Shown here one piece after another: positions 1 through 64,000 of a stretch of 64,000 bases of DNA. Source of the stretch: Thiothrix sp. Its GTDB lineage: Bacteria; Pseudomonadota; Gammaproteobacteria; Thiotrichales; Thiotrichaceae. The position numbers and the translations under genes are program-made. The DNA lies in contig NZ_JAQTLS010000001.1 of assembly GCF_028714775.1 (NCBI RefSeq), positions 1 through 64,000 on the forward strand. The letters are read 5' to 3'. The first letter of the stretch is position 1; each line of letters starts with the position of its first letter. The notes under the pieces were generated by a model. That model was not told where the DNA came from. It was given only the letters and a program-made list of their open reading frames with translations, and did no database searches.

Positions 1-1
1 C

Positions 2-904
2 GCTCAAGGCGCGACTGGTGCTACCGGCGCTCAAGGCGCTACCGGCGCTCAAGGCGCAACTGGTGCTCAAGGCGCTACCGGCGCTCAAGGCGCAACTGGT
101 GCTCAAGGCGCTACCGGCGCTACAGGTGCAACTGGCGCTCAAGGCGCTACCGGCGCTCAAGGTGCAACTGGCGCTACAGGCTGCACTGGCGCGACTGGTG
201 CTCAAGGTGCTACCGGCGCTCAAGGCGCAACTGGTGCTCAAGGTGCTACCGGCGCAACTGGTGCTACCGGCGCTCAAGGCGCTACTGGTGCTCAAGGCGC
301 TACCGGCGCTCAAGGTGCAACTGGTGCTCAAGGCGCTACCGGCGCTCAAGGCGCTCAAGGCGCTACCGGCGCTACCGGCGCTACCGGCGCTACCGGCGCT
401 CAAGGCGCAACTGGTGCAACTGGTGCTCAAGGCGCTACCGGCGCTCAAGGTGCAACTGGCGCTACAGGCTGCACTGGCGCGACTGGTGCTCAAGGTGCTA
501 CCGGCGCTCAAGGCGCTACCGGCGCTCAAGGCGCGACTGGTGCTCAAGGCGCTACCGGCGCTCAAGGCGCTACCGGCGCTCAAGGCGCAACTGGTGCTCA
601 AGGCGCTACCGGCGCTCAAGGTGCAACTGGTGCTCAAGGCGCTACCGGCGCTACAGGTGCAAGTGGTGCTCAAGGCGCTACCGGCGCTCAAGGTGCAACT
701 GGCGCGACTGGTGCTCAAGGTGCTACCGGCGCTCAAGGTGCAACTGGTGCAACTGGTGCTCAAGGCGCTACCGGCGCTCAAGGTGCTAACGGCTCCAACG
801 GTCAAGGCTTCATGGATTGGTTCGCCTGCAATGTTGGCGACATCAACCACGACTGCAAGATCAACGCAGCAGACGTTCAAGCATGGGTTCGCGGCTGGTG
901 CTAA
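2..904 (+). CDS. Collagen-like Gly-X-Y repeat protein with C-terminal dockerin-like Ca loop (5' end outside window)
   Basis: Read from base 2, the frame is open to a TAA at 902-904. About 260 residues consist of uninterrupted Gly-Ala-Gln and Gly-Ala-Thr triplets, the pattern of a bacterial collagen-like triple helix. Two triplets carry Cys (codons near 181 and 469). The repeat stops near base 790 and is followed by a 38-residue tail starting NGSNGQGF. The tail contains [17 protein letters not shown], which fits the spacing of a single dockerin/EF-hand-type calcium loop (D, N, D, K-I-N, D), and it ends in Trp-Cys. Such proteins are usually secreted trimeric surface filaments. The N-terminus, including any export signal, lies outside the window. 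Thr in the Y position resembles the O-glycosylated Bacillus BclA repeats. The repeat and frame are certain; the surface role is inferred. Confidence 0.85.
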
Positions 905-922
905 TCAGCTCCCCGAACTAAT

Positions 923-962
923 AAAAGGCTCCGCAGGGTTCCCCCCTTGCGGGGCCTTTTTT
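923..962 (+). terminator. Rho-independent terminator after the collagen-like gene
   Basis: A G+C-rich stem (arms around GGCTCCGCAGGG and CCCTTGCGGGGCC) is followed directly by a run of T. It lies 18 bases after the collagen-like stop codon. Confidence 0.85.
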
Positions 963-1077
963 ATAGATGGACACAAGTATTAAAATGCTAGACCAACGGT
1001 AATTACCTCAATACATAAACCCTATAAACTTAAATACCGTCTAGCTCACAACATAAAAAATAGCAGGAGTTATATTC

Positions 1078-2385
1078 ATGCGTCTCAGTATTTTCACCCC
1101 AACACACCGCCCCATTTACCTTAACGACGCTTTTGAATCCCTACTGGAACAATCCTTTTCCGACTGGGAATGGGTCATCATCCCCAATAGCGCCAACGGC
1201 TCAACGGTAGAAATACCCAAGCACATCGCATCACACCCCCAAGTCAAAGTTATTCCAGCATCAACCGAACTTGCCAAACAAGGTATTGGCGCACTCAAAT
1301 TATTTGCCTGCCAGCAATGCAGCGGTGACTATTTCATTGAGTTAGACCACGATGACATCCTCACCCCCAACGCCCTCAAAGCCATTGACCAAGCCGCAAC
1401 AGACACCGGCTCTGGCTTTATTTACTCCGATTTCACCAACTTCTACCCTGATGGAAGCTGCCAGATTTTTGGTGAAGCCTATGGCTGGAAAAACTACCCC
1501 TTTGAATTCCGTGGGCACACTTACACCGCCATGCGTGCATTCGCCACCAATGCCTGTTCCTTGCACCTGATCTTCCATGCCCCCAACCATGTGCGGGTGT
1601 GGTCGCGGGATGCCTACTTTAAGGCGGGCGGACACGACCCTAAAATGCATGTGGTTGATGACCATGACTTGCTGTGCAGAACCTACCTGACCGGCGCGGC
1701 ATTCCACCACATTCCAGAGTGCCTGTATTTGTACCGGCTGCAAGAGGGCGATCAAAATTCCTACCTGCAAATGAACGACGACATCCAGCGTATGCAGCAG
1801 GAAGTATCCAACAAATACACTTACCAGCTCATTACCGAATGGTGTCGCCGCCATAACCACCCAATGATCAACCTCGGTCATCCGGCGGAATGCCCACCTG
1901 CCTACCAACAGGTAGCACTGGAAAATTCCCCCATCACTGGCGACCCACGCTACGGCATTCCGCTACCCGACAACTCCGTGGGATGCGTGCGGGCGGTTGA
2001 TTTTTTGCAGCACGTACAGCGCCACAGTACCTTGCCACATGCGCAAACACAGGAACCGAAACCGCTTTCAACCATTGAAATGATGAACGAAATCTATCGG
2101 GTATTGGTTCCCGGTGGCTGGCTGATTTCCAGCACGCCCTCAACTGATGGGCGCGGCGCATTCCAAGACCCAACCCACCAATCGTTTTGGAACGCCAACT
2201 CATTCTGGTACTACACGCAACGGGAACAAGCACGCCTTATCCCTGAAATAAATTGCCGATTCCAAGGCACACGCCTATGGCAGGCATTCCAAACAGATTG
2301 GCATAAGCAAAATAATATCCTTTATGTCCATGCCGATTTGGTTGCATTAAAAGGTCAGGAACAATCGGGATTAGTAACAATTTAA
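1078..2385 (+). CDS. Family 2 glycosyltransferase with C-terminal methyltransferase-like region
   Basis: The 435-residue protein begins MRLSIFTPTHRP, the usual start of a GT-A fold family 2 glycosyltransferase. An acidic metal/nucleotide-sugar motif (ELDHDDILTP) lies near residue 85 and a second acidic cluster (VVDDHDLLCR) near 195. From about residue 263 the sequence changes to a class I methyltransferase-like half: a GDPRYGIPLPDNSV segment, then EIYRVLVPGGWLISSTPS, like the post-motif region of Methyltransf_11 proteins. The classical glycine-rich SAM loop is not obvious. AGGAG sits about 10 bases before the ATG. The gene lies between two repeat-protein genes, so it may glycosylate (and possibly methylate) one of them; that link is inference. 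The GT2 assignment is secure, the methyltransferase activity less so. Confidence 0.8.
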   Translation: MRLSIFTPTHRPIYLNDAFESLLEQSFSDWEWVIIPNSANGSTVEIPKHIASHPQVKVIPASTELAKQGIGALKLFACQQCSGDYFIELDHDDILTPNALKAIDQAATDTGSGFIYSDFTNFYPDGSCQIFGEAYGWKNYPFEFRGHTYTAMRAFATNACSLHLIFHAPNHVRVWSRDAYFKAGGHDPKMHVVDDHDLLCRTYLTGAAFHHIPECLYLYRLQEGDQNSYLQMNDDIQRMQQEVSNKYTYQLITEWCRRHNHPMINLGHPAECPPAYQQVALENSPITGDPRYGIPLPDNSVGCVRAVDFLQHVQRHSTLPHAQTQEPKPLSTIEMMNEIYRVLVPGGWLISSTPSTDGRGAFQDPTHQSFWNANSFWYYTQREQARLIPEINCRFQGTRLWQAFQTDWHKQNNILYVHADLVALKGQEQSGLVTI

Positions 2386-2550
2386 CGCAATTGATTCCAG
2401 CCTTATCGTGGAAATTCACCCGTTCATCTTTGAAGAACAACCGGGCGGGATTCAATAAACCTACTATCCAAGGCAGGTTTGCCAATGTTAACAAACCTGC
2501 CATTTAAGTCGAAAATATCGCGATTTGCTCTGTCTATAAAGGAATATACG

Positions 2551-3438
2551 ATGTGTACTTCAATCTCAAATAACCCGACCAACACATGCAGCACCAATAA
2601 CACCCCTACTCGCCCCACGCCAACAGGAAACCAAGGCAATTGCTTTTCCAGTGCCCTGAGCCATGGTTGCGGCAGCCCTTCAAGCCTCGTGCAAAACTTG
2701 CTCCACCGCATCTGTGGCAATGGCAACTCCGGTAACAACGGTGGCAACTCAGGCGGCTGCGGCACTGGTAGTACCGGCGGCAGCACCGGCGGCAGCACTG
2801 GTGGTTGCGGCACTGGCAATACTGGTGGCAGCACCGGCGGTTGCGGAACTACTGGCAGCACGGGTAGCGGTAGCCACACTAATAGCAGCACTGGCATCAC
2901 TTACGACAGCGGCAACTACGGCACTGTCAGCCCCGGCGGTACTGTCTGCTCCACTGGGACAGGAACTTGCGGCACGGGTAGCACAGGTGGAAGCACTGGA
3001 ACTGGTAGCACAGGTGGTAGCTGTGGTACTGGCAGCACTGGCGGAAGCACCGGCACTGGCAGCACAGGTGGCAGTTGCGGCACTAACGACTCACACGGCA
3101 ATGCTGGTGGTTCCCACAACAATGGCAACTCCAACAACGGTTGCGGTACTGGCAATTCACATGGAAATGCTGGCGGTTCCCACAACAATGGCTCCAACAA
3201 TGGTTGCGGTACTGGCAACTCACACGGCAATGCTGGTGGCTCCCACAACGGCGGCAACTCCAACAACGGTTGCGGTACTGGCAATTCACACGGCAATGCT
3301 GGTGGCTCCCACAACAATGGCAACTCCAACAACGGTTGCGGTACTGGCAATTCACACGGGAATGCTGGCGGCAATTCCAACAGTGGTTGCGGCAGCAGCG
3401 GACACACGCCTACCCGTGGCTGGGGCATCTGCGGCTAA
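2551..3438 (+). CDS. Gly/Ser/Cys/Asn/His-rich tandem-repeat protein
   Basis: The start at 2551 is chosen because AAAGGA lies 7-8 bases upstream; an in-frame ATG at 2479 has no ribosome-binding site. The product is 295 residues. The first 60 residues are Asn/Thr/Ser/Cys-rich with a short helical segment (LVQNLLHRICG). Then come GGSTGG/GCGTG repeats and, from about 3080 to 3390, a repeat of about 21 residues (CGTGNSHGNAGGSHNNGNSN) in four to five copies. Each copy has one Cys and two His. I see no signal peptide or membrane segment. The composition suits a disulfide-cross-linked or metal-binding structural protein; the Cys-Gly-rich sheath material of Leptothrix/Sphaerotilus is a loose analogy. 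No family was recognised. Confidence 0.75.
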   Translation: MCTSISNNPTNTCSTNNTPTRPTPTGNQGNCFSSALSHGCGSPSSLVQNLLHRICGNGNSGNNGGNSGGCGTGSTGGSTGGSTGGCGTGNTGGSTGGCGTTGSTGSGSHTNSSTGITYDSGNYGTVSPGGTVCSTGTGTCGTGSTGGSTGTGSTGGSCGTGSTGGSTGTGSTGGSCGTNDSHGNAGGSHNNGNSNNGCGTGNSHGNAGGSHNNGSNNGCGTGNSHGNAGGSHNGGNSNNGCGTGNSHGNAGGSHNNGNSNNGCGTGNSHGNAGGNSNSGCGSSGHTPTRGWGICG

Positions 3439-3466
3439 GTTAGTTAGCCCACTGCATCACCCATCA

Positions 3467-3494
3467 AGAGCCTGCCTACGCAGGCTCTTTTTTT
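3467..3494 (+). terminator. Rho-independent terminator after the Gly/Cys repeat gene
   Basis: AGAGCCTGC and GCAGGCTCT form a perfect 9-bp stem with a 4-base loop, followed by seven T residues. Confidence 0.9.
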
Positions 3495-3551
3495 ATGCCA
3501 TACGTCCAATATCTCCATTAAAATGCGCTTTTGCCAACAGCGAACAACCTA

Positions 3552-3848
3552 ATGGAAGAAGCACTCCCCCTAACTGACCGCCTGAACTTAGAAACAGCCC
3601 GCATCACTTGGCCTGAATTGGAACGCTATTTCGCAGGCGGACGGGTCATTCATGTGGTAGCCGCATTGGATTTGATCGAAGTCGCGGCAGGCTTTGCCGC
3701 AGATAACAGCACGGCAGTACAGCAGTGGCTAAGCACACAACAAATTAGTAAATTGTCAGATGATAATGCGCGGGATTGGGTGGATCGCCAGCCAGAACTG
3801 TGGGCGGTAGTAGTTGCACCGTGGGTATTGGTGCAGGAACGGGATTAG
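3552..3848 (+). CDS. DUF2288 family protein
   Basis: A small soluble protein of 98 residues from the ATG at 3552; a TTG at 3531 would add seven. It resembles DUF2288 proteins of gammaproteobacteria and cyanobacteria: ARITWPELERYFAGG, a central LDLIEVAAGFA segment and a C-terminal W-x-V-V-V-A-P-W-V-L-V-Q stretch. No catalytic motif is visible and the biochemical role of the family is unknown to me. It is a single gene between a terminator and the convergent acs gene. Neither candidate start has a convincing ribosome-binding site. Confidence 0.7.
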   Translation: MEEALPLTDRLNLETARITWPELERYFAGGRVIHVVAALDLIEVAAGFAADNSTAVQQWLSTQQISKLSDDNARDWVDRQPELWAVVVAPWVLVQERD

Positions 3849-3865
3849 AAAACCCCTACTCCAAC

Positions 3866-3892
3866 CTCTCCCCCGCGAAGCGGGCGAGAGGC
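3866..3892. repeat. Palindromic REP-like hairpin between DUF2288 gene and acs
   Basis: CCTCTCCCCCGC and GCGGGCGAGAGG form a long G+C-rich hairpin around GAA in the 63-bp gap between convergent stop codons. It resembles the C-run/G-run palindrome at 33248-33297. It could also help terminate acs on the minus strand, where a short T-run follows about 13 bases later. Confidence 0.5.
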
Positions 3893-3911
3893 TATAGCAA
3901 GCAAACGGGGT

Positions 3912-5858
3912 TTACTTGTTTTCGCGGTTGCCGATCAGGTTATCAACAACACTTGGGTCAGCCAGCGTGGAGGTATCGCCCAGACCGTCAACTTCGTTCG
4001 CAGCAATCTTACGCAGGATACGGCGCATGATTTTACCGGAGCGGGTTTTTGGCAGGCCAGGTGCCCACTGGATAATGTTGACCTTAGCAATTGGGCCGAT
4101 TTCCTTACGTACCAGATTGTTCAGCTCAACTTTCAGCTCATCCGTGCCTTCTTCGCCCGCCATCAGGGTGACGTAAGCGTAGATGCCTTGACCTGTCAGT
4201 TCATGTGGGTAGCCAACGACTGCCGCTTCCGCCACTTTCGGATGCAGTACCAGTGCAGATTCGATTTCTGCCGTACCCAAACGGTGACCGGAAATGTTGA
4301 GTACGTCATCGACGCGCCCAGTGATCCAGTAGTAACCGTCTTCGTCACGGCGAGCACCGTCACCTGTGAAGTAGTAGCCCGGATACATGGCGAAATAGGT
4401 TTCAAAGAAACGCTTGTGGTCGCCGTATACGGTACGCATCATGGAAGGCCACGGCGCTTTGATCGCCAAGAAACCTTCGGCTGGGCAGCCTTCGATTTCT
4501 TCACCTTTTTCATCCAGCAGGCAAGGTTGCACGCCGAAGAATGGGGTGGTAGCAGAACCCGGTTTCAGCGCAGTTACGCCCGGCAGCGGGGTCAGCATGT
4601 GTGCGCCGGTTTCAGTCTGCCACCAAGTGTCCACGATTGGGCAACGGTTGCGGCCTACTACACGGTTGTACCAGTGCCATGCTTCTGGGTTGATCGGTTC
4701 ACCAACCGTACCCAACAGGCGCAGTTTGCTCAGTTTGGCGCGGTCAACAAACGCTTCGCCCATGCCCATCAGCATACGGATCGCAGTTGGCGCAGTGTAG
4801 AAAATGGAAACGTCATGCTTGTCGCACACATCCCAGAAACGCCCAGCATCTGGGTAAGTTGGGATGCCTTCAAACATCAGCGACGTTGCGCCGTTCGCCA
4901 GTGGGCCGTAAACGATGTAGGAGTGGCCTGTTACCCAACCTACGTCAGCCGTACACCAGTAAACTTCGCCGTCTTTATAGTCAAATACGGTTTTGTGGGT
5001 CATTGCCGCTTGCAGCAAGTAGCCGCCAGTGGTGTGCAATGCGCCTTTAGGCTTACCTGTGGAACCGGAAGTGTAAAGGATGAAGAGTGGGTCATCAGCA
5101 TCCATGTCTTCTGGTTCACAAACCGCATCAGCCGCAGCCATCGCGTCGTGATACCAGATGTCACGGTTGTCATTCCACTTAACTGGGTCGCCACCGCGTT
5201 GGACAACGATACAAGTGTGGACAGTTGGGCACTGATCCATCGCTTTATCGGCGTTGCCTTTCAATGGCACTTTTTTGCCACCGCGCATGGATTGGTCGGA
5301 AGTAATGACCACGGCGCATTCCGCATCTTGGATACGGTCACGCAGTGCATCCGGGGAGAAACCACCGAATACGATAGAATGCATCGCACCGATACGGGCG
5401 CAAGCCAGCATTGCAACGGCTGCTTCCGGGATCATCGGCAGGTAGATGGAAACACGGTCGCCCTTTTTCACCCCACGGCCTTTCAGCACGTTAGCGAATT
5501 TGGATACCTCTGCGTGCAATTCACGGTAAGTGATTTTGCGGTCTTCGTTCGGGTTGTCGCCTTCCCAAATGATCGCCACTTGGTCGCCACGAGTGTCGAG
5601 GTGACGGTCAAGGCAGTTGTAGGAAACGTTCAGTTTACCGCCAGTGAACCAGTTGATGTGCAGGTCATCGGCGGCAAAACTCCAGTCGAGTACCTTGTCC
5701 CATTTTTTGGACCAGCTCAGGTATTTTTCGGCCTGTTCGCCCCAGAAACCAGCCGGATCATCAACAGACTGTTGATACATGGCAGCATATTGTTCTGCGT
5801 TGATATTGGCCTGTGCTGCAAATTCGGCGGGGACAGGAAAGGTTTTTACTTCGGACAT
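3912..5858 (-). CDS. acs: Acetyl-CoA synthetase
   Basis: AMP-forming acetate-CoA ligase of 648 residues, the normal family length. It converts acetate, ATP and CoA to acetyl-CoA. The P-loop-like A3 motif [11 protein letters not shown] lies near residue 260, the hinge and adenylate motif region ([19 protein letters not shown]) near 500, and the C-terminal [14 protein letters not shown] holds the catalytic Lys that the Pat/CobB acetylation system modifies in this family. GAGGAG lies about 8 bases upstream of the ATG. The 150-bp upstream gap before the TtcA-like stop presumably holds its promoter, and the gene appears monocistronic. The assignment is very secure. Confidence 0.97.
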
Positions 5859-6008
5859 TATTGTAGACTCCTCAATCTAGTCGCGTAACTCTCTATCTCT
5901 ACAGTTCTGTGATGCCGCAGGCTATGTGTAATTGTTGTGACCGTATCTTCATATAATAAGCAGCCAGTGTCCAGCCACACGGACAAAAAACCTAAGATTG
6001 TCGACAAT

Positions 6009-6755
6009 TCATGTGTTTTCCAGCCCTACACGCATCAAAGGCTGCATAGCTGTCAACAGGCTTTTAAACATATTCGGGTTTTGGCGCTCTTCTGCCGCCA
6101 ACAATTCCTTCATATGCTGGCGCTGGGTGGGCATATCGAAACACATTGGGCAGTTTTCCACGATCACTGGCAACGCCGCAGCCTTAGCAAAATCTGCCGT
6201 TTGGCGTTCGCGCACCAACACCAGCGGACGGATCACCCGTAAATCCCCAGCATCAATACGGTAATGTGCCTTCATGGTTTTCAGCCGCCCACCGTGAAAC
6301 GCCGACATGAGGAAACTTTCCGCCAGATCGTCCAGATGTTGCGCCAATGCCAGCACGTTGTAACCGTGTTCACGCGCCGTGCGGTACATCAAGCCCCGTT
6401 TCATGCGCGAACAAAAGGCACAGTAGGAATCGTTATCCATGTGCGTTTCCGCCAGCTCCACAATCGGCTCACGCACGTAGTGGTAGGGAACGCCAAGGCT
6501 TTCCATGTACGGAATCAGCGCGGAGGGGTCGAAACTGTCCGACTGCGGGTCAATGGTGACGGCAGCAAACTCAAAGCGGATCGGCGCATGGCGTTGGAAA
6601 TGGCGCAAAATGTGCAGCAGCGCCAGCGAATCCTTTCCGCCGGACAAACCCAACAGGATGCGGTCGCCCGCGCGGATGAGTTGGTAATCGCCAATGGCTT
6701 TGCCAACTTGGCGTAGCAGGGATTTGGGCGGGCTGACGAAGGCGGTTGGAGCCAC
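6009..6755 (-). CDS. TtcA-like PP-loop ATPase (tRNA 2-thiolation family)
   Basis: A 248-residue protein with the adenylating PP-loop SGGKDSLALLHIL near residues 38-50. A C-x-x-C motif (YCAFCSRMKRG) lies near 132 and a further Cys pair (ENCPMC) near 205. The GHHRDD-type element of TtcA appears here as AQHLDDLAESFLMSAFHGG. TtcA uses this PP-loop plus three Cys that bind an Fe-S cluster to make 2-thiocytidine at tRNA position 32. The protein is shorter than E. coli TtcA (about 310 residues) and divergent, so it may be a TtcA paralogue with another RNA or sulfur-transfer target. It is preceded on the same strand by the ligase gene 51 bp upstream. Confidence 0.75.
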   Translation of the reverse strand: MAPTAFVSPPKSLLRQVGKAIGDYQLIRAGDRILLGLSGGKDSLALLHILRHFQRHAPIRFEFAAVTIDPQSDSFDPSALIPYMESLGVPYHYVREPIVELAETHMDNDSYCAFCSRMKRGLMYRTAREHGYNVLALAQHLDDLAESFLMSAFHGGRLKTMKAHYRIDAGDLRVIRPLVLVRERQTADFAKAAALPVIVENCPMCFDMPTQRQHMKELLAAEERQNPNMFKSLLTAMQPLMRVGLENT

Positions 6756-6806
6756 GTTGTACTCACTTTCAGACAGGGTTTAAAAGCGTATTAACATATC
6801 GCCCAA

Positions 6807-8216
6807 TCAGGACGAACACAACAACTGCTCCCAATTCTCGACCACAATCCGCCCACGTATCCAAAACCTCGGATGACCATCATCCAGCGCATGGAATCCT
6901 GTCACCGCCACATCATCTCCCATTACCCCCGACCAACTGACGCCGGTGAATGCCGCCAGAAATAATGCAGGCAGCAATAACAATGCTGCTCCCCATACCG
7001 GGATAGGCATTCTTTCCACCTGCGGCGTCCATTTACGCCACAACCCCACCGCCACTGCCAATACCAGCGTCATGTAAATCAAACTGACTGGCATTACCAA
7101 GAAACCATCCACCAAACCGCCAACGGATACCGCTCCGGCAGAAGCAGCAATAGGCACTGCCAATGGCGCACGCCCAACTGCATCAACCTGTACACATTGC
7201 CTCCAGCGGATAATTCCCCTTATTGCCGCAACAGCGAGTAACAACGTAAAAGGCATTCCCCATTCAGCCATCAACTGCACCACATAGTTATGGGGATGCG
7301 CCGCAATATCAGAAACACCCTGCACGGCAGTGGACATAGGCCCCGCCCCCCATAAAGGATGCGCTAACATCAACCTAGCTGCATCCAACCACAAGGTTAT
7401 CCGGTCATGTGATGAAGCCACATCCCGCCCAACAGACTGCGCCAGCATCGCCGTCATCTTATCGGCATTTCCAAGCCATTCTGGCAAAACAAATGCCATT
7501 AAATAGTACACCCCAAACCCTAGCGCAGCCGTCGGTACACAATATTGCAAGTAACGCCACCCATACCCTCTGGCTACCCATGCCACAACTGGCACACTCA
7601 CCAGCATCCCCAAAACGAATGCCCGTGTTCCTGTCAAAAACTCAAATCCCCAACCAAGACTCAGGACAGCAACAATGGCATAGCGGTAAGGCAAACGCTC
7701 ATGCGTCACCAACACCCCTAACACAAAAGGTATTGTCCACAGCAAAAACTGACCATAAAACCGGACATTGGAAAAACCGTCTACCAATGCGAAAGCATCC
7801 AACTCAGCCCCTGTCGCCATCACAAAGACATAGTTGGTCAGATTACGGGTAAGGTAAAACGCTTGGATCAGCGTAAAAAATACCGCCAGTACTGTCATGT
7901 CCCGCCGACTAACTTCGGAAAGGAGCGTTACTGCCAACAACACGACTGAAAACAACAGAGAAAACTCGACCAGCGACCAGACCGCAATGGGGGAAAACAC
8001 CACCTGCAAACCACCATACACATACAACCCTACGAGTCCCCACAGCGCCCTACGCGACAACCGCGCGAACCAGATGCTGGCACTGAGCGCTACAGCCACC
8101 ATTACCGTGCTGATAAGACGTTGTGAATCGTGGTAAGGAGCCGCCAACTCAAAGGGCAGCACTGTAAGCATCAGCAAACAGAAGAAAATTAGGGCAAGCA
8201 ACACATTGCGCATCAT
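6807..8216 (-). CDS. O-antigen ligase / PglL-like O-oligosaccharyltransferase
   Basis: A polytopic inner-membrane protein with roughly ten to twelve hydrophobic segments and a large periplasmic loop carrying SHDRITLWLDAARLMLAHPLWGAG and AAHPHNYVVQLMAEWG. These are the Wzy_C-type landmarks in which the H-N motif is functionally important. The family transfers lipid-linked glycans to lipid A (WaaL), to polymer (Wzy) or to proteins (PglL/TfpW). The start at 8216 (tandem ATG) has GAG about 8 bases upstream and a hydrophobic N-terminus; a longer reading to 8330 has no ribosome-binding site. The gene is divergent from the pilins across about 300 bp, which favours a pilin glycosylase, but that is inference. 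Confidence 0.8.
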   Translation of the reverse strand: MMRNVLLALIFFCLLMLTVLPFELAAPYHDSQRLISTVMVAVALSASIWFARLSRRALWGLVGLYVYGGLQVVFSPIAVWSLVEFSLLFSVVLLAVTLLSEVSRRDMTVLAVFFTLIQAFYLTRNLTNYVFVMATGAELDAFALVDGFSNVRFYGQFLLWTIPFVLGVLVTHERLPYRYAIVAVLSLGWGFEFLTGTRAFVLGMLVSVPVVAWVARGYGWRYLQYCVPTAALGFGVYYLMAFVLPEWLGNADKMTAMLAQSVGRDVASSHDRITLWLDAARLMLAHPLWGAGPMSTAVQGVSDIAAHPHNYVVQLMAEWGMPFTLLLAVAAIRGIIRWRQCVQVDAVGRAPLAVPIAASAGAVSVGGLVDGFLVMPVSLIYMTLVLAVAVGLWRKWTPQVERMPIPVWGAALLLLPALFLAAFTGVSWSGVMGDDVAVTGFHALDDGHPRFWIRGRIVVENWEQLLCSS

Positions 8217-8431
8217 AACAACTCTTTTAATTATTATTGGTTGAGCGCAAAACTCTACCATAACACCCGCTTGCCATACAGCCGAAATAACAACCAAACC
8301 ACCAATGCCCACACGGACTGTCAGTGTCACAACCTATCAACATGCTGTCAAAATCTGACAAAGGGATTACCCAAAACCCACCAAAAACACCGAAAATCCA
8401 GAAAACCGAACCGCTAATCATCGACAGGAAC

Positions 8432-8449
8432 TTGGCACGTATTCTGCAT
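8432..8449 (+). promoter_or_regulatory. Sigma-54 (-24/-12) promoter of the major pilin gene
   Basis: TTGGCACGTATTCTGCAT matches the TGGCAC-N5-TTGC consensus, with GG at 8434-8435 and GC at 8446-8447 separated by exactly ten bases. It lies about 70 bases before the pilin start. RpoN/PilR-dependent control of pilA is established in Pseudomonas and others. A sigma-54 activator is encoded at 61378-62328. Confidence 0.75.
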
Positions 8450-8515
8450 TACTCAGTGTGTCTTCAGGACATTAAATAAAACCCCAACTAATCCTAATAA
8501 TAAGGAATGATTCAA

Positions 8516-8974
8516 ATGAGCATGAAAGCAAAAGCCCAACAAGGCTTCACCCTGATCGAATTGATGATCGTTGTTGCCATCATCGGTATTTTGGCTGCTG
8601 TTGCACTGCCTGCATACCAAGATTACACCGTCCGTTCCAAAGTTTCTGAAGTTCTGGGTCACTCAGCAGCAGTAAAAACCACGCTAGCGGAAGACTATTA
8701 TGCCCGTGGCACAATGCCAGCCGCTGCCAATGACATCGTGACTGGTCTAAAAGCCACGATGGATGCTTCACAATACATGACAGGCACAACCTATGCCCAA
8801 ACATCTGCTGACATTGCAACCATCACAACTACGCTTGAAAACGTAGGTACACAAGCAAACGCTAAAACCATGGTTCTTGTTTTCACTGGCGATGCTAACC
8901 AAATGACTATGGGCTGTACTGGCGGCACTTTAGCCAACAAATATCGTCCTGCCACTTGCCGTACTGGTAGCTAA
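8516..8974 (+). CDS. pilA: Type IV pilin (major pilin, PilA-like)
   Basis: Type IVa prepilin of 152 residues. The start at 8516 is chosen because AAGGA lies 9 bases upstream; the ATG at 8507 abuts that site. The leader [10 protein letters not shown] ends at the PilD cleavage site, followed by [20 protein letters not shown] with the Glu5 needed for assembly. The hydrophobic helix continues to the PAYQDY motif. Two Cys near the C-terminus (GCTGGT and ATCRT) can form the D-region disulfide. The gene sits directly upstream of a second pilin and an accessory gene, behind a sigma-54-type promoter and followed by its own terminator, consistent with a highly expressed structural subunit. Confidence 0.93.
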
Positions 8975-8996
8975 TACCTAACTGCTTAGGCTAGAA

Positions 8997-9025
8997 GTAA
9001 GCCCGCCCTGTGCGGGTTTGCTTTT
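8997..9025 (+). terminator. Terminator between the two pilin genes
   Basis: AAGCCCGC and GCGGGTTT flank a 5-base loop and lead into CTTTT. It probably limits read-through from the major pilin into the second pilin. Confidence 0.7.
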
Positions 9026-9050
9026 ATCGGAAGTCAAGTGGAGGCCAATC

Positions 9051-9503
9051 ATGCAAGCAAAAAAGAGGAACGAACAAGGTTTTACGCTTATTGAACTCAT
9101 GATGGCTGTTGGCATTATCGGGTTTCTTGCTGCAATTGCACTTCCCACCTATCAAAATTATGCCATCCGCGCAAAAACATTCGAAGCACTACAGTTCATA
9201 GATGCTGCCAAAACAACTATATGGGAAGCCTACTACGGGGTTGCCACTATGCCCGAAGAATCTGAACAAATCATGACAGACATTGAGAACATGATGATGT
9301 CTTCAAAATTCATTAGCAGTGCGACTTATAACAAAATCAGCCCAGACAACGCCAACATCCTAGTCGTATTCAAAAACATGGGAACAAATGCCAATGGAGA
9401 CACTATTATTTTTAATTTCACCACAACCGCGAACCACATTACCGTAGAGTGCCAAGGTGGAACACTAGACCAGATTTATCGACCTGCCGCTTGCCGCATT
9501 TAA
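9051..9503 (+). CDS. Second type IV pilin paralogue
   Basis: Prepilin of 150 residues. GTGGAGG lies 7 bases before the ATG at 9051; the in-frame TTG at 9018 falls in the preceding hairpin. The leader [10 protein letters not shown] precedes [20 protein letters not shown] with the conserved Glu5. The C-terminal cysteines (VECQGGT and AACRI) align with those of the upstream pilin, as does an I/KYRPA-C motif, so the two arose by tandem duplication. The middle of the protein has diverged strongly. It may be a minor pilin or an alternative subunit. It is co-oriented with tfpZ, 25 bp downstream. Confidence 0.9.
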
Positions 9504-9528
9504 GCTAACAGACCAAGGTAACACTGCC

Positions 9529-10278
9529 ATGTTTAAAGAAAAACTAAAAGCACTCTCAATTCATTTAACTATTAGTACATTTATTGTTGGCTGCTTCTTG
9601 ATATTTTCCATAAAAATCTGGTATCCATCGCCACTCCTCGAAATCTCTGGACTAAAAGATATTATTATAATTTTACTGACTGTTGACCTTATTCTCGGTC
9701 CACTTCTTACATTTGTTGTATTTAAGCCTCAGAAACCCAGCTTAAAATTTGATTTGACTTTTATTGGACTAGTACAAATTGCTGCTCTCGCTTACGGCAT
9801 GTTCACGATTTATCAAGGCCACCCCGTGTACGTAGCCTATACGGTAGATCGTTTTACACTTATCAATGTGACAGATGTAAATTCAGCAAAAACAAAACAT
9901 AAAGAATTAAACGTTTCGGGCTGGTGGAAACCCAAGTTTGTTTACGTCAAGCCCCCCACAGACCCAAAAATAACGCAAGCCATTGTATTTGAAGTACTAT
10001 CTGGCAAGCCAGACATTGACGCACGCCCAGAGTACTACGAACCCTTTGAAAAATTCATACAAGATGTACTGAAGCATGGTATTGCCGCTGAGAAATTAAC
10101 ATCTTCTGACAACAACCGACAAAAACTGGCGCAATTCCTGAGCGAACACGGCAAGACTGCCAGCGACTACGCCTTCCTTCCCTTGAGCGGCAAGGAAAAA
10201 GATGTAATCTGGGCACTTAGCCGAGAAACAGGCAAGCCCGTGGGTGTGATTGACATCAACCCGTGGCAATTAGGGTAG
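9529..10278 (+). CDS. tfpZ: TfpX/TfpZ-family type IV pilin accessory protein
   Basis: A 249-residue inner-membrane protein with three hydrophobic segments in the first 120 residues (about 12-30, 42-62 and 74-95), then a periplasmic domain containing HPVYVAYTVDRFTLI. The ending WALSRETGKPVGVIDINPW is typical of the TfpX/TfpZ family. These proteins are encoded next to particular pilin alleles in Pseudomonas, Acinetobacter and Dichelobacter (FimB) and assist assembly of their cognate pilin. The gene is visibly more A+T-rich than pilB downstream, as often seen in exchanged pilin cassettes. The family assignment is strong; the exact function is less certain. Confidence 0.85.
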   Translation: MFKEKLKALSIHLTISTFIVGCFLIFSIKIWYPSPLLEISGLKDIIIILLTVDLILGPLLTFVVFKPQKPSLKFDLTFIGLVQIAALAYGMFTIYQGHPVYVAYTVDRFTLINVTDVNSAKTKHKELNVSGWWKPKFVYVKPPTDPKITQAIVFEVLSGKPDIDARPEYYEPFEKFIQDVLKHGIAAEKLTSSDNNRQKLAQFLSEHGKTASDYAFLPLSGKEKDVIWALSRETGKPVGVIDINPWQLG

Positions 10279-10395
10279 CCTATTGCAATGCAACAAACTG
10301 CCGCACGTCGTCCCGTTGCGGCAATTCATTCCCCAGCCATTTTCAACGCGCTATCATGCAAAGCATGTCATCATAACAACATAACAAGCTGACCC

Positions 10396-12111
10396 ATGAT
10401 TCCGCTAACATCATCCATCCCGCTACCCGGCCTGCTCCGGCAACTGGTCGAACAGGAAATCCTGAACCAAGAGCAGGCTAGCCAAGCCATGCAAAAAGCA
10501 CGCGCCGACAAAACCTCGCTGGTTGCGTGGCTCGTCCAATCACGCTTGGCATCGCCCAAAGACATTGCTTACGCCGCCAGCATGGAATACGGCTTGAGCA
10601 TGGTGGATATTGATCAAGTCAACATTTCTACCGCAGTGGCAAGCCTGCTTGATGCCGAGCAAATGAAAAAGCTCAATCTCGTCCCGATGTATCGCGGTGG
10701 GAAAACCTTGATGGTGGGGCTTGCCGACCCCTCTTTCCTGACCAATCTGGATGATGTCAAATTCGCCACTGGCCTCGTGCCCGAACCTGTGTTTGTCGAG
10801 TACGATAAATTACAACGCTACCTGCACCCCGATAACGGCGAAATAACTGCCACAACACCGGCAAACACCAAAGCAAATACCGCCTCACCCGTTTCCGCAG
10901 ACGCCATCGTGCTGGATACGCGCGAACTCAAAGCCAAAAGCGACAACGAAGAATCGGCGGTTGTTGAGTTCCTCGACAAGCTACTGGCGCACGCCATCAA
11001 TGCCAAAGCATCCGACATTCACTTGGAAGTGTTTGAAAAAAGCCTGCGCATCCGTTACCGCATCGACGGCATCCTGCAAGTGGTTGCCACCCCTCCCAAT
11101 GACGCTGCACAGCAATTGATTTCGCGCATCAAAGTGCTTGCCCGTATGGATATTTCAGAACGCCGCGTGCCCCAAGACGGGCGTATCCGTTTCACCCTGA
11201 ATGCCAAGAAAAAAATTGATTTCCGCGTCAATACCCTGCCGACCTTGTTCGGTGAAAAGGTGGTCATGCGGATACTCGACTCTTCCAATGCCGCGCTGGG
11301 GGTTGAAAAGCTTGGCTTTGACCCACGCCAACAACAAGATTTCATGAAAGCCCTGCAAAAATCGGATGGCATGATCCTCGTAACAGGGCCAACCGGGAGC
11401 GGCAAAACCGTCACCCTTTACACTGGCTTAGGCATCCTCAATACCCCGGAAAGGAACATTTCAACCGCCGAAGACCCGGCAGAAATCAACATGCCCGGCG
11501 TCAACCAAGTCAACGTCAACCCCAGAGTCGGGCTATCTTTTGCTGATGCCTTACGGGCTTTCCTGCGCCAAGACCCGGACGTGATCATGGTGGGGGAAAT
11601 CCGCGACCTCGAAACGGCAGAAATTGCTGTCAAAGCCGCGCAAACCGGGCACTTGGTGCTTTCCACCCTGCATACCAATAGCGCCCCGGAAACCCTGACG
11701 CGCTTGTTGAACATGGGCGTTCCGCCGTTCAATATCGCCTCATCCGTACACCTGATTATTGCCCAACGCCTTGCCCGACGTTTATGCGAAAAGTGCAAAC
11801 GCCCTGCCGACATACCGGGTGAAGCACTCATCAAACTGGGGTTCCAGCCCGAAGAAGTGAACACCCTGAAAATCTACGAACCCTACGGCTGCACGGAATG
11901 TTCCCACGGCTACAAAGGCCGGGTCGGCATCTATCAAGTTATGCCGATTTCCCCCGACATGGGGCGCATGGTCATGAATGGCTGCAATTCCATGGAACTA
12001 GCGGACCAAGCACGCAAGGAAGGTATCCTCGACTTACGCCGGGCGGGGCTGGAAAAAGTCCGTTTGGGCATTACCTCGCTGGCAGAACTGGCGCGAGTCA
12101 CTACCGACTAA
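10396..12111 (+). CDS. pilB: Type IV pilus assembly ATPase PilB
   Basis: Cytoplasmic hexameric GspE/PilB-type extension ATPase of 571 residues. An N-terminal MshEN/T2SSE_N domain (about 1-150) is followed by Walker A GPTGSGKT near 331, an Asp box (AEDPAEI), Walker B PDVIMVGEIRDLETAE and the His box TLHTNSAPETLTRL. The tetracysteine zinc site is intact (CEKCKRP then CTECSHGYKGR). The gene heads a pilB-pilC-pilD run, the standard gammaproteobacterial order. About 117 bp separate it from tfpZ, including a small inverted repeat near 10306-10330 without a T-run. Confidence 0.97.
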   Translation: MIPLTSSIPLPGLLRQLVEQEILNQEQASQAMQKARADKTSLVAWLVQSRLASPKDIAYAASMEYGLSMVDIDQVNISTAVASLLDAEQMKKLNLVPMYRGGKTLMVGLADPSFLTNLDDVKFATGLVPEPVFVEYDKLQRYLHPDNGEITATTPANTKANTASPVSADAIVLDTRELKAKSDNEESAVVEFLDKLLAHAINAKASDIHLEVFEKSLRIRYRIDGILQVVATPPNDAAQQLISRIKVLARMDISERRVPQDGRIRFTLNAKKKIDFRVNTLPTLFGEKVVMRILDSSNAALGVEKLGFDPRQQQDFMKALQKSDGMILVTGPTGSGKTVTLYTGLGILNTPERNISTAEDPAEINMPGVNQVNVNPRVGLSFADALRAFLRQDPDVIMVGEIRDLETAEIAVKAAQTGHLVLSTLHTNSAPETLTRLLNMGVPPFNIASSVHLIIAQRLARRLCEKCKRPADIPGEALIKLGFQPEEVNTLKIYEPYGCTECSHGYKGRVGIYQVMPISPDMGRMVMNGCNSMELADQARKEGILDLRRAGLEKVRLGITSLAELARVTTD

Positions 12112-12201
12112 GGCTTACCAATTATCTGCAAAGCAAAGCCCCACCGGCTATGTCGTGTTACACTCGGGGCAAGATTATAAAAATAACACAGAAGCAAGCT
12201 C

Positions 12202-13452
12202 ATGCAGACCAGTTCTTCCTCAAGAAAAAGTATGCCAGCAGCCGCCACCCCATCCGCGCAACGCCCCGTGTACGTCTGGGAAGGTGTAAACCGTAATGGC
12301 GTCAAGATACGCGGAGAAACCCAAGCCGTTAACCCTAACTGGCTAAGGGCGGAGTTGCGGCGTAAAGGTATAAACCCCGGACGGGTTTACCGCAAACCAG
12401 CAACACTGTTCAAACCTGCGATCAAACCGGCAGACATCGCCCATTTTGCCCGCCAATTGACCACGATGATGCGTTCCGGCGTGCCGATGGTACAGTCCTT
12501 ACAAATGATTGCCACCAGCACCAGCAACCCTTCCGTCCGTGACCTAGTAAAAAAAATAGCCATTGACATCGAAAACGGCGCAAGCCTTGGGGAATCACTG
12601 TCACGACAGCCTAAATATTTCGACAAACTGTTCGTGAATCTGGTCAAGGCAGGCGAACAGGCGGGTACACTTGAAGCCATGTTGGAGAAAGTAGCCACCT
12701 ATAAGGAAAAAAGCGAGGCGCTCAAGGGCAAAGTCAAAAAAGCGATGATGTATCCAATTATTGTCATTATTGCCGCTGTAGTCGTCTCTGCTATCCTGCT
12801 GATTTGGGTCATTCCGCAATTCAAGGAAGTGTTCAGCAGCTTCGGCGCTGACCTACCGGCCTTCACCCTATTTGTCATCGGCATCTCTGACTGGTTGCAA
12901 GCCTATTGGTGGGCACCATTACTGGGCATGGTTGCTATCGGCTACAGTTTTGCCACCGCCAAACGCAATTCGAGGTCATTCGACCGTTTCCTTGACAGGG
13001 TTTCACTAAAATTGCCAATTGTAGGGAATATCCTTAACTTATCAGCCATTGCCCGTTTTTCGCGCACCCTATCTACCATGTTTGCAGCAGGCGTACCCTT
13101 GGTTGAGTCGATGGATTCTGTTGCAGGCGCAGCAGGCAACGCGATTTATGAAGACGCCATATTTCAAATGAAAAATGATATTGCCAGCGGTGTACAATTA
13201 AACACAGCGATGCAAACCACGCAGGTTTTCCCCAATTTTGTGATCCAAATGACCCACATCGGTGAAGAATCCGGGCGCTTAGAAGACATGCTGGGCAAAG
13301 TAGCCGATTATTACGAAGAACAGGTCGACAATCTGGTGGATACCTTATCCAAACAGATCGAACCCCTGATCATGGCGGTCTTGGGCGTCATCGTGGGCGG
13401 CTTGGTCATTGCGATGTACCTACCGATTTTCAAACTTGGGGCAGTGGTCTAA
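12202..13452 (+). CDS. pilC: Type IV pilus inner-membrane platform protein PilC
   Basis: A 416-residue GspF/PilC protein with two homologous T2SSF halves, each with a membrane segment: near residues 185-215 (MYPIIVIIAAVVVSAILLIWVIP) and at the end of the second half (IMAVLGVIVGGLVIAMYLPIF). Conserved FARQLTTMMRSGVPMVQSLQ opens the first domain and FSRTLSTMFAAGVPLVESMD the second. It couples PilB to pilin insertion at the inner membrane. It lies 90 bp after pilB and 17 bp before pilD, so all three are probably cotranscribed. Confidence 0.97.
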   Translation: MQTSSSSRKSMPAAATPSAQRPVYVWEGVNRNGVKIRGETQAVNPNWLRAELRRKGINPGRVYRKPATLFKPAIKPADIAHFARQLTTMMRSGVPMVQSLQMIATSTSNPSVRDLVKKIAIDIENGASLGESLSRQPKYFDKLFVNLVKAGEQAGTLEAMLEKVATYKEKSEALKGKVKKAMMYPIIVIIAAVVVSAILLIWVIPQFKEVFSSFGADLPAFTLFVIGISDWLQAYWWAPLLGMVAIGYSFATAKRNSRSFDRFLDRVSLKLPIVGNILNLSAIARFSRTLSTMFAAGVPLVESMDSVAGAAGNAIYEDAIFQMKNDIASGVQLNTAMQTTQVFPNFVIQMTHIGEESGRLEDMLGKVADYYEEQVDNLVDTLSKQIEPLIMAVLGVIVGGLVIAMYLPIFKLGAVV

Positions 13453-13469
13453 CCACCAGAAGAAAAAGA

Positions 13470-14348
13470 ATGGAATTAATTTACTTATTAAGCACTAGCA
13501 AAGCTTGGCTGCTGGCTATCACTGGACTGTTTTCGTTGTTGATTGGCAGCTTCCTCAACGTAGTCATCTACCGCTTACCAATCATTCTGGAACGCCAGTG
13601 GAAACAGGATTGCCACGAATGGCAAGACCAGCAACAAGCGCTGGAAATGACACCGGGGCACTTTAATCTGGTGACACCGCGTTCCCAATGTCCCACTTGT
13701 GGGCATAGTATTACTGCGCTGGAAAACATCCCACTATTCAGCTACCTGTTTCTTGGTGGCAAATGTGCAGGGTGTAAGACCCCCATTTCTGCGCAATACC
13801 CCCTGATTGAATTGGCAACCGCCCTGATCTCAATACTGATTGCGTGGGAAGCAGGCTACGGCATCCTCTTACTTGCCCTGCTGGGCTTTACGTGGACACT
13901 GATTGCACTGTCGGTGATTGACGCAAAAACCATGTTGTTGCCCGACATGCTGACTTATCCCTTGTTGTGGGCGGGCTTATTGCTGAACATGAATGGCCTG
14001 ATTGTCCCATTACCGGATGCGGTATTAGGCGCTGCCTTTGGCTACCTGTCACTGTGGTCAATTTTCCACTTGTTCCGCTTACTGACGGGCAAGGAAGGCA
14101 TGGGTTATGGTGATTTCAAACTGCTGGCGGCACTGGGGGCATGGGGTGGTTGGCAAATCCTGCCTTTCGTGATTTTCGCATCTTCCCTGTTTGGTGCAGT
14201 ATTCGGCATTTTGTGGATGCTGGTGAAAGGCAAGGGCGAAAGCCTCCCCATGCCCTTCGGCCCGTGGCTGGCACTGGCAGGATTTGTAGCTGTGGTATGG
14301 CATGAAGGCATCCTTGCCTACATGACTCGCATTTTCATGCCATTTTAA
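13470..14348 (+). CDS. pilD: Prepilin peptidase / N-methyltransferase PilD
   Basis: A 292-residue polytopic aspartic protease that cleaves the prepilin leader and N-methylates the new Phe1. The cytoplasmic zinc-binding loop is present as two C-x-x-C pairs (CPTCGHSITALENIP and CAGCKTPIS). The first catalytic Asp lies in SVIDAKTMLLPD near residue 150 and the second in the GYGD motif near 212-215. About seven membrane segments follow the family pattern. It is the last gene of the pil run; the next two genes are convergent. Confidence 0.97.
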   Translation: MELIYLLSTSKAWLLAITGLFSLLIGSFLNVVIYRLPIILERQWKQDCHEWQDQQQALEMTPGHFNLVTPRSQCPTCGHSITALENIPLFSYLFLGGKCAGCKTPISAQYPLIELATALISILIAWEAGYGILLLALLGFTWTLIALSVIDAKTMLLPDMLTYPLLWAGLLLNMNGLIVPLPDAVLGAAFGYLSLWSIFHLFRLLTGKEGMGYGDFKLLAALGAWGGWQILPFVIFASSLFGAVFGILWMLVKGKGESLPMPFGPWLALAGFVAVVWHEGILAYMTRIFMPF

Positions 14349-14360
14349 GCAGCGGAAACA

Positions 14361-14675
14361 TTACTTTTTAGCAGGCACATCCGCCCAAAACGGAAGCGCC
14401 TGCATGGGCTCCACGCTTCTGGCTACCGGCGTATTGGTTGGCATCGTATAGCTGGGAGCAGCTACCTCGGCAGGCGGTGCAGCGGGAACCTTTGCCCGCA
14501 TTTGCGCCTTCAGCTTGGGCTTGATCTTCGCCGCATACCAACTATTCGCGGGTGCGTTGTAATAGTAAGCCGCCATCGGGTCAGCCGGTTGGGCAGCATC
14601 TTCCGCGCTGACCGGAAAAGCGAATGCCGTCAAGGACACGCCTAACAACAATGCCAAAACAGTTTCTTTTTTCAT
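14361..14675 (-). CDS. Small secreted Pro/Ala-rich protein, unknown
   Basis: A 104-residue product with a clear Sec signal peptide: MKKE, a hydrophobic core and a likely cut after PVSA near residue 24. The mature part is Ala/Pro/Met-rich with a YYYN patch and no cysteines. No domain was recognised. It converges on pilD with 12 bp between the stops. The signal peptide and reading frame support a real gene; function is unknown. Confidence 0.6.
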   Translation of the reverse strand: MKKETVLALLLGVSLTAFAFPVSAEDAAQPADPMAAYYYNAPANSWYAAKIKPKLKAQMRAKVPAAPPAEVAAPSYTMPTNTPVARSVEPMQALPFWADVPAKK

Positions 14676-14794
14676 GTCATTCCCTATGTGTTAACGGTAC
14701 TTCCCTTTGAAATAGCACATATCCACCGAAAACGGCAGGATCTGTGCAATATATGCTCAACACCAATAGGTAGTGTGACTAATGCTAGCCGTAT

Positions 14795-15154
14795 TCAACG
14801 CGCTGTAGGGCAAACCTTTGCAGGGTAGCGTTTCACATTCTGCACATAGATTTTTTCGCTGACCACCCGTTGGGCAATGTGAGTACTTGGCGGAGGCGGA
14901 GCAACGGCACGTTGCACAACCTGATGTGCGCCGGGAGCATTGTGGGGGCGGAGACGGCACTGCTGCCCACGATGCACCACTGGCTTGCAACGGGCATGAC
15001 ACCGACAGGTGGAAACCGTATGGCTTTTAATCCTTACCACTGGCCCACGCTGGTTGGCTTCCATCGCACGCATATCTTCGATACCGCCCGTCCAAGCTTG
15101 TGCAGCGGGAGCCGCCATAAACACCAAAACAAAACCTGCAATCAACTTTTTCAT
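14795..15154 (-). CDS. Small secreted Cys/His/Arg-rich protein, unknown
   Basis: A 119-residue product beginning [20 protein letters not shown], a good signal peptide with cleavage before WTGG. The mature part is basic and has a Cys/His cluster ([10 protein letters not shown], then a Cys about ten residues later and one near the end), which could bind metal or form disulfides in the envelope. It ends in a segment reading [17 protein letters not shown]. No family was recognised. It is divergent from ubiE. The frame beyond the signal peptide is less certain because neighbouring frames are also open there. Confidence 0.5.
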
Positions 15155-15230
15155 AATCCAACTCCATGAAGAAAAGGCTTTAGCCTGTTACAATGCCTGC
15201 AAAGCCCGACTTAATCTGGAACCATGCCGC

Positions 15231-15983
15231 ATGACAGAACAGCAACAAACCACCCACTTCGGTTTTCAACAAGTGCCCGTCAAGGAAAAAGCTAACCGAG
15301 TCGCGGGCGTGTTTCACTCAGTAGCCGATAAGTACGACGTAATGAACGACGTAATGTCATTCGGTGTCCATCGGCTGTGGAAACGCCACACCATTGATGT
15401 CGCCGGGGCGAAACGTGGCAACCGCGTGCTTGACCTCGCAGGCGGTACGGGTGACTTGGCTTCCAAGTTTGCGCGGATCGTGGGGGATGAAGGAGAAGTG
15501 ATCCTTTCCGACATCAATGCTTCGATGCTGGAAAACGGGCGGGAACGCCTGACTGATATGGGAATTGGCGGGAATGTACGCTACGTGCAAGCCAATGCGG
15601 AATGCCTACCGTTTGCCAGCAACCATTTCGACATCATTACCATTGCCTTTGGCTTACGTAATGTGACCGATAAAGATGCGGCCTTACGCTCCATGTACCG
15701 GGTATTGAAACCGGGCGGGCGCTTGCTGGTGCTGGAATTTTCCAAACCTGCCGTACCGGGTTTAGGGCCGATTTACGACCAGTATTCTTTCAAACTGCTG
15801 CCACTGATGGGCAAACTGATTGCCAATGACGAAGAAAGTTACCGCTATTTAGCGGAATCCATCCGTATGCATCCTGACCAAGAAACGCTCAAAGGCATGA
15901 TGGAAGCCGCCGGGTTTGAACGTGTCACTTACACCAACATGACCGGCGGCATCGTAGCCTTGCACAGGGGCTTCAAGTTCTGA
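15231..15983 (+). CDS. ubiE: Ubiquinone/menaquinone biosynthesis C-methyltransferase UbiE
   Basis: A 250-residue SAM-dependent methyltransferase. The start at 15231 (MTEQQQ) gives the family N-terminus; upstream in-frame sequence overlaps the divergent gene and looks non-coding. UbiE signatures are present: [19 protein letters not shown], the SAM loop [12 protein letters not shown] near residue 66, [35 protein letters not shown] and the C-terminal [15 protein letters not shown]. It methylates the demethylated quinone ring in respiration-linked quinone synthesis. It appears to be a single transcription unit. Confidence 0.96.
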
Positions 15984-15986
15984 ACT

Positions 15987-16070
15987 AAGATTCACAGGAT
16001 TTAGGGATTAGCAAGATTGGGGAAGTGCTCCCATCGCGTTAATCCTTTTATCCTGTAAATCCCGGTTTGC
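15987..16070. repeat. Inverted ACAGGAT-type intergenic repeat overlapping the opgC 3' end
   Basis: A block with ACAGGATTTAGGGATTA on the left and its near complement TAATCCTTTTATCCTGTAAATCC on the right, about 30 bases apart. It spans the short gap after ubiE and the last codons of opgC. It resembles the small mobile palindromic repeats that end genes in many proteobacteria. Confidence 0.5.
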
Positions 16071-17192
16071 AGACGCCTTTTTCTGCTTCAGGTAACGCTG
16101 ATGCCACCACGCAGGCAAGCTCAAGCTGGCGAGGAACACCACCAGCAACACCCATTTCTGGTTATCGCTGAGCGCCCAATCCCCCCAGCGGAACGGGATG
16201 TAGCAATACAACACCACCAGATGGTAAGCAAACACCTGCAAGGAATGCTGTCCCAAAAACGCCAACCAGCGCCCCGGCAACGCCAACCAGTTAAAAATGC
16301 CATAACGCTTATGCAACGCAATCAGCGTAGCCGCAATATAGACAAACGCGAGGAAATTCAGCAAACGCATCCACGCCATGTTATCGCGGGCAATATGGCG
16401 GTATTCCTGTAACCACGCCAACAACGGCGAATGTTGCGCGGCTTCATGCAGATAACCGTGCCGTTGCAGGAACAGGTAAACCACAAGGGCAACGCTCAAG
16501 GCGACCAACCAACCATTGACCCGTGGAAAAGCATCTTTACTGTCAAACCGCAGGAAACCCAGCACCATCCCTAACACAAACACGAACTGCCACCCCAACA
16601 GATGGAAAGCACCAGTACGCAGCATCAGCGCCCCCGGCAACAACGCCTGCAAGGTATCGCCGAACATATACTGCGCCGCCCACCAAATACCGCCACTCCC
16701 CAGCAGCACCATCGTTACCCCAACATGGCGGTATTGCGTCATCCAACGCAAGGCAAACGGGGCAAACAGCATCAGGATGACGTACAAAGGCAAGACATCC
16801 AGCATCGGCGGCTTATAGGTCAGGAATACCCCCGACAATAATCCCCGGATCGGCTCCGCCTGCATTTCCGTGGCGAAACTTTTCCAATACGCCCCGGAAA
16901 TGTCCGTCAGCACGGTAAACACAAACACCGCCAGCAAGACCATCAGGTGATACAGGTAAATGACCCCGGCGCGATGCCAAACCCGCTGTTCCAGCAGCGC
17001 CCCACCAGCGTTGTGGTAACGGCTATAAACCAAGGCAACCAACATCCCAGAAAGGAACACAAAGCCCTCGGCGGCACTCACGTAACCGGCAAACTCATAC
17101 AAATGCTGGAACACCGGCTCGCCGAAGTGATCAGCCGCCATAATGATCAGCATGATCCCCCTTAAGATGTCCAACGACAGGTCTCGGTTCAT
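16008..17192 (-). CDS. opgC: OpgC-like membrane acyltransferase
   Basis: A 394-residue inner-membrane protein with about ten hydrophobic segments and the OpgC/acyltransferase-3-like start MNRDLSLDILRGIMLIIMAADHFG, rich in the D/R/H residues typical of the family. OpgC proteins add succinyl (or other acyl) groups to osmoregulated periplasmic glucans. It is divergent from opgG, which supports that role. The final residues (about RDLQDKRINAMGALPQSC) are encoded inside a palindromic repeat, so the C-terminus is probably a repeat-derived extension. The donor specificity cannot be read from sequence. Confidence 0.85.
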   Translation of the reverse strand: MNRDLSLDILRGIMLIIMAADHFGEPVFQHLYEFAGYVSAAEGFVFLSGMLVALVYSRYHNAGGALLEQRVWHRAGVIYLYHLMVLLAVFVFTVLTDISGAYWKSFATEMQAEPIRGLLSGVFLTYKPPMLDVLPLYVILMLFAPFALRWMTQYRHVGVTMVLLGSGGIWWAAQYMFGDTLQALLPGALMLRTGAFHLLGWQFVFVLGMVLGFLRFDSKDAFPRVNGWLVALSVALVVYLFLQRHGYLHEAAQHSPLLAWLQEYRHIARDNMAWMRLLNFLAFVYIAATLIALHKRYGIFNWLALPGRWLAFLGQHSLQVFAYHLVVLYCYIPFRWGDWALSDNQKWVLLVVFLASLSLPAWWHQRYLKQKKASANRDLQDKRINAMGALPQSC

Positions 17193-17358
17193 TAAAACCT
17201 TACTTCCTTGCCTACTCGGCGGTTACGGTTACAAAGAAATCAAAATGACAGCAAACAATCTGCAAGCAATGCTGTACCTGCCAGCCATTCTACTCTACAA
17301 TTCTCGCGCCATATCCTTGGTCTACAACGGTTTTCAGCCGCTTCGGATCCCCGACATC

Positions 17359-18900
17359 ATGAAATCAAACATTTACCATTTGACCCTGTTACCCTTGCTG
17401 CTACTGCTTAGCTTAGCAATGCCAGCGCAAGCGAAGGATACAGGCTGTTTTGCTCACGTCCAACAGGTAGCAGAACAAAAAGCCAGCCAAGCGTTCGTCA
17501 AAACGCCCATGATGCAAGTTGATACCGGACGGATTACTTACGACCACTACCAACATATCAAGTTCCGCCAAAATAAGACCTTCTGGCGCTCGGAAGACTT
17601 GCCGTTCCAGTTGGAATTCATGCATCCGGGGATGCATTTCATCCGCCCGATTGAACTGTTTACGTGGGAAAATGATGCCGCCCAACCCATCAAGTTTTCC
17701 AGTGACTATTATGATTATACCGAAGTCAAAGACCTCAACATCCAGCAAGACGAAGCCAAAATGGGCTTTACGGGCTTCCGCATCTTATCCAAGTTAGGCA
17801 AAACAGAAGCTGACGCACCGTACAATGAAACCATGGTATTCCAAGGGGCAAGCTACTTCCGCGTCTTGGGGCAAGACCAACGTTATGGCCTGTCGGCGCG
17901 TGGGCTAGCCATCAATACCTCGCTGGAAGGGCAGGAAGAATTCCCCGATTACACCAGTTTCTGGTTAGAAAAACCTGCCAGTGATGCCAAACAATTGGTG
18001 ATGTGCGCTTTGCTCGACTCCCCATCACTTACCGCTGCTAGCCGTTTCGTCATCACCCCCGGCAAATCCACCGAGATGGAAGTGGAAACCCAGCTTTACC
18101 CGCGTAAGGATGGGATTGCCGAAATTGGCATTGCGCCACTGACCAGCATGTTCTTCCACGGTGAGAACTCAGTGCACCAATACGGTGACTACCGTCCAGA
18201 AGTGCACGATTCTGATGGCCTATTAATCCAGCAAGGCAAGGATTGGCGCTGGCAGCCACTGCTGGAAGTGCCCTACTTCAACTTCCAATCACTGCCGATG
18301 GATAATATTTCCGGTTTCGGCCTGATGCAGCGTGACCGGGAGTTTGGGCATTATCAGGACTTGGAGGCGTGGTATCATCAACGCCCTAGCGTCTGGGTCG
18401 AACCGTTGGAAGACTGGGGCAAAGGCAGCGTCCAATTACTGCGCCTGCACACCGAATCTGACATTGTGGACAACATCGTGGCCTACTGGAAAAGTGATGC
18501 GGGGCAAGCCTTCCGTCACTTGCATTACCGCTTGTCGTGGCGTTCCGATGATCCTCCCGCTGACACCTTAGGCAAGGTATACTCCACCCGCGCCACCAAC
18601 CGCGCTGTGGATGGTTTACCCGGACACAAAGGCCGTATCCGCTTCATCGTTGACTTCAATGGGCTGCCAAAACTGGCGCAACCCCCGAAGGCGGAGGTAA
18701 AATTTAGCGGCAAAGGCCAAACTAAACAGGCAGTTGTGCAAGAAAACCCCTATATTAAGGGCTGGCGCGTAATTGCACAGGCATTCCCGGAAGATTGCGA
18801 GAGTCCAACGGGATTGAGCATTCGCCTGACAAACGGTGGAACCCCGGTGAGCGAAACATGGTCTTACCCGATACCACAGGAATTGTGCAATGCACCATGA
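17359..18900 (+). CDS. opgG: Periplasmic glucans biosynthesis protein OpgG
   Basis: A 513-residue periplasmic protein, matching the 511 residues of E. coli MdoG. The start at 17359 gives a signal peptide ending PAQA before KDTGC; earlier in-frame ATGs lie in the divergent promoter region. OpgG family segments are visible: FQLEFMHPGMHF, SYFRVLGQDQRYGLSARGLAI, EEFPDYTSFWLEKP, MFFHGENSV and GFGLMQRDREFGHYQDLEAWYHQRPS. OpgG shapes or branches the beta-1,2 glucan backbone made by OpgH. Followed by a small gene and opgH on the same strand. Confidence 0.95.
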   Translation: MKSNIYHLTLLPLLLLLSLAMPAQAKDTGCFAHVQQVAEQKASQAFVKTPMMQVDTGRITYDHYQHIKFRQNKTFWRSEDLPFQLEFMHPGMHFIRPIELFTWENDAAQPIKFSSDYYDYTEVKDLNIQQDEAKMGFTGFRILSKLGKTEADAPYNETMVFQGASYFRVLGQDQRYGLSARGLAINTSLEGQEEFPDYTSFWLEKPASDAKQLVMCALLDSPSLTAASRFVITPGKSTEMEVETQLYPRKDGIAEIGIAPLTSMFFHGENSVHQYGDYRPEVHDSDGLLIQQGKDWRWQPLLEVPYFNFQSLPMDNISGFGLMQRDREFGHYQDLEAWYHQRPSVWVEPLEDWGKGSVQLLRLHTESDIVDNIVAYWKSDAGQAFRHLHYRLSWRSDDPPADTLGKVYSTRATNRAVDGLPGHKGRIRFIVDFNGLPKLAQPPKAEVKFSGKGQTKQAVVQENPYIKGWRVIAQAFPEDCESPTGLSIRLTNGGTPVSETWSYPIPQELCNAP

Positions 18901-18981
18901 CCTGATGGGAAACACAACCCGAGTGATGGCATAAAAATTGCCTGACTTTATGTAACCTAAAACAGATAGAACGTAAAAACG

Positions 18982-19425
18982 ATGGTACAACATACAACTT
19001 TTTCAGCTAGCCAGTCCGCCCCGGACTCCTCACTGCGTATGGATGCGTGGGCGCAAGCCCGTAAACGCGCCGATGATTACTTGAAACTGCACCGCCTACC
19101 CGGTACAGAACGCGAGCAATTGCTGGCACGTGTTGCGCACAAGTTAACCCGCACCGCGCCTTGCCCTGACCATGAGCTAATCCAGCTATTCATCCGCACG
19201 GTACAAGAAGAGTTGGATGCGCAAAAGCAAGCCCAGCCTGCCGCTGTATACGAGCCATCGAATGCTGCGTATGACTTGGAAGATGATGCTGAAACCTTGG
19301 CACAGAAAGCGGAAGCACGCACCCAAACCGGGCCGCGTTTCGAGCGCAGCAGCATCCGGGTCGCACCGTTACGTGCCATTACCCTGCTTCCGTTGCGTTC
19401 CCGTCAGCACCGCAGCCACCACTGA
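18982..19425 (+). CDS. Hypothetical protein between opgG and opgH
   Basis: A 147-residue hydrophilic, probably cytoplasmic protein with no signal peptide or membrane segment. The first half is helical and charged (AQARKRADDYLKLHRLPG, then LIQLFIRTVQEELDAQKQ); the last third is basic and ends in RSRQHRSHH. It ends 5 bp before opgH, so translation is likely coupled. E. coli OpgH has an extra N-terminal cytoplasmic region of about 140 residues that this OpgH lacks, so this gene might supply an equivalent in trans; that is inference, with no clear sequence similarity seen. Confidence 0.6.
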   Translation: MVQHTTFSASQSAPDSSLRMDAWAQARKRADDYLKLHRLPGTEREQLLARVAHKLTRTAPCPDHELIQLFIRTVQEELDAQKQAQPAAVYEPSNAAYDLEDDAETLAQKAEARTQTGPRFERSSIRVAPLRAITLLPLRSRQHRSHH

Positions 19426-19430
19426 CCTGA

Positions 19431-21461
19431 ATGGACGAACAGCGCAAGTCGGCAAACTGGAGAACCGCCGCCATCCAGCGGCGTTTCGTGTTTTTCGCAG
19501 GAATCGCTTTCCTGACAGGATTGGCAACTTTTTGGCTAGGCTTTAACCTGCCCGCCGCGCTGCCTTTCATCTGGAAGGCACTGGTTATCTTGCCATTTAC
19601 CATCCTGTTTTTTTGGCTCTCCTTGGGTTTCGTCACCGCTCTGGCGGGTTTGTGGGTGCTTATGCACGGCGACCGCTACCGCATCGCCAGCGCCCCCGGC
19701 ACACCCCTGCCGCAGATTCACGCGCATGAAACCACCGCGATCCTGATTCCGATCTATAACGAAGACATTGCCTATGTCTACGCAGGCATAAAGAGCATCT
19801 ACCAATCGTTGGAAAAGACCGGGTATTTGCAACACTTCGAGTTTTACATCCTCTCGGACTCGGATGATGCCAGTAACTGGCTGCGCGAAGAGGCCGCGTG
19901 GTCAGCACTGTGCCGTGACCTCGGCAATACCGAACGCATCCACTACCGCCGCCGCAAACACCGCACCAAGAAAAAAAGCGGCAATGTCATGGATTTCTGC
20001 CGCCGCTGGGGACGCCGACACCCTTACATGGTGGTTCTCGATGCCGACAGCCTGATCACAGGTGACGCACTGGTACGCATGGTCGACGCAATGGAGCGCA
20101 ACCCGCGTGTTGGCTTAGTGCAAACTCCGTTGTACACCATCGGGTTGGATACGCTGTACGCTCGCGGGCAACAGTTCGTCAACCGCCTCTACGGGCCAGT
20201 ATTCTTTGCCGGATTGCATTTCTGGTGGCTGGGCGAAAGCCAGTACTGGGGGCATAACGTCATCATCCGCACCCAAGCGTTCATGGCGCATTGCCACCTG
20301 CCCAAACTGCCAGAAGGCGGCAAACTCGGCGGGGAAATCCTCAGCCATGACTTTGTGGAAGCCGCCCTGCTTAACCGCGCTGGCTGGGAAACGTGGTTAG
20401 CTTACGACCTAGAAGGCAGCTTCGAGCGTCCACCGCCAAGCCTGACCGATGCACTCAAACGTGACCGCCGCTGGTGTCAGGGCAACCTGCAACACTGGCT
20501 GATCATCTGGTCGCACGGCATTCCTAACCTGCACCGCTTCTTGTTACTGGGCGGCATTATGTCCTACCTCAGTTCCTTGATTTGGTTAGGCTGGCTGCTG
20601 GTATTGACCACCATTGCGGTGTTTTACCCCAAGCTGACATTGATCCCGCTGACGGCAGGGAATAGTGCCTTGCTGGTGTTGACCATTATCTTGCTGTTTT
20701 TCTACAAAACCTTCGGCTTGGCTTTGGCTGCCCGCAAGAAAAATGTGGATAAATTCGGCGGTGTGGAAGGGCTAGCCGCGAGTGTCAGCACCGAAACAGC
20801 GCTCTCAATGCTCACTGCCCCCGTGGTCATGATGTATTACAGCAAGTTTGTATTACAAATATTGCAGGGCAAACGCGCAACGTGGGGTACGCAGCAACGG
20901 ACTGGCGGTAGCGGTTTGGCCTTCGGTGATGCCATGCGTGAATACGGTTGGGTCAGCAGCATCGGCTTGCTGTGGACACTGATTTTGGCGGTATTTAACC
21001 CGATGGCTTTCCTGTGGATGTCGCCAGTACTGGCGGGACTCGCACTCGCCGTACCAATGGGAATGCTGACCAGCATCCAGACCAGCCTGCAAAGTAAGCT
21101 GTTCCGCACCCCGGATGAAGTCGCACCCGATTTCATCCTGCAAGCCTTTGAAGAAAACCATGCGCAACTGCTGAACAACCCATGCATTTCCACCCGCGAC
21201 CTCTTCACCCGCGTAATTGTTGATCCGCTGGCCTTCAAGCAGCACATGACTTACATCCCGCAACGCTCCAATGTCCCGGCGTCTACGCGCCAACAACGGG
21301 CGGAATGGATGGTACGCTTGTTGGAACAAGGCCCCAGCGCCATTTCTAACAGCGAACGGCTGGTGATTCTGGAAGATGCGGATATGCTCACGCAACTCCA
21401 CACGCAGGTCTGGCAATTACCGGAAACGCAGTTCCACGAGCAGTGGATGTCAAAGCTTTAA
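19431..21461 (+). CDS. opgH: Glucans biosynthesis glucosyltransferase OpgH
   Basis: A 676-residue inner-membrane family 2 glucosyltransferase that polymerises and exports OPG backbone from UDP-glucose. Two membrane segments (about 20-75) precede the catalytic domain. Motifs are IPIYNED, the acidic VLDADSLITGD near 202, ILSHDFVEAALL near 305 and KRDRRWCQGNLQHW near 344. Several membrane segments then follow to about residue 560. The C-terminal NSERLVILEDADMLTQLHTQVW matches the OpgH tail. It is shorter than the 847-residue E. coli protein, mainly at the N-terminus. The pathway partners opgG and opgC are adjacent. Confidence 0.95.
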   Translation: MDEQRKSANWRTAAIQRRFVFFAGIAFLTGLATFWLGFNLPAALPFIWKALVILPFTILFFWLSLGFVTALAGLWVLMHGDRYRIASAPGTPLPQIHAHETTAILIPIYNEDIAYVYAGIKSIYQSLEKTGYLQHFEFYILSDSDDASNWLREEAAWSALCRDLGNTERIHYRRRKHRTKKKSGNVMDFCRRWGRRHPYMVVLDADSLITGDALVRMVDAMERNPRVGLVQTPLYTIGLDTLYARGQQFVNRLYGPVFFAGLHFWWLGESQYWGHNVIIRTQAFMAHCHLPKLPEGGKLGGEILSHDFVEAALLNRAGWETWLAYDLEGSFERPPPSLTDALKRDRRWCQGNLQHWLIIWSHGIPNLHRFLLLGGIMSYLSSLIWLGWLLVLTTIAVFYPKLTLIPLTAGNSALLVLTIILLFFYKTFGLALAARKKNVDKFGGVEGLAASVSTETALSMLTAPVVMMYYSKFVLQILQGKRATWGTQQRTGGSGLAFGDAMREYGWVSSIGLLWTLILAVFNPMAFLWMSPVLAGLALAVPMGMLTSIQTSLQSKLFRTPDEVAPDFILQAFEENHAQLLNNPCISTRDLFTRVIVDPLAFKQHMTYIPQRSNVPASTRQQRAEWMVRLLEQGPSAISNSERLVILEDADMLTQLHTQVWQLPETQFHEQWMSKL

Positions 21462-21473
21462 CGCCCAAAAGAA

Positions 21474-21496
21474 AGCCCGGACAAACCGGGCTTTTT
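21474..21496. terminator. Bidirectional terminator between opgH and nrdB
   Basis: AAAGCCCGG and CCGGGCTTT form a perfect stem with a 5-base loop. A T-run follows on the plus strand, and TTTCTTTT follows on the minus strand, so it can serve both convergent genes. Confidence 0.9.
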
Positions 21497-21516
21497 TCAT
21501 TGCAGCGACAGCAGAA

Positions 21517-22812
21517 TCAATCCCACTTCAACGCCCCACCCGTTTGGTATTCAGTCACACGGGTTTCAAAGAAGTTCTTTTCCTTGCGCATGTTGGATTG
21601 CTCATCCAGCCACGGCAGCGCGTTTTGTGCGCCGGGGAACGGTTCATCCATTCCTAACTGACGCGCACGGCGGTTGGCAATGAAACGGAACTGTTCGTGA
21701 TGGTCTTGCGCTGAATAGCCGAGGATCGGTTTCGGCAACAAGTATTTGGCATAACCCATTTCCGCCGCTTCGGCTTCGTCCCACATATCGCGAACGGCTT
21801 GCGGATCGAGCTTGACGTTTTCTTCCTGCATGATTTGGCGTACTACGCGGATGCCGAAGGAGCAGTGCAGCACTTCGTCGCGCATGATGTATTGTAACTG
21901 CTCGGCAGTGCCTTTCATCATGCCACGGCGTTGCAGGGCAAAAATCGGCGAGAAGCCGTTGTAGAACCAGCAACCTTCAAAAATACCGGCAAAGAACGTA
22001 TACGACAGCACGAAATTGTGCAGATCGTCAGCATTCTTCAAGTCGATGTCGTGGCGCAACGCATCATTCAAACGGCGGTTGCTGATCTGGATTTTGGCAT
22101 TGATTTCCGGTACGACGCGGTAGCGGTTGTAGATTTCACCTTGGTCGAGGCCGATGGTTTCGATGCAATGTTGGTACGTCCACGTATGCAGCGCTTCCTC
22201 GTATACCTGCCGCGCTTGGTAAATTTGCAGTTCCGGCGCAGTCATTTTTTCCATGACTGCAAGGCCGATGTTGCGCATGGCGAGGATGTCGGAAGTGGTG
22301 AGGTAAGCGAGCACGTTTTCGTACACATGCAGCTCTTCGGGCGTCAGTTTGTGATGGTAATCATGCACATCCTGAGCCATGTTGATGTCGAGCGGTGTCC
22401 AGTGATTTTTGTTGGCATTGAGGAAAAACTCCCATGCCCACGGGTACTTGAATGGCGCAAGTTGGTTAATGTCGCCACTGCCGTTGACGACGCGCTTATC
22501 TTCGGCGCGGATCGGCTGTTGAGGTTTGAAAGGCTCTGGCGCGAACGGCTTACGTTCAGCCCGTGTGCTTATCGTAGCGGCTTCCACATGCCCGTCCGTG
22601 TTGCTGGAAGCCGCGCCAATTACCGCCGTTGCAAACGCCGCCGACTCCGCTGGCGACTCAATTGCGACTTGGGTTTTTGCACTGAGCTCACTTTCATCTA
22701 CCTCCACAGTAGGTTCGTCAACAAAAGATTCGTTCACCACTTTCACTTGTGGCTTGTGACCGTTCGCGTGTGGCACGGGAGCGGCAAGGGGGTTGTCCCA
22801 GTTCAGCATCAT
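21517..22812 (-). CDS. nrdB: Class Ia ribonucleotide reductase, beta subunit
   Basis: A 431-residue R2 subunit that carries the diiron centre and tyrosyl radical. The carboxylate/His ligand motif YEEALHTWTY near residue 205 keeps the radical Tyr four residues after the His. Other ligands lie in GIFEGCWFYNG and RDEVLHCSFGIRV. The first ~115 residues form a low-complexity acidic/Ala-rich extension not needed for the fold. The C-terminal tail (EYQTGGALKWD), used to dock NrdA, is intact. It follows nrdA with a 62-bp gap and is surely cotranscribed. Confidence 0.96.
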   Translation of the reverse strand: MMLNWDNPLAAPVPHANGHKPQVKVVNESFVDEPTVEVDESELSAKTQVAIESPAESAAFATAVIGAASSNTDGHVEAATISTRAERKPFAPEPFKPQQPIRAEDKRVVNGSGDINQLAPFKYPWAWEFFLNANKNHWTPLDINMAQDVHDYHHKLTPEELHVYENVLAYLTTSDILAMRNIGLAVMEKMTAPELQIYQARQVYEEALHTWTYQHCIETIGLDQGEIYNRYRVVPEINAKIQISNRRLNDALRHDIDLKNADDLHNFVLSYTFFAGIFEGCWFYNGFSPIFALQRRGMMKGTAEQLQYIMRDEVLHCSFGIRVVRQIMQEENVKLDPQAVRDMWDEAEAAEMGYAKYLLPKPILGYSAQDHHEQFRFIANRRARQLGMDEPFPGAQNALPWLDEQSNMRKEKNFFETRVTEYQTGGALKWD

Positions 22813-22874
22813 ATTTTATCTCTCCTGAATTCTTAACGCCAACTAAACACTGTTAGTCGCTATTTTTTTATTCT

Positions 22875-25800
22875 TTACTGGCACGCTTCGCAGTCTGGAT
22901 CAAGCAACGAACACGCCTTCGGTGCTTCTGACCCTACCGATACCAGATTTGCTGCCCGCTTGATCCCTGCCATGCTATTGGCAGCAGAAGAATCATCCGA
23001 ACTGGTCTTTTCCGCGCCAGTAGCGCCCAAAGTACGCAGGTAATAGGTAGTTTTCAGCCCGCGTACCCATGCCAGTTTGTAGAGGTTGTCGAGTTTCGTG
23101 CCGTTCGGCTCTTTCATGTACAGGTTGAGGGATTGGCCTTGGTCGATCCATTTCTGGCGGCGGCTGGCAGCTTCGACCAGCCAGCGGGCGTCGATTTCAA
23201 ACGCGGTGGCATACTTGGCCTTGACCGCATCTGGCACACGGTCAAGCGGTTGCAACGAACCGTCGAAGTATTTGAGGTCGTTGATCATTACTTCATCCCA
23301 CATGCCGAGTGCTTTCAAGTCTTGCACCAGATACGGGTTGATGACGGTGAATTCGCCCGACAGGTTGGATTTGACGAACAGGTTCTGGTAGGTCGGTTCG
23401 ATGGATTGCGACACGCCGCAGATGTTGGAAATGGTCGCGGTCGGGGCAATCGCCATCACGTTGGAGTTGCGCATCCCCTGCGTTTTGACTTGGTTGCGCA
23501 GTGCGTCCCAGTCTAGCGTTTGGGTGTGGTCAACGATGAAGTATTCGCCGCGCTCTTCGCCCAGCAATTCCAACGAGTCGATAGGCAGGATGCCCTTGCT
23601 CCACAACGAGCCGTTGTAGCTCGGATATTTGCCGCGTTCTGCCGCAAGGTTGCTGGAGGCACGGATGGCGAAATAGGACACCGCTTCCATGCTTTGGTCG
23701 GCGAATTCCACCGCTTCGGTCGAGGCGTAGGCAAGGTTCATTTTGTACAGCGCGTCTTGGAAACCCATGATGCCCATACCGACCGGACGGTGACGCAGGT
23801 TCGATTTCCTCGCTTGCGGCACGCTGTAGTAGTTGTAGTCGATGACGTTATCCAGCATCCGCATCGCCGTGGTCACGGTGCGTTCCAGTTTCGCCACGTC
23901 GAGCTTGCCGTCGATGACGTGTGCGGTCAGGTTGACCGAGCCGAGGTTGCAAACCGCAATTTCGCTGTCATTGGTATGCAGGGTGATTTCGGTACACAGG
24001 TTGGAGCTGTGCACCACACCCATGTGCTGGTTGGTGTAGCGGATGTTGCACGGGTCTTTGAAAGTAATCCACGGATGCCCGGTTTCAAAGATCATGCCCA
24101 GCATTTTGCGCCATAGGGTCAGTGCTTTGACCTTGCGGTGTAGCTTGATTTCGCCGCGTTCGGCCTTGGCTTCATATTCCTTGTAACGCGCTTCAAACGC
24201 CTTGCCGGTCAGGTCGTGCAGGTCAGGCGCGTCGTCCGGCGAGAACAGCGTCCAATCACCTTCTGCCGCCACGCGCTTCATGAACAGGTCAGGAATCCAG
24301 TTGGCGGTGTTCATGTCGTGGGTACGGCGGCGCTCGTCGCCCGTGTTTTTGCGCAGTTCGAGGAAGTCTTCGATGTCGATGTGCCAGGTTTCGAGGTAGG
24401 CACAGACTGCGCCTTTGCGCTTGCCGCCATTGTGAGCCAGCGCCGCCGTAGTCATGTAAGACTCGTCGCCTTCCACAATCAGGTCGAATACGAATGGTAG
24501 GGTCGGAATGGTCTCCACACTACGCACCCGACTGAACACGCAACCATTGTAGGTCAACCAGTTACGCTTCTCGACAGGTTGGCAATCAACCAACGCCGCT
24601 ATTTCTGGCACGGCAGGAATACGGATGTCGAACGCCTTGGTTACACCGTTAAATTCGATTGCTGTGCCATCAGAACGTGTACCTGTATGGGCATTCTCAC
24701 GTTCACGGTATTGCCCAGCCGTTGGTACACCCAAACGCAAGCACTGGTAACGCAAGCCTTCAGCCAGTTGACGCGAGGTATTGGTGAAATACATTTCCTT
24801 GCCGCGACTTACACCGCCGTCGGTTTCCAACAAGCCTTGAATCAAAGCCAATGTTTGCGCTTGTGGCAAATGGCTGAAACGGCGCGAAATACGCTTTTCG
24901 CCCTGAGCGTTGTAAATATCATCATAGGTAAACGGCAACGTTGCTGCACCCGCGCCAACAATGCGCCCGTTAGTGGCATTACGCACCACGCCGCGACCGC
25001 TTGCCCAATGGATTTGCGCGTAAGTTTCGCCACGTGCTGTTTCCCAGCAATGGATACCACGTTCAACCAAATAGTCACGCACGAAATCGAGGTGTGAGTC
25101 ATTTTGCGGATTGCCGGAAACACCCCACTGCATCCCGTCCTTGGACAAATGCCCATCACCCAACAAAATACCGTACAGCCGTGCATCTTCTGCGTCGAAG
25201 CCTTCCACCATCACGGTTTCGGTCGGGATCACTTGCGCAACGTAATCGCCTTGCTGCAATTGACCAGCTTCCGCCCATTCAGGTTTGACCTTGCCTTTTT
25301 CCAGCCAGTTGAGGGTACGGCTGTTGGCTTGCTCCAACGGCACACCACGGATGGCGTAGAACGGATGGCCTGCGGTAACTTTCACTGGCTCGATGGAATG
25401 TTTTACATCGACGGCAACCATTGCATCGTGCTGGTTGTACACCATTGCCCGTTTGACTTCACGGTACGTGCCGCTGATTCCCAGCACCAAGTCGCCTTCC
25501 TTCACCTCGCGGATAGCTTTAATGCCATCAGCCGTATGGATGCAGGTATCCGGTGCGAAACACTGGTTCACCGCTACCGCCGTATCATTCGCCACCTTCA
25601 AGAACGGCACGACACCTTGCGACTTGCCATTCGTGCCCTTGATGTGCGCCCCCATGCCGCGCACCCGTGACCAGTCATTACCCAAACCACCGGCGTATTT
25701 CGACAGCAAGGCATTGTCTTTGATCGCGTCGTAAATGCCTTCCAGATGATCGGCAACCGTGGTCAGGTAGCAAGATGACAACTGCGGGCGCAACGTGCCG

Positions 25801-26885
25801 GAGTTGAACAAGGTCGGCGTGCTGCTCATGAAATCGAAGCTGGACAGCAGGTTGTAAAACTCAATCGCCCGGTCTTCCCGCTCGACTTCGTTGATTGCCA
25901 AGCCCATTGCCACGCGCATGAAAAACACCTGCGGCAGCTCGAAACGCACCCCGTCGTGATGCAGGAAATAGCGGTCATACAAGGTTTGCAAGCCGAGGTA
26001 AGTGAACTGCAAATCGCGTTCCGGTCGGATCGCAGCGCCCAGTTTCACTAGATCGTAACGCCCCAGATCATCCGCCAAGCGTTCTACCCGCACCCCGGTT
26101 TGGATGGTTTTTTTCAGGACTTCCGGGTACAGCTCAATCATTTCGTGCTGGGTCGCTTCGGTATGATGGCCTTCGAGGAAACTCAGGGCTTCTCGGCGCA
26201 AGCTATCCATCAACATCCGCGCGGCAGCTTGCGAATAATTTGGTTCGCGGTCAATCAGCACGCGGGTACTGATTACCAACGCGGTTGCCACTTCTTTCTC
26301 AGAAATGCCGTCGTAGAGGTTGCGCATGGTGGCCGTCATGACCTGTTCGGCGCTGACGCCTTCCAGCCCTTCGACTGCTTCTGCCACGATCTTACGCAGG
26401 CGCTCTTCGTCCAGCGGTTTCAGGTCGCCGGAAGCGTTTTTAACGTGGATGATGTTTTCGGATTTCTTGCCTTTTTTCTTGCTCTTGGCATCTTTTTCAG
26501 CACGCAAACGGGCGCGTTCGGCGCGGTACAGCACGTAACTCCGCGCTACTTTGTGCTCACCGGCACGCATCAGCGCCAGTTCCACTTGGTCTTGGATGTC
26601 TTCGATATGCACCATGCCGCCTTCCGGGGTACGGCGCAGCAAGGCTTCCAGCACCTGTTCGGTGAGCTTGCGCACGGTGTCGTGGATGCGGGCAGAACCG
26701 GACGCTTGGCTGCCTTCCACATCGAGGAATGCCTTGGTCATGGCAATCTGGATTTTGCTGCCGTCAAAGTCTGTGACCTGCCCATTGCGGCGGATAACCT
26801 TGCATTTGATCTGTGTTTGGACGGGTGAAATGGCGTAGGCGGCTGAGCCTTTTAGTGTTGTTTCCTGTACGCTGGCAGCTTGCAT
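22875..26885 (-). CDS. nrdA: Class Ia ribonucleotide reductase, alpha subunit, with in-frame intein
   Basis: The reading frame encodes 1336 residues; removal of the 378-residue intein leaves 958, normal for NrdA. N-terminal ATP-cone regulatory sequences (from about residue 27 and again near 145) control overall activity. The catalytic barrel follows: SSFDFMSSTPTLFNSGT, SSCYLTTV with a catalytic Cys, then after the intein HSSNLCTEI and the conserved N-x-C/MGIMGFQDALY segments. The C-terminus DPDCEACQ supplies the redox-active Cys pair reduced by thioredoxin or glutaredoxin. The intein interrupts the conserved VNQ-GGKRKGA site. The promoter carries NrdR-type boxes. Confidence 0.96.
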   Translation of the reverse strand: MQAASVQETTLKGSAAYAISPVQTQIKCKVIRRNGQVTDFDGSKIQIAMTKAFLDVEGSQASGSARIHDTVRKLTEQVLEALLRRTPEGGMVHIEDIQDQVELALMRAGEHKVARSYVLYRAERARLRAEKDAKSKKKGKKSENIIHVKNASGDLKPLDEERLRKIVAEAVEGLEGVSAEQVMTATMRNLYDGISEKEVATALVISTRVLIDREPNYSQAAARMLMDSLRREALSFLEGHHTEATQHEMIELYPEVLKKTIQTGVRVERLADDLGRYDLVKLGAAIRPERDLQFTYLGLQTLYDRYFLHHDGVRFELPQVFFMRVAMGLAINEVEREDRAIEFYNLLSSFDFMSSTPTLFNSGTLRPQLSSCYLTTVADHLEGIYDAIKDNALLSKYAGGLGNDWSRVRGMGAHIKGTNGKSQGVVPFLKVANDTAVAVNQCFAPDTCIHTADGIKAIREVKEGDLVLGISGTYREVKRAMVYNQHDAMVAVDVKHSIEPVKVTAGHPFYAIRGVPLEQANSRTLNWLEKGKVKPEWAEAGQLQQGDYVAQVIPTETVMVEGFDAEDARLYGILLGDGHLSKDGMQWGVSGNPQNDSHLDFVRDYLVERGIHCWETARGETYAQIHWASGRGVVRNATNGRIVGAGAATLPFTYDDIYNAQGEKRISRRFSHLPQAQTLALIQGLLETDGGVSRGKEMYFTNTSRQLAEGLRYQCLRLGVPTAGQYRERENAHTGTRSDGTAIEFNGVTKAFDIRIPAVPEIAALVDCQPVEKRNWLTYNGCVFSRVRSVETIPTLPFVFDLIVEGDESYMTTAALAHNGGKRKGAVCAYLETWHIDIEDFLELRKNTGDERRRTHDMNTANWIPDLFMKRVAAEGDWTLFSPDDAPDLHDLTGKAFEARYKEYEAKAERGEIKLHRKVKALTLWRKMLGMIFETGHPWITFKDPCNIRYTNQHMGVVHSSNLCTEITLHTNDSEIAVCNLGSVNLTAHVIDGKLDVAKLERTVTTAMRMLDNVIDYNYYSVPQARKSNLRHRPVGMGIMGFQDALYKMNLAYASTEAVEFADQSMEAVSYFAIRASSNLAAERGKYPSYNGSLWSKGILPIDSLELLGEERGEYFIVDHTQTLDWDALRNQVKTQGMRNSNVMAIAPTATISNICGVSQSIEPTYQNLFVKSNLSGEFTVINPYLVQDLKALGMWDEVMINDLKYFDGSLQPLDRVPDAVKAKYATAFEIDARWLVEAASRRQKWIDQGQSLNLYMKEPNGTKLDNLYKLAWVRGLKTTYYLRTLGATGAEKTSSDDSSAANSMAGIKRAANLVSVGSEAPKACSLLDPDCEACQ
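24429..25562 (-). other. Intein with LAGLIDADG homing endonuclease in NrdA, Gly at +1
   Basis: This 378-residue in-frame insertion starts at Cys442 (CFAPDTCIHTADG, block A). It has the block B motif VTAGHPFYAI with the T-x-x-H residues, block F VFDLIVEGDESYM and ends ALAHN with penultimate His and terminal Asn. Two dodecapeptide motifs of a homing endonuclease (LYGILLGDGHL and LIQGLLETDGGV) keep both acidic residues, so the endonuclease may be active. The flanks are VNQ before and GGKRKGA after. The first C-extein residue is Gly (GGC), whereas standard splicing needs Cys, Ser or Thr there. Codon usage is more A+T-rich than the host gene. Confidence 0.93.
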
Positions 26886-26933
26886 TTTTATCCTCAGTGT
26901 CGAAACACGGCTTGGTTGATTTCTTTTGGATAA

Positions 26934-26981
26934 ATACTATAGGATGTGTCTTTATGAGGGGTCAAGCACAAGATGTTGTCA
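26934..26981 (-). promoter_or_regulatory. nrdAB promoter with tandem NrdR-type boxes
   Basis: On the minus strand a -35-like TTGACC (26960-26965) and -10-like TATAGT (26936-26941) are 18 bases apart. Two imperfect 16-bp copies of the NrdR box consensus ACAC-N8-GTGT lie at 26966-26981 (TGACAACATCTTGTGC) and 26934-26949 (ACACATCCTATAGTAT). They are 16 bases apart, the usual three-turn spacing for NrdR, and the second covers the -10. Each matches about 12 of 16 consensus positions. Confidence 0.65.
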
Positions 26982-26998
26982 TTAACTTGTGCAAAGCC

Positions 26999-27007
26999 TG
27001 TGGATAA
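26999..27007 (-). promoter_or_regulatory. Perfect DnaA box upstream of nrdA
   Basis: TTATCCACA on the minus strand is an exact consensus DnaA box, about 115 bases before the nrdA start and 58 bases upstream of the -10. DnaA regulation of nrdAB is established in E. coli. The remaining 311-bp gap between nrdA and the EF-hand gene shows no further gene. Confidence 0.55.
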
Positions 27008-27196
27008 CTGACAAAAATCCAGTACCAGTACGGACTTCAGGCATTCAGCCCCTACCTGAAAAATTTTTCAAATGTGGGCTGGCTTACGATTGTATTTTTC
27101 GATACTTACACCCACATTCAGCAGCTTCACGTACAATCACGCTGGTCAGGCAACTGATCACTAAGCAACCCTTACCGACTTATTGGAGAGCACTGA

Positions 27197-27661
27197 ATGA
27201 ATACAAAAACATCACTGAAACTGGCTTTAGGGACAACCATCGCAGCGGGTATCGCACTCGGCGCGGCACAAGCACTTGCTGACAATCCATTTTCTGCCAA
27301 AACACTGGACAGCGGCTACATGCAACTGGCAGAAAACAAAGCAGGCGGCGAAATGAAATGCGGCGCGGGCATGTGCGGCGGCAACATGAAAAAAGGCGCT
27401 GCGGCTGACGGCGACACTTGCCCTGCTGACACCGACAAAGATGGCAAAGTGACCAAGGAAGAGTTCCTCAAGCACCACGAAGCCATGTTTGACGAAGCCG
27501 ACGCCAACAAAGACGGCTCGCTAGATGCTGACGAGCGCAAAGCCCTGCACAGCAAAATGGCAGAAGGCAAATGCGGCGGCGCGAAAACTGACGATGCAGC
27601 CAAGCAAGAAACTCCGGCTGCTGCACCCGCAGCAGCACCAGCGGCGGAAGAGAAAAAGTAA
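27197..27661 (+). CDS. EF-hand protein with HvfA-like Cys-Gly motifs (candidate RiPP metallophore precursor)
   Basis: A 154-residue exported protein with GGAGAG about 7 bases before the ATG. A signal peptide (cleavage near ALA, residue 28) is followed by NPFSAKTLDSGYMQLAENK, which resembles the N-terminal mature region of HvfA-type proteins. Next come Cys-Gly motifs KCGAGMCGG (Cys55, Cys60), two EF-hand loops (78-89 DTDKDGKVTKEE and 102-113 DANKDGSLDADE), then EGKCGG (Cys126) and an Ala/Pro tail. The E-G-K-C-G type motif is what MNIO enzymes (HvfB) modify to oxazolone/thioamide in Haemophilus HvfA. The hvfB and hvfC homologues lie 1.7 kb downstream. A precursor role is inference. Confidence 0.7.
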   Translation: MNTKTSLKLALGTTIAAGIALGAAQALADNPFSAKTLDSGYMQLAENKAGGEMKCGAGMCGGNMKKGAAADGDTCPADTDKDGKVTKEEFLKHHEAMFDEADANKDGSLDADERKALHSKMAEGKCGGAKTDDAAKQETPAAAPAAAPAAEEKK

Positions 27662-27680
27662 TTTTTCCAACTGCTGATAA

Positions 27681-27728
27681 CCTCCCCCGCCCTGACCATA
27701 GCCGCAGGGAACGGGGGGAGGTGTTTTC
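27681..27728 (+). terminator. Terminator after the EF-hand/HvfA-like gene
   Basis: CCTCCCCCG and CGGGGGGAGG form a long stem containing an inner CCTG/CAGG pair, followed by TGTTTTC. It separates the precursor-like gene from the convergent DegP-like gene. Confidence 0.75.
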
Positions 27729-27740
27729 ATGACTGCCGTA

Positions 27741-29174
27741 CTATTCCCACCCCTCAACATCCGCCGATTGTGGCTTTTTAATTTCGTACTTTTCTAACAG
27801 CTTATCGTGTTCGCTCTCTGCTAACTGACGGTTGATGACAACCTGATAGCCATTCCCACTTTCTAGCACAATGGTTTTGCTGCTTCCAAATTTGACCAAA
27901 CGGTGAAAGTCTTCAAAGCTGTCGAAGGTGCTGCCATTAACCGTGCTGATATTCATCGGCGCTGCCTCATGGAAGCCGATGTTGCTGGTGTAGGAAGGCA
28001 GCACGTGTACAATTTTCACATCATCTTTCGCATCAGAAAGCGCACCTGTTTCATCATCCGCAACGGATTCACAGACGGGGGCGGCGTGAGTGGCAAGAAA
28101 AACAAAGCCGCCAAAAATGAAGTAACGCGGCGTACTTTCCTTCAGCTTGGTGGAGCGGCTGCTTTTGTTCAGCTTAACGTTACGTTTAAGGTTGTAACCG
28201 TTACTGAGGATGTCGAGCGTGACAATATCATCCACTTGGCGTAAGTCGATGTGACTTTGAAAATTACTGTATTGCTTACCATTGGTTTGGATAAAACCTT
28301 CCTCGGTAATGGGTTTTCCGTCAATGGCGGTAATGACATCCCCCTTATCGAGCACTAACGCGGCATCGGTATGGGCGCACAGTTCATTAATCAAAATACC
28401 TGACTGCCTATCGGTCAATTTATGGTATTTTTTGTGGGTCGGATTAGTGATGAATTGGTAATCCAACCAAAGCTCAGGGATACCATCCAACGCGCCATCC
28501 TTCAAGTCTTCCAGTAATTGCTTGATCCGGGATGTGGGTATCAGGTAGCCAATATTCTCAAGCCCGTCAAAAAAATCTGATGCTATGCCCACCACTTTGC
28601 CATCAACGAGTGCTGGGCCACCGCCATTACCTGAATTAATTGCCGCATCCACTTGAATGGCCTGAAAAGTAAGGCCGCTATGCACATACGTGTGGTATTC
28701 AATCCGCGAAACAATACCTTGCGTAATACTCATGCTACTACCGCCAACCGGATAGCCATACAAACTGACTTTCTGCTCTGGAGTCGGTAAGTCACCCAAT
28801 TCCAACGGCGGCCTATCCGTGAAAAAGGACTCGTCTTTCAATTTCAAGATGGCAAGATTCGCTTCATGGGAAATGTTTTCAATTTCAGCCTCAAAACTCT
28901 TGGCTACCCCGTTGGGGCGGATACCAATATAAACGGCATTTTCTACCAATCCGGCAGTGGTGAGGATGCGCTTACCATCAATAATGAAACCTGTACCAAC
29001 GTGGGTATCCCATTCTGTACGCCATGGTGAGGACTCTTCGTAAGAAGTCATCGTTATGGTGATTTCGACAATCGAACGGCTGGGGTCGTTTACTGATGTA
29101 TTAGCGAGTGATGAAAGGGGAAAGAAAACCATTGCTACCCAAAACAGATAAATGATCCATTGTTGTCTTTTCAC
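27741..29174 (-). CDS. DegP/HtrA-like secreted pseudoprotease
   Basis: A 477-residue protein with a signal peptide (cut near SLA, residue 24), a trypsin-like HtrA fold region (about 35-215) and two PDZ-like regions (about 225-320 and 395-455). All three catalytic positions are changed. The His site reads ILTTAGLVENA instead of LTNAHVV. The Asp site reads HEANLAILKLK instead of TDLAVLK. The Ser site reads NSGNGGGPALV instead of PGNSGGP. Hence it should have no serine protease activity and may act as a chaperone or binding protein. It is more A+T-rich than its neighbours and lies against the surrounding plus-strand genes, between the HvfA-like gene and hvfBC. Confidence 0.8.
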   Translation of the reverse strand: MKRQQWIIYLFWVAMVFFPLSSLANTSVNDPSRSIVEITITMTSYEESSPWRTEWDTHVGTGFIIDGKRILTTAGLVENAVYIGIRPNGVAKSFEAEIENISHEANLAILKLKDESFFTDRPPLELGDLPTPEQKVSLYGYPVGGSSMSITQGIVSRIEYHTYVHSGLTFQAIQVDAAINSGNGGGPALVDGKVVGIASDFFDGLENIGYLIPTSRIKQLLEDLKDGALDGIPELWLDYQFITNPTHKKYHKLTDRQSGILINELCAHTDAALVLDKGDVITAIDGKPITEEGFIQTNGKQYSNFQSHIDLRQVDDIVTLDILSNGYNLKRNVKLNKSSRSTKLKESTPRYFIFGGFVFLATHAAPVCESVADDETGALSDAKDDVKIVHVLPSYTSNIGFHEAAPMNISTVNGSTFDSFEDFHRLVKFGSSKTIVLESGNGYQVVINRQLAESEHDKLLEKYEIKKPQSADVEGWE

Positions 29175-29393
29175 TCGCGTCCCTCCGCCCTATAAGTCCT
29201 ACTACCAGTCAGTTCTGACACACCGGGGGCATTATGCGGTTAATGATGGCTTGATCCAAGGTTTACTGCATAAAAATTGGCATATTCAAGGCCAGCACCA
29301 CAAAATACAAATCGCTTGCTTCCAACCCAACACCTCCGCAACAATGCGCAAAGCAATAGCAATTTTTGGCAGCAAACTTTCAGGGATGTAAAC

Positions 29394-30221
29394 ATGCACA
29401 GCCCCCCTTTACACGGTGCAGGTCTTGGTTTCCGGCGTGACCACCTGAATGCACTGGAACAGCAAGTTCCTGACGGCATTGATTTCTTTGAAGTCGCCCC
29501 GGAAAACTGGATCGGCACGGATAAAACCAGTGCCAAACGCCTGCGGGCTTTCACCGAACGCTTCCCTTTTGTTTGCCACGGGCTTTCCCTGTCACTCGGC
29601 GGCCTGACCCCGCTAGATACGGAACTGCTGGGCAAGATCAAGCATTTCATGCGCGAACACCAAATGCCGCTGTACACCGAACACCTGTCGTGGTGTTCCG
29701 ACCACGGCATGTTGTATGACTTGTTGCCGCTGCCGTTTACTGACGATGCCATTAAGCACGTGGTTGCCCGCATCCGCCAAGCGCAAGACATTTTGGAACA
29801 GCGCATTGGCCTCGAAAATGCGTCTTTCTACCTGCAAGCACCGCTCAATGAGATGGATGAGGCCACCTTCATCAACACGATACTGACGGAAGCCGATTGC
29901 CTGCTGCATCTGGATGTGAATAACGTCTACGTCAACAGCGTCAACCACGCTTACGCCCCTTACGCATTCATGCGCAAATTGCCCAAGGAACGGGTGGTGT
30001 ACTTGCACATGGCAGGGCATTACCAGCAAGCGCCAGACCTGCTGATCGACACCCACGGCGAAGCGGTAATTGATCCGGTGTGGGATTTGCTGGATTTCAC
30101 CTACCAACAATTCGGGGTATTTCCCACCTTGCTGGAACGCGATTACAACATCCCACCGCTGGAGGAACTCGTGCCAGAAGTGGCGCAGATCGCCCATTTG
30201 CAAAGGAAATACGCCGCATGA
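29394..30221 (+). CDS. MNIO-family (DUF692) protein, HvfB/BufB-like
   Basis: A 275-residue TIM-barrel protein of the DUF692 family, now known as multinuclear non-heme iron-dependent oxidases (MbnB, TglH, HvfB, BufB). They modify Cys residues of precursor peptides. The ATG at 29394 has AGGGA 7 bases upstream. Candidate metal ligands are visible in FVCHGLSLSLGG, YTEHLSWC, GLENASFYL, LHLDVNNVYVNS and YLHMAGHY. It overlaps the next gene by four bases (ATGA), so the two are translationally coupled, the standard hvfB-hvfC pair. The candidate substrate is the EF-hand protein at 27197-27661. Confidence 0.88.
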   Translation: MHSPPLHGAGLGFRRDHLNALEQQVPDGIDFFEVAPENWIGTDKTSAKRLRAFTERFPFVCHGLSLSLGGLTPLDTELLGKIKHFMREHQMPLYTEHLSWCSDHGMLYDLLPLPFTDDAIKHVVARIRQAQDILEQRIGLENASFYLQAPLNEMDEATFINTILTEADCLLHLDVNNVYVNSVNHAYAPYAFMRKLPKERVVYLHMAGHYQQAPDLLIDTHGEAVIDPVWDLLDFTYQQFGVFPTLLERDYNIPPLEELVPEVAQIAHLQRKYAA

Positions 30222-30958
30222 ACGCCACCGAACATTACCAACGCACTTTCGCCGCGCATTTGCGCAACCCGGATGTAAACTCGCCCCCGCAAGGCGTGGA
30301 TGCCCAACGCATCGGGGTGTACACCAAACTGCTGTTCAATAATGTGGATGATTTCCTGCGTAGCTGTTTTCCGGTGCTGCGCAGTATTTTGGACGACGCG
30401 CAATGGAATACGCTGGTACGCCAGTTTTACGCTGGACACGCTTGCCAAACGCCCTATTTCCGTGAAATTCCCGGCGAATTCGTGCAGTGGCTCAGTGCTA
30501 CTGACCTTTCCAACTTCCCGCCGTTCCTGCTGGAACTGGCGCATTACGAATGGGTGGAAATTCCGCTTTCCCTTGATGACAGCGAAACCGACTGGAACAG
30601 CATTGACCCGGATGGCGACTTGCTGGATGGGCAACTGGCACTGAACCCAGTGATGCTGCTGCAAACTTACCAATACCCCGTACACAAAATCAGTGCCGAT
30701 TGCCAACCACAAACGCCGGAGCCTACTCACCTGCTTTTGCTACGTAACACGGCGGGCAAAATCACGTTTGTGGAACTGAATGCCGTCACCGCACGGCTGT
30801 TGCAATTGTTGCAGGAAGGCACAAATGCCCGTGCCGCACTTGGGCAGCTTGCGCAGGAAATGCAGCACCCCGACCCGCAACAGTTGATGGGCTTTGGCGT
30901 GCACATATTGAAACAATTACAAGCACAACAAGCGCTGCTTGGCGTGATCAAAACTTGA
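30218..30958 (+). CDS. DUF2063 protein, HvfC/BufC-like partner
   Basis: A 246-residue protein starting MNATEHYQRTFAAHLRNPD. The family N-terminal domain is visible as RIGVYTKLLFNNVDDFLRSCFPVLRSILDDAQWNTLVRQF and PYFREIPGEFVQWL. DUF2063 was once annotated as DNA-binding. In MNIO systems these proteins bind the precursor leader and form a complex with the oxidase. The start overlaps the hvfB stop by four bases. The C-terminal half (about 165-246) is a winged-helix-like region with VTARLLQLLQEG. Its function here is inferred from the family and the coupling. Confidence 0.85.
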   Translation: MNATEHYQRTFAAHLRNPDVNSPPQGVDAQRIGVYTKLLFNNVDDFLRSCFPVLRSILDDAQWNTLVRQFYAGHACQTPYFREIPGEFVQWLSATDLSNFPPFLLELAHYEWVEIPLSLDDSETDWNSIDPDGDLLDGQLALNPVMLLQTYQYPVHKISADCQPQTPEPTHLLLLRNTAGKITFVELNAVTARLLQLLQEGTNARAALGQLAQEMQHPDPQQLMGFGVHILKQLQAQQALLGVIKT

Positions 30959-31077
30959 TATAGCCCTACCCGTTTTCCGTCTATCGGCAATAAATGCCGA
31001 TATTCGTAAACACAATATTACCTCAGCCGCTGAATGTGTTATTTCTAGCGCACAATCTTTTATTGAGGGCACAAACC

Positions 31078-31329
31078 ATGAAAAAACTCCACGTCAGACT
31101 GGCGACCAGTCTTGGCTTACTGGCGGCAACCCTGCTGTCGGCGGGCTGTTCCGCTACGGCTCCGGCTAAAATGACCAACGTCAGCAGTGTTTCCCAACCC
31201 AAAAGCATTCAGGAAATTGCCGATGAGGCCATGCGTACCCAAGGCAAATTAAGCCCTGAACAAATCAATGCCCTGATCCGGGCAAACGCCAAATGCAGAC
31301 CGAACGACCCGCAATATAACCGGACGTAA
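31078..31329 (+). CDS. Small lipoprotein, unknown
   Basis: An 83-residue product starting MKKLHVRLATSLGLL with a lipobox LLSAGC at about residue 24, so it should be lipidated and membrane anchored. The mature part contains SIQEIADEAMRTQGKLSPEQINALIRANAKC. The start at 31078 is chosen over an earlier TTG/ATG extension because it gives a proper signal peptide. It lies 1 bp before the AraC-family gene, so the two are probably cotranscribed. No known domain. Confidence 0.65.
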   Translation: MKKLHVRLATSLGLLAATLLSAGCSATAPAKMTNVSSVSQPKSIQEIADEAMRTQGKLSPEQINALIRANAKCRPNDPQYNRT

Positions 31330-31330
31330 T

Positions 31331-32347
31331 ATGCACACGCTCGCCCTCCTGCTTACTGGCTTTTCCGTTTTCAGCGCCCTGCTCGTTGCACTGGAACATT
31401 TCCGTGGTGACAACTACAAGGGGCAACTGCTCGCGCAGGTCATGGGCGTTTTGCTGTTACTGATACTGGCGGGCTTGCAGCTTAGTCATTTTGCTTACCT
31501 GCAACAGGGTTCGCTGTTTATCCACAGCCCGGTGTATCAGGTGCTGCTGTTTGCCGTAGCCCCCACTTTTTACCTATTCAGCAAACCACTGTTGCAAGCG
31601 CAGACGGGCAACCCACTGCTGCAATTACTGCATTTGTTGCCGATCCTCGCCGCGCCGTTTTTGCCGTTTTCACTCGCCTTACCTTTGGCATTTGCCATCG
31701 GTGCGGGCTATTTACTGTGGCTAGCGCACAGCGTGTATGCCTTACGGGCGCAACGCAGTTATTTCCAATGGGAACTGTGGGCGTTGGGTAGTGTATTCGT
31801 CTTGGCGCTGGGCGTAATGCTGATGGGGCTAAGCCTACCACTAGTATCGGAACCGCTGTTTTTCAGCCTGTATGCCAGTGCCATTGGTGCGGCCTTCGTG
31901 CTGGTGAATCTGGCACTGTGGCACACTCCGCGCCTCTCCACCGAAGTGGAAGAAGCGGCGCGTGAAACGTATGCGGTTTCCACCCTTAGCAATGTCGATT
32001 GCGACGCCATGCTGACCCGCCTTGCCAACCTGATGGATCAGGAACAGCTTTACCAACAAACGGAACTTGACCTGCCGATGCTGGCAGCACAGATGGAGCT
32101 TTCCCCCCACCAACTGTCGGAACTGATCAATACCCGCTTGGGCAAAGGCTTTTCCCGTTACATCCGCGAATACCGGGTGGAAGCGGCGGAAGATTTGCTG
32201 CTGGATAAACCCTCCATGCCGGTGCTGAGCGTGGGGATGGAAGTTGGGTTTGCGTCGCAGTCAAACTTTTACGATGCCTTCCGCGAAATGACCGGGATGT
32301 CACCGGGACAGTACCGCAAGATCAATAAACTGCAAGTAGCGGAATGA
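31331..32347 (+). CDS. Membrane-anchored AraC-family transcriptional regulator
   Basis: A 338-residue protein. Residues 1-200 hold six to seven hydrophobic segments (for example LLALLLTGFSVFSALLVAL-type stretches and a run near VLLLLILAGLQLSHFAYL). A C-terminal AraC/HTH_18 domain (about 225-335) carries LSPHQLSELINTRLGKGFSRY and the second helix-turn-helix with VGFASQSNFYDAFREMTGMSPGQYR. An integral membrane sensor fused to an AraC domain suggests envelope sensing with a DNA-binding domain held at the membrane. Targets are unknown; the downstream SDR/DUF operon and the upstream lipoprotein are candidates. Confidence 0.8.
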   Translation: MHTLALLLTGFSVFSALLVALEHFRGDNYKGQLLAQVMGVLLLLILAGLQLSHFAYLQQGSLFIHSPVYQVLLFAVAPTFYLFSKPLLQAQTGNPLLQLLHLLPILAAPFLPFSLALPLAFAIGAGYLLWLAHSVYALRAQRSYFQWELWALGSVFVLALGVMLMGLSLPLVSEPLFFSLYASAIGAAFVLVNLALWHTPRLSTEVEEAARETYAVSTLSNVDCDAMLTRLANLMDQEQLYQQTELDLPMLAAQMELSPHQLSELINTRLGKGFSRYIREYRVEAAEDLLLDKPSMPVLSVGMEVGFASQSNFYDAFREMTGMSPGQYRKINKLQVAE

Positions 32348-32350
32348 GCT

Positions 32351-32396
32351 TTCCGTAAGCCAGATCATTCCTGATCTATCAACGCGGAAGTTTTTC
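32351..32396 (+). terminator. Possible terminator after the AraC-family gene
   Basis: Nested inverted repeats (TTCCG with CGGAA outside, AGATCA with TGATCT inside) are followed by GTTTTT. The stem has internal bulges, so the call is weak. Confidence 0.4.
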
Positions 32397-32446
32397 CCCT
32401 TCCCATGCCTTATGCTGACCACCTCAGACAAGCATAAGGAACACCC

Positions 32447-33301
32447 ATGAAAATCATGCTGACCGGCGCAAGCGGCTTCATCGGCGGACATATCCGCCGA
32501 GCGCTGGAAGCGGCTGGGCATGAAATCGTTCCCGTTACCCGCCGTGACGGTTTCGATTTCAAGCAAATGCTGGCAGTGGAAGACTGGTTGCCACACTTAC
32601 AAGGCGTGGATGCAGTCATCAACAGCGTGGGGATTATTGCCGAAACCCGTGGGCAGACGTTTGAAGCACTGCATTTCCACGCCCCTGCCGCCTTATTCCG
32701 TGCTTGTGCGCAAGCTGGGGTAAAACGGGTGGTGCAAATTTCCGCGCTCGGTGCAGATGAACAGGCTTTCACACCCTACCAATTGACTAAGAAATCGGCG
32801 GATGATGTCTTACGCAGTTTGCCGCTGGACTGGTTCGTCTTGCGCCCTTCGCTGGTGTATGGGGAAGGTGGCGCGAGCATGGCAATGTTCCAACGCATGG
32901 CAAACTTGCCCATCATTCCGCTGGTGGGGGATGGCAAGCAGCGTATCCAGCCTGTACATGTCAGCGATGTGGTGGCAACGGTACTGCACTGTTTGCGTGC
33001 CGTTCCGGCGCAACGCACGCTGGATGTGGTGGGGGCATATCCGCTGACCTTCGTCGAATGGCTGCAATTGATGCGCCACAAAAATGGCAAAACAGCGGCG
33101 CTGACATTACCCATTCCGCTGCCCTTGATCATGGCAAATGCACACCTGATGCGCTTTATCGTGCCGATGTTGCACCCGGATAATTTGCGCATGTTGCAAC
33201 GCGGGAACGTCGCGGACGTGCAACCACTGACGGAATTTCTGGGAAGACCCCCTCACCCCCCAGCCCCCTCTCCCTTAAGGGGCGAGGGGGAGCAAGAATG
33301 A
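32447..33301 (+). CDS. NAD(P)-binding atypical SDR (NDUFA9/YbjT-like)
   Basis: A 284-residue Rossmann-fold protein with the nucleotide-binding loop GASGFIGGHIRRA near residue 6. It has the atypical SDR layout in which the tyrosine motif is reduced (YQLTKKSADDVLRS near 110). It contains RPSLVYGEGGASMAMFQRM and a PVHVSDVVATVLHCL segment typical of complex-I-NDUFA9-like members. The last ~17 residues (from about RPPHPPAPSPLRGEG) are encoded by a palindromic repeat and are not part of the fold. It overlaps the next gene by four bases. Likely substrate unknown. Confidence 0.75.
   Translation: MKIMLTGASGFIGGHIRRALEAAGHEIVPVTRRDGFDFKQMLAVEDWLPHLQGVDAVINSVGIIAETRGQTFEALHFHAPAALFRACAQAGVKRVVQISALGADEQAFTPYQLTKKSADDVLRSLPLDWFVLRPSLVYGEGGASMAMFQRMANLPIIPLVGDGKQRIQPVHVSDVVATVLHCLRAVPAQRTLDVVGAYPLTFVEWLQLMRHKNGKTAALTLPIPLPLIMANAHLMRFIVPMLHPDNLRMLQRGNVADVQPLTEFLGRPPHPPAPSPLRGEGEQE
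33248..33297. repeat. Palindromic repeat encoding the SDR C-terminal tail
   Basis: C-rich sequence (CCCCCTCACCCCCC, then CCCCCTCTCCCTTAAGG) pairs with the following GGGGCGAGGGGGAG. The motif is a common dispersed palindrome in proteobacteria. It lies inside the reading frame and adds about 17 Pro/Arg/Gly-rich codons. Confidence 0.7.
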
Positions 33302-33771
33302 CTTACTTGCTGCTGAAATACCTACACATTTTGAGCATGGTGCTGCTGTTCGGTACGGGCTTGGGCAGCGCGTTTTACAAGTGGATGGCAGACCGCAGCG
33401 GCAATCTGGCGCATATCGCGGTGGTAAACCGCCATGTGGTGCTGGCGGATTGGATTTTCACCACGCCCACGGTAATTTTCCAACCCATCAGCGGCTTATG
33501 GCTGGTGTATCTGTTGGGCTTGCCGCTGGCAACACCGTGGATTGCCATCAGCCTGACGCTGTATGTGCTGGCGGGTGCGTGCTGGTTGCCCGTGGTGTGG
33601 CTGCAAATTCGGATGCGCAACCTTGCGGACACTGCACTCATTTCCCAAACCGCCTTACCCGCCCAATACTGGCGCTATGCACGTCTGTGGTTTTGGCTCG
33701 GTGTCCCGGCGTTTACGGCGATGCCGGCAGTGGTGTTATTGATGGTTTTCAAATACAACTTCGGAGACTGA
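33298..33771 (+). CDS. DUF2269 family membrane protein
   Basis: A 157-residue integral membrane protein with four hydrophobic segments. The start MTYLLLKYLHILSMVLLFGTGLGSAF and the LADWIFTTPTVIFQPISG segment are characteristic of DUF2269. The family's function is unknown. The start codon overlaps the SDR stop by four bases, and the next gene starts one base after its stop, so this is a tight three-gene operon (SDR, DUF2269, DUF4166). That gene set recurs in proteobacteria. Confidence 0.85.
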   Translation: MTYLLLKYLHILSMVLLFGTGLGSAFYKWMADRSGNLAHIAVVNRHVVLADWIFTTPTVIFQPISGLWLVYLLGLPLATPWIAISLTLYVLAGACWLPVVWLQIRMRNLADTALISQTALPAQYWRYARLWFWLGVPAFTAMPAVVLLMVFKYNFGD

Positions 33772-33772
33772 G

Positions 33773-34351
33773 ATGAGCAATATTTCCTTAATGCAGCAGG
33801 CTCTTGGTTCACAATGGGAACAATTGCCGCCCACCTTGAAGGCGCATTACCAGCACGATCCCAATACCGAGGTTGGTGAACTGGATATTGAATATCCGGG
33901 CTTCATGCAACCCTACCTCAGCTTCATGCGCCTGCTGGGAGCATTAGTCAACCGGCGCGGCAAAGCTATTCCAATCACAGTAGAGACCCGGATGGAGGGC
34001 AGCAGGCAACGCTGGAAACGCACCCTGCACTTTCCCGACGGCCAAGAAATCCTGTTCAACAGCACTTGCGTGTACGCAGGCGGCAATGAATTGATCGAGT
34101 ACGTCAATGCCTTCCTAGGAATGCGCATGGCGGTCACGGTGGAAGACGGCAAATTGAACTACGCGGGCAGGCATTACGTGCTGAAGCTGGGTAGCGTGCT
34201 GCTGCCTATCCCCGAATGGCTGGTGCTGGGGCATACCACCGTCGTGGAAACGGCGCTGGATGACGCCAACTTTGCGATGGACTTCCGGCTGACGCACCCG
34301 TGGTTTGGGGAGGTGTTTCGGTATGCGGGGGCGTTTCAGACAATATCATAA
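33773..34351 (+). CDS. DUF4166 domain protein
   Basis: A 192-residue protein without membrane segments, matching DUF4166: ALGSQWEQLPPTLKAHYQ, FMRLLGALVNRRGKAIPITVETRM, WKRTLHFPDG and the closing LTHPWFGEVFRYAGAF. In other bacteria the domain is often fused to or encoded beside SDR-like oxidoreductases, as here. Role unknown. It is the last gene of the three-gene operon. Confidence 0.8.
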   Translation: MSNISLMQQALGSQWEQLPPTLKAHYQHDPNTEVGELDIEYPGFMQPYLSFMRLLGALVNRRGKAIPITVETRMEGSRQRWKRTLHFPDGQEILFNSTCVYAGGNELIEYVNAFLGMRMAVTVEDGKLNYAGRHYVLKLGSVLLPIPEWLVLGHTTVVETALDDANFAMDFRLTHPWFGEVFRYAGAFQTIS

Positions 34352-34435
34352 GTTCCGTTCATCATAGAAAGGCTTGTCGATCTGTCCAGTTACGGTTTTA
34401 ATGAGGCAGCAATAACAACACCCTAAAACTGTCAC

Positions 34436-35119
34436 ATGCGTTACCAAGGCACAATAAACCACTGGAAAGACGAACAAGGTTTCGGCTTCATTACCCCTGA
34501 CAATGGCGGCAAACCTGTGTTTGCCCACGCCACCGAGTTCCGCCAGCGCCGCCCGTTCAACCATGAAGTCGTTACTTATGAAGTCAGGTTGGATGCCCAA
34601 AAACGTCCGCAAGCCATCAACATCCGGTTTGCAGCAAACCCTTCACCACAAGATACCGATAAACAGCATGACAAAATGTATTTTGCATTGGTTGCACTGT
34701 TCTTTGTCAGCTTGGCGGGCATGGTTTATCTCGGCAAACTGCCAACAGCCGTATTGGGATTTTATGCCCTGATCAGCTTACTGACGCTCGTGGTTTATGC
34801 CAGCGACAAAAATGCAGCCCGTAAACAACGCTGGCGCACCCCAGAAAATACCTTGCACTTACTTGCCTTGGCAGGAGGTTGGGCTGGCGCATTAGTGGCA
34901 CAACGCTTGTTGCACCATAAATCGAGAAAACAGCCGTTTCAAACTCTATTTTGGATGACAGTGATCTTCAACACGGTGGCATTGGCATGGCTTTCTTCCG
35001 CCAACCTTGGCAACGAATGGTTGCGTTCGATGGGGCATTCCCGTAACCCTGTTACCGCTATTATTGGGCAGCCAAGTACCCCGCACTCAGGGCACGCGGA
35101 AATTTATTGGTCACGCTAA
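34436..35119 (+). CDS. Cold-shock domain / DUF1294 membrane protein
   Basis: A 227-residue fusion. Residues 1-65 form a cold-shock-like OB fold (GTINHWKDEQGFGFITPDNGG, VFAHATEF), which binds single-stranded nucleic acid. Residues 80-200 hold three to four hydrophobic segments and the DUF1294 signature (VYASDKNAARKQRWRTPENTLHLLALAGGWAGA, then HHKSRKQPFQTLFW). The architecture is common in gammaproteobacteria but its role is unclear. It is a single gene, 84 bp after the DUF4166 gene. Confidence 0.85.
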   Translation: MRYQGTINHWKDEQGFGFITPDNGGKPVFAHATEFRQRRPFNHEVVTYEVRLDAQKRPQAINIRFAANPSPQDTDKQHDKMYFALVALFFVSLAGMVYLGKLPTAVLGFYALISLLTLVVYASDKNAARKQRWRTPENTLHLLALAGGWAGALVAQRLLHHKSRKQPFQTLFWMTVIFNTVALAWLSSANLGNEWLRSMGHSRNPVTAIIGQPSTPHSGHAEIYWSR

Positions 35120-35298
35120 TTCACTTGAAAGTTTCCGCGAAAGTGGCAACACAAAAAACCACTGGAGCGCCGTGTGATGATCTAGGTGGACAATTCATGC
35201 GTCATCCAAACTGCCCTGTATTTCGGATGGGCTGCAAACCGGATAGGCCGCGAGTGCGCTAAACTTATCGGACACATCCAAACCGTAAAGGATACCCG

Positions 35299-36366
35299 AT
35301 GCCCGCAACACCGATAGCCAACCCGCCCGAACAACTCTACGCCCAAATCCGCCAAGTATTGCAGGCTGCCCAAACGCAAGTGCAAGCAGCCGTCAACCAT
35401 GCGATGTTGCACTGTTATTGGGACATCGGGCGCATGATCGTGGAATATGAGCAAGGTGGTGAAGCGCGGGCGGAATACGGCAAACAGACCTTGCAATACC
35501 TTTCCAACAAGCTCAGTCGGGAGTTTGGCAACGGTTTCAAAGAGCGCAATATCCAATACATGCGGGCGTTTTATCTGGCTTACCCAATTTCGCACGCAGT
35601 GAGTGCGAAATTGACGTGGACACATTACCGCCACCTCTTGCGGGTTGAAAACCCCGCAGCCCGTGACTGGCATGCCAACGAAGCGATCACCCAAGGCTGG
35701 AACACCCGCGCCCTTGATCGCCAGATCAGCACCTTGTTTTACGAACGCCTGTTATCCAGTGGTGACGCGCATAAAGCGGCTGTTGCTGCCGAAGCCCAGC
35801 AACTGATTGCCGAACAAGCTCCTCCTGACCCGCGTGATTTCATCCGTGACCCTTACGTACTGGAATTCCTGCAAGCCAAAGTGGATGCGGGTTTGTACGA
35901 AAAAGATTTGGAACAGGGATTGATCGACCAACTGCAACAATTTCTGATGGAACTGGGCAAAGGCTTTGCTTTCGTAGCACGGCAGAAACACCTGCGGGTT
36001 GAAGGCGAAACGTTCTTCGTCGATCTGGTGTTCTACAACTACCTGCTGAAATGCTTTGTGCTGATTGACCTAAAAATCGGCAAACTGACGCATCAGGACG
36101 TAGGGCAAATGGATATGTACGTGCGCGTGTTCGAGGAGCAATACCGGGGTGAAAGCGACAACCCAACACTGGGGCTGCTATTGTGCTCCGAGCGCAACCA
36201 AGCGGTAGCCAAATATTCACAACTGGCAGACAACCCGCACTTGTTTGCCAGCAAATACAGCTTGTACCTGCCGACTGAGGAAGAATTGCGGCTGGAACTG
36301 GAGCGTGACCGCAGCCTAGTCGAAACCGCACTGGCTGAACAGCGTGTAATTTACCGTGCAAGGTAA
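35299..36366 (+). CDS. PDDEXK nuclease family protein (YhcG/DUF1016)
   Basis: A 355-residue protein with an N-terminal DUF1016_N helical domain (NHAMLHCYWDIGRMIVEYE, LSREFGNGFKERNIQYMRAFY) and a C-terminal PD-(D/E)xK nuclease domain (FFVDLVFYNYLLKCFVLIDLKIGKLTHQDVGQMD) with the D...D-x-K catalytic set. YhcG-like proteins are predicted or shown DNA nucleases, sometimes next to restriction-modification or defence genes. None is beside it here; the next feature downstream is an insertion sequence. Full length compared with the family (about 340-370). Confidence 0.85.
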   Translation: MPATPIANPPEQLYAQIRQVLQAAQTQVQAAVNHAMLHCYWDIGRMIVEYEQGGEARAEYGKQTLQYLSNKLSREFGNGFKERNIQYMRAFYLAYPISHAVSAKLTWTHYRHLLRVENPAARDWHANEAITQGWNTRALDRQISTLFYERLLSSGDAHKAAVAAEAQQLIAEQAPPDPRDFIRDPYVLEFLQAKVDAGLYEKDLEQGLIDQLQQFLMELGKGFAFVARQKHLRVEGETFFVDLVFYNYLLKCFVLIDLKIGKLTHQDVGQMDMYVRVFEEQYRGESDNPTLGLLLCSERNQAVAKYSQLADNPHLFASKYSLYLPTEEELRLELERDRSLVETALAEQRVIYRAR

Positions 36367-36443
36367 TAGTTCGCACAATCATACTGTTAGGCCATAACCC
36401 CGGAATATCTGGAGTTCAACTCCAATATTTCAACAAAACCCTA

Positions 36444-36473
36444 GCGATAGACCCCATAAGCGCCAACTTAAGC
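36444..36473. repeat. IS left end: 11-bp target duplication plus 19-bp inverted repeat
   Basis: GCGATAGACCC (36444-36454) is the target-site duplication. It is followed by the left inverted repeat CATAAGCGCCAACTTAAGC (36455-36473), which matches the right end at 18 of 19 positions. Confidence 0.9.
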
Positions 36474-37895
36474 TTGCAACCTGTTGTTAAACATTGGGAA
36501 ACTGGGTGTGGCAACCCCATATAGGATGCTTTTACTGGCCAAAGTGAAAGTCCCTATGAAGTTGCCATCCACACTAGATAGCCGTTTTGCCCAATTCCTG
36601 CAAGCCCTGCCCGCCGATTATCACCAACAAGCGTATGAATTCAAGGCGTTTGCCCGCGCCCGCAAGATCAAAAGCCCGCTGCAACTGCTCCAGCTAGTGC
36701 TGGCATACTGCGGCTTGGACTTGTCGTTGCGCAGTTGTGCCGGGGAAATAGCCCAGATGCAGGGCTACCTGAGTGATACGGCGGTAAAAAAAGACTGGAA
36801 GCCTGCACCCCTTGGGTAAAATCCCTGTTGGCAGGTGTATTTGGGCTGGCGGAGGTTGTCGACAGCGGCAAACTGCCGCTTCATTGTCATCGACGGCTCG
36901 ACTGTGCAAGAACCGGGTGCAACCGCCACGACATACCGCCTGCATATTGCCATTGATTTGGTCAACCTGAGCATCCATCAAGTTGAAGTCACCACCGACA
37001 AGGAAGGCGAAAACCTCGACCATTACCAGTTGGAAGCAGGCGATGTGGTGCTGGTTGACCGGGGTTACAACCAACCCAAAACGTTAGTGCCTTTCATCGA
37101 CCGGGGTGGTGACGTGGTGTTGCGCTACAACGCCCACAGCATGAACCTGTATGAGGATGGCACAGGCGAGGATGCCGGACGTATGGTCAAAATCGACTGG
37201 TATGCCCGTTTACGCAAACTGGGCAACCATCCCAGTTGTGAGCCTGTCTGGTTATGCCACGGCAACAAACGGATGCAAGGCTACCTTCACGCCATCCCCT
37301 TGCCAGCAGAAAAAGCTGCCGAAGCCCGCCGCGCTGCCCGCCAACGTGCCAAAGACAAAGGGCGCAAACCCAGCACTGAAGCCCTCTACCTCAGCGAGTG
37401 GGTACTGATTTTCACCTCATTGCCGCCGGAATTGCTCAGCACCGCCACCGCATCCGCACTCTACCGTGTCCGCTGGCAGGTAGAACTGGTGATCAAACGC
37501 CTCAAAAGTTTGCTGGATGTCGACGGGCTACGGGCGCACAAGGGTTCAAAACTGGCTGAACTGTACCTCCATGGCAAATTGTTGTACGCGGCAGTTCTGG
37601 AAAAGATGACGCAAAGCCGCGTTGCCAAGGCCAAACGCAAACTCGACAATCCCCGTCAGATCACCGATTGGCGACTCTGGAAACCGTCGCTGATAGGTTG
37701 AAAGCAGGCATAAAAGCCTGTTTCCCGGTCGATAGCCGCTTCAGTGATGACAACATCAAAAGTTTGAGCGAACGCCCCAGAAAGCGAAAGTTACAATGTT
37801 TGCCAAGCCCCATTCTTGAGCTATTGAACCAATGCCGGGAAATGGGGATGAGCCGTGTTTAACCTATGGGATTGGGGCTTAAGTTGGCGCGTATG
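36455..37895 (+). mobile_element. IS4-family insertion sequence (1441 bp)
   Basis: The element is bounded by 19-bp near-perfect inverted repeats starting CAT and flanked by identical 11-bp direct repeats GCGATAGACCC. Length and duplication size fit IS4. One transposase gene in the plus orientation fills it, broken by frameshifts. It sits in the gap between the YhcG-type nuclease and the DUF808 gene and interrupts no evident gene. Confidence 0.92.
36526..37862 (+). pseudogene. IS4-family DDE transposase, frameshifted three times
   Basis: The coding parts are about 36526-36790 and 36868-37685 in one frame, with a middle part (36790-36868: RLEACTPWVKSLLAGVF) in a second and the tail (37685-37862: RLKAGIKACFPVDSRFS) in a third. 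The first shift is at a run of seven A at 36786-36792, the second at CC near 36874 and the third near 37680 at GGAAA. The first DDE Asp (FIVIDGST), second Asp (VVLVDRGY) and the perfect Y-x2-R-x3-E-x6-K signature YRVRWQVELVIKRLK are present, so the ancestral enzyme was complete. The A7 run could allow programmed -1 frameshifting, but the other two shifts argue for decay or base-call errors. Confidence 0.85.
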
Positions 37896-37906
37896 GCGAT
37901 AGACCC
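37877..37906. repeat. IS right end: 19-bp inverted repeat plus 11-bp target duplication
   Basis: The right inverted repeat (37877-37895) reads CATACGCGCCAACTTAAGC on the minus strand. It is followed by the second copy of GCGATAGACCC at 37896-37906. Confidence 0.9.
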
Positions 37907-37967
37907 TCCCGCCGCATCCGTGTAGCATATCGCCCAACACATAAATCCATGAAATCAGGAGTTTCGC

Positions 37968-38924
37968 ATGGCGGCCGGAAGCCTTTTAGCCTTACTCGAC
38001 GACATTACTACCGTACTCGACGATGTTTCCGTCATGACCAAGGTGGCGGCAAAGCAAACTGCGGGCGTATTGGGGGATGACCTTGCCCTGAACGCCGAAC
38101 AAGTGGCTGGCGTACAAGCCGAACGCGAATTGCCGGTAGTATGGGCGGTTGCCAAAGGTTCGTTCATCAACAAACTGATCCTTGTGCCCGCTGCCCTATT
38201 GATCAGCGCGGTTGCGCCGTGGTTGATTACGCCACTGTTGATGGTGGGTGGTGCGTATTTGTGCTTTGAAGGTTTCGAGAAAATTTACCACAACCTCACC
38301 CACAATGACGCGGAAGAACACGCCGAAGATGCCGAACTCCTCGAAGTGGCGCATGACCCTGACATCGACATGGTGGCGTTTGAGCAAGACAAGATCAAAG
38401 GCGCAATCCGCACCGACTTCGTGCTATCCGCTGAAATCATCGTGATTGCCCTCGGCACGGTCGAAAAGGCCACTCTCGTGACCCAAGCCATCACCGTTTC
38501 TGCCATTGCCATCATTATGACCATCGGCGTGTACGGCTTTGTCGCGGGCATCGTCAAACTCGACGACCTCGGCTACCACCTGCTCAAAGACCGCGTTGCC
38601 AGTGGTTGGACTAGCGTCCGCCAAGCCATAGGCCGGGGTCTATTGTGGTTCGCGCCGTGGCTGATGAAAGCCTTATCGGTGGTGGGGACAGCCGCCATGT
38701 TCCTCGTTGGTGGCGGAATTTTGTTGCACGGCATCCCGCACGCGCACGACTTCACGCACGGGGCGGAACTGTTTGTGCACCAAGTCGGCTGGATTGGTGG
38801 CGTGTTGGCAGCAATTACCCCAACACTCTTGGGCGGCCTTTGCGGCGTCTTGGCGGGTGCATTGGTGCTTGCCGTTATTACCCCTGCAACCGCGCTCATC
38901 GGTAAATTCCGGCAAGCGGGCTAA
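37968..38924 (+). CDS. DUF808 family inner-membrane protein (YedI-like)
   Basis: A 318-residue membrane protein opening [38 protein letters not shown], the hallmark of DUF808. It continues with [15 protein letters not shown] and about six hydrophobic segments. Function unknown; E. coli YedI is the nearest named relative. The stop overlaps the convergent ppx stop by 3-4 bases, so the two transcripts must overlap at their 3' ends. Confidence 0.88.
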
Positions 38925-40405
38925 AACACCAGATCAACATCCACCGCCGCCAGAAACGCTTTTTCACGCTCCAAGTCTGCCAGCAGCAAGGGGCGTTTGC
39001 CCGCCAGATCGGGTTCGGCGAAACGCAGTTCGATACGGTTTTTGCCCAGTTTGATGCGCTCAATACGCGGCGCATGTTCGTTGTGGGAACGGTGCAGCAA
39101 CACCGACAAGCGCAGTAATACGCTCAAATACAGCGCGGTTTGCCGATGACGACCATCCAACACATCGAACAGTTTGGGGGAAATCTTCTGGCGGTGAGTG
39201 CGCACCAGCACACTTAACCAACGCTGCTCCTCGCTGGAAAAACCCGGTAAGTCCGCATTTTCCAGCAAATAACCGCCATGTTTGTGGTAACTGCTGTGGG
39301 AAATCGCCAAACCCAGTTCATGCAAATCCGCCGCCCAGCACAGCAAGGTGTCCAGATGTTCCGGCAACTTCCAATCATCGCGGCAGCGGTTAAACAGCTT
39401 GTGCGCAGTTTTTTGCACCACTTCGGCTTGCGGCAAATTAACCTGAAAACGTTGCTGCAAACCCCGCACGGTCTTGTCGCGTAAGTCTTCGTGCTGGTAG
39501 CGGTCAAGCCGGTCGTAGATCAACCCTTCGCGCAATGCCCCATCCGACACGAACATGCGGCGGATTTTCAGCGCTTCGAACACCGCAATCAGGATTGCCA
39601 AACCCCCGGCGAATACCGGCTTGCGGTCATCGCTCAGCCCCGCAAGCTTGAGTTTGTCGATATGCCCCGCCTCGGTCATCATCGCACGGATTTTCTGCAT
39701 ATCATCCAACGTAATGCCGTAAGGTGCTAAGCCGGTTTGCTGGATGACCTTTTTCACACTGCGGATTGTGCCGGAAGCACCCGTGGCAGACTCCCAGCCA
39801 ATCTCGCGGTAACTGGCTTTGACGGGTAACAAGTCCAGATGCGCGGCGGTCAGGGCTTTTTCCCAGCACGCTTTGCCCAAATTGCCATCGGGGAAAAACC
39901 GCTGGCTGCTGCTGACACAGCCCATGCGTAAACTTTCCAGATGCAGCGGCTCGAAACCCTTGCCGATAATCAGCTCTGTACTGCCGCCGCCAATGTCCAT
40001 AACGAAACGCTTACCGCGCTGATCTTGTGCCAGAGAATGCGCCACGCCGAGGTAAATCAGGCGGGCTTCTTCACGTCCGCTGATGATGGCAATCGGATGC
40101 CCCAATGCCGCTTCCGCCAGTAACAGGAATTCACGGGCATTTTTGGTCATGCGCAAGGTGTTCGTGCCCACCGCCGCGACATTTTCCGAGGGGAAATCGC
40201 GCAAGCGTTCACCAAAACGTTGCAAGCAAGCCACCGCCCGCTGCTGCGCCTCTTTGGTCAGATTACCTTTGGCATCCAAACCGCCGCCTAAGCGCACTGG
40301 CTCACGCAGCCGGTCGAGGATCGTCACCTGCCCCTGGGCATCCAGTTGCACCACGATCATGTGGAAACTGTTAGAGCCAAGGTCAATCGCCGCCAATTTA
40401 CGCAT
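38921..40405 (-). CDS. ppx: Exopolyphosphatase (Ppx/GppA family)
   Basis: A 494-residue ASKHA-fold phosphatase. The phosphate-1 loop [13 protein letters not shown] lies at residues 6-18, the phosphate-2 region [15 protein letters not shown] near 140, and the C-terminal HD-like domain ([24 protein letters not shown]) near 385. The length and a long C-terminal region point to Ppx rather than the shorter Ppx2 type, although GppA (pppGpp phosphatase) is hard to exclude. It lies just downstream of ridA and spoT on the same strand, so polyphosphate and (p)ppGpp turnover are linked by position. The 3-bp gap before ridA suggests coupling. Confidence 0.93.
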
Positions 40406-40408
40406 GAT

Positions 40409-40792
40409 TTATTCCAGTACCATAATCGCGTCGACTTCCACTTCTGCCCCACGCGGCAGCGAAGCCACGCCGATAGCAGCACGCGCAGGGTAAGGTTCGG
40501 TGAAAAATTCCGCCATCACTTGATTGACCACTGGGAAATTGACCAGATCAGTGAGGAACACATGCACTTTCGCACAATCATTCAGTGTCCCGCCTGCGGC
40601 TTGGGCAACGGCTGACAAATTTTGGAACACTTGGCGCACTTGCGCGGCGATGTCGCCTTCCACCATCTGCATGGTTGCGGGGACTAAGGGGATTTGCCCG
40701 GAAAGGTAAACAGTGTTGCCGGTACGCACGGCTTGCGAATACGTGCCAATCGCTTGTGGGGCGTCAGTCGTGGAAATGATTGTTCGGGTCAT
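40409..40792 (-). CDS. ridA: RidA family reactive-intermediate deaminase
   Basis: A 127-residue trimeric enzyme of the RidA/YjgF family that hydrolyses reactive enamine/imine intermediates from PLP enzymes such as threonine dehydratase. Signatures are [25 protein letters not shown], the active-site Arg in [24 protein letters not shown], and Cys near [10 protein letters not shown]. Its first 29 bases overlap the spoT 3' end, an established gammaproteobacterial order. It is the middle gene of rpoZ-spoT-ridA-ppx. Confidence 0.95.
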
Positions 40793-42929
40793 GGGAATCC
40801 TTTTTCGTCAGTCGGGAAACATTTAACACATTAGGGATGTGTTTTAGCTGACGCATGACCTCTTGTAAATGCCCCAAATCATTTACCTGAATGATTAGGG
40901 TGTCCTGCTTGACCTGCCCTTCGCCGGTAATGTTCAGGTCGATGATGTTCACGTCCATGTTTTCCAGGCATTGGGTAATCTGGCGCAACATGCCTTTGAC
41001 ATCCCGCACATCGACCACCACCCCGGCAGAGAATTTTTGCCCCAACATTTCCTGCGCCCACGCCACCGCGAACACGTCGTCGGAGGTTTCAATGCGGGCA
41101 ATGTGCGGGCAATCAGCGCGGTGGATTTCCAGCCCTCGGGTGCGGTGCTGGTGCGCCAAAATGTTTTCAGGCGGCAATGGCAAACAACACGTGGCAAATT
41201 TCACTGCCAGCCCGGTCGTGCCTTTGATGAGCAGTGGTGCATCTTGGCGGGTTTCGGCGGCAGGCATATTTCCCAGCAAGCGTTCTGACAGCAAGCGCGA
41301 ACATTCATCGCCGCGCCCAACCGCCATGAAAAGTGCATCTTGGTCAGCGTAACCGAGGGCTTTCAGGCTTGCTTCCAAATGCGCAGGGTCGAGGGCATCA
41401 AGCTGGCTACCACGGCTTTGCAAGGCACTCACCAAGCGGTCACGCCCCAGCACCAATTGCTCACCTGCTGTTTGCTGGCGTAACCAGTTACGGATACAAG
41501 ATTTCGCCCGCCCTGTCACCACGAAATTTAACCACGATGGCTGCGGGCTGGCGTGCTTATCGGTGATGATTTCAATCACTGCCATGTTATGGGGGATGCG
41601 GGTACGCAAAGGGCGTTCCACCCCATCCACTTTCGCGCCGATGCAATGATGCCCCACTTGGGTATGCACGGCGTAAGCAAAATCCACCAGCGTCGCGCCT
41701 TTGGGGAATTCTTTCACATCACCTGCGGGGGTATAGGCGTAAATTTCGGTCTGGAACAGGTCGGCCTGCATGTCTTCGTAGAATTCGTCGGGGTTCCCGG
41801 CTTGGTAATCCAACTCCTTCACATGCACCAACCAACGCCCCAACACCGCTTGGGTGTATTCGGCCTTGCGCGTGGTACGCATGTCGGGGTAACGCCATTG
41901 CGCGGCGATGCCGTATTGCGCGGTTTGGTACATTTCGCGGGTCTGGATTTGGAAACGCACCGACTGCTGACCGGAAGCCATCACCACGGTCTGCAATGCC
42001 TGAAAACCATAACCGCCTTTGGGCGTGGCAATGAAATCATTAAACATACCCATGCGCGGGCGGTAAAGCTCGTGGATCACGCCAAGCGCCTGATAGCACT
42101 CGTTGCGTTCGCGCACCAATATGCGGATTTCCAGCAAATCACACTGCTGGCGGAAGTTCGTGCCTTCGCGCTTGCATTGCTCGTAAATCCTGAACAGGTT
42201 TTTGTCCCACGGAAACACCGACGTGCCGGGCATTGCCGCTGACAGCACATCTGTCACCTTTTGTACAATCCGCTCGTGTTTTTCTTCGTGGGTGGTCAGG
42301 TACACATCCAGCGCGTGTTGCAATATCTGGCTGCGCCAATGGTATAAATTCTGGAAGGCAAGTGATTGCAGTTGGCGGCGGATGTCATTCATCCCCATGC
42401 GCCGTGCCAAGGGCACGTAGGTAGCGAAAGTTTCTTCGGCAATGCGTCGCCGCGCATCGGCTTTCATATTACCGAGGGTACGCATATTGTGCAGGCGATC
42501 AGCCAGTTTGATCAGCACCACCCGGAAATCTTCCGTCATCGCCTGCATCATCTTGCGGAAACTGGCGATGGTCACGGCCTGCTTGGTGGTCAGCACCTCA
42601 TCTTTTTCCAGCTTGGTGACGCCTTCGACCATATCGGCAACCGCTTCGCCGAAATGCACCACGAGTTCATCACGCTGGTAAGGGGTATCTTCCAACACAT
42701 CGTGCAGCAATGCCGCACAGATGGTATCAGCGTCCAAATGCAAATCCGCCAGAATGTGTGCCACTTCCAGCGGATGGGTAATGTAGGGGGTAACGCCGTC
42801 TTTGCGGAATACGCCGTCGTGTGCTTCAGCCGCGAGCAGGAAAGCCTCATAGACTTTACGCACGCCCGCCTCTTCCATGTAACGTTCAATCAGGCGGGTC
42901 AGGTCTTGGGCGCGGAACACATTCTTCAT
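40764..42929 (-). CDS. spoT: SpoT-type (p)ppGpp hydrolase with degenerate synthetase domain
   Basis: A 721-residue RelA/SpoT homologue. The N-terminal HD hydrolase domain is intact (HP at 52-53, LLHDVLEDT at 74-82). The synthetase domain (about 230-345) retains [11 protein letters not shown] but lacks key residues. The usual GYQSLHT reads GYGFQALQT, and the catalytic Glu of E-V/I-Q-I-R-T is Arg in VRFQIQT. The TGS domain (about 385-445) and C-terminal ACT domain (about 650-715) are present. Expected role: hydrolysis of (p)ppGpp with little or no synthesis. The position downstream of rpoZ identifies it as SpoT rather than RelA. Confidence 0.93.
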
Positions 42930-42971
42930 ACCACTCCTCCTAACCAGTACTCACTGCCAGCGTTGCCGTAC

Positions 42972-43181
42972 TTAGTCCTGAAGGGTAATAACCACAGGTT
43001 TCTTGCTTAGCAAGCCCTCAGCAATCTCGCGCAAAGCCACGACGGTTGGCTTGTCGCCTTCTTCCGCGACCAGTGGTTGTGCCCCGTGGGAAATGTCGCG
43101 TGCGCGTTTCGCCGCTTTCAATACCAGTTCAAAATTATTTTCGACGTGCGCTAAGCAGTCTTCTACGGTGATACGTGCCAT
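42972..43181 (-). CDS. rpoZ: RNA polymerase omega subunit
   Basis: A 69-residue omega subunit: [31 protein letters not shown] and [11 protein letters not shown] are the family core. It binds beta-prime, assists assembly and forms part of the ppGpp site 1. It is followed after 42 bp by spoT, the standard order. The upstream gmk gene is not present in the 80-bp gap before the exonuclease gene. Confidence 0.96.
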
Positions 43182-43261
43182 TTATTTATGCTCTGCAAAA
43201 GTAATCCATCAAGCCGACCTACATTAAGCCTGATTATAAACGAGGTCAACCTTAAAAATTG

Positions 43262-43951
43262 TCAGCCCAGCAAATCCCCTAAACGGATGCCGTCTTTCTC
43301 GCACTGCATGTAACTCATTTCTGCCAGAAACAGTTCAGCGGTAGCAATCGCATCCATCAATGCGCTGTGCGCCCCGTAGCGCGGCAGACTATAAGCATTG
43401 CGCAAATTGCCCAGTCGGAATTGGTTGGGAATAATGACTTGCTGGGTGCGTTCCCGCCAGCGCCGCTCGATGGCTAGCGTATCCAACATCAGTAACGGCA
43501 GTTTTTGCCCGTAAACCCGTTCCATCGCAGCGTGCAGGAAGGTGCTTTCGATGTGTGCGAAATGCACCACCACCACTTTGCCAGTCATGCGTTCCAGCAA
43601 CTCATGCAGGGCATCGTGTAAGTGGATGCCTGCATTCATGCGGTCGTCGGTGATTTTGTGGATAACCACCGTTTCCGGCGGCAGTGGGATATTCAGCTTG
43701 ATGATGCGGTGGATGCAGCCATCCATCTGCACCCGCCCGCCCCGGATTTCGGTGTAACCCATGCTCAAGATGGCATCTTTCGAGGCATCCAGCCCGGTCG
43801 TCTCGAAATCCAGCACCAAATAATCCAATTCCCACGCATTGCGCTTTTTGTCAGGGAATGGCGTTTCCAAGTAAGCGCGGGCGAGCGGGTGCTCCACCTT
43901 TTTCAATAGGCGCTGCTTCTGGGCTTCCGGGGAAAACCAGCGCCACCACAT
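43262..43951 (-). CDS. DnaQ-like 3'-5' exonuclease
   Basis: A 229-residue DEDD-family exonuclease (PolC/DnaQ epsilon type). ExoI is YLVLDFETTGLDASKD near residue 47, ExoII is around VVVVHFAHIESTFLH near 125, and ExoIII is RYGAHSALMDAIATAELFL near 192, with the H-x5-D spacing of the DEDDh type. It is translated after the DUF294 gene with a four-base ATGA overlap. This pairing is frequent in bacteria and suggests a common nucleotide-related task. Whether it proofreads for Pol III is doubtful; dnaQ is usually next to rnhA. Confidence 0.85.
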   Translation of the reverse strand: MWWRWFSPEAQKQRLLKKVEHPLARAYLETPFPDKKRNAWELDYLVLDFETTGLDASKDAILSMGYTEIRGGRVQMDGCIHRIIKLNIPLPPETVVIHKITDDRMNAGIHLHDALHELLERMTGKVVVVHFAHIESTFLHAAMERVYGQKLPLLMLDTLAIERRWRERTQQVIIPNQFRLGNLRNAYSLPRYGAHSALMDAIATAELFLAEMSYMQCEKDGIRLGDLLG

Positions 43952-45825
43952 CAGCGGAACCTGTCGGCCTGATAACGGCTAGCCATGATGGTTTGGGTGG
44001 TGGCAATCACTTCAAAAGCGTCTTTCAGATGGCGGCGTTCCAAGGCTGACAATTCCTCTGGCGGTACGTAGTTGTTCGGGCTTTGGCCTTTTTCAATCTG
44101 CTTGGCCTGATGCTGCAAGCGTACCATGCTAATAAACTCAAAGGCATCACGCAAATCATTGACCGAAGCTTGTGACAACAATACCCCTTCATCGGCAATC
44201 GCATCAAGGCGTTCCCACGTATTAATGGGGCTAAGCCCGCCAGCCAGCGCAAATACCCGTGCAAGGTCAATGACTGGCACGACACCGCGCTTTTTCATGT
44301 CCATGCCTTTTTCATCGCTGCCGTCTTTTTCTTTGTCCAGCACAAAGCCCCGGAAGAAGCCCAACGGCGGACGGTGGCTCAGCGCGTTACTCGCCATGAA
44401 CGCTTGGAACAAAGTACTGGCCTTGGTTTTCTTGAGGATTTCTTCCTGCAAATCGGTCAACAGGCTTTCATCCCCGTGCAGGCAGCGCAAATCGAAGAAG
44501 ATACTGGCGTACATCAACGCTTTCGCTTCTGGCTTATTGATCCATGTCTCAAAGTAACCACGCCAGACCGCCAACGGCTGCCGCCACTGGTCGTTGGTTG
44601 CCATGACATCACCGGGGCAATACACATAGCCGCAAGCATTCAGGCCGTCACTGACGTAACGCGCAAGGTTACGGAAATACTCGCCGTGCTCAGCTTCATT
44701 GTAATCATCCGACAAAATCATGCCGTTATCTTGGTCAGAATGCGCCGTCTGTTCGCGCCGTGCCAATGACCCTGCGGCAACGAAAGCGTAAGGCACGGGC
44801 GGCGCACCGAATTTCTCTTCCGCCAACGCCAACATACGCCGCACAATCGCCTGCCCAATGGAAGTGATCGCCTGCCCAATGTCACTCGCGGGCAAACTGT
44901 TCTTGACCAGCCCCACCATCACCTTCGGCAACACTTTACTCAGTTCCGCCAAACGCTCAACGTGCGCAGCGGCAAAAATATCACCGACCAGATAGACCGC
45001 ATTGTGGCTTTGGCTGCGCAGCAAATCGGAAGCGGAAATGACGCCCACCACGTCCTTACCATCCATAACTGGCACATGACGGATATTACGCCGCGCCATC
45101 AGCAACAAGGCTTCTGATGCTTGGTCACGCGAGGAAAGGGTCAGCGGATTGACAGTCATGATGTCCGCAATCGGCAAATGCACACCTAAACCTTCAGCCA
45201 CCACCCGGCGGCGGAAATCCACATCCGTGACAATACCGCACAAGCTCGCATCGTCTTCTGTCACCATCGCGGTCTGGGCGTTGACTTCGCTCATCTGGCG
45301 GGCAACCTGCTGGATGCTCTCATTGCGCCCCACCAACATCGGCAGTTTCATCAAATCCCGCACGTGCAGGGTAATCATGGCGAAACCGTCATCCGCCCCC
45401 CGGATTTCTTGGATCGCACGGCGTAAACGCTCCGGCTTGCCGTCGGTGAAATACTTACGTACCCGCTCAAAACGTTCCAGCATTTCTAGGAACATCTGAC
45501 CGGAAACCGCATACAGCAGGGTATCTTCAATGGCTTTAACATCCATGCTGACCTTACCATCGCGCATCACGGAACGGTAGCCAACCCATTCCCCCTCACT
45601 GAAACGCCCATAGAGTTCGCCGTTGGGCAGGAACACTTCCATCGCCCCACTGCGGATCAAAAAGCTGTGATGGTTAATCCCCCCGGCCTTCAACACATCC
45701 GTACCACGCCGGACATATTGGATTTCCAAGCCTTGTGCCACTTCATTCAAATAATCGGCGGGCAGCTCCGTCAGCGGCGGGCACTTTGCCAAATAATCAC
45801 GGATTTCGAGCTGTTCAACTTCCAT
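43951..45825 (-). CDS. CBS-domain / DUF294 putative nucleotidyltransferase
   Basis: A 624-residue soluble protein with an N-terminal cyclic-nucleotide-binding-like domain (about 20-125), two CBS domains (about 160-280), a DUF294 nucleotidyltransferase domain and a DUF294_C helical domain. DUF294 shows GSLARREQTAHSDQDNGMIL near residue 355, the G-S-x-R-x-E-x2-x-x-S-D-x-D metal-binding motif. CBS pairs bind adenine nucleotides, so nucleotide levels probably gate activity. It is the first gene of a two-gene operon with the DnaQ-like exonuclease. The physiological substrate is unknown. Confidence 0.88.
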   Translation of the reverse strand: MEVEQLEIRDYLAKCPPLTELPADYLNEVAQGLEIQYVRRGTDVLKAGGINHHSFLIRSGAMEVFLPNGELYGRFSEGEWVGYRSVMRDGKVSMDVKAIEDTLLYAVSGQMFLEMLERFERVRKYFTDGKPERLRRAIQEIRGADDGFAMITLHVRDLMKLPMLVGRNESIQQVARQMSEVNAQTAMVTEDDASLCGIVTDVDFRRRVVAEGLGVHLPIADIMTVNPLTLSSRDQASEALLLMARRNIRHVPVMDGKDVVGVISASDLLRSQSHNAVYLVGDIFAAAHVERLAELSKVLPKVMVGLVKNSLPASDIGQAITSIGQAIVRRMLALAEEKFGAPPVPYAFVAAGSLARREQTAHSDQDNGMILSDDYNEAEHGEYFRNLARYVSDGLNACGYVYCPGDVMATNDQWRQPLAVWRGYFETWINKPEAKALMYASIFFDLRCLHGDESLLTDLQEEILKKTKASTLFQAFMASNALSHRPPLGFFRGFVLDKEKDGSDEKGMDMKKRGVVPVIDLARVFALAGGLSPINTWERLDAIADEGVLLSQASVNDLRDAFEFISMVRLQHQAKQIEKGQSPNNYVPPEELSALERRHLKDAFEVIATTQTIMASRYQADRFR

Positions 45826-45893
45826 CGGTCGTCCATCCTAGCATGTAGATTGTGCGAGGCAGCATAGCATAGGAAAGCGGTAATTTTCGTGCC

Positions 45894-46901
45894 TTATAGC
45901 AAGGAAATGACGTGTTCTGGCGTGATCTTTTTCAAGCAATTCAAGTGCCCTAGCGGGCATTCACGCTTGAAGCAAGGGCTGCATTCCAGACCCATAGACA
46001 GGATTTGTGCGTGGTCACTTAGCGGAGGGGTATAGGTAGGATCGGAAGAACCATACAAAGCAATAACGGGCGCGTCCACCGCTCCCGCGACGTGCATCAG
46101 GCCAGAATCATTGCTCACCACTTGATCAGACAGTGATAGTAAGGCCAATACTTCCTGCAAGCTGGTTTTTCCGGCGAGATCAATGCACGCAGGGGAATGG
46201 GTAGTTGCGGCAATTTCAGCAGTCACAGGTGCATCTTTGCCTGAACCCAGCAAGACAACTTGCCCGCCTTGCGCAACCCAATGCTTGGCAACTTCCGCAA
46301 AATATTCGGCAGGCCAACGTTTTGCCCCGCCGTATTCAGCACCGGGACACAGGGCAAGCAAACGGGAGGTGGAAGCCAGAAACTTCTGCCGTACCTCATC
46401 ACGCTGTACTTCTGTCACCACCAAATGCGGCTGCTGGATTTCCGGCGGTAACGCAGCATCTTGCGGCAAACCCAAGACAACGAAACGCTGCACCGTCATG
46501 GTCAGCACCGACTTATCCAACGGACGGATGTCGTTCAGCAGCCCATAACGCATTTCCCCCTTGAAACCTGTACGTACCTTGGCATTCGCCCAGAATGGCA
46601 CGAGTGCAGACTTGAGGGAACGCGGCAGCACGATTGCCCAATCGTATGCATTGCTGCGCAAAGACTTGCCCAGCCGATAACGTTCGCCCAGTGCCAACAT
46701 TCCGTGTGACAAGGGCATTTCAAGTGCAGCATGGACTTGTGGCATCGCAGCCAGTATCGGCTTGCTCCACGCAGGGGCAAGCACATCAATTTGCAGGTCG
46801 GGGAAACGCCCACGCAGCGCCATGAACAGGCTTTGCGCCATCACCATATCGCCAACCCACGAAGGGCCGACGATCAGGCAACGCTGCGGGGCAAATGGCA
46901 T
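45894..46901 (-). CDS. waaF: ADP-heptose:LPS heptosyltransferase II
   Basis: A family 9 GT-B glycosyltransferase of 335 residues from the ATG at 46901 (MPFAPQRCLIVGPSWVGDMVMAQ); a longer in-frame reading overlaps the preceding gene. It transfers the second heptose to the LPS inner core. Family marks are the N-terminal GPSWVGDMVMAQS, CPGAEYGGAKRWPAEYFAEVA near residue 195, SNDSGLMHVAGAVDAPVIALYGSSDP near 255 and the C-terminal CSPCFKRECPLGHLNCL. It follows ilvE and a zinc-finger gene, the same order as in Pseudomonas. Confidence 0.93.
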   Translation of the reverse strand: MPFAPQRCLIVGPSWVGDMVMAQSLFMALRGRFPDLQIDVLAPAWSKPILAAMPQVHAALEMPLSHGMLALGERYRLGKSLRSNAYDWAIVLPRSLKSALVPFWANAKVRTGFKGEMRYGLLNDIRPLDKSVLTMTVQRFVVLGLPQDAALPPEIQQPHLVVTEVQRDEVRQKFLASTSRLLALCPGAEYGGAKRWPAEYFAEVAKHWVAQGGQVVLLGSGKDAPVTAEIAATTHSPACIDLAGKTSLQEVLALLSLSDQVVSNDSGLMHVAGAVDAPVIALYGSSDPTYTPPLSDHAQILSMGLECSPCFKRECPLGHLNCLKKITPEHVISLL

Positions 46902-46906
46902 TGCGC

Positions 46907-47113
46907 TTAGTCGATCAAACGGTAGAGCGTACCGCAATAAGGGCAACGGGCAGTCTTGTCAGCACTACGCTCAATCGCCAATGAGACTCGCGGGTGCGAA
47001 CACCACAACGCAGTTTCATCGGTTGGGCAATGCAAGGGCAAATCCTGCCGCTTGACCACCACTTCGCGGGTTTCCCCTAAACGTTTGTAATCGGCAATGC
47101 TCGGTGCGGACAT
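46907..47113 (-). CDS. zf-CHCC zinc-finger protein (NDUFS6-like)
   Basis: A 68-residue protein with the single zf-CHCC pattern C-x9-H-x14-C-x2-C (CPTDETALWCSHPRV, RCPYCGTLYRL). It belongs to the small zinc-finger family related to the NDUFS6 subunit of complex I. In gammaproteobacteria it sits between ilvE and waaF, as here. Its function in bacteria is not established. It lies 5 bp before waaF and 20 bp after ilvE. Confidence 0.88.
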   Translation of the reverse strand: MSAPSIADYKRLGETREVVVKRQDLPLHCPTDETALWCSHPRVSLAIERSADKTARCPYCGTLYRLID

Positions 47114-47133
47114 ACGGCCTCCAACACAATCAG

Positions 47134-48054
47134 TTATACAAGGGTCAACCAGTGACGGTATTTTTCAGAGCGCCCATGCACAATATCCAGATACAGTGTT
47201 TGCAATTGCTCAGTAATCGGGCCACGTGCCCCTGAACCAATCGAGCGACGATCCAGTTCACGGATCGGGGTAACTTCCGCTGCCGTACCAGTGAAGAAGG
47301 CTTCATCCGCGACATACACTTCATCACGGGTAATGCGTTTTTCACGGACTTCAAAGCCCAAATCACGTGCCAACGTCACCACGGTTTTACGGGTAATCCC
47401 ATCCAGTGCGGAGGTCAGGTCAGGGGTATAAATGACGCCATCTCTGACGAGGAAGAAGTTTTCTGCACTACCTTCAGAAACAAAACCATCGACATCCAAC
47501 ACCAGTGCTTCGTCGTAGCCGTCGTCCAGTGCTTCACGCAGCGCCAGCATCGAATTCATGTAGTTACCGTTGGCTTTCGCCTTGCACATGGTAACGTTGA
47601 CGTGATGACGGTTGAAAGAGGAAGTCTTGATGCGGATACCCTTTTCCATGTTTTCCGCACCGAGGTAAGCACCCCATGTCCATGCAGCAACCATCGCGTG
47701 GGTTTCCAGATTATCGGCACGCAAGCCCATACCTTCGGAACCGTAGAAACACATGGGGCGGATATAGGCGGAGTCGAGCTTGTTTTCACGTACCGCTGCC
47801 CGTTGCGCGTCGTTCAAGATTTCTTTGCTGAACGGCATCGGCATACGCATGATTTTGGCGGAATTGAACAGGCGGTCAGTATGATCCTGCAAGCGGAAAA
47901 TGGCAGTGCCTTGTTCGGTCTTATACGCCCGCACACCTTCAAAAACGCCCATGCCATAGTGAAGGGTATGGGTTAGGACGTGGGTTTTGGCTTCGCGCCA
48001 AGGAACCATTGCGCCGTCCAGCCAGATCAGGCCATCGCGGTCGGACATCGACAT
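47134..48054 (-). CDS. ilvE: Branched-chain amino acid aminotransferase
   Basis: A 306-residue fold-type IV PLP enzyme that catalyses the last step of Val, Leu and Ile synthesis. Signatures are LHYGMGVFEGVRAYKTEQG near 31, the PLP Lys in MCKAKANGNYMNSMLA near 157, LDVDGFVSEGSAENFFLVRDG near 195 and GITRKTVVTLARDLG near 225. Length matches E. coli IlvE (309). It heads the ilvE, zinc-finger, waaF unit. Two ATGs (48054 and 48048) are both possible starts. Confidence 0.96.
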   Translation of the reverse strand: MSMSDRDGLIWLDGAMVPWREAKTHVLTHTLHYGMGVFEGVRAYKTEQGTAIFRLQDHTDRLFNSAKIMRMPMPFSKEILNDAQRAAVRENKLDSAYIRPMCFYGSEGMGLRADNLETHAMVAAWTWGAYLGAENMEKGIRIKTSSFNRHHVNVTMCKAKANGNYMNSMLALREALDDGYDEALVLDVDGFVSEGSAENFFLVRDGVIYTPDLTSALDGITRKTVVTLARDLGFEVREKRITRDEVYVADEAFFTGTAAEVTPIRELDRRSIGSGARGPITEQLQTLYLDIVHGRSEKYRHWLTLV

Positions 48055-48138
48055 TGCTTATCTCCACAACAAAATGAAACGTCAAAGGATACACGCAGTC
48101 TGAAATTGTTGCCAGACCGTGACAGCGGATCACGGACG

Positions 48139-48170
48139 AAAAAAAAGCCCCGCTGGTTCCAGCGAGGCAG
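48139..48170 (-). terminator. Terminator after the lytic transglycosylase gene
   Basis: On the minus strand CTCGCTGG and CCAGCGGGG flank an AA loop and are followed by a run of eight T. It separates the transglycosylase gene from ilvE. Confidence 0.88.
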
Positions 48171-48195
48171 GGAGAAATACCAAATGAAAAAACGC

Positions 48196-49047
48196 TTACA
48201 CTTCGCCCGGCGTTAAACCTTGGAATACCGTGAACTCCTGCACAGGACGCGCCCAGCCATAGCCGCGCCCACCACCCGCAGGCACACGCGCATTACGCTG
48301 GTAGCCTGCTGCCGCGAGCCTCGGCATCGTCGGCGTGCGGTTATACTCTGCCATAATCTTGGCGACGTAGTTTTGGGTTTCGCGGTAAGGCGGCATCCCA
48401 TTGTACTTGCGCACCGCACCAGGCCCGGCATTATAGGCCGCTAACGCCAATGCCTTATTGCCATTGAATTCGCGCAACATTTGCGCCAAATACTTGATGC
48501 CGCCTTCGATATTTTGCTGCGGATCCCATGCATTCCCCACGCCTAAGTGGTTTGCGGTATCCGGCATCAGTTGCATCAACCCCATCGCCCCCGCCTTCGA
48601 GCGGGCATTGGGGTTAAAGCAAGACTCCTGCTTCATCACCGCCCGCACCAAATTTACATCGACCCCGTACTGTTGGGCATAAGCACGCACGGAGGACAAA
48701 TGCGAGATGAACTTGCGCTCCAGTTGATCGTGGCTTTGTCTGCCACAATGGTGCGGCGGGATGCCTCCAGAAAACGCAACGGGCACGTTAGTAGCGGCAT
48801 AATTGCGGGGCATCGGCGGCGGCGTTACGGTTCGCGGACGTGCTTTTTGTGGCGCACCGTATTTCGCAACCAGCTTGTATTTTTTGCCTTGTTTAGGCGT
48901 ATTGGTTAACCAGCGTGTCCCTTCTTTGTCAACGTAGGTGTAAATCGCGGCTTCCGCCGACTGGCTATGTGCCGTAACACCAACACCGCACAGGAAAGAC
49001 AGCGCAAGAACACCATGGGCATGACGCGACTTGTCTGGGTTATTCAT
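48196..49047 (-). CDS. Lytic transglycosylase (SLT, MltC/EmtA-like) with DUF4124-like N-terminus
   Basis: A 283-residue exported murein hydrolase. The signal peptide ends near AEA (residue 33). The start at 49047 (ATG) is preferred over an upstream GTG at 49056. A DUF4124-like strand ([23 protein letters not shown]) follows. The SLT/GEWL domain (about 120-235) has the catalytic Glu in [28 protein letters not shown]. It then has [45 protein letters not shown] and a family-typical Tyr near the end. It cleaves peptidoglycan glycan strands to anhydro-muropeptides. A single gene with its own terminator. Confidence 0.9.
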
Positions 49048-49163
49048 TGCTACCACTTATTGTTTTTATTTATTAATCAGTATTCACATCTACCGGGGAA
49101 TTTTTATCTTTTGCTTAACACTCAATCTGTTGATTTGCTCTGTTATCACACTATATCCCTCCG

Positions 49164-49331
49164 TTTTAACCCGTGTCCAACACATCAGATAAGCGGCGAA
49201 GTTGCTTTTCGCCACTGGTGTCCTACACTCAAACAAGGCGGTTCTGATCTGTCTTAGTTTCGCGGGGATTCATAGGGATCGTGATACCGCAATCGGGCTT
49301 GCGCATTTTTATAGTGCGCGAGCCTTTTTAT
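49164..49331 (+). ncRNA. Candidate small RNA in the transglycosylase-apaG gap
   Basis: The 296-bp gap (49057-49352) has minus-strand genes on both sides, yet ends in a plus-strand terminator-like hairpin. A promoter-like TTGATT (49130-49135) and TATATC (49152-49157), 16 bases apart, precede it. A hairpin (GGCGAA/TTCGCC) lies near 49193-49212. No convincing plus-strand reading frame is present. It matches no RNA I recognise and remains a weak call. Confidence 0.3.
49295..49331 (+). terminator. Orphan plus-strand terminator-like hairpin
   Basis: GGGCTTGCGCA and TGCGCGAGCC form a 10-bp stem with one G-T pair, followed by TTTTTA. No plus-strand gene precedes it for over a kilobase; on the minus strand it has no T-run. 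Confidence 0.6.
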
Positions 49332-49352
49332 TGCGGGAAATAATATGGCGTT

Positions 49353-49733
49353 TTAGTGCAGCAAGCGGGGGTTTGCCAGACGGAAGGGAGGGATCCGGGC
49401 ATCAAAGCGCTCACCATCATCTGCCAGCATTTGGTAAGTGCCTTGCATGACCCCTAATGGCGTGTCCAGAATCGTACCGCTGGTATAACGGAAGCCCTCA
49501 CCCGCCTTCAGGTAAGGCTGCTCACCAATCACCCCTTCGCCGCGAACCTCTTGGGTGCGCCCATCCGAATCTGAAATCACCCAATGACGGGTCAGCAGCT
49601 TAGCAGCAACACTGCCTTGGTTAAGGATTGTAACTGTATAAGCAAAAACATAACGGCTTTGGTCAGGATCAGATTCTTTCTCGATATAGTGGCTTTCGAC
49701 AGAAACCTGAATGTTGTAGCGTTCGCTATCCAT
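49353..49733 (-). CDS. apaG: ApaG protein
   Basis: A 126-residue Ig-like/fibronectin-III fold protein with the ApaG core: ESDPDQSRYVFAYTVTILNQG, LLTRHWVISDSDG, VRGEGVIGEQPYLKAGEGFRYTSG and MQGTYQMLADDGERF. The family is linked to Co2+/Mg2+ resistance in Salmonella (CorD) and occurs with apaH in enterics, but no apaH neighbour is seen here. Precise biochemistry is unknown. It is a single gene. Confidence 0.95.
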   Translation of the reverse strand: MDSERYNIQVSVESHYIEKESDPDQSRYVFAYTVTILNQGSVAAKLLTRHWVISDSDGRTQEVRGEGVIGEQPYLKAGEGFRYTSGTILDTPLGVMQGTYQMLADDGERFDARIPPFRLANPRLLH

Positions 49734-49821
49734 TTCGACACCCTTTTACACACGTGGAAGGCTAAACATACAGCAGCCCTAACGGAAACCCTAATAAAAC
49801 CCGACCAATGCGGGCTTTCGC

Positions 49822-50928
49822 TTATAACAGCACCAAATTATCACGGTGAATCAGTTCCGGCGCATCGACATAGCCCAAAACTTGTTCAATTGATTTACTC
49901 GGATGGCGCTTAATGCGGTCAGCCTCTTCGCTGGAATAATTCACCAGCCCCTTGGCGATCAGGCGACCATCTTCTGCCACGCAACTGACCACTTCGCCTC
50001 GGTCAAACACACCTTCGACCCGCACCACCCCGACAGGTAGCAGGCTTTTGCCGGTATTGAGGATCGCATCCGTCGCGCCCGCATCCAGCCACAATGAACC
50101 TTTCGCAGCCAATTGCCCCGCAATCCACTGTTTCCGTGCGGCAATCGGGGCAGCATCCGGTAACAATAAGGTTCCCAATTCTTCGCCAGCACGGAGACGT
50201 TCCAGCACTTGCGGCTCACGCCCGGACGCAATCACCGTCGCGCAACCAGAACGCGAAGCCCGTTGTGCCGCCAGAATTTTGGTGCGCATCCCGCCACTGC
50301 CAATCAACGTCCCCGCACCACCGGCAAATTCCAGATAATCCGGGTTATTGGCACGCCCTTCATGGATCAGTTGGGCATCGCTAAACTTGCGCGGGTCTTT
50401 GTCATACAAACCGGATTGGTCGGTAAGGATTACCAGCACATCGGCCTCGACCAGATTTCCCACCAACGCACCCAGCGTGTCGTTATCCCCCAGCCGGATT
50501 TCGTCGAAAGCCACTGTGTCATTTTCATTAATGACGGGGATCACTTTCAGGTCAATCAAGGTAGTAAGGGTGCTACGCGCATTGAGGTAACGGCGGCGGT
50601 TAGCAAGGTCATCGTGGGTCAACAAGACCTGTGCCGCGTGGAAACCGTGCTGCTGGAACACCACTTCGTAAGCATGGATCAAGCTCATTTGCCCAATCGC
50701 AGCCGCAGCCTGCTTTTCAAACAAAGCTTTGGGCTTGGTTTTCCACCCCATGCGGCTCATGCCTTCAGCAACCGCGCCGGAAGACACCAGCACAATTTCC
50801 ACACCGGATTTGTGCAGACGCGCCATTTGCCCCGCCCAATCAGCCAGTGCAGCACGGTCAAGCCCTTCGCCATCACGGGTCAGCAGGGCACTGCCAATTT
50901 TGACGACCCAACGCTGGGTCTTGGGCAT
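49822..50928 (-). CDS. proB: Glutamate 5-kinase
   Basis: A 368-residue enzyme of the first step of proline synthesis. The ATG at 50928, four bases after the obg stop, gives a normal N-terminus ([17 protein letters not shown]). The amino-acid-kinase domain has [48 protein letters not shown] and [21 protein letters not shown]-terminal PUA domain begins around residue 275. It is translated directly after obg, a common pairing in gammaproteobacteria. Confidence 0.96.
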
Positions 50929-50932
50929 GAAT

Positions 50933-51964
<1,032 letters not shown>

Positions 51965-51974
51965 CTACATACGC

Positions 51975-52000
51975 AAAAAGCCCCGACCAAGCGGGGCTTT
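51975..52000 (-). terminator. Terminator between rpmA and obg
   Basis: AAAGCCCCG and CGGGGCTTT make a perfect 9-bp stem with a 6-base loop; on the minus strand it is followed by TTTTT. It may attenuate read-through from the ribosomal genes into obg. Confidence 0.85.
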
Positions 52001-52026
52001 AAGCAAATCGTCTTGCGACAGATGCC

Positions 52027-52305
52027 TTAAGCTGAACAGCCTTCAACCGCTACTGGCTGAATGCTAACATACTTGCGGCTTTCTGGGCCTTTACGTTGGA
52101 AAACCACAATGCCCGTTGCTTTTGCAAACAGGGTATGGTCTTTACCAAGGCCAACGTTGTCACCAGCGTGGAAGCGAGTGCCGCGTTGACGTACCAAAAT
52201 GTTGCCAGCCAGAACCAATTGACCACCGAAGCGTTTTACGCCAAGTCGCTTGGATTCTGAATCACGACCGTTGCGGGTACTACCGCCTGCCTTTTTGTGT
52301 GCCAT
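52027..52305 (-). CDS. rpmA: 50S ribosomal protein L27
   Basis: A 92-residue bL27 starting [16 protein letters not shown], with no leader peptide, as in gammaproteobacteria. [23 protein letters not shown] and [16 protein letters not shown] match the family. Its N-terminus reaches the peptidyl transferase centre. Partner rplU starts just upstream. Confidence 0.98.
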
Positions 52306-52317
52306 TGCTGTATCCCC

Positions 52318-52632
52318 TTACGCTGCTGAAATACCAGTGATTTCGATCTGTGTCAGGTACTGGCGGTGACCAGTACATTTCTGATGGTGCTTACGGCGGC
52401 GGAATTTCATGATCCGCACTTTGACGCCGCGAGTCTGGGCCACAACGTTAGCAGTTACTTTCGCGCCTGCAACGTAAGGTGCGCCGATTTGCACGGAATC
52501 ACCTTCCCCGACCATCAGGACATTTTCGAAATCAATATCTGCGCCTTCTTCTGCATCCAGTTTTTCAACGAAGATGCTGTCGCCTTGAGCGACGCGGTAC
52601 TGTTTACCGCCCGTTACGATGACCGCATACAT
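52318..52632 (-). CDS. rplU: 50S ribosomal protein L21
   Basis: A 104-residue bL21 starting [17 protein letters not shown] at 52632; longer in-frame reading reaches into the divergent ispB promoter and is not coding. The closing [26 protein letters not shown] is the 23S-rRNA-binding loop. GGAGA precedes the start. It is the first gene of rplU-rpmA(-obg-proB). Confidence 0.97.
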
Positions 52633-52675
52633 GATTAACGAATCTCCAAAAAATGTCCTGTTAAAGAGCCGCAGG

Positions 52676-52704
52676 ATTGTAGCTGTAAAGCCACCGCAGG
52701 TCAA
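52676..52704 (-). promoter_or_regulatory. Sigma-70 promoter of rplU-rpmA
   Basis: On the minus strand TTGACC (52699-52704) and TACAAT (52676-52681) are separated by 17 bases, about 44 bases before the rplU ATG. Confidence 0.8.
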
Positions 52705-52741
52705 ACAGCAAATAAATATTGGCGCGGATTGAGCGTATCGC

Positions 52742-52770
52742 TTGACATACGGGGGTGCTATTCCTAGCAT
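52742..52770 (+). promoter_or_regulatory. Sigma-70 promoter of ispB
   Basis: A consensus TTGACA (52742-52747) and TAGCAT (52765-52770) are 17 bases apart and end 28 bases before the ispB start. Confidence 0.7.
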
Positions 52771-52798
52771 TCGGGGCTTTACCGCAGCCTGCATTATC

Positions 52799-53767
52799 AT
52801 GGATTTCAACTCAATACGCCTACTTGCCGATGCAGACATGCAAGCGGTCAATGCGCTGATTCAGCGTCGCTTGCATTCCGATGTCGTCCTCATCAACCAG
52901 CTCAGCCACTATATCATCGGTAGCGGCGGCAAACGCTTACGCCCTTTACTGGCCTTGCTGGTGGCGCGTGCGTGCGGCTATCAAGGCGAACGGCATGTGG
53001 ATGTCGCTGCCATCGTGGAATTCATCCACACTGCCACCCTGCTGCACGACGACGTGGTGGATGAATCCGACATGCGCCGGGGCAAGGAAACTGCCAACAA
53101 CGTGTGGGGCAACCAAGCGGCGGTACTGGTAGGCGATTTCCTCTATTCACGCTCGTTTGAAATGATGGTGGATGTCGGCAGTATGCGCATCATGGAAATA
53201 CTTTCCACCACCACCAACACCATTGCGGAAGGTGAAGTCCTGCAATTGCTCAACTGCCACGACCCCGACACCACCGAACAGCGCTACATGGAAGTGATCC
53301 ACTCCAAAACCGCGAAACTGTTTGAGGCTGCGTGCCAATTGGGCGCGGTACTGACGGGCTTAGATACCGACAAAGAACAGGCGATGGCAAACTTCGGAAT
53401 GCACTTGGGCACGGCATTCCAGTTAGTCGATGACGTGTTGGATTACACCGCCGATGCCGCCGAAATGGGCAAAAACGTGGGTGATGATTTGGCAGAAGGC
53501 AAACCGACCCTGCCGCTGATTATCGCCATGCAGCGCAGCGATGCTGCCACTGCCGCACTGTTACGCCAATCCATCGAACAAGGTGGTTTGGAACACATCG
53601 ACACCATCATGCAAGCGATCACCGCCACCAAAGCGATTGATTACACACTGGAATTGGCGAAAGCGGAAGCGGAGCGGGCAATTGCCAGCTTGCAATGCCT
53701 GCCGGATAGCGCGTACAGGCAAGCACTGGAATCACTGTCATGGTTTGCAATTAACCGCAGCCATTAA
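52799..53767 (+). CDS. ispB: Octaprenyl diphosphate synthase (IspB-type polyprenyl synthase)
   Basis: A 322-residue trans-isoprenyl diphosphate synthase that makes the quinone side chain. The start at 52799 (MDFNSIRLL) matches E. coli IspB. FARM is [11 protein letters not shown] near residue 82 and SARM is LVDDVLDYT near 209. [11 protein letters not shown] and GRAFQLVDD-type segments complete the fold. The chain length (eight or nine units) cannot be read from sequence. It is divergent from rplU across 166 bp and supplies the same quinone pathway as ubiE. Confidence 0.94.
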
Positions 53768-54345
53768 GCCAAATCCGCCGCAAGTGAGGCACGGGTAGCT
53801 TCTGCCACCTCCACCTCATACGCATAATGCGGATGCCCAATCCCCATCTGGATTGCCGCCCCCTCTTTTACCGCCGCCACCATTTCCGCCGTTAACTCAA
53901 AACGCAGAAAATGCACCGACGAGGTTTTTTCCTCGGTTTCACGCTCCAAATCTTCATTGGCAATCGGGTAAACTTTGGCGAAACCTTGCACCCGCACCCA
54001 CGTTTGGCGCTCAATCCCAATCAGCTTGCCTAGCCAAACCTTGCGCTCTTCCACATCCGGGAACTCCACCATGAACGTGGCTTTCCAGTTGCCACCATCG
54101 GGGATCATCGGGTTGTAAGCATCCAGCTCATCCTGAATCCCCGCTGCCTCGAAAATTTTCTCGATGCGCAGCATTTCCTGAATCTGGTACTGCATGGTCA
54201 GGCGGTCTTCAAAATACAACGTCGCATTCGGGCCGATATGCACCTTGCGGTTTGCCTTATGCGCCATCAGTTTCTCGCGGAATGCCTTACGCTCGACTGC
54301 ATATTGCTCCAAGCCCATCAAATCAGCGCGTGTCAGTTTATCCAT
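53764..54345 (-). CDS. DUF3501 family protein
   Basis: A 193-residue soluble protein from the ATG at 54345 (MDKLTRADLMGLEQYA), which has GGAAAGGG upstream. It matches DUF3501, with FYEDRLT-like LYFEDRLTMQYQIQEMLRIEKIFE, YNPMIPDGGNWKATFMVEF and a C-terminal MGIGHPHYAYE. The family occurs with a CCG-domain iron-sulfur protein and rubrerythrin, as here, suggesting a shared redox or peroxide role. Stop codons of this gene and ispB overlap. Confidence 0.85.
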   Translation of the reverse strand: MDKLTRADLMGLEQYAVERKAFREKLMAHKANRKVHIGPNATLYFEDRLTMQYQIQEMLRIEKIFEAAGIQDELDAYNPMIPDGGNWKATFMVEFPDVEERKVWLGKLIGIERQTWVRVQGFAKVYPIANEDLERETEEKTSSVHFLRFELTAEMVAAVKEGAAIQMGIGHPHYAYEVEVAEATRASLAADLA

Positions 54346-54355
54346 TTCCCTTTCC

Positions 54356-55699
54356 TCACAATCCGTAAGCAATGCGCAACATCGTCAGCGGATGGGTTGG
54401 TGCTTGTGCATCATCCCCCAGCCCATTTTCAATCTGATGCCCCGCCATCGGGCAATCGCTGCCGTAATAATCCGGCTTAGCCTGCTTGACCTTGTTGAAC
54501 ACCGGGCGGCAAATTTTCATCGAAATCTCATGGAATTCGCTTTTCACCGCATACGTGCCGTCATGCCCAGAACAACGTTCCAGCAATTCCAGCTTGGTAT
54601 CGGGGATCAATTCCAGCAGTTCGCGGGTCTTATAACCGATATTCTGTACGCGCAAATGGCAAGAGGTGTGGTAGCTGACTTTACCCAAAGGCTGCTTGAA
54701 ATCGGTATTCAGCTTACCTTCCTTGTGGCGCAGCATCAGGTATTCAAACGGATCGAAAATCCGCGCTTTCACCGTTTGCACATCCGCATCATCGGGGAAC
54801 ATCAGCGGCAATTCCTGCTTGAACATCAGCACACAGGACGGCACGGGCGCAACAATATCCCAACCCTCGTTGATGAGTTTCATCATTGCAGGAATATTGA
54901 CCTCCTTAGCTGCGGCAACAGATTCCAGATCGCCCAACTCCAGCTTAGGCATCCCACAGCATTGCTCCTTGTCCAACAAAGTGACCGGAATGCCGTTGTG
55001 CGTGAATACTTTGCCCAAGTCTTCCACGATATGTGGCTCGTTACGGTTGCCGTAACAGGTAGCAAAAATCGCCACCTTGCCACTGGTACGCCCCGCTGGC
55101 ACTGCCGATTCCGCCACCAGCGTTGCGCTACGGGCAACACGCTTACGCCCGGTATCGCTGTAATACGACGGGATTTTCGCATCGGGGTGGACACCCAAGA
55201 CTTTTTCCAAACCTTTGCGGAACAGCGCGTTCTGGTTCATGGCATTCACCACGCCGGAAACCACCGGAATCCCCGCCAATGTTCCCACCAAATCGGTGGC
55301 ACTGAGGATTTTGTCGCGTAATTTGGTTTCGCCCTGTTTGAACTTCACCGCCTTGGCTCGCAGCATCAGGTGCGGGAAGTCGATATTCCACTCGTGCGGC
55401 GGAATGTACGGGCATTTGGTCATGTAACACAGGTCGCACAGATAGCAATGATCAACGACCTGCCAGTAATCTTTTTTGGCTACGCCATCTACTTCCATGC
55501 TCTCGGAATTATCGACGAGATCAAACAAAGTGGGGAAGGAATTGCACAAGCTGACGCAACGGCGGCAACCGTGGCAGAGATCAAAGACGCGCTCCATTTC
55601 GTGCAGGACGGCATCTTCGCTATAAAATTCGGGGTTTTTCCAATCGAGGGGGTGACGGGTGGGGGCTTTGAGACTGCCTTCGCGGGTTGGGGTTGCCAT
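54356..55699 (-). CDS. CCG-domain iron-sulfur protein (GlpC/HdrD-like)
   Basis: A 447-residue protein with two 4Fe-4S motifs near the N-terminus (CHGCRRCVSLC near 42 and CYLCDLCYMTKCP near 85). Two C-terminal CCG domains follow: an ATCYGNR...KEQCCGMPK segment near 225-260 and YHTSCHLRVQ...ERCSGHDG...GSDCPMAGHQ near 350-425. The layout is that of HdrD/GlpC electron-transfer subunits, without a flavin domain. It is flanked by rubrerythrin and DUF3501 genes on the same strand. Probable role: electron delivery to the rubrerythrin; inferred from context. Confidence 0.88.
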   Translation of the reverse strand: MATPTREGSLKAPTRHPLDWKNPEFYSEDAVLHEMERVFDLCHGCRRCVSLCNSFPTLFDLVDNSESMEVDGVAKKDYWQVVDHCYLCDLCYMTKCPYIPPHEWNIDFPHLMLRAKAVKFKQGETKLRDKILSATDLVGTLAGIPVVSGVVNAMNQNALFRKGLEKVLGVHPDAKIPSYYSDTGRKRVARSATLVAESAVPAGRTSGKVAIFATCYGNRNEPHIVEDLGKVFTHNGIPVTLLDKEQCCGMPKLELGDLESVAAAKEVNIPAMMKLINEGWDIVAPVPSCVLMFKQELPLMFPDDADVQTVKARIFDPFEYLMLRHKEGKLNTDFKQPLGKVSYHTSCHLRVQNIGYKTRELLELIPDTKLELLERCSGHDGTYAVKSEFHEISMKICRPVFNKVKQAKPDYYGSDCPMAGHQIENGLGDDAQAPTHPLTMLRIAYGL

Positions 55700-55720
55700 G
55701 TTGTTGTTCTCCGGTGGGGT

Positions 55721-55748
55721 GTAGGAGCGAATGATTATTCGCCCCTAC
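55721..55748. repeat. Intergenic palindrome GTAGGRGCGAAT..ATTCGCCCCTAC
   Basis: A 28-bp near-perfect palindrome (GTAGGAGCGAAT and ATTCGCCCCTAC around GATT) fills the 56-bp gap between rubrerythrin and the Fe-S gene. The same kind of dispersed palindrome occurs in many bacterial genomes. Confidence 0.75.
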
Positions 55749-55755
55749 CAAGACA

Positions 55756-56175
55756 TTAAGCGTCCAGATTATCCAACGCTTTTTGGAAACGGTTGGCGTG
55801 TGAACGCTCAGCCTTTGCCAGTGTTTCAAACCAGTCAGCGATTTCGTCGAAACCTTCGTCACGCGCTTCTTTCGCCATGCCGGGGTACATATCGGTGTAC
55901 TCGTGGGTTTCGCCCGCAATAGCCGCTTTCAGGTTCGCTGCTGTAGGGCCGATAGGTAAGCCAGTTGCCGGATCGCCAGACACTTCCAAATATTCCAAGT
56001 GACCGTGCGCGTGGCCTGTTTCACCTTCCGCCGTGGAACGGAAAACCGTGGCAACATCGTTGTAGCCTTCAACGTCGGCTTTGGCTGCGAAGTACAGGTA
56101 ACGGCGGTTAGCTTGGGATTCACCCGCAAATGCGGCTTTCAGGTTATCTTCTGTTCTACTTCCCTTCAGTTCCAT
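55756..56175 (-). CDS. Rubrerythrin (diiron domain only)
   Basis: A 139-residue four-helix ferritin-like diiron protein. Ligand Glu/His motifs are [16 protein letters not shown] near 16, [16 protein letters not shown] near 48, [18 protein letters not shown] near 87 and [13 protein letters not shown] near 123. The usual C-terminal rubredoxin Fe(Cys)4 domain is absent, so an external electron donor is needed; the adjacent Fe-S protein is a good candidate. Rubrerythrins reduce H2O2. It heads the three-gene minus-strand unit with CCG and DUF3501 genes. Confidence 0.93.
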
Positions 56176-56313
56176 GATGGACTCCTAGATTTGGTTGGTT
56201 GATTAAACTATTCGGTGCATTGTACTCTAAAGCAAAAGCACAACCCGATTCCAATCGTATATTTTGAATGTTTCAATCTATTTAAACAAACATAGAAAAT
56301 TTCAGGAGAGAAA

Positions 56314-57234
56314 ATGAAAGCTGCCGCAGCCCTTTACACGCTAGCTTCTGCCGCAGTGCTGACCCTGATGGTCATGCGCCCGCCCGTTGAAGTATCCATG
56401 CCCACAGCAGCCAAAGCCCCTCCTGCCGCAGTCTTCGCACCACCGCCTGCAAATACGGCAACACCAACTGCGACACCAACGCCCCCTTCCCCAGCAAAAC
56501 CCGCACCGGATGACAATGCCAAACCCGATTACGAACGCGAACAACGCATGGCGGATGAAATCAAAGGCTCCATCGCAGGCGGAGAAATCACCACCCTAAA
56601 CGATGGCAACCACGATTTCATGGGCATATTCACCCCTGCCGAACAACCGCGCGGCGCAGTTATCGTCTTGCACGGGTGCGGCAACCATCCTGACTGGGCG
56701 GATGTTACCCACCCCTTACGGGTAGGTTTGGCGGAAAAAGGCTGGGCAACCCTTTCCCTGCAAATGCCAGCACTCGACAATAACGCCAAATATTTCGACT
56801 ACGTGCCCTTGTTCGCCAATGCAGACAAACGCATCGACGCTGGCATCGCGTTCCTGAAACAAAAAGGGATTGCACCGATTGTGCTGGCAGCGCACAGTTG
56901 TGGCGCACACATGGCAATGGACTGGATAGATAATAAGGGTGATGGGGAAATTGTCGCCTATATCGGCCTTGGCATGGGAGATACGGACACCGATCAAGAC
57001 CTGATCAAGCCATTCCCCTTAGACAAAATGAAAGTGCCGGTCTTGGATGTCTACGGTGAAAAAGAATACACGCAAGTCATCAATACCGCGCCAGAACGGC
57101 TGGCAATGATACAAAAAGCAGCCAACCCCCAATCCAAACAAATGGTATTGCCGGAAGCAAACCACAATTTCACGGACAAAGGTTCAGAACTGACCGCCGT
57201 TGTCGTCAACTGGCTGAATAGTCTACCACTCTAA
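56314..57234 (+). CDS. DUF3530 family alpha/beta hydrolase-like protein
   Basis: A 306-residue exported protein. A hydrophobic N-terminal segment (residues 3-20) is followed by a Pro/Ala/Thr-rich linker (27-70) and a DUF3530 hydrolase-like domain. The oxyanion region is VIVLHGCGNHPDW near 112, the nucleophile elbow AAHSCGAHMA near 192 (A-H-S-C-G rather than G-x-S-x-G) and the final His in PEANHNFTDKG near 288. An Asp in VLDVYGEKE completes a triad. Family function is not established; a periplasmic esterase is possible. Confidence 0.82.
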   Translation: MKAAAALYTLASAAVLTLMVMRPPVEVSMPTAAKAPPAAVFAPPPANTATPTATPTPPSPAKPAPDDNAKPDYEREQRMADEIKGSIAGGEITTLNDGNHDFMGIFTPAEQPRGAVIVLHGCGNHPDWADVTHPLRVGLAEKGWATLSLQMPALDNNAKYFDYVPLFANADKRIDAGIAFLKQKGIAPIVLAAHSCGAHMAMDWIDNKGDGEIVAYIGLGMGDTDTDQDLIKPFPLDKMKVPVLDVYGEKEYTQVINTAPERLAMIQKAANPQSKQMVLPEANHNFTDKGSELTAVVVNWLNSLPL

Positions 57235-57255
57235 ACAGACCAAACCAGAAAAGCA

Positions 57256-57281
57256 AAAGGCCGCATGATGCGGCCTTTTTT
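57256..57281. terminator. Bidirectional terminator between DUF3530 and NlpC/P60 genes
   Basis: AAAAGGCCGCA and TGCGGCCTTTT form a long perfect stem with a tiny loop and T-runs on both sides, between convergent stops. Confidence 0.9.
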
Positions 57282-57290
57282 ATCGCTTAA

Positions 57291-57878
57291 TCAAGAAAGC
57301 GAAGGTCTGCAAGCTCCGGGAACGCGCCCAAAGCCAATCAGCTTCCGCGCCCAATAGCCATCCAGCGCTTCCGTGGTAATCGCCCTGCCCGTGCGTGGTG
57401 CATGGACAAACTTACCATTACCAAGGTAAATACCTACATGGCTGACACGGCTACCGTGCGTATGGAAGAAAACCAGATCACCTTTAGTCGCTTGATCTTG
57501 GGAGATTTTCATCGCGGCATTATACTGGGCTGCGGCAGTCCGAGGCAGGGAAACACCCGCACCCTGACCAAAAGCAAACTGGGTCAAGCCGCTGCAATCG
57601 AAGCCTGTTTGAGGGGTTTCGCCGCCATAGCGGTACATTTTGCCTTGTTGCTTTTGCGCATTCCAGACAACCCGATCCACAGTCGTCACATCCCCACTCA
57701 AGGATGTCGGCGCTCTGGAGAACACGGTTGGCGCATTTTTAGCATGAGCCAAACGGACAACATAGCCATCACTATCTAGGGCATCTGCTGATTTGGTGTT
57801 TTCTGAACAGCCCGCCAAAACGGCAACGGCTAGTCCAACAGTACACAGAATAAATGGTTTCACACTAACACTACTCAT
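57291..57878 (-). CDS. NlpC/P60 family lipoprotein endopeptidase
   Basis: A 195-residue lipoprotein from the ATG at 57878 with lipobox VLAGC at Cys24. The NlpC/P60 domain (about 65-185) has the catalytic Cys95 in GFDCSGLTQFAFGQ, His147 in SHVGIYLGNGKFVH and a polar third residue at His159. It would cut the stem peptide between D-Glu and meso-DAP. It is closely similar to the protein at 62452-63054 from residue 65 on, so the two are recent paralogues with different N-termini. Confidence 0.9.
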   Translation of the reverse strand: MSSVSVKPFILCTVGLAVAVLAGCSENTKSADALDSDGYVVRLAHAKNAPTVFSRAPTSLSGDVTTVDRVVWNAQKQQGKMYRYGGETPQTGFDCSGLTQFAFGQGAGVSLPRTAAAQYNAAMKISQDQATKGDLVFFHTHGSRVSHVGIYLGNGKFVHAPRTGRAITTEALDGYWARKLIGFGRVPGACRPSLS

Positions 57879-58107
57879 CTTGAATCTGACCTTTCCGAGG
57901 TACAAAACCTGAGGACGTCCATTTCAGGAATATCACGTCTTCCCGACGTGGAGCTACCTTAACAGACAATTTGAGCGGAATACAATGCAATTGGACAACA
58001 TTTCATTATGTTCTTATATTAAATCTTTCAATTGTTTTAAATAAGCAACTCTGTTGTAAATACGCCACTTTATTTAAATAACCAACTAAAATCATATACT
58101 AAGCAAA
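57879..58107. other. AT-rich intergenic region upstream of the NlpC/P60 gene
   Basis: No gene is evident. A short inverted repeat CACGTC-TTCCC-GACGTG lies near 57931-57948, within the likely promoter region of the minus-strand lipoprotein gene; the rest is A+T-rich and holds no recognisable feature. Confidence 0.4.
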
Positions 58108-58149
58108 GAAGAATCAGAATATAAGAATAAACTAATATTCTGATTCTTT
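58108..58149 (-). terminator. Terminator after speD
   Basis: A perfect 14-bp inverted repeat (AAGAATCAGAATAT at 58109-58122 and ATATTCTGATTCTT at 58135-58148) with a 12-base loop lies 15 bases past the speD stop. On the minus strand it ends in TTCTTCTTTG. The stem is A+T-rich. Confidence 0.6.
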
Positions 58150-58162
58150 AACACCAATACGG

Positions 58163-58975
58163 TCAAAGGCTGCCTGTATTACGCCCGTAATAAATCTCTT
58201 GCATCTCTTTGCGTAACTGCACTTCAATCTGCTTCAGGTCACGCTCGAAATAATCGTTTTTCCCCAGACCAAACAGGTAGTTATCCAGATCAAAATCTTT
58301 CAGCATCATCTTCGTATGGAAAATATTCTCTTGGTAAACATTCACGTCCATCATCGAATAAGCACGCTTTGTTTCCGGCGAGAGGAAGTTCTGAATAGAG
58401 TTGATCTTGTGGTCGATGAAGTGCTTCTTGCCCTTCACATCACGGGTAAAGCCGCGCACGCGGTAGTCCATGATGACAATATCGGACTCCAAACTATGTA
58501 TTAAATAATTCAATGCTTTCAGCGGCGAGATGCGTCCACAGGTCGACACGTCGATGTCAGCACGGAATGTACTGATGCCATTGTCCGGGTGGCTTTCCGG
58601 GTAGGTGTGTACCGTCAGGTGACTTTTGTCCAAATGTGCGACCACATCTTCGGGGTAAGGGCCGGGTTTCGCCGAGTTGGACAACTTGTCCTCGGCAATC
58701 ACTGGCTCTTCTGAGACCAAAATGGTTACGCTCGCACCTTGCGGATCGTAGTCCTGCCTAGCCACATTTAAGATGTTTGCCCCGATGATGTCCGCCACGT
58801 CCGTCAGTATTTTGGTCAGACGGTCAGCATTGTATTCCTCGTCGATGTACGCCAAGTACTCTTCGCGGTGCGCCGGACTTCGTGCATAGCAAATGTCATA
58901 AATGTTGAAACTCAGGGTTTTTGTGAGGTTATTGAAACCGTGCAGGCGGATCTGCTTTTGATGACGCTCAACCAA
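58163..58975 (-). CDS. speD: S-adenosylmethionine decarboxylase proenzyme
   Basis: A pyruvoyl enzyme that makes decarboxylated SAM for spermidine synthesis. [20 protein letters not shown] holds the Lys-Ser autocleavage site (the Ser becomes the pyruvoyl group), and [24 protein letters not shown] and [11 protein letters not shown] are typical. Alignment to E. coli SpeD (264 residues) places the natural start near LHGFNNLTK; there is no ATG in this stretch. A TTG at 58975 with GAGAGG upstream gives 270 residues and is my choice; a TTG at 59050 is the longer alternative. No speE is in view. Confidence 0.92.
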
Positions 58976-59196
58976 CTCTCGTGGTCCTCTCAAATTCGGT
59001 AAGGGAAAGATCGCACCTATCAGGCACAAACCCCACTGACTGCCGGGCAATCAGCATGGATGCGAACTATGCAAAACAACGCCCTTAGGTGCAAGTGAAA
59101 TAATAATTCAAATTACCCCAACACACGGTCGCCCTGTTGACAACAGCCACAAAACAGATGATATATTGCCCCTCGCACAGCAAATAGCGCCCCATC

Positions 59197-59916
59197 ATGC
59201 TCGACATTCTCTACCGCGACGACCACCTCGTCGCCATCAACAAACCTTCCGGCCTACTGGTACACCGCAGCCTGATTGACCGGCACGAAACCCGTTTCGC
59301 CATCCAGCTAACCCGCGACCAGATCGGGCAAAAAGTCTACCCGGTACATCGGCTCGACAAACCCACCTCCGGCGTCTTGCTATTCGCGCTCGACAGCGAC
59401 ACGGCGCGGCGGCTGACGGAACAGTTTACCGCCGGACTTATCCAGAAAACGTACCTCGCCATCGTGCGTGGTTACACCGATGACGCAGGCGTGATTGACC
59501 ACCCACTGAAAGAGGAGTTGGATAAAATCGCCGATGCCGCAGCAGACCAAAACAAACCTGCGCAAGCCGCCGTCACCCATTACCGGCGATTGATGCAATT
59601 TGAACTGCCGTACTGTGTTGACCACCATCCAAGCAGCCGTTACTCGCTGGTGGAACTATGCCCCAAAACCGGGCGCAAGCACCAACTTCGCCGCCACATG
59701 AAACACATTTCCCACCACATGATTGGCGACACCACCCACGGCAATGGCAAGCATAACCAATTCTTCCGCGAGCAATTTTCGGTGCAACGCCTACTGCTGC
59801 ACGCTGCCAGCTTGCATTGCACACACCCACACAGCGGGGAAACGCTAACACTTTCTGGTGATTTACCCGAAGATTTCGCACAGGTGGTACGCTTATTGCT
59901 TCCTTTCCAACGGTAA
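59197..59916 (+). CDS. truC: tRNA pseudouridine(65) synthase TruC
   Basis: A 239-residue RluA-family pseudouridine synthase. The catalytic Asp lies in VHRLDKPTSGVLLFALDSD near residue 55, and KTGRKHQLRRHMKH near 165 and VAINKPSGLLVHRS near 13 are conserved. TruC modifies U65 of tRNA-Ile and tRNA-Asp. The similarity to E. coli TruC extends through EELDKIADAAADQNKP and THYRRL. It is followed 33 bp later by a small DUF4388-like gene. Confidence 0.93.
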   Translation: MLDILYRDDHLVAINKPSGLLVHRSLIDRHETRFAIQLTRDQIGQKVYPVHRLDKPTSGVLLFALDSDTARRLTEQFTAGLIQKTYLAIVRGYTDDAGVIDHPLKEELDKIADAAADQNKPAQAAVTHYRRLMQFELPYCVDHHPSSRYSLVELCPKTGRKHQLRRHMKHISHHMIGDTTHGNGKHNQFFREQFSVQRLLLHAASLHCTHPHSGETLTLSGDLPEDFAQVVRLLLPFQR

Positions 59917-59949
59917 TCAATAAACATAGTCCCACAGGCGAGGCGATTC

Positions 59950-60363
59950 ATGGAAAGGAATTCACAATTAACGTTAGCCCAAATGCTGGCACGGCTGGCA
60001 CAGATTCTGGGCTGGAAACAATCTGGCACGTTTTTCATTGCTACCGATGCCAATACATCGTGCCGGTTTTCACTGGAAAGCGGCAAAATCACCCATTGCA
60101 CCCACGGGCGTGACCACGGCGTAGCAGCCATCCACAGCCTGCTCAATATCGGTGGTGGCTCCTGCTCTTTTTCGGAAAGCCAGTTTGTGCCGTTCCGTGC
60201 CGAAGCAGCAATCCCCCACCAATCCGCGTTGGACATCCTCGGCATCTGCCCCGTCTTGCCGTTTGAACGCCCCATAGAAAAAGCGCCGTTACCCGCAGCC
60301 ATCCCCGCTACCGCACCAACGCGGGTCAATAACCGTTTTTACCGGGGCGGTTACAGCGCCTAA
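59950..60363 (+). CDS. Hypothetical DUF4388/PATAN-like protein
   Basis: A 137-residue cytoplasmic protein. Residues 20-75 (GTFFIATDANTSCRFSLESGKITHC, then HGRDHGVAAIHSLLNIGGGSCSFSES) follow the pattern of DUF4388/PATAN domains: a strand-rich 'G-x-F' start, an 'l-x-x-G-x-i' turn and an A-x-x-x-l-l helix. Such domains occur in signalling proteins that control motility or surface attachment. The assignment is tentative. Its 3' end overlaps the 3' end of the convergent ROK kinase by about 75 bases. Confidence 0.55.
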   Translation: MERNSQLTLAQMLARLAQILGWKQSGTFFIATDANTSCRFSLESGKITHCTHGRDHGVAAIHSLLNIGGGSCSFSESQFVPFRAEAAIPHQSALDILGICPVLPFERPIEKAPLPAAIPATAPTRVNNRFYRGGYSA

Positions 60364-61245
60364 CCACGCCGCACCGCGTACCCCGCTGGCATCACCGTAC
60401 AGCGGCGGCAACAGGCGGGTCGCGACGTGATCAGAAAACACATAACGCCCCCAGCGTTGCGGCACGTTTTCATACAAACGTAGGATGTTGGACATGCCAC
60501 CACCCAGCACGATCACGTCTGGGTCGAGGATATTGATGATGTGCGCAAGGCTTTTCGCCATCCGTTCTTCGTAAGCCTGCATGAGTTGTTCAGCCTGCGT
60601 GTCGCCCTGCGCGGCAAGTTGCACGATGGCAGCAGCGGAAAATGCCGCGCCCGTTACCAAGCGGTATTCTGCTTCAAAGCCGGGGCCGGAAAGCCAAGTT
60701 TCGATGCAGCCGTTTTTGCCGCAATAACAAGGTTTTCCGGGTAATTCTGACGTTTGAGGCCACGGCAAAGGGTTGTGCCCCCATTCGCCGCCGATGGCAT
60801 TTGCACCCGTCAAAACATTGCCATGCACGATGATACCCGCCCCCGTACCCGTGCCGACGATGACGCCGAAGACCACAGAAGCCCCTGCTGCCGCGCCATC
60901 AGTGGCTTCCGACAAGGCGAAACAATTGGCATCGTTTTCCAGTCGGATCGGGCGCTGCAACAAGCTCTCCAAATCCGTGCGCACTGGTTTGCCGTTCAAC
61001 ACCACCGAATTTGAGTTTTTCATCAAGCCGGTGGCGGGGGAAATCGCACCGGGCGTACCGATACCCAACGTACAGGCTTGCCCTGCCACCTGTTCCGCTT
61101 CCTCCACCAATTGCCGGATAGTCCGCAAAGTCGCGTCGTATTGCCCTTGCGGTGTGGGCAAACGCTTGCGGAAACAGTCATGACCTTGCCCATCCAACAA
61201 CAAGGCTTCGATTTTTGTACCGCCGAGGTCGATTCCAATATGCAC
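60289..61245 (-). CDS. mak: ROK-family sugar kinase (Mak fructokinase-like)
   Basis: A 318-residue ROK kinase. The phosphate loop is GIDLGGTKIEALLLDG near residue 3; substrate motif is ENDANCFALSEATDGAA near 102; the ROK zinc site is GEWGHNPLPW...CYCGKNGCIETWLSG near 155-185; adenosine motif is VIVLGGGMSN near 250. It resembles E. coli Mak (fructokinase) along its full length, so fructose is the likely substrate, but glucose or N-acetylglucosamine cannot be excluded. The GTG at 61245 with AAGG 8 bases upstream is preferred; GTG at 61254 is possible. Confidence 0.85.
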   Translation of the reverse strand: MHIGIDLGGTKIEALLLDGQGHDCFRKRLPTPQGQYDATLRTIRQLVEEAEQVAGQACTLGIGTPGAISPATGLMKNSNSVVLNGKPVRTDLESLLQRPIRLENDANCFALSEATDGAAAGASVVFGVIVGTGTGAGIIVHGNVLTGANAIGGEWGHNPLPWPQTSELPGKPCYCGKNGCIETWLSGPGFEAEYRLVTGAAFSAAAIVQLAAQGDTQAEQLMQAYEERMAKSLAHIINILDPDVIVLGGGMSNILRLYENVPQRWGRYVFSDHVATRLLPPLYGDASGVRGAAWLGAVTAPVKTVIDPRWCGSGDGCG

Positions 61246-61377
61246 ACACACCACCTTATTGTGTTGATTGTGTTAGCAAATAGCACAAAACTTGAAATAA
61301 GTCATGACTCTCAACCGGGGAATAGTGGTAAATTACGCCCGTTTTCCCCTGTTTACATAAAACTGGTAGCCGTTGCC

Positions 61378-62328
61378 ATGCATTTTGATGACATCCTAAC
61401 CCGATCCCCGTTGATGGAAGCCGTGTTGCGTTCCGCGCACCTGATTGCGCAGACTGATGCCAGCGTGTTGATTACGGGCGAATCCGGCACGGGCAAGGAA
61501 TTGGTGGCTCATGCCATGCACGCGACCAGCCCACGCAGCAAGCGCCCCTTCATTGCGGTCAATTGCGCGGCTTTACCTGAAACTTTGGCGGAATCCCTGC
61601 TGTTTGGGCATCGCAAAGGTGCATTTACGGGCGCAGACAACAGCCAATCCGGCCTGATCGGTGCTGCCGAGGGCGGCACACTGTTTCTGGATGAAATCGG
61701 CGAACTGCCGTTGAACTTGCAAGCCAAACTGCTGCGTTTCCTCGAATCCGGCGAAGTCTTGCCACTGGGCGAATCCCAACCCAAACGCATGGATGTGCGT
61801 GTGTTTGCCGCCACCCACCGCGATTTGTATGCGATGGCAGGGCAAGGAACATTCCGCAAAGATTTATTTTACCGCCTCAACATCATCCCGGTCGAACTCC
61901 CGCCCTTGCGTGACCGCCGCGAAGACGTTGACTTGCTTTTGAAACATTTCCTGCAACAATTTGCCAGCCAGCACAAGCAACCTGCCGCCACCTTGAGCCG
62001 GGAGGCTTCCGCACACCTGTTGCGTTACGGCTGGACAGGCAATGTGCGTGAACTGCGCAACCTGTGCGAACGCCTGAGCATCTTGCTCGCAGGGCGCGAA
62101 ATCGGTTTCCACAACTTGCCAGCGGACATCCGCTCACCTGCCAAACGGGTCGTTTCCACCAACCCCTTCAACCTGCCGGAAGATGGCGTCAATCTGGACG
62201 AATTGGAACGCGACCTGCTCAACCAAGCGCTGGAACGCACCCAAAACAACAAAACCCACGCCGCCAAACTGTTGGGGATTAGCCGCGACGCGCTGAACTA
62301 TCGGCTGAAAAAACAAGCGATGGCGTAA
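61378..62328 (+). CDS. Sigma-54-dependent transcriptional activator without receiver domain
   Basis: A 316-residue bacterial enhancer-binding protein consisting only of the AAA+ domain and a Fis-type helix-turn-helix. Walker A is GESGTGKELVAHAM near residue 34, the sigma-54 contact loop HRKGAFTGADNSQ near 82, Walker B GGTLFLDEIGELP near 100 and the R-finger region YRLNIIPVELPPLRDRREDV. The Fis domain is TQNNKTHAAKLLGISRDALNYRLKKQ near the C-terminus. Without an N-terminal sensor it resembles PspF-type activators whose activity is set by a partner. Targets are unknown. Confidence 0.92.
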   Translation: MHFDDILTRSPLMEAVLRSAHLIAQTDASVLITGESGTGKELVAHAMHATSPRSKRPFIAVNCAALPETLAESLLFGHRKGAFTGADNSQSGLIGAAEGGTLFLDEIGELPLNLQAKLLRFLESGEVLPLGESQPKRMDVRVFAATHRDLYAMAGQGTFRKDLFYRLNIIPVELPPLRDRREDVDLLLKHFLQQFASQHKQPAATLSREASAHLLRYGWTGNVRELRNLCERLSILLAGREIGFHNLPADIRSPAKRVVSTNPFNLPEDGVNLDELERDLLNQALERTQNNKTHAAKLLGISRDALNYRLKKQAMA

Positions 62329-62451
62329 CAGCGAGCGCAGCCTTTTCAGGGCAGCGCCTGTTTTGCGCCTCATGTCGGGAATGCATACCCACCTCCAAAG
62401 CCTGTCAACCAAACTGGTTGCATACGGGTTTCATTACTGGAGGTATGGAAC

Positions 62452-63054
62452 ATGTGGCAAGATAAAATCTCAGCGTTGAAATATTCCCTGTTGGGCGGCG
62501 CAATGTTGGTGCTCGCAGGATGCAGTGTCAATCCACGCAACATGGCGGGTGCAACACCCGCACAAACCACGCAACCGGATAAAAACCGGCAAGCGCAAGC
62601 ACACAAATCCGCGAAACCGCACAAAACGCTACTGGTACGCTCGGGTAAAGCAAGCAATAACACCTTGGAAAAAGTGACGTGGTGCGCCCGCAAGCAGCAA
62701 GGCAAACTGTATTGTTGGGGTGGCAGCAGCCCGACAACGGGTTTTGATTGCAGCGGCCTGACCCAATACGCCTTCCAGCAAGGGGCGGGCGTCAGTCTCC
62801 CTCGCACCGCCGCTGCACAATACAGCGCCGCCACGAAAGTATCCGAGACGGAAGCGCGGAAAGGTGATCTGGTGTTTTTCAAAACACGCGGCAAACGGGT
62901 CAGCCATGTCGGCATTTACCTCGGTGACAACCGCTTCATCCACGCACCGCGCACAGGCAAAAGCATTACTACCAGCAAATTAAGTGGCTATTGGAAACGC
63001 CGTTTGGTCGGCTTCGGGCGCATCCAAGGTGCTTGCCGCCCTATGTATTCCTGA
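62452..63054 (+). CDS. NlpC/P60 family lipoprotein endopeptidase, second copy
   Basis: A 200-residue lipoprotein with lipobox VLAGC at Cys24 and a basic linker (about 36-70). The NlpC/P60 domain has catalytic Cys100 in GFDCSGLTQYAFQQ, His152 in SHVGIYLGDN and His164. From about residue 75 it parallels the protein at 57291-57878 (same GAGVSLPRTAAAQY core). It is the next gene after the sigma-54 activator, 123 bp away, and has a ribosome-binding site GGAGG 7 bases before the ATG. Confidence 0.9.
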   Translation: MWQDKISALKYSLLGGAMLVLAGCSVNPRNMAGATPAQTTQPDKNRQAQAHKSAKPHKTLLVRSGKASNNTLEKVTWCARKQQGKLYCWGGSSPTTGFDCSGLTQYAFQQGAGVSLPRTAAAQYSAATKVSETEARKGDLVFFKTRGKRVSHVGIYLGDNRFIHAPRTGKSITTSKLSGYWKRRLVGFGRIQGACRPMYS

Positions 63055-63055
63055 A

Positions 63056-63108
63056 AAACCCCTCCTAACCTCCCCTTATCAAGGGAGGAACAAGAGGAGG
63101 AGTTTCTT
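63056..63108. repeat. C-rich/G-rich palindromic repeat after the NlpC/P60 gene
   Basis: AACCCCTCCTAACCTCCCCTT pairs imperfectly with the following AAGGGAGGAAC and GAGGAGGAGTTT. It is the dispersed T-C-C-C-type palindrome common in proteobacterial genomes and sits between convergent genes. Confidence 0.6.
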
Positions 63109-63116
63109 CTATGCCA

Positions 63117-63635
63117 TCAGTGATGCATTCCGCCCATTGCAGGCGGGGTGACTTCCTTGATGGGGGCATTCACTACCGTAGTGCTACCGTCTTCAAAGGA
63201 CAGGGTGATTTGCGCATTTTCGCCTGCTTTCAGGTCTTGTTTCAGGCCGATCAGCATGATGTGCAAGCCACCCGGTGCTAATTCGGTGCGCCCTTTCGCT
63301 GGCACATCAATTTGTGGGATTTGGCGCATTTCCATCACACCATTGTTGTTGGTGTGGGTGTGCAATTCCACCGTCGCGGCAACTGGGCTGGCAGCCGATT
63401 TCACGCTGTGATCAACATCCCCCGTATTCACGAAGGTCATGAATGCGCCGCTGTTAGGCTGACCCGGCGGCACTGCGCGGGCATACGGGTTTTCAACTTT
63501 GACACTATCAGCCGCTTTCGCAGCAACGGCAGCAGCTTTTGGCGCTGCGGCTTTCCCGGCGTCATTTTCAGCATTGCAAGCGGCAGTCAGGGAAATCAAT
63601 ACGCCCAAAACGGCGGCACGGAACAAAGGCTTCAT
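63117..63635 (-). CDS. PCu(A)C-family copper chaperone
   Basis: A 172-residue exported protein from the ATG at 63635. The signal peptide ends in a lipobox-like LTAAC, so it may be lipidated. An Ala/Lys-rich linker precedes the PCuAC domain (about 45-160) with the start ENPYARAVPPGQPNSGAFMTFVN. The copper-binding pattern H-x10-M...H-x-M is present in HTHTNNNGVMEMRQ and APGGLHIMLIGL. Such proteins deliver Cu(I) to cytochrome oxidase Cu-A or Cu-B. The tail ends in Met/His (AMGGMHH), a possible extra site. Single gene. Confidence 0.93.
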   Translation of the reverse strand: MKPLFRAAVLGVLISLTAACNAENDAGKAAAPKAAAVAAKAADSVKVENPYARAVPPGQPNSGAFMTFVNTGDVDHSVKSAASPVAATVELHTHTNNNGVMEMRQIPQIDVPAKGRTELAPGGLHIMLIGLKQDLKAGENAQITLSFEDGSTTVVNAPIKEVTPPAMGGMHH

Positions 63636-63716
63636 CAGTATTTTCTCCTGTCGATGGTTACGTATAGCCATCGTAGCAAACTTTGCAAATGCTGAAACTG
63701 TGTGATTTCACACACG

Positions 63717-64000
63717 TTATCCCATCAACTGGGTGTAACACGCAACGGCGGTAAATTCTTCGGTATTTTTCGGCGGCTGTTGCGAATCCGGCTGATGGAT
63801 TGCCAGCAAATAACGCACCCCATGTGCTTGCGCCGAACGTAGTACGTGCAAATTATCGTCAATGAACAGTGAATGTGCCGGGTCGAAGGCTTCCACTTCA
63901 TGCAGTTTCTGCCAGAAATTAGCATCCTCTTTCGGCAAACCCAGCGAGTGCGAGGTAATGATGTGGTCGAAGTAACGCTCCAGCGCCACATAGCCGAATT
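63717..64000 (-). CDS. HAD-family hydrolase, GMP/IMP nucleotidase YrfG-like (5' end outside window)
   Basis: The C-terminal 94 residues of a haloacid-dehalogenase hydrolase run off the right edge. FDHIITSHSLGLPKEDANFWQKL contains the motif III Lys region and AHSLFIDDNLHVLRSAQAHGV the motif IV Asp pair. The sequence parallels E. coli YrfG, a GMP/IMP 5'-nucleotidase. Motifs I and II lie outside the window. The stop is at 63717-63719. Confidence 0.8.
   Translation of the reverse strand, partial: FGYVALERYFDHIITSHSLGLPKEDANFWQKLHEVEAFDPAHSLFIDDNLHVLRSAQAHGVRYLLAIHQPDSQQPPKNTEEFTAVACYTQLMG

Follow-up and report, generated by a model that had tools for sequence, protein, structure and literature searches.

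An apparently mobile intein lineage with glycine at the +1 position in the class I ribonucleotide reductase NrdA of Thiothrix and other bacteria

Class 1 protein splicing uses Cys, Ser or Thr at the +1 position, and Hint domains without such a residue mostly cleave (PMC4031507, PMC7664689). Inteins without Cys1/Ser1 keep the +1 residue (PMC4031507). In class I ribonucleotide reductases (RNRs), a LAGLIDADG intein shown to splice is found in the R2 protein NrdB of Aquifex aeolicus, between Leu229 and Cys230, with Cys at +1 (PMC8772380). Type A BIL domains, on the other hand, are defined by a His-Asn end with no +1 nucleophile (PMC4031507) and by their location in hypervariable regions of non-conserved bacterial proteins (PMC7765530). 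For these domains, a direct attack of the C-extein amine on the thioester was proposed (PMC4031507). Their products are mostly cleaved, one BIL spliced only once its +1 Tyr became Cys (PMC4031507, PMC7664689), and type A BILs are also said to be unable to ligate (PMC7765530).

The window, a stretch of 64,000 nucleotides from Thiothrix sp. (GCF_028714775.1, contig NZ_JAQTLS010000001.1, positions 1 to 64,000), contains a class I nrdA gene (NF005544, 1663 bits; PF02867, PF00317 and ATP cones, from NCBIfam and Pfam) interrupted by an intein (Table 1). The coordinates given for it in the initial annotation are exact, and the spliced product would have the 958 aa proposed there. Cys1, the T-x-x-H of block B, the penultimate His and the terminal Asn (Asn378, codon 24429-24431) are all present in the sequence. 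Two Gly codons (GGC GGC) come directly after the intein and the C-extein starts with GGKRKGA, so the +1 residue is Gly, as annotated, and has no side chain that could accept the acyl group in the standard way.

Table 1. Coordinates of the interrupted nrdA gene and of its intein in the window
Feature	Position	Strand	Evidence or remark
nrdB, small subunit, adjoining nrdA	21517..22812	-	NCBIfam/Pfam
nrdA, class I ribonucleotide reductase large subunit, intein-interrupted	22875..26885	-	precursor 1336 aa, spliced 958 aa
C-extein, 517 aa, begins GGKRKGAVCAYLETWH..., stop codon included	22875..24428	-	
Gly+1 codon GGC, first C-extein residue, in NrdA specificity loop 2	24426..24428	-	
Intein, 378 aa, ORF residues 442-819, in frame, no stop	24429..25562	-	empty site in relatives
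Block G end ALAHN, penultimate His and terminal Asn	24429..24443	-	Asn 58/58, His 57/58
Block F FVFDLIVEGDESYMT, Asp360 at F:4, invariant Thr371	24450..24494	-	both residues 58/58
LAGLIDADG homing endonuclease domain, approximate bounds (set by us)	24588..25235	-	PF14528, Foldseek
LAGLIDADG motif 2 LIQGLLETDGG	24813..24845	-	sequence
LAGLIDADG motif 1 LYGILLGDG	25152..25178	-	sequence
Block B VTAGHP, Thr63 and His66	25362..25379	-	both residues 58/58
Cys1, N-terminal nucleophile	25560..25562	-	58/58 distinct inteins
N-extein, 441 aa, C-terminal ...NDTAVAVNQ	25563..26885	-	

By alignment, the insertion site corresponds to the Gln442/Gly443 boundary of the Pseudomonas aeruginosa NrdA (5im3), residues 27-441 of the N-extein matching 31-442 and the C-extein matching 442-963. 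Loop 2 (Cys292, Arg298, Gly299 and Ala301 in Escherichia coli) is one of two loops linking the effector and substrate sites (PMC8772380). The Arg at +4 would be the counterpart of the E. coli Arg298, in a residue-by-residue match that is our own reading of the motif. From the 41 genomes of the order without an intein match, 20 were searched for the empty site, and VNQ-GGKR[KR]GA was uninterrupted in 19, with the 20th cut by a contig end. Since these 19 relatives show an uninterrupted site, the insert lies exactly between Gln and Gly. Two of them (G053 and G061) have an intein elsewhere in nrdA. Shifted intein boundaries were considered and rejected, as the 19 empty sites fit the Q/G boundary only, and taking the next Asn-Thr pair in the C-extein as the boundary would delete conserved NrdA. 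The flanks VNQ/GGKRKGA are the same in intein-bearing and empty genes, with GGRRRGS in one of 47 intein-bearing loci. Three loci of the same genus without the intein (L116, L136, L137) have GGKRRGA behind the insertion site instead of GGKRKGA, perhaps a homing-resistant variant.

In Pfam, the intein scores 24.4 bits with Hint_2, short of the cut-off of 28.4, and 34.4 bits with LAGLIDADG_3 (PF14528; cut-off 22.5). The structure of the intein with 15 extein residues per side, predicted from an alignment of 38 rows (A3), has a mean pLDDT of 88.6, low at both ends. Its best Foldseek matches are homing inteins, with E 4e-20 for the PI-SceI mini-precursor 1ef0 and E 2e-18 for the Tli VMA intein 7qsu, among others, and the endonuclease domain has hits to PI-SceI, TliVMA and I-DmoI; the prediction clearly shows an intein fold. 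Judging from the two motifs, the LAGLIDADG_3 match and the predicted fold, the endonuclease is apparently intact, in agreement with the initial annotation. By sequence, the best PDB match is the BIL domain 2lwy, a weak one (E 0.033 with a single sequence and 0.00085 with a profile). The F-block His of many inteins is absent, being replaced by Glu367 (E 48, R 5, A 3, H 1 and T 1 in 58 inteins).

Conservation was evaluated in a pool of 80 sources (L008-L029, L034-L090 and the window), of which 78 are complete, representing 58 distinct intein sequences. Cys1, Thr63, His66, Asp360, Tyr369, Thr371 and Asn378 are each present in all 58, and so are Gln-1, Gly+1 and Gly+2. This pooled count required GG behind the intein, which 78 of the 80 sources passed, the other two (L027 and L079) being cut by contig ends and none being dropped for another +1 residue; a count by match coordinates, with no GG requirement, gave the same result in 47 of 48 loci, one being cut by a contig end. 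The +1 codons are GGC (37), GGT (10), GGG (7) and GGA (4), and the use of all four indicates that the Gly residue is conserved, not the DNA. Gly+1 is therefore routine among the alleles at this site, one half of a possibility raised in the initial annotation; the other half, that such alleles splice, is our prediction. No Cys other than Cys1 is invariant among the 58 inteins.

The penultimate His is found in 57 of the 58, the exception being Thiothrix fructosivorans (L074:3001-4134), which has Ser there and is the only one with His at the F-block position, apparently a compensatory exchange.

All inteins are in frame with no stops, with lengths from 315 to 384 aa. In two species (L028 and L029), we found a degenerate form of 315 aa with both LAGLIDADG motifs damaged and the splicing residues kept, whose Hint parts have a dN/dS of 0.035-0.13. 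Nei-Gojobori estimates in 12 pairs were 0.045-0.18 for the whole intein (one pair saturated) and 0.03-0.08 for the Hint parts in 10 pairs (0.15 in one, one saturated), values that are rough because dS exceeds 1 in most pairs. Such low ratios indicate that the intein is under purifying selection, which acts on the protein.

Counting the genome of the window, 22 of the 63 genomes searched in the order contain the intein, which is complete at the site in 21 and cut by a contig end in one. In the class, 10 of 369 genomes have matches at E 1e-5, again counting that of the window; the weak partial match in G225 belongs to an intein in another gene. The scan of GTDB contigs recovered 48 loci in Gammaproteobacteria, Burkholderiales, Verrucomicrobiota and Chlamydiota, all 47 complete ones with VNQ/Cys...Asn/GG and the 48th cut by a contig end; it was seeded by two peptide patterns of the Gly+1 lineage and could miss distant relatives with another +1 residue. 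Trees were built with 44 of 48 complete sequences, leaving out four with short flanks, one of which was a Verrucomicrobia row. In the intein tree, Verrucomicrobiota and Chlamydiota fall beside Thiotrichaceae (support 93/89, under the starred level), whereas in the extein tree they group apart, with a branch of 0.68. The extein of T. fructosivorans is very near that of the window, but its intein has a branch of 1.15. Both trees are most simply read as horizontal transfer, the intein having entered the NrdA site more than once. Single cases of transfer could be binning errors, since many of these genomes are metagenome bins, and one locus labelled as Actinomycetes (L070) probably is such an error, its flanks resembling those of the Burkholderiaceae locus L071. 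Strain genomes free of this doubt are those of T. lacustris, T. caldifontis, T. eikelboomii, T. fructosivorans, Thiolinea disciformis and Thiofilum flexile.

As possible sources of the intein, we rejected phages (18 records, all below 60% identity), plasmids (no match) and viral contigs (no match in a search sensitive to close relatives only).

Considering its fold, blocks, mobility and setting, we classify the element as an intein that fails one defining test of class 1. It is an in-frame insert with a Hint fold (despite the Hint_2 score) and blocks A, B, F and G, absent from homologues, and its endonuclease domain and patchy, apparently horizontal distribution are those of a homing intein. 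With class 1 LAGLIDADG inteins such as PI-SceI (Sce VMA) and Tli VMA it shares the fold, Cys1, the T..H of block B, Asp at F:4, the His-Asn end, the endonuclease domain and its placement in an essential enzyme at a conserved site; the Thr and His of block B and the C-terminal Asn are in all 58 sequences, but the +1 residue, Cys, Ser or Thr in those inteins, is Gly in all 58. Class 2, where Cys1/Ser1 is lacking and the +1 nucleophile attacks directly, was rejected because Cys1 is present and +1 is Gly, and class 3, with Cys at F:4 and no Cys1, because Cys1 is present and F:4 is Asp in 58 of 58. Inteins without Cys1/Ser1 likewise miss one standard nucleophile, the opposite one, since the NrdA intein keeps Cys1 and lacks the +1. 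Like type A BIL domains, it has a His-Asn end with no +1 nucleophile; unlike them, it carries an endonuclease domain and interrupts a conserved housekeeping enzyme rather than a variable protein. The Aquifex intein shares with it the LAGLIDADG domain and a host in class I RNR, differing in the subunit and in its Cys+1. Among the open-access papers listed in literature searches, including the available parts of PMC4031507, PMC7765530, PMC7664689, PMC8772380, PMC2795772, PMC2988022 and PMC5784728, we did not find a Gly+1 intein or an intein at this NrdA site, although an earlier report is possible.

Other inteins served as a control for the +1 residue. Second inteins were found in six nrdA genes, in each case by reading whole frames, because the motif search detects canonical ends only. 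Eight of the 10 loci with frames above 1400 aa were read (all but L045 and L053). Five of them (L041, L042, L080, L132, L133) have Cys+1, at AV/C...HN/CNLGSVN, and one (L057) has Thr+1, at APTA/C...HN/TISN; four of the six genes also contain the Gly+1 intein. As these second inteins have Cys or Thr at +1, Gly+1 is tied to this lineage and not to nrdA. Using TIGR01443 in 398 genomes of the phylum, we obtained 22 matches to intein C-ends in 21 genomes, with Cys (16), Thr (3), Gly (1) or Lys (1) at +1 and one without the final Asn, a sample biased toward a +1 nucleophile because the model includes that position. The genome of the window had no TIGR01443 match at E 0.01.

We also asked which other RNRs are available to the hosts. 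In the genome of the window, nrdA is the sole PF02867 gene, with no nrdJ seen in that search, while class III nrdD is present at two loci. Both genes had been named in the initial annotation as something to look for, and only nrdD turned up. The survey covered 41 intein-bearing genomes, namely all 28 in which the two genome searches had found the intein, plus 13 of the 31 further contig-scan loci, which are those outside the genomes of the order already counted; absence means absence in two Pfam searches. We found nrdD in 5 of the 41 and a second PF02867 gene in 10, with both in one, so that some other RNR gene occurs in 14 genomes, that of the window included, and none was found in 27. Restricting the analysis to 24 good genomes (completeness of 90% or more and contamination of 5% or less), nrdD is found in four (G000, G051, G057, G058) and not in the other 20, and another PF02867 gene in three (G418, G197, G035). 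In the remaining 17, no RNR other than the interrupted nrdA was found. The nrdA assembly is doubtful in two of them (G020, where it appears to be divided between contigs, and G118, where it is frameshifted near the end), leaving 15 without these, and a third, G158, has an extra short fragment. Some of the sole-RNR genomes are in few contigs, one in G050 and two to four in G055, G059 and G060. With the interrupted nrdA as the only RNR found in 17 of 24 genomes, processing of the precursor must yield an active enzyme. This gene content shows productive processing, not the joining of the halves.

Since Cys1, the block B Thr and His, Asp at F:4 and the Asn end are conserved, thioester formation and Asn cyclisation are expected, and the lack of a side chain at +1 means that there is no block-G branched intermediate. 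In the route that we propose, Cys1 would attack the peptide bond of Gln-1 to give the thioester, and Asn378 would cyclise, freeing the C-extein as Gly-Gly-Lys... The co-folded halves of NrdA would keep the Gly amine beside the thioester, and this amine, the least hindered possible, would attack it directly, forming a native Gln-Gly bond and restoring loop 2. We infer that Gly is the best amine for this step and that the NrdA halves hold the ends together. It is the same direct route as the one proposed for type A BIL domains. The mostly cleaved products of such domains, the BIL that needed Cys at +1 to splice and the statement that type A BILs are unable to ligate count against it. From the initial annotation's three options (a non-canonical route, cleavage and reassociation of the halves, or compensation by another RNR), non-canonical splicing is the best-supported one. 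We lean to the view that a mobile, endonuclease-bearing intein lineage has adapted to a site without a +1 nucleophile and splices with no branched intermediate. More tentatively, and with somewhat more doubt than belief, we suggest that this widespread, mobile lineage represents a fourth intein type, which has done away with the C-extein nucleophile and joins the exteins by a direct, sortase-like attack of the N-terminal Gly-Gly amine on the Cys1 thioester once Asn has cyclised, the co-folded host enzyme acting as a clamp.

It is unlikely, in our opinion, that both ends are cleaved with no ligation and that the halves of NrdA remain associated non-covalently and active. The split NrdA of phage Aeh1 is reportedly active, which would be a precedent. 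In that phage, the mobE insertion divides nrdA into separate coding regions (PMC2988022), and the cleavage mostly attributed to Hint domains without a +1 nucleophile points in the same direction. However, the cut would be inside specificity loop 2, leaving new charged ends beside the loop arginine, and the VNQ/GGKRKGA flanks are kept in interrupted genes as in empty ones. We regard as similarly improbable that a surrogate hydroxyl or thiol, such as that of the intein Thr371 or the extein Cys+9, accepts the acyl group of Cys1 and then passes it to the Gly amine. Both residues are present in 58 of 58 sequences, and among the 22 other intein ends 18 have Ala at the place of Thr371 (our count), but Cys+9 is equally present in empty sites, F:4 is Asp instead of the class 3 Cys, Cys1 is the sole invariant Cys, and the Gly amine would be needed for the last step anyway.

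NrdD is an anaerobic enzyme. The two nrdD loci in the genome of the window, together with the other RNR genes in 14 of the 41 intein-bearing genomes, could suggest an inactive or decaying intein in a host dependent on another RNR. Compensation of this kind, as the initial annotation had it, may be available in the window genome, but it is not general given the 17 good genomes with no other RNR found, and the low dN/dS, the lack of stops and the kept splicing residues also make this reading very improbable. Even less credible is an error of sequencing or assembly, or removal of the insert at the RNA level. A base-call error hiding a Cys, Ser or Thr is refuted by the Gly+1 of all 58 distinct sequences, which come from many assemblies and use four different codons for it, and removal from the RNA does not agree with selection acting on the protein. 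An RNA intron was also rejected, there being no Rfam match at E 0.1 in positions 20500-28500 of the window.

The retention of a Gly+1 lineage in an essential enzyme means that either side-chain-free ligation works well in nature or the enzyme runs in two self-cut pieces. If the former is true, a route like that of type A BILs would serve here a housekeeping enzyme, and protein engineering would be made easier, since the junction could be left free of Cys, Ser and Thr.

The nrdD loci deserve a separate mention. In both loci of the genome of the window (L002-L005, contigs C39 and C46), the main NRDD frame stops near profile position 530 and the last 30 profile positions, corresponding to the glycyl-radical end, are in another reading frame, as is also the case in G051, G058 and G440. 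In C39, the ATG of the second frame overlaps the end of the first, as read by eye. From these frames, it looks like a class III reductase with the radical domain as a separate small protein. The nrdD of G057, on the other hand, matches positions 2-561 in a single frame with an internal TGA.

A Hint domain of 165 aa was also found in a phage tail-like protein (PF13550, PF23666; L114:4236-4730), inserted between GGGGKG and GGGGGGG. A search of 289 genomes of its class returned the domain itself and one weak partial match (E 8e-4), and phages and viral contigs returned none. The domain has Cys1...HN followed by Gly and, by its sequence, may be a second, separate Gly+1 case.
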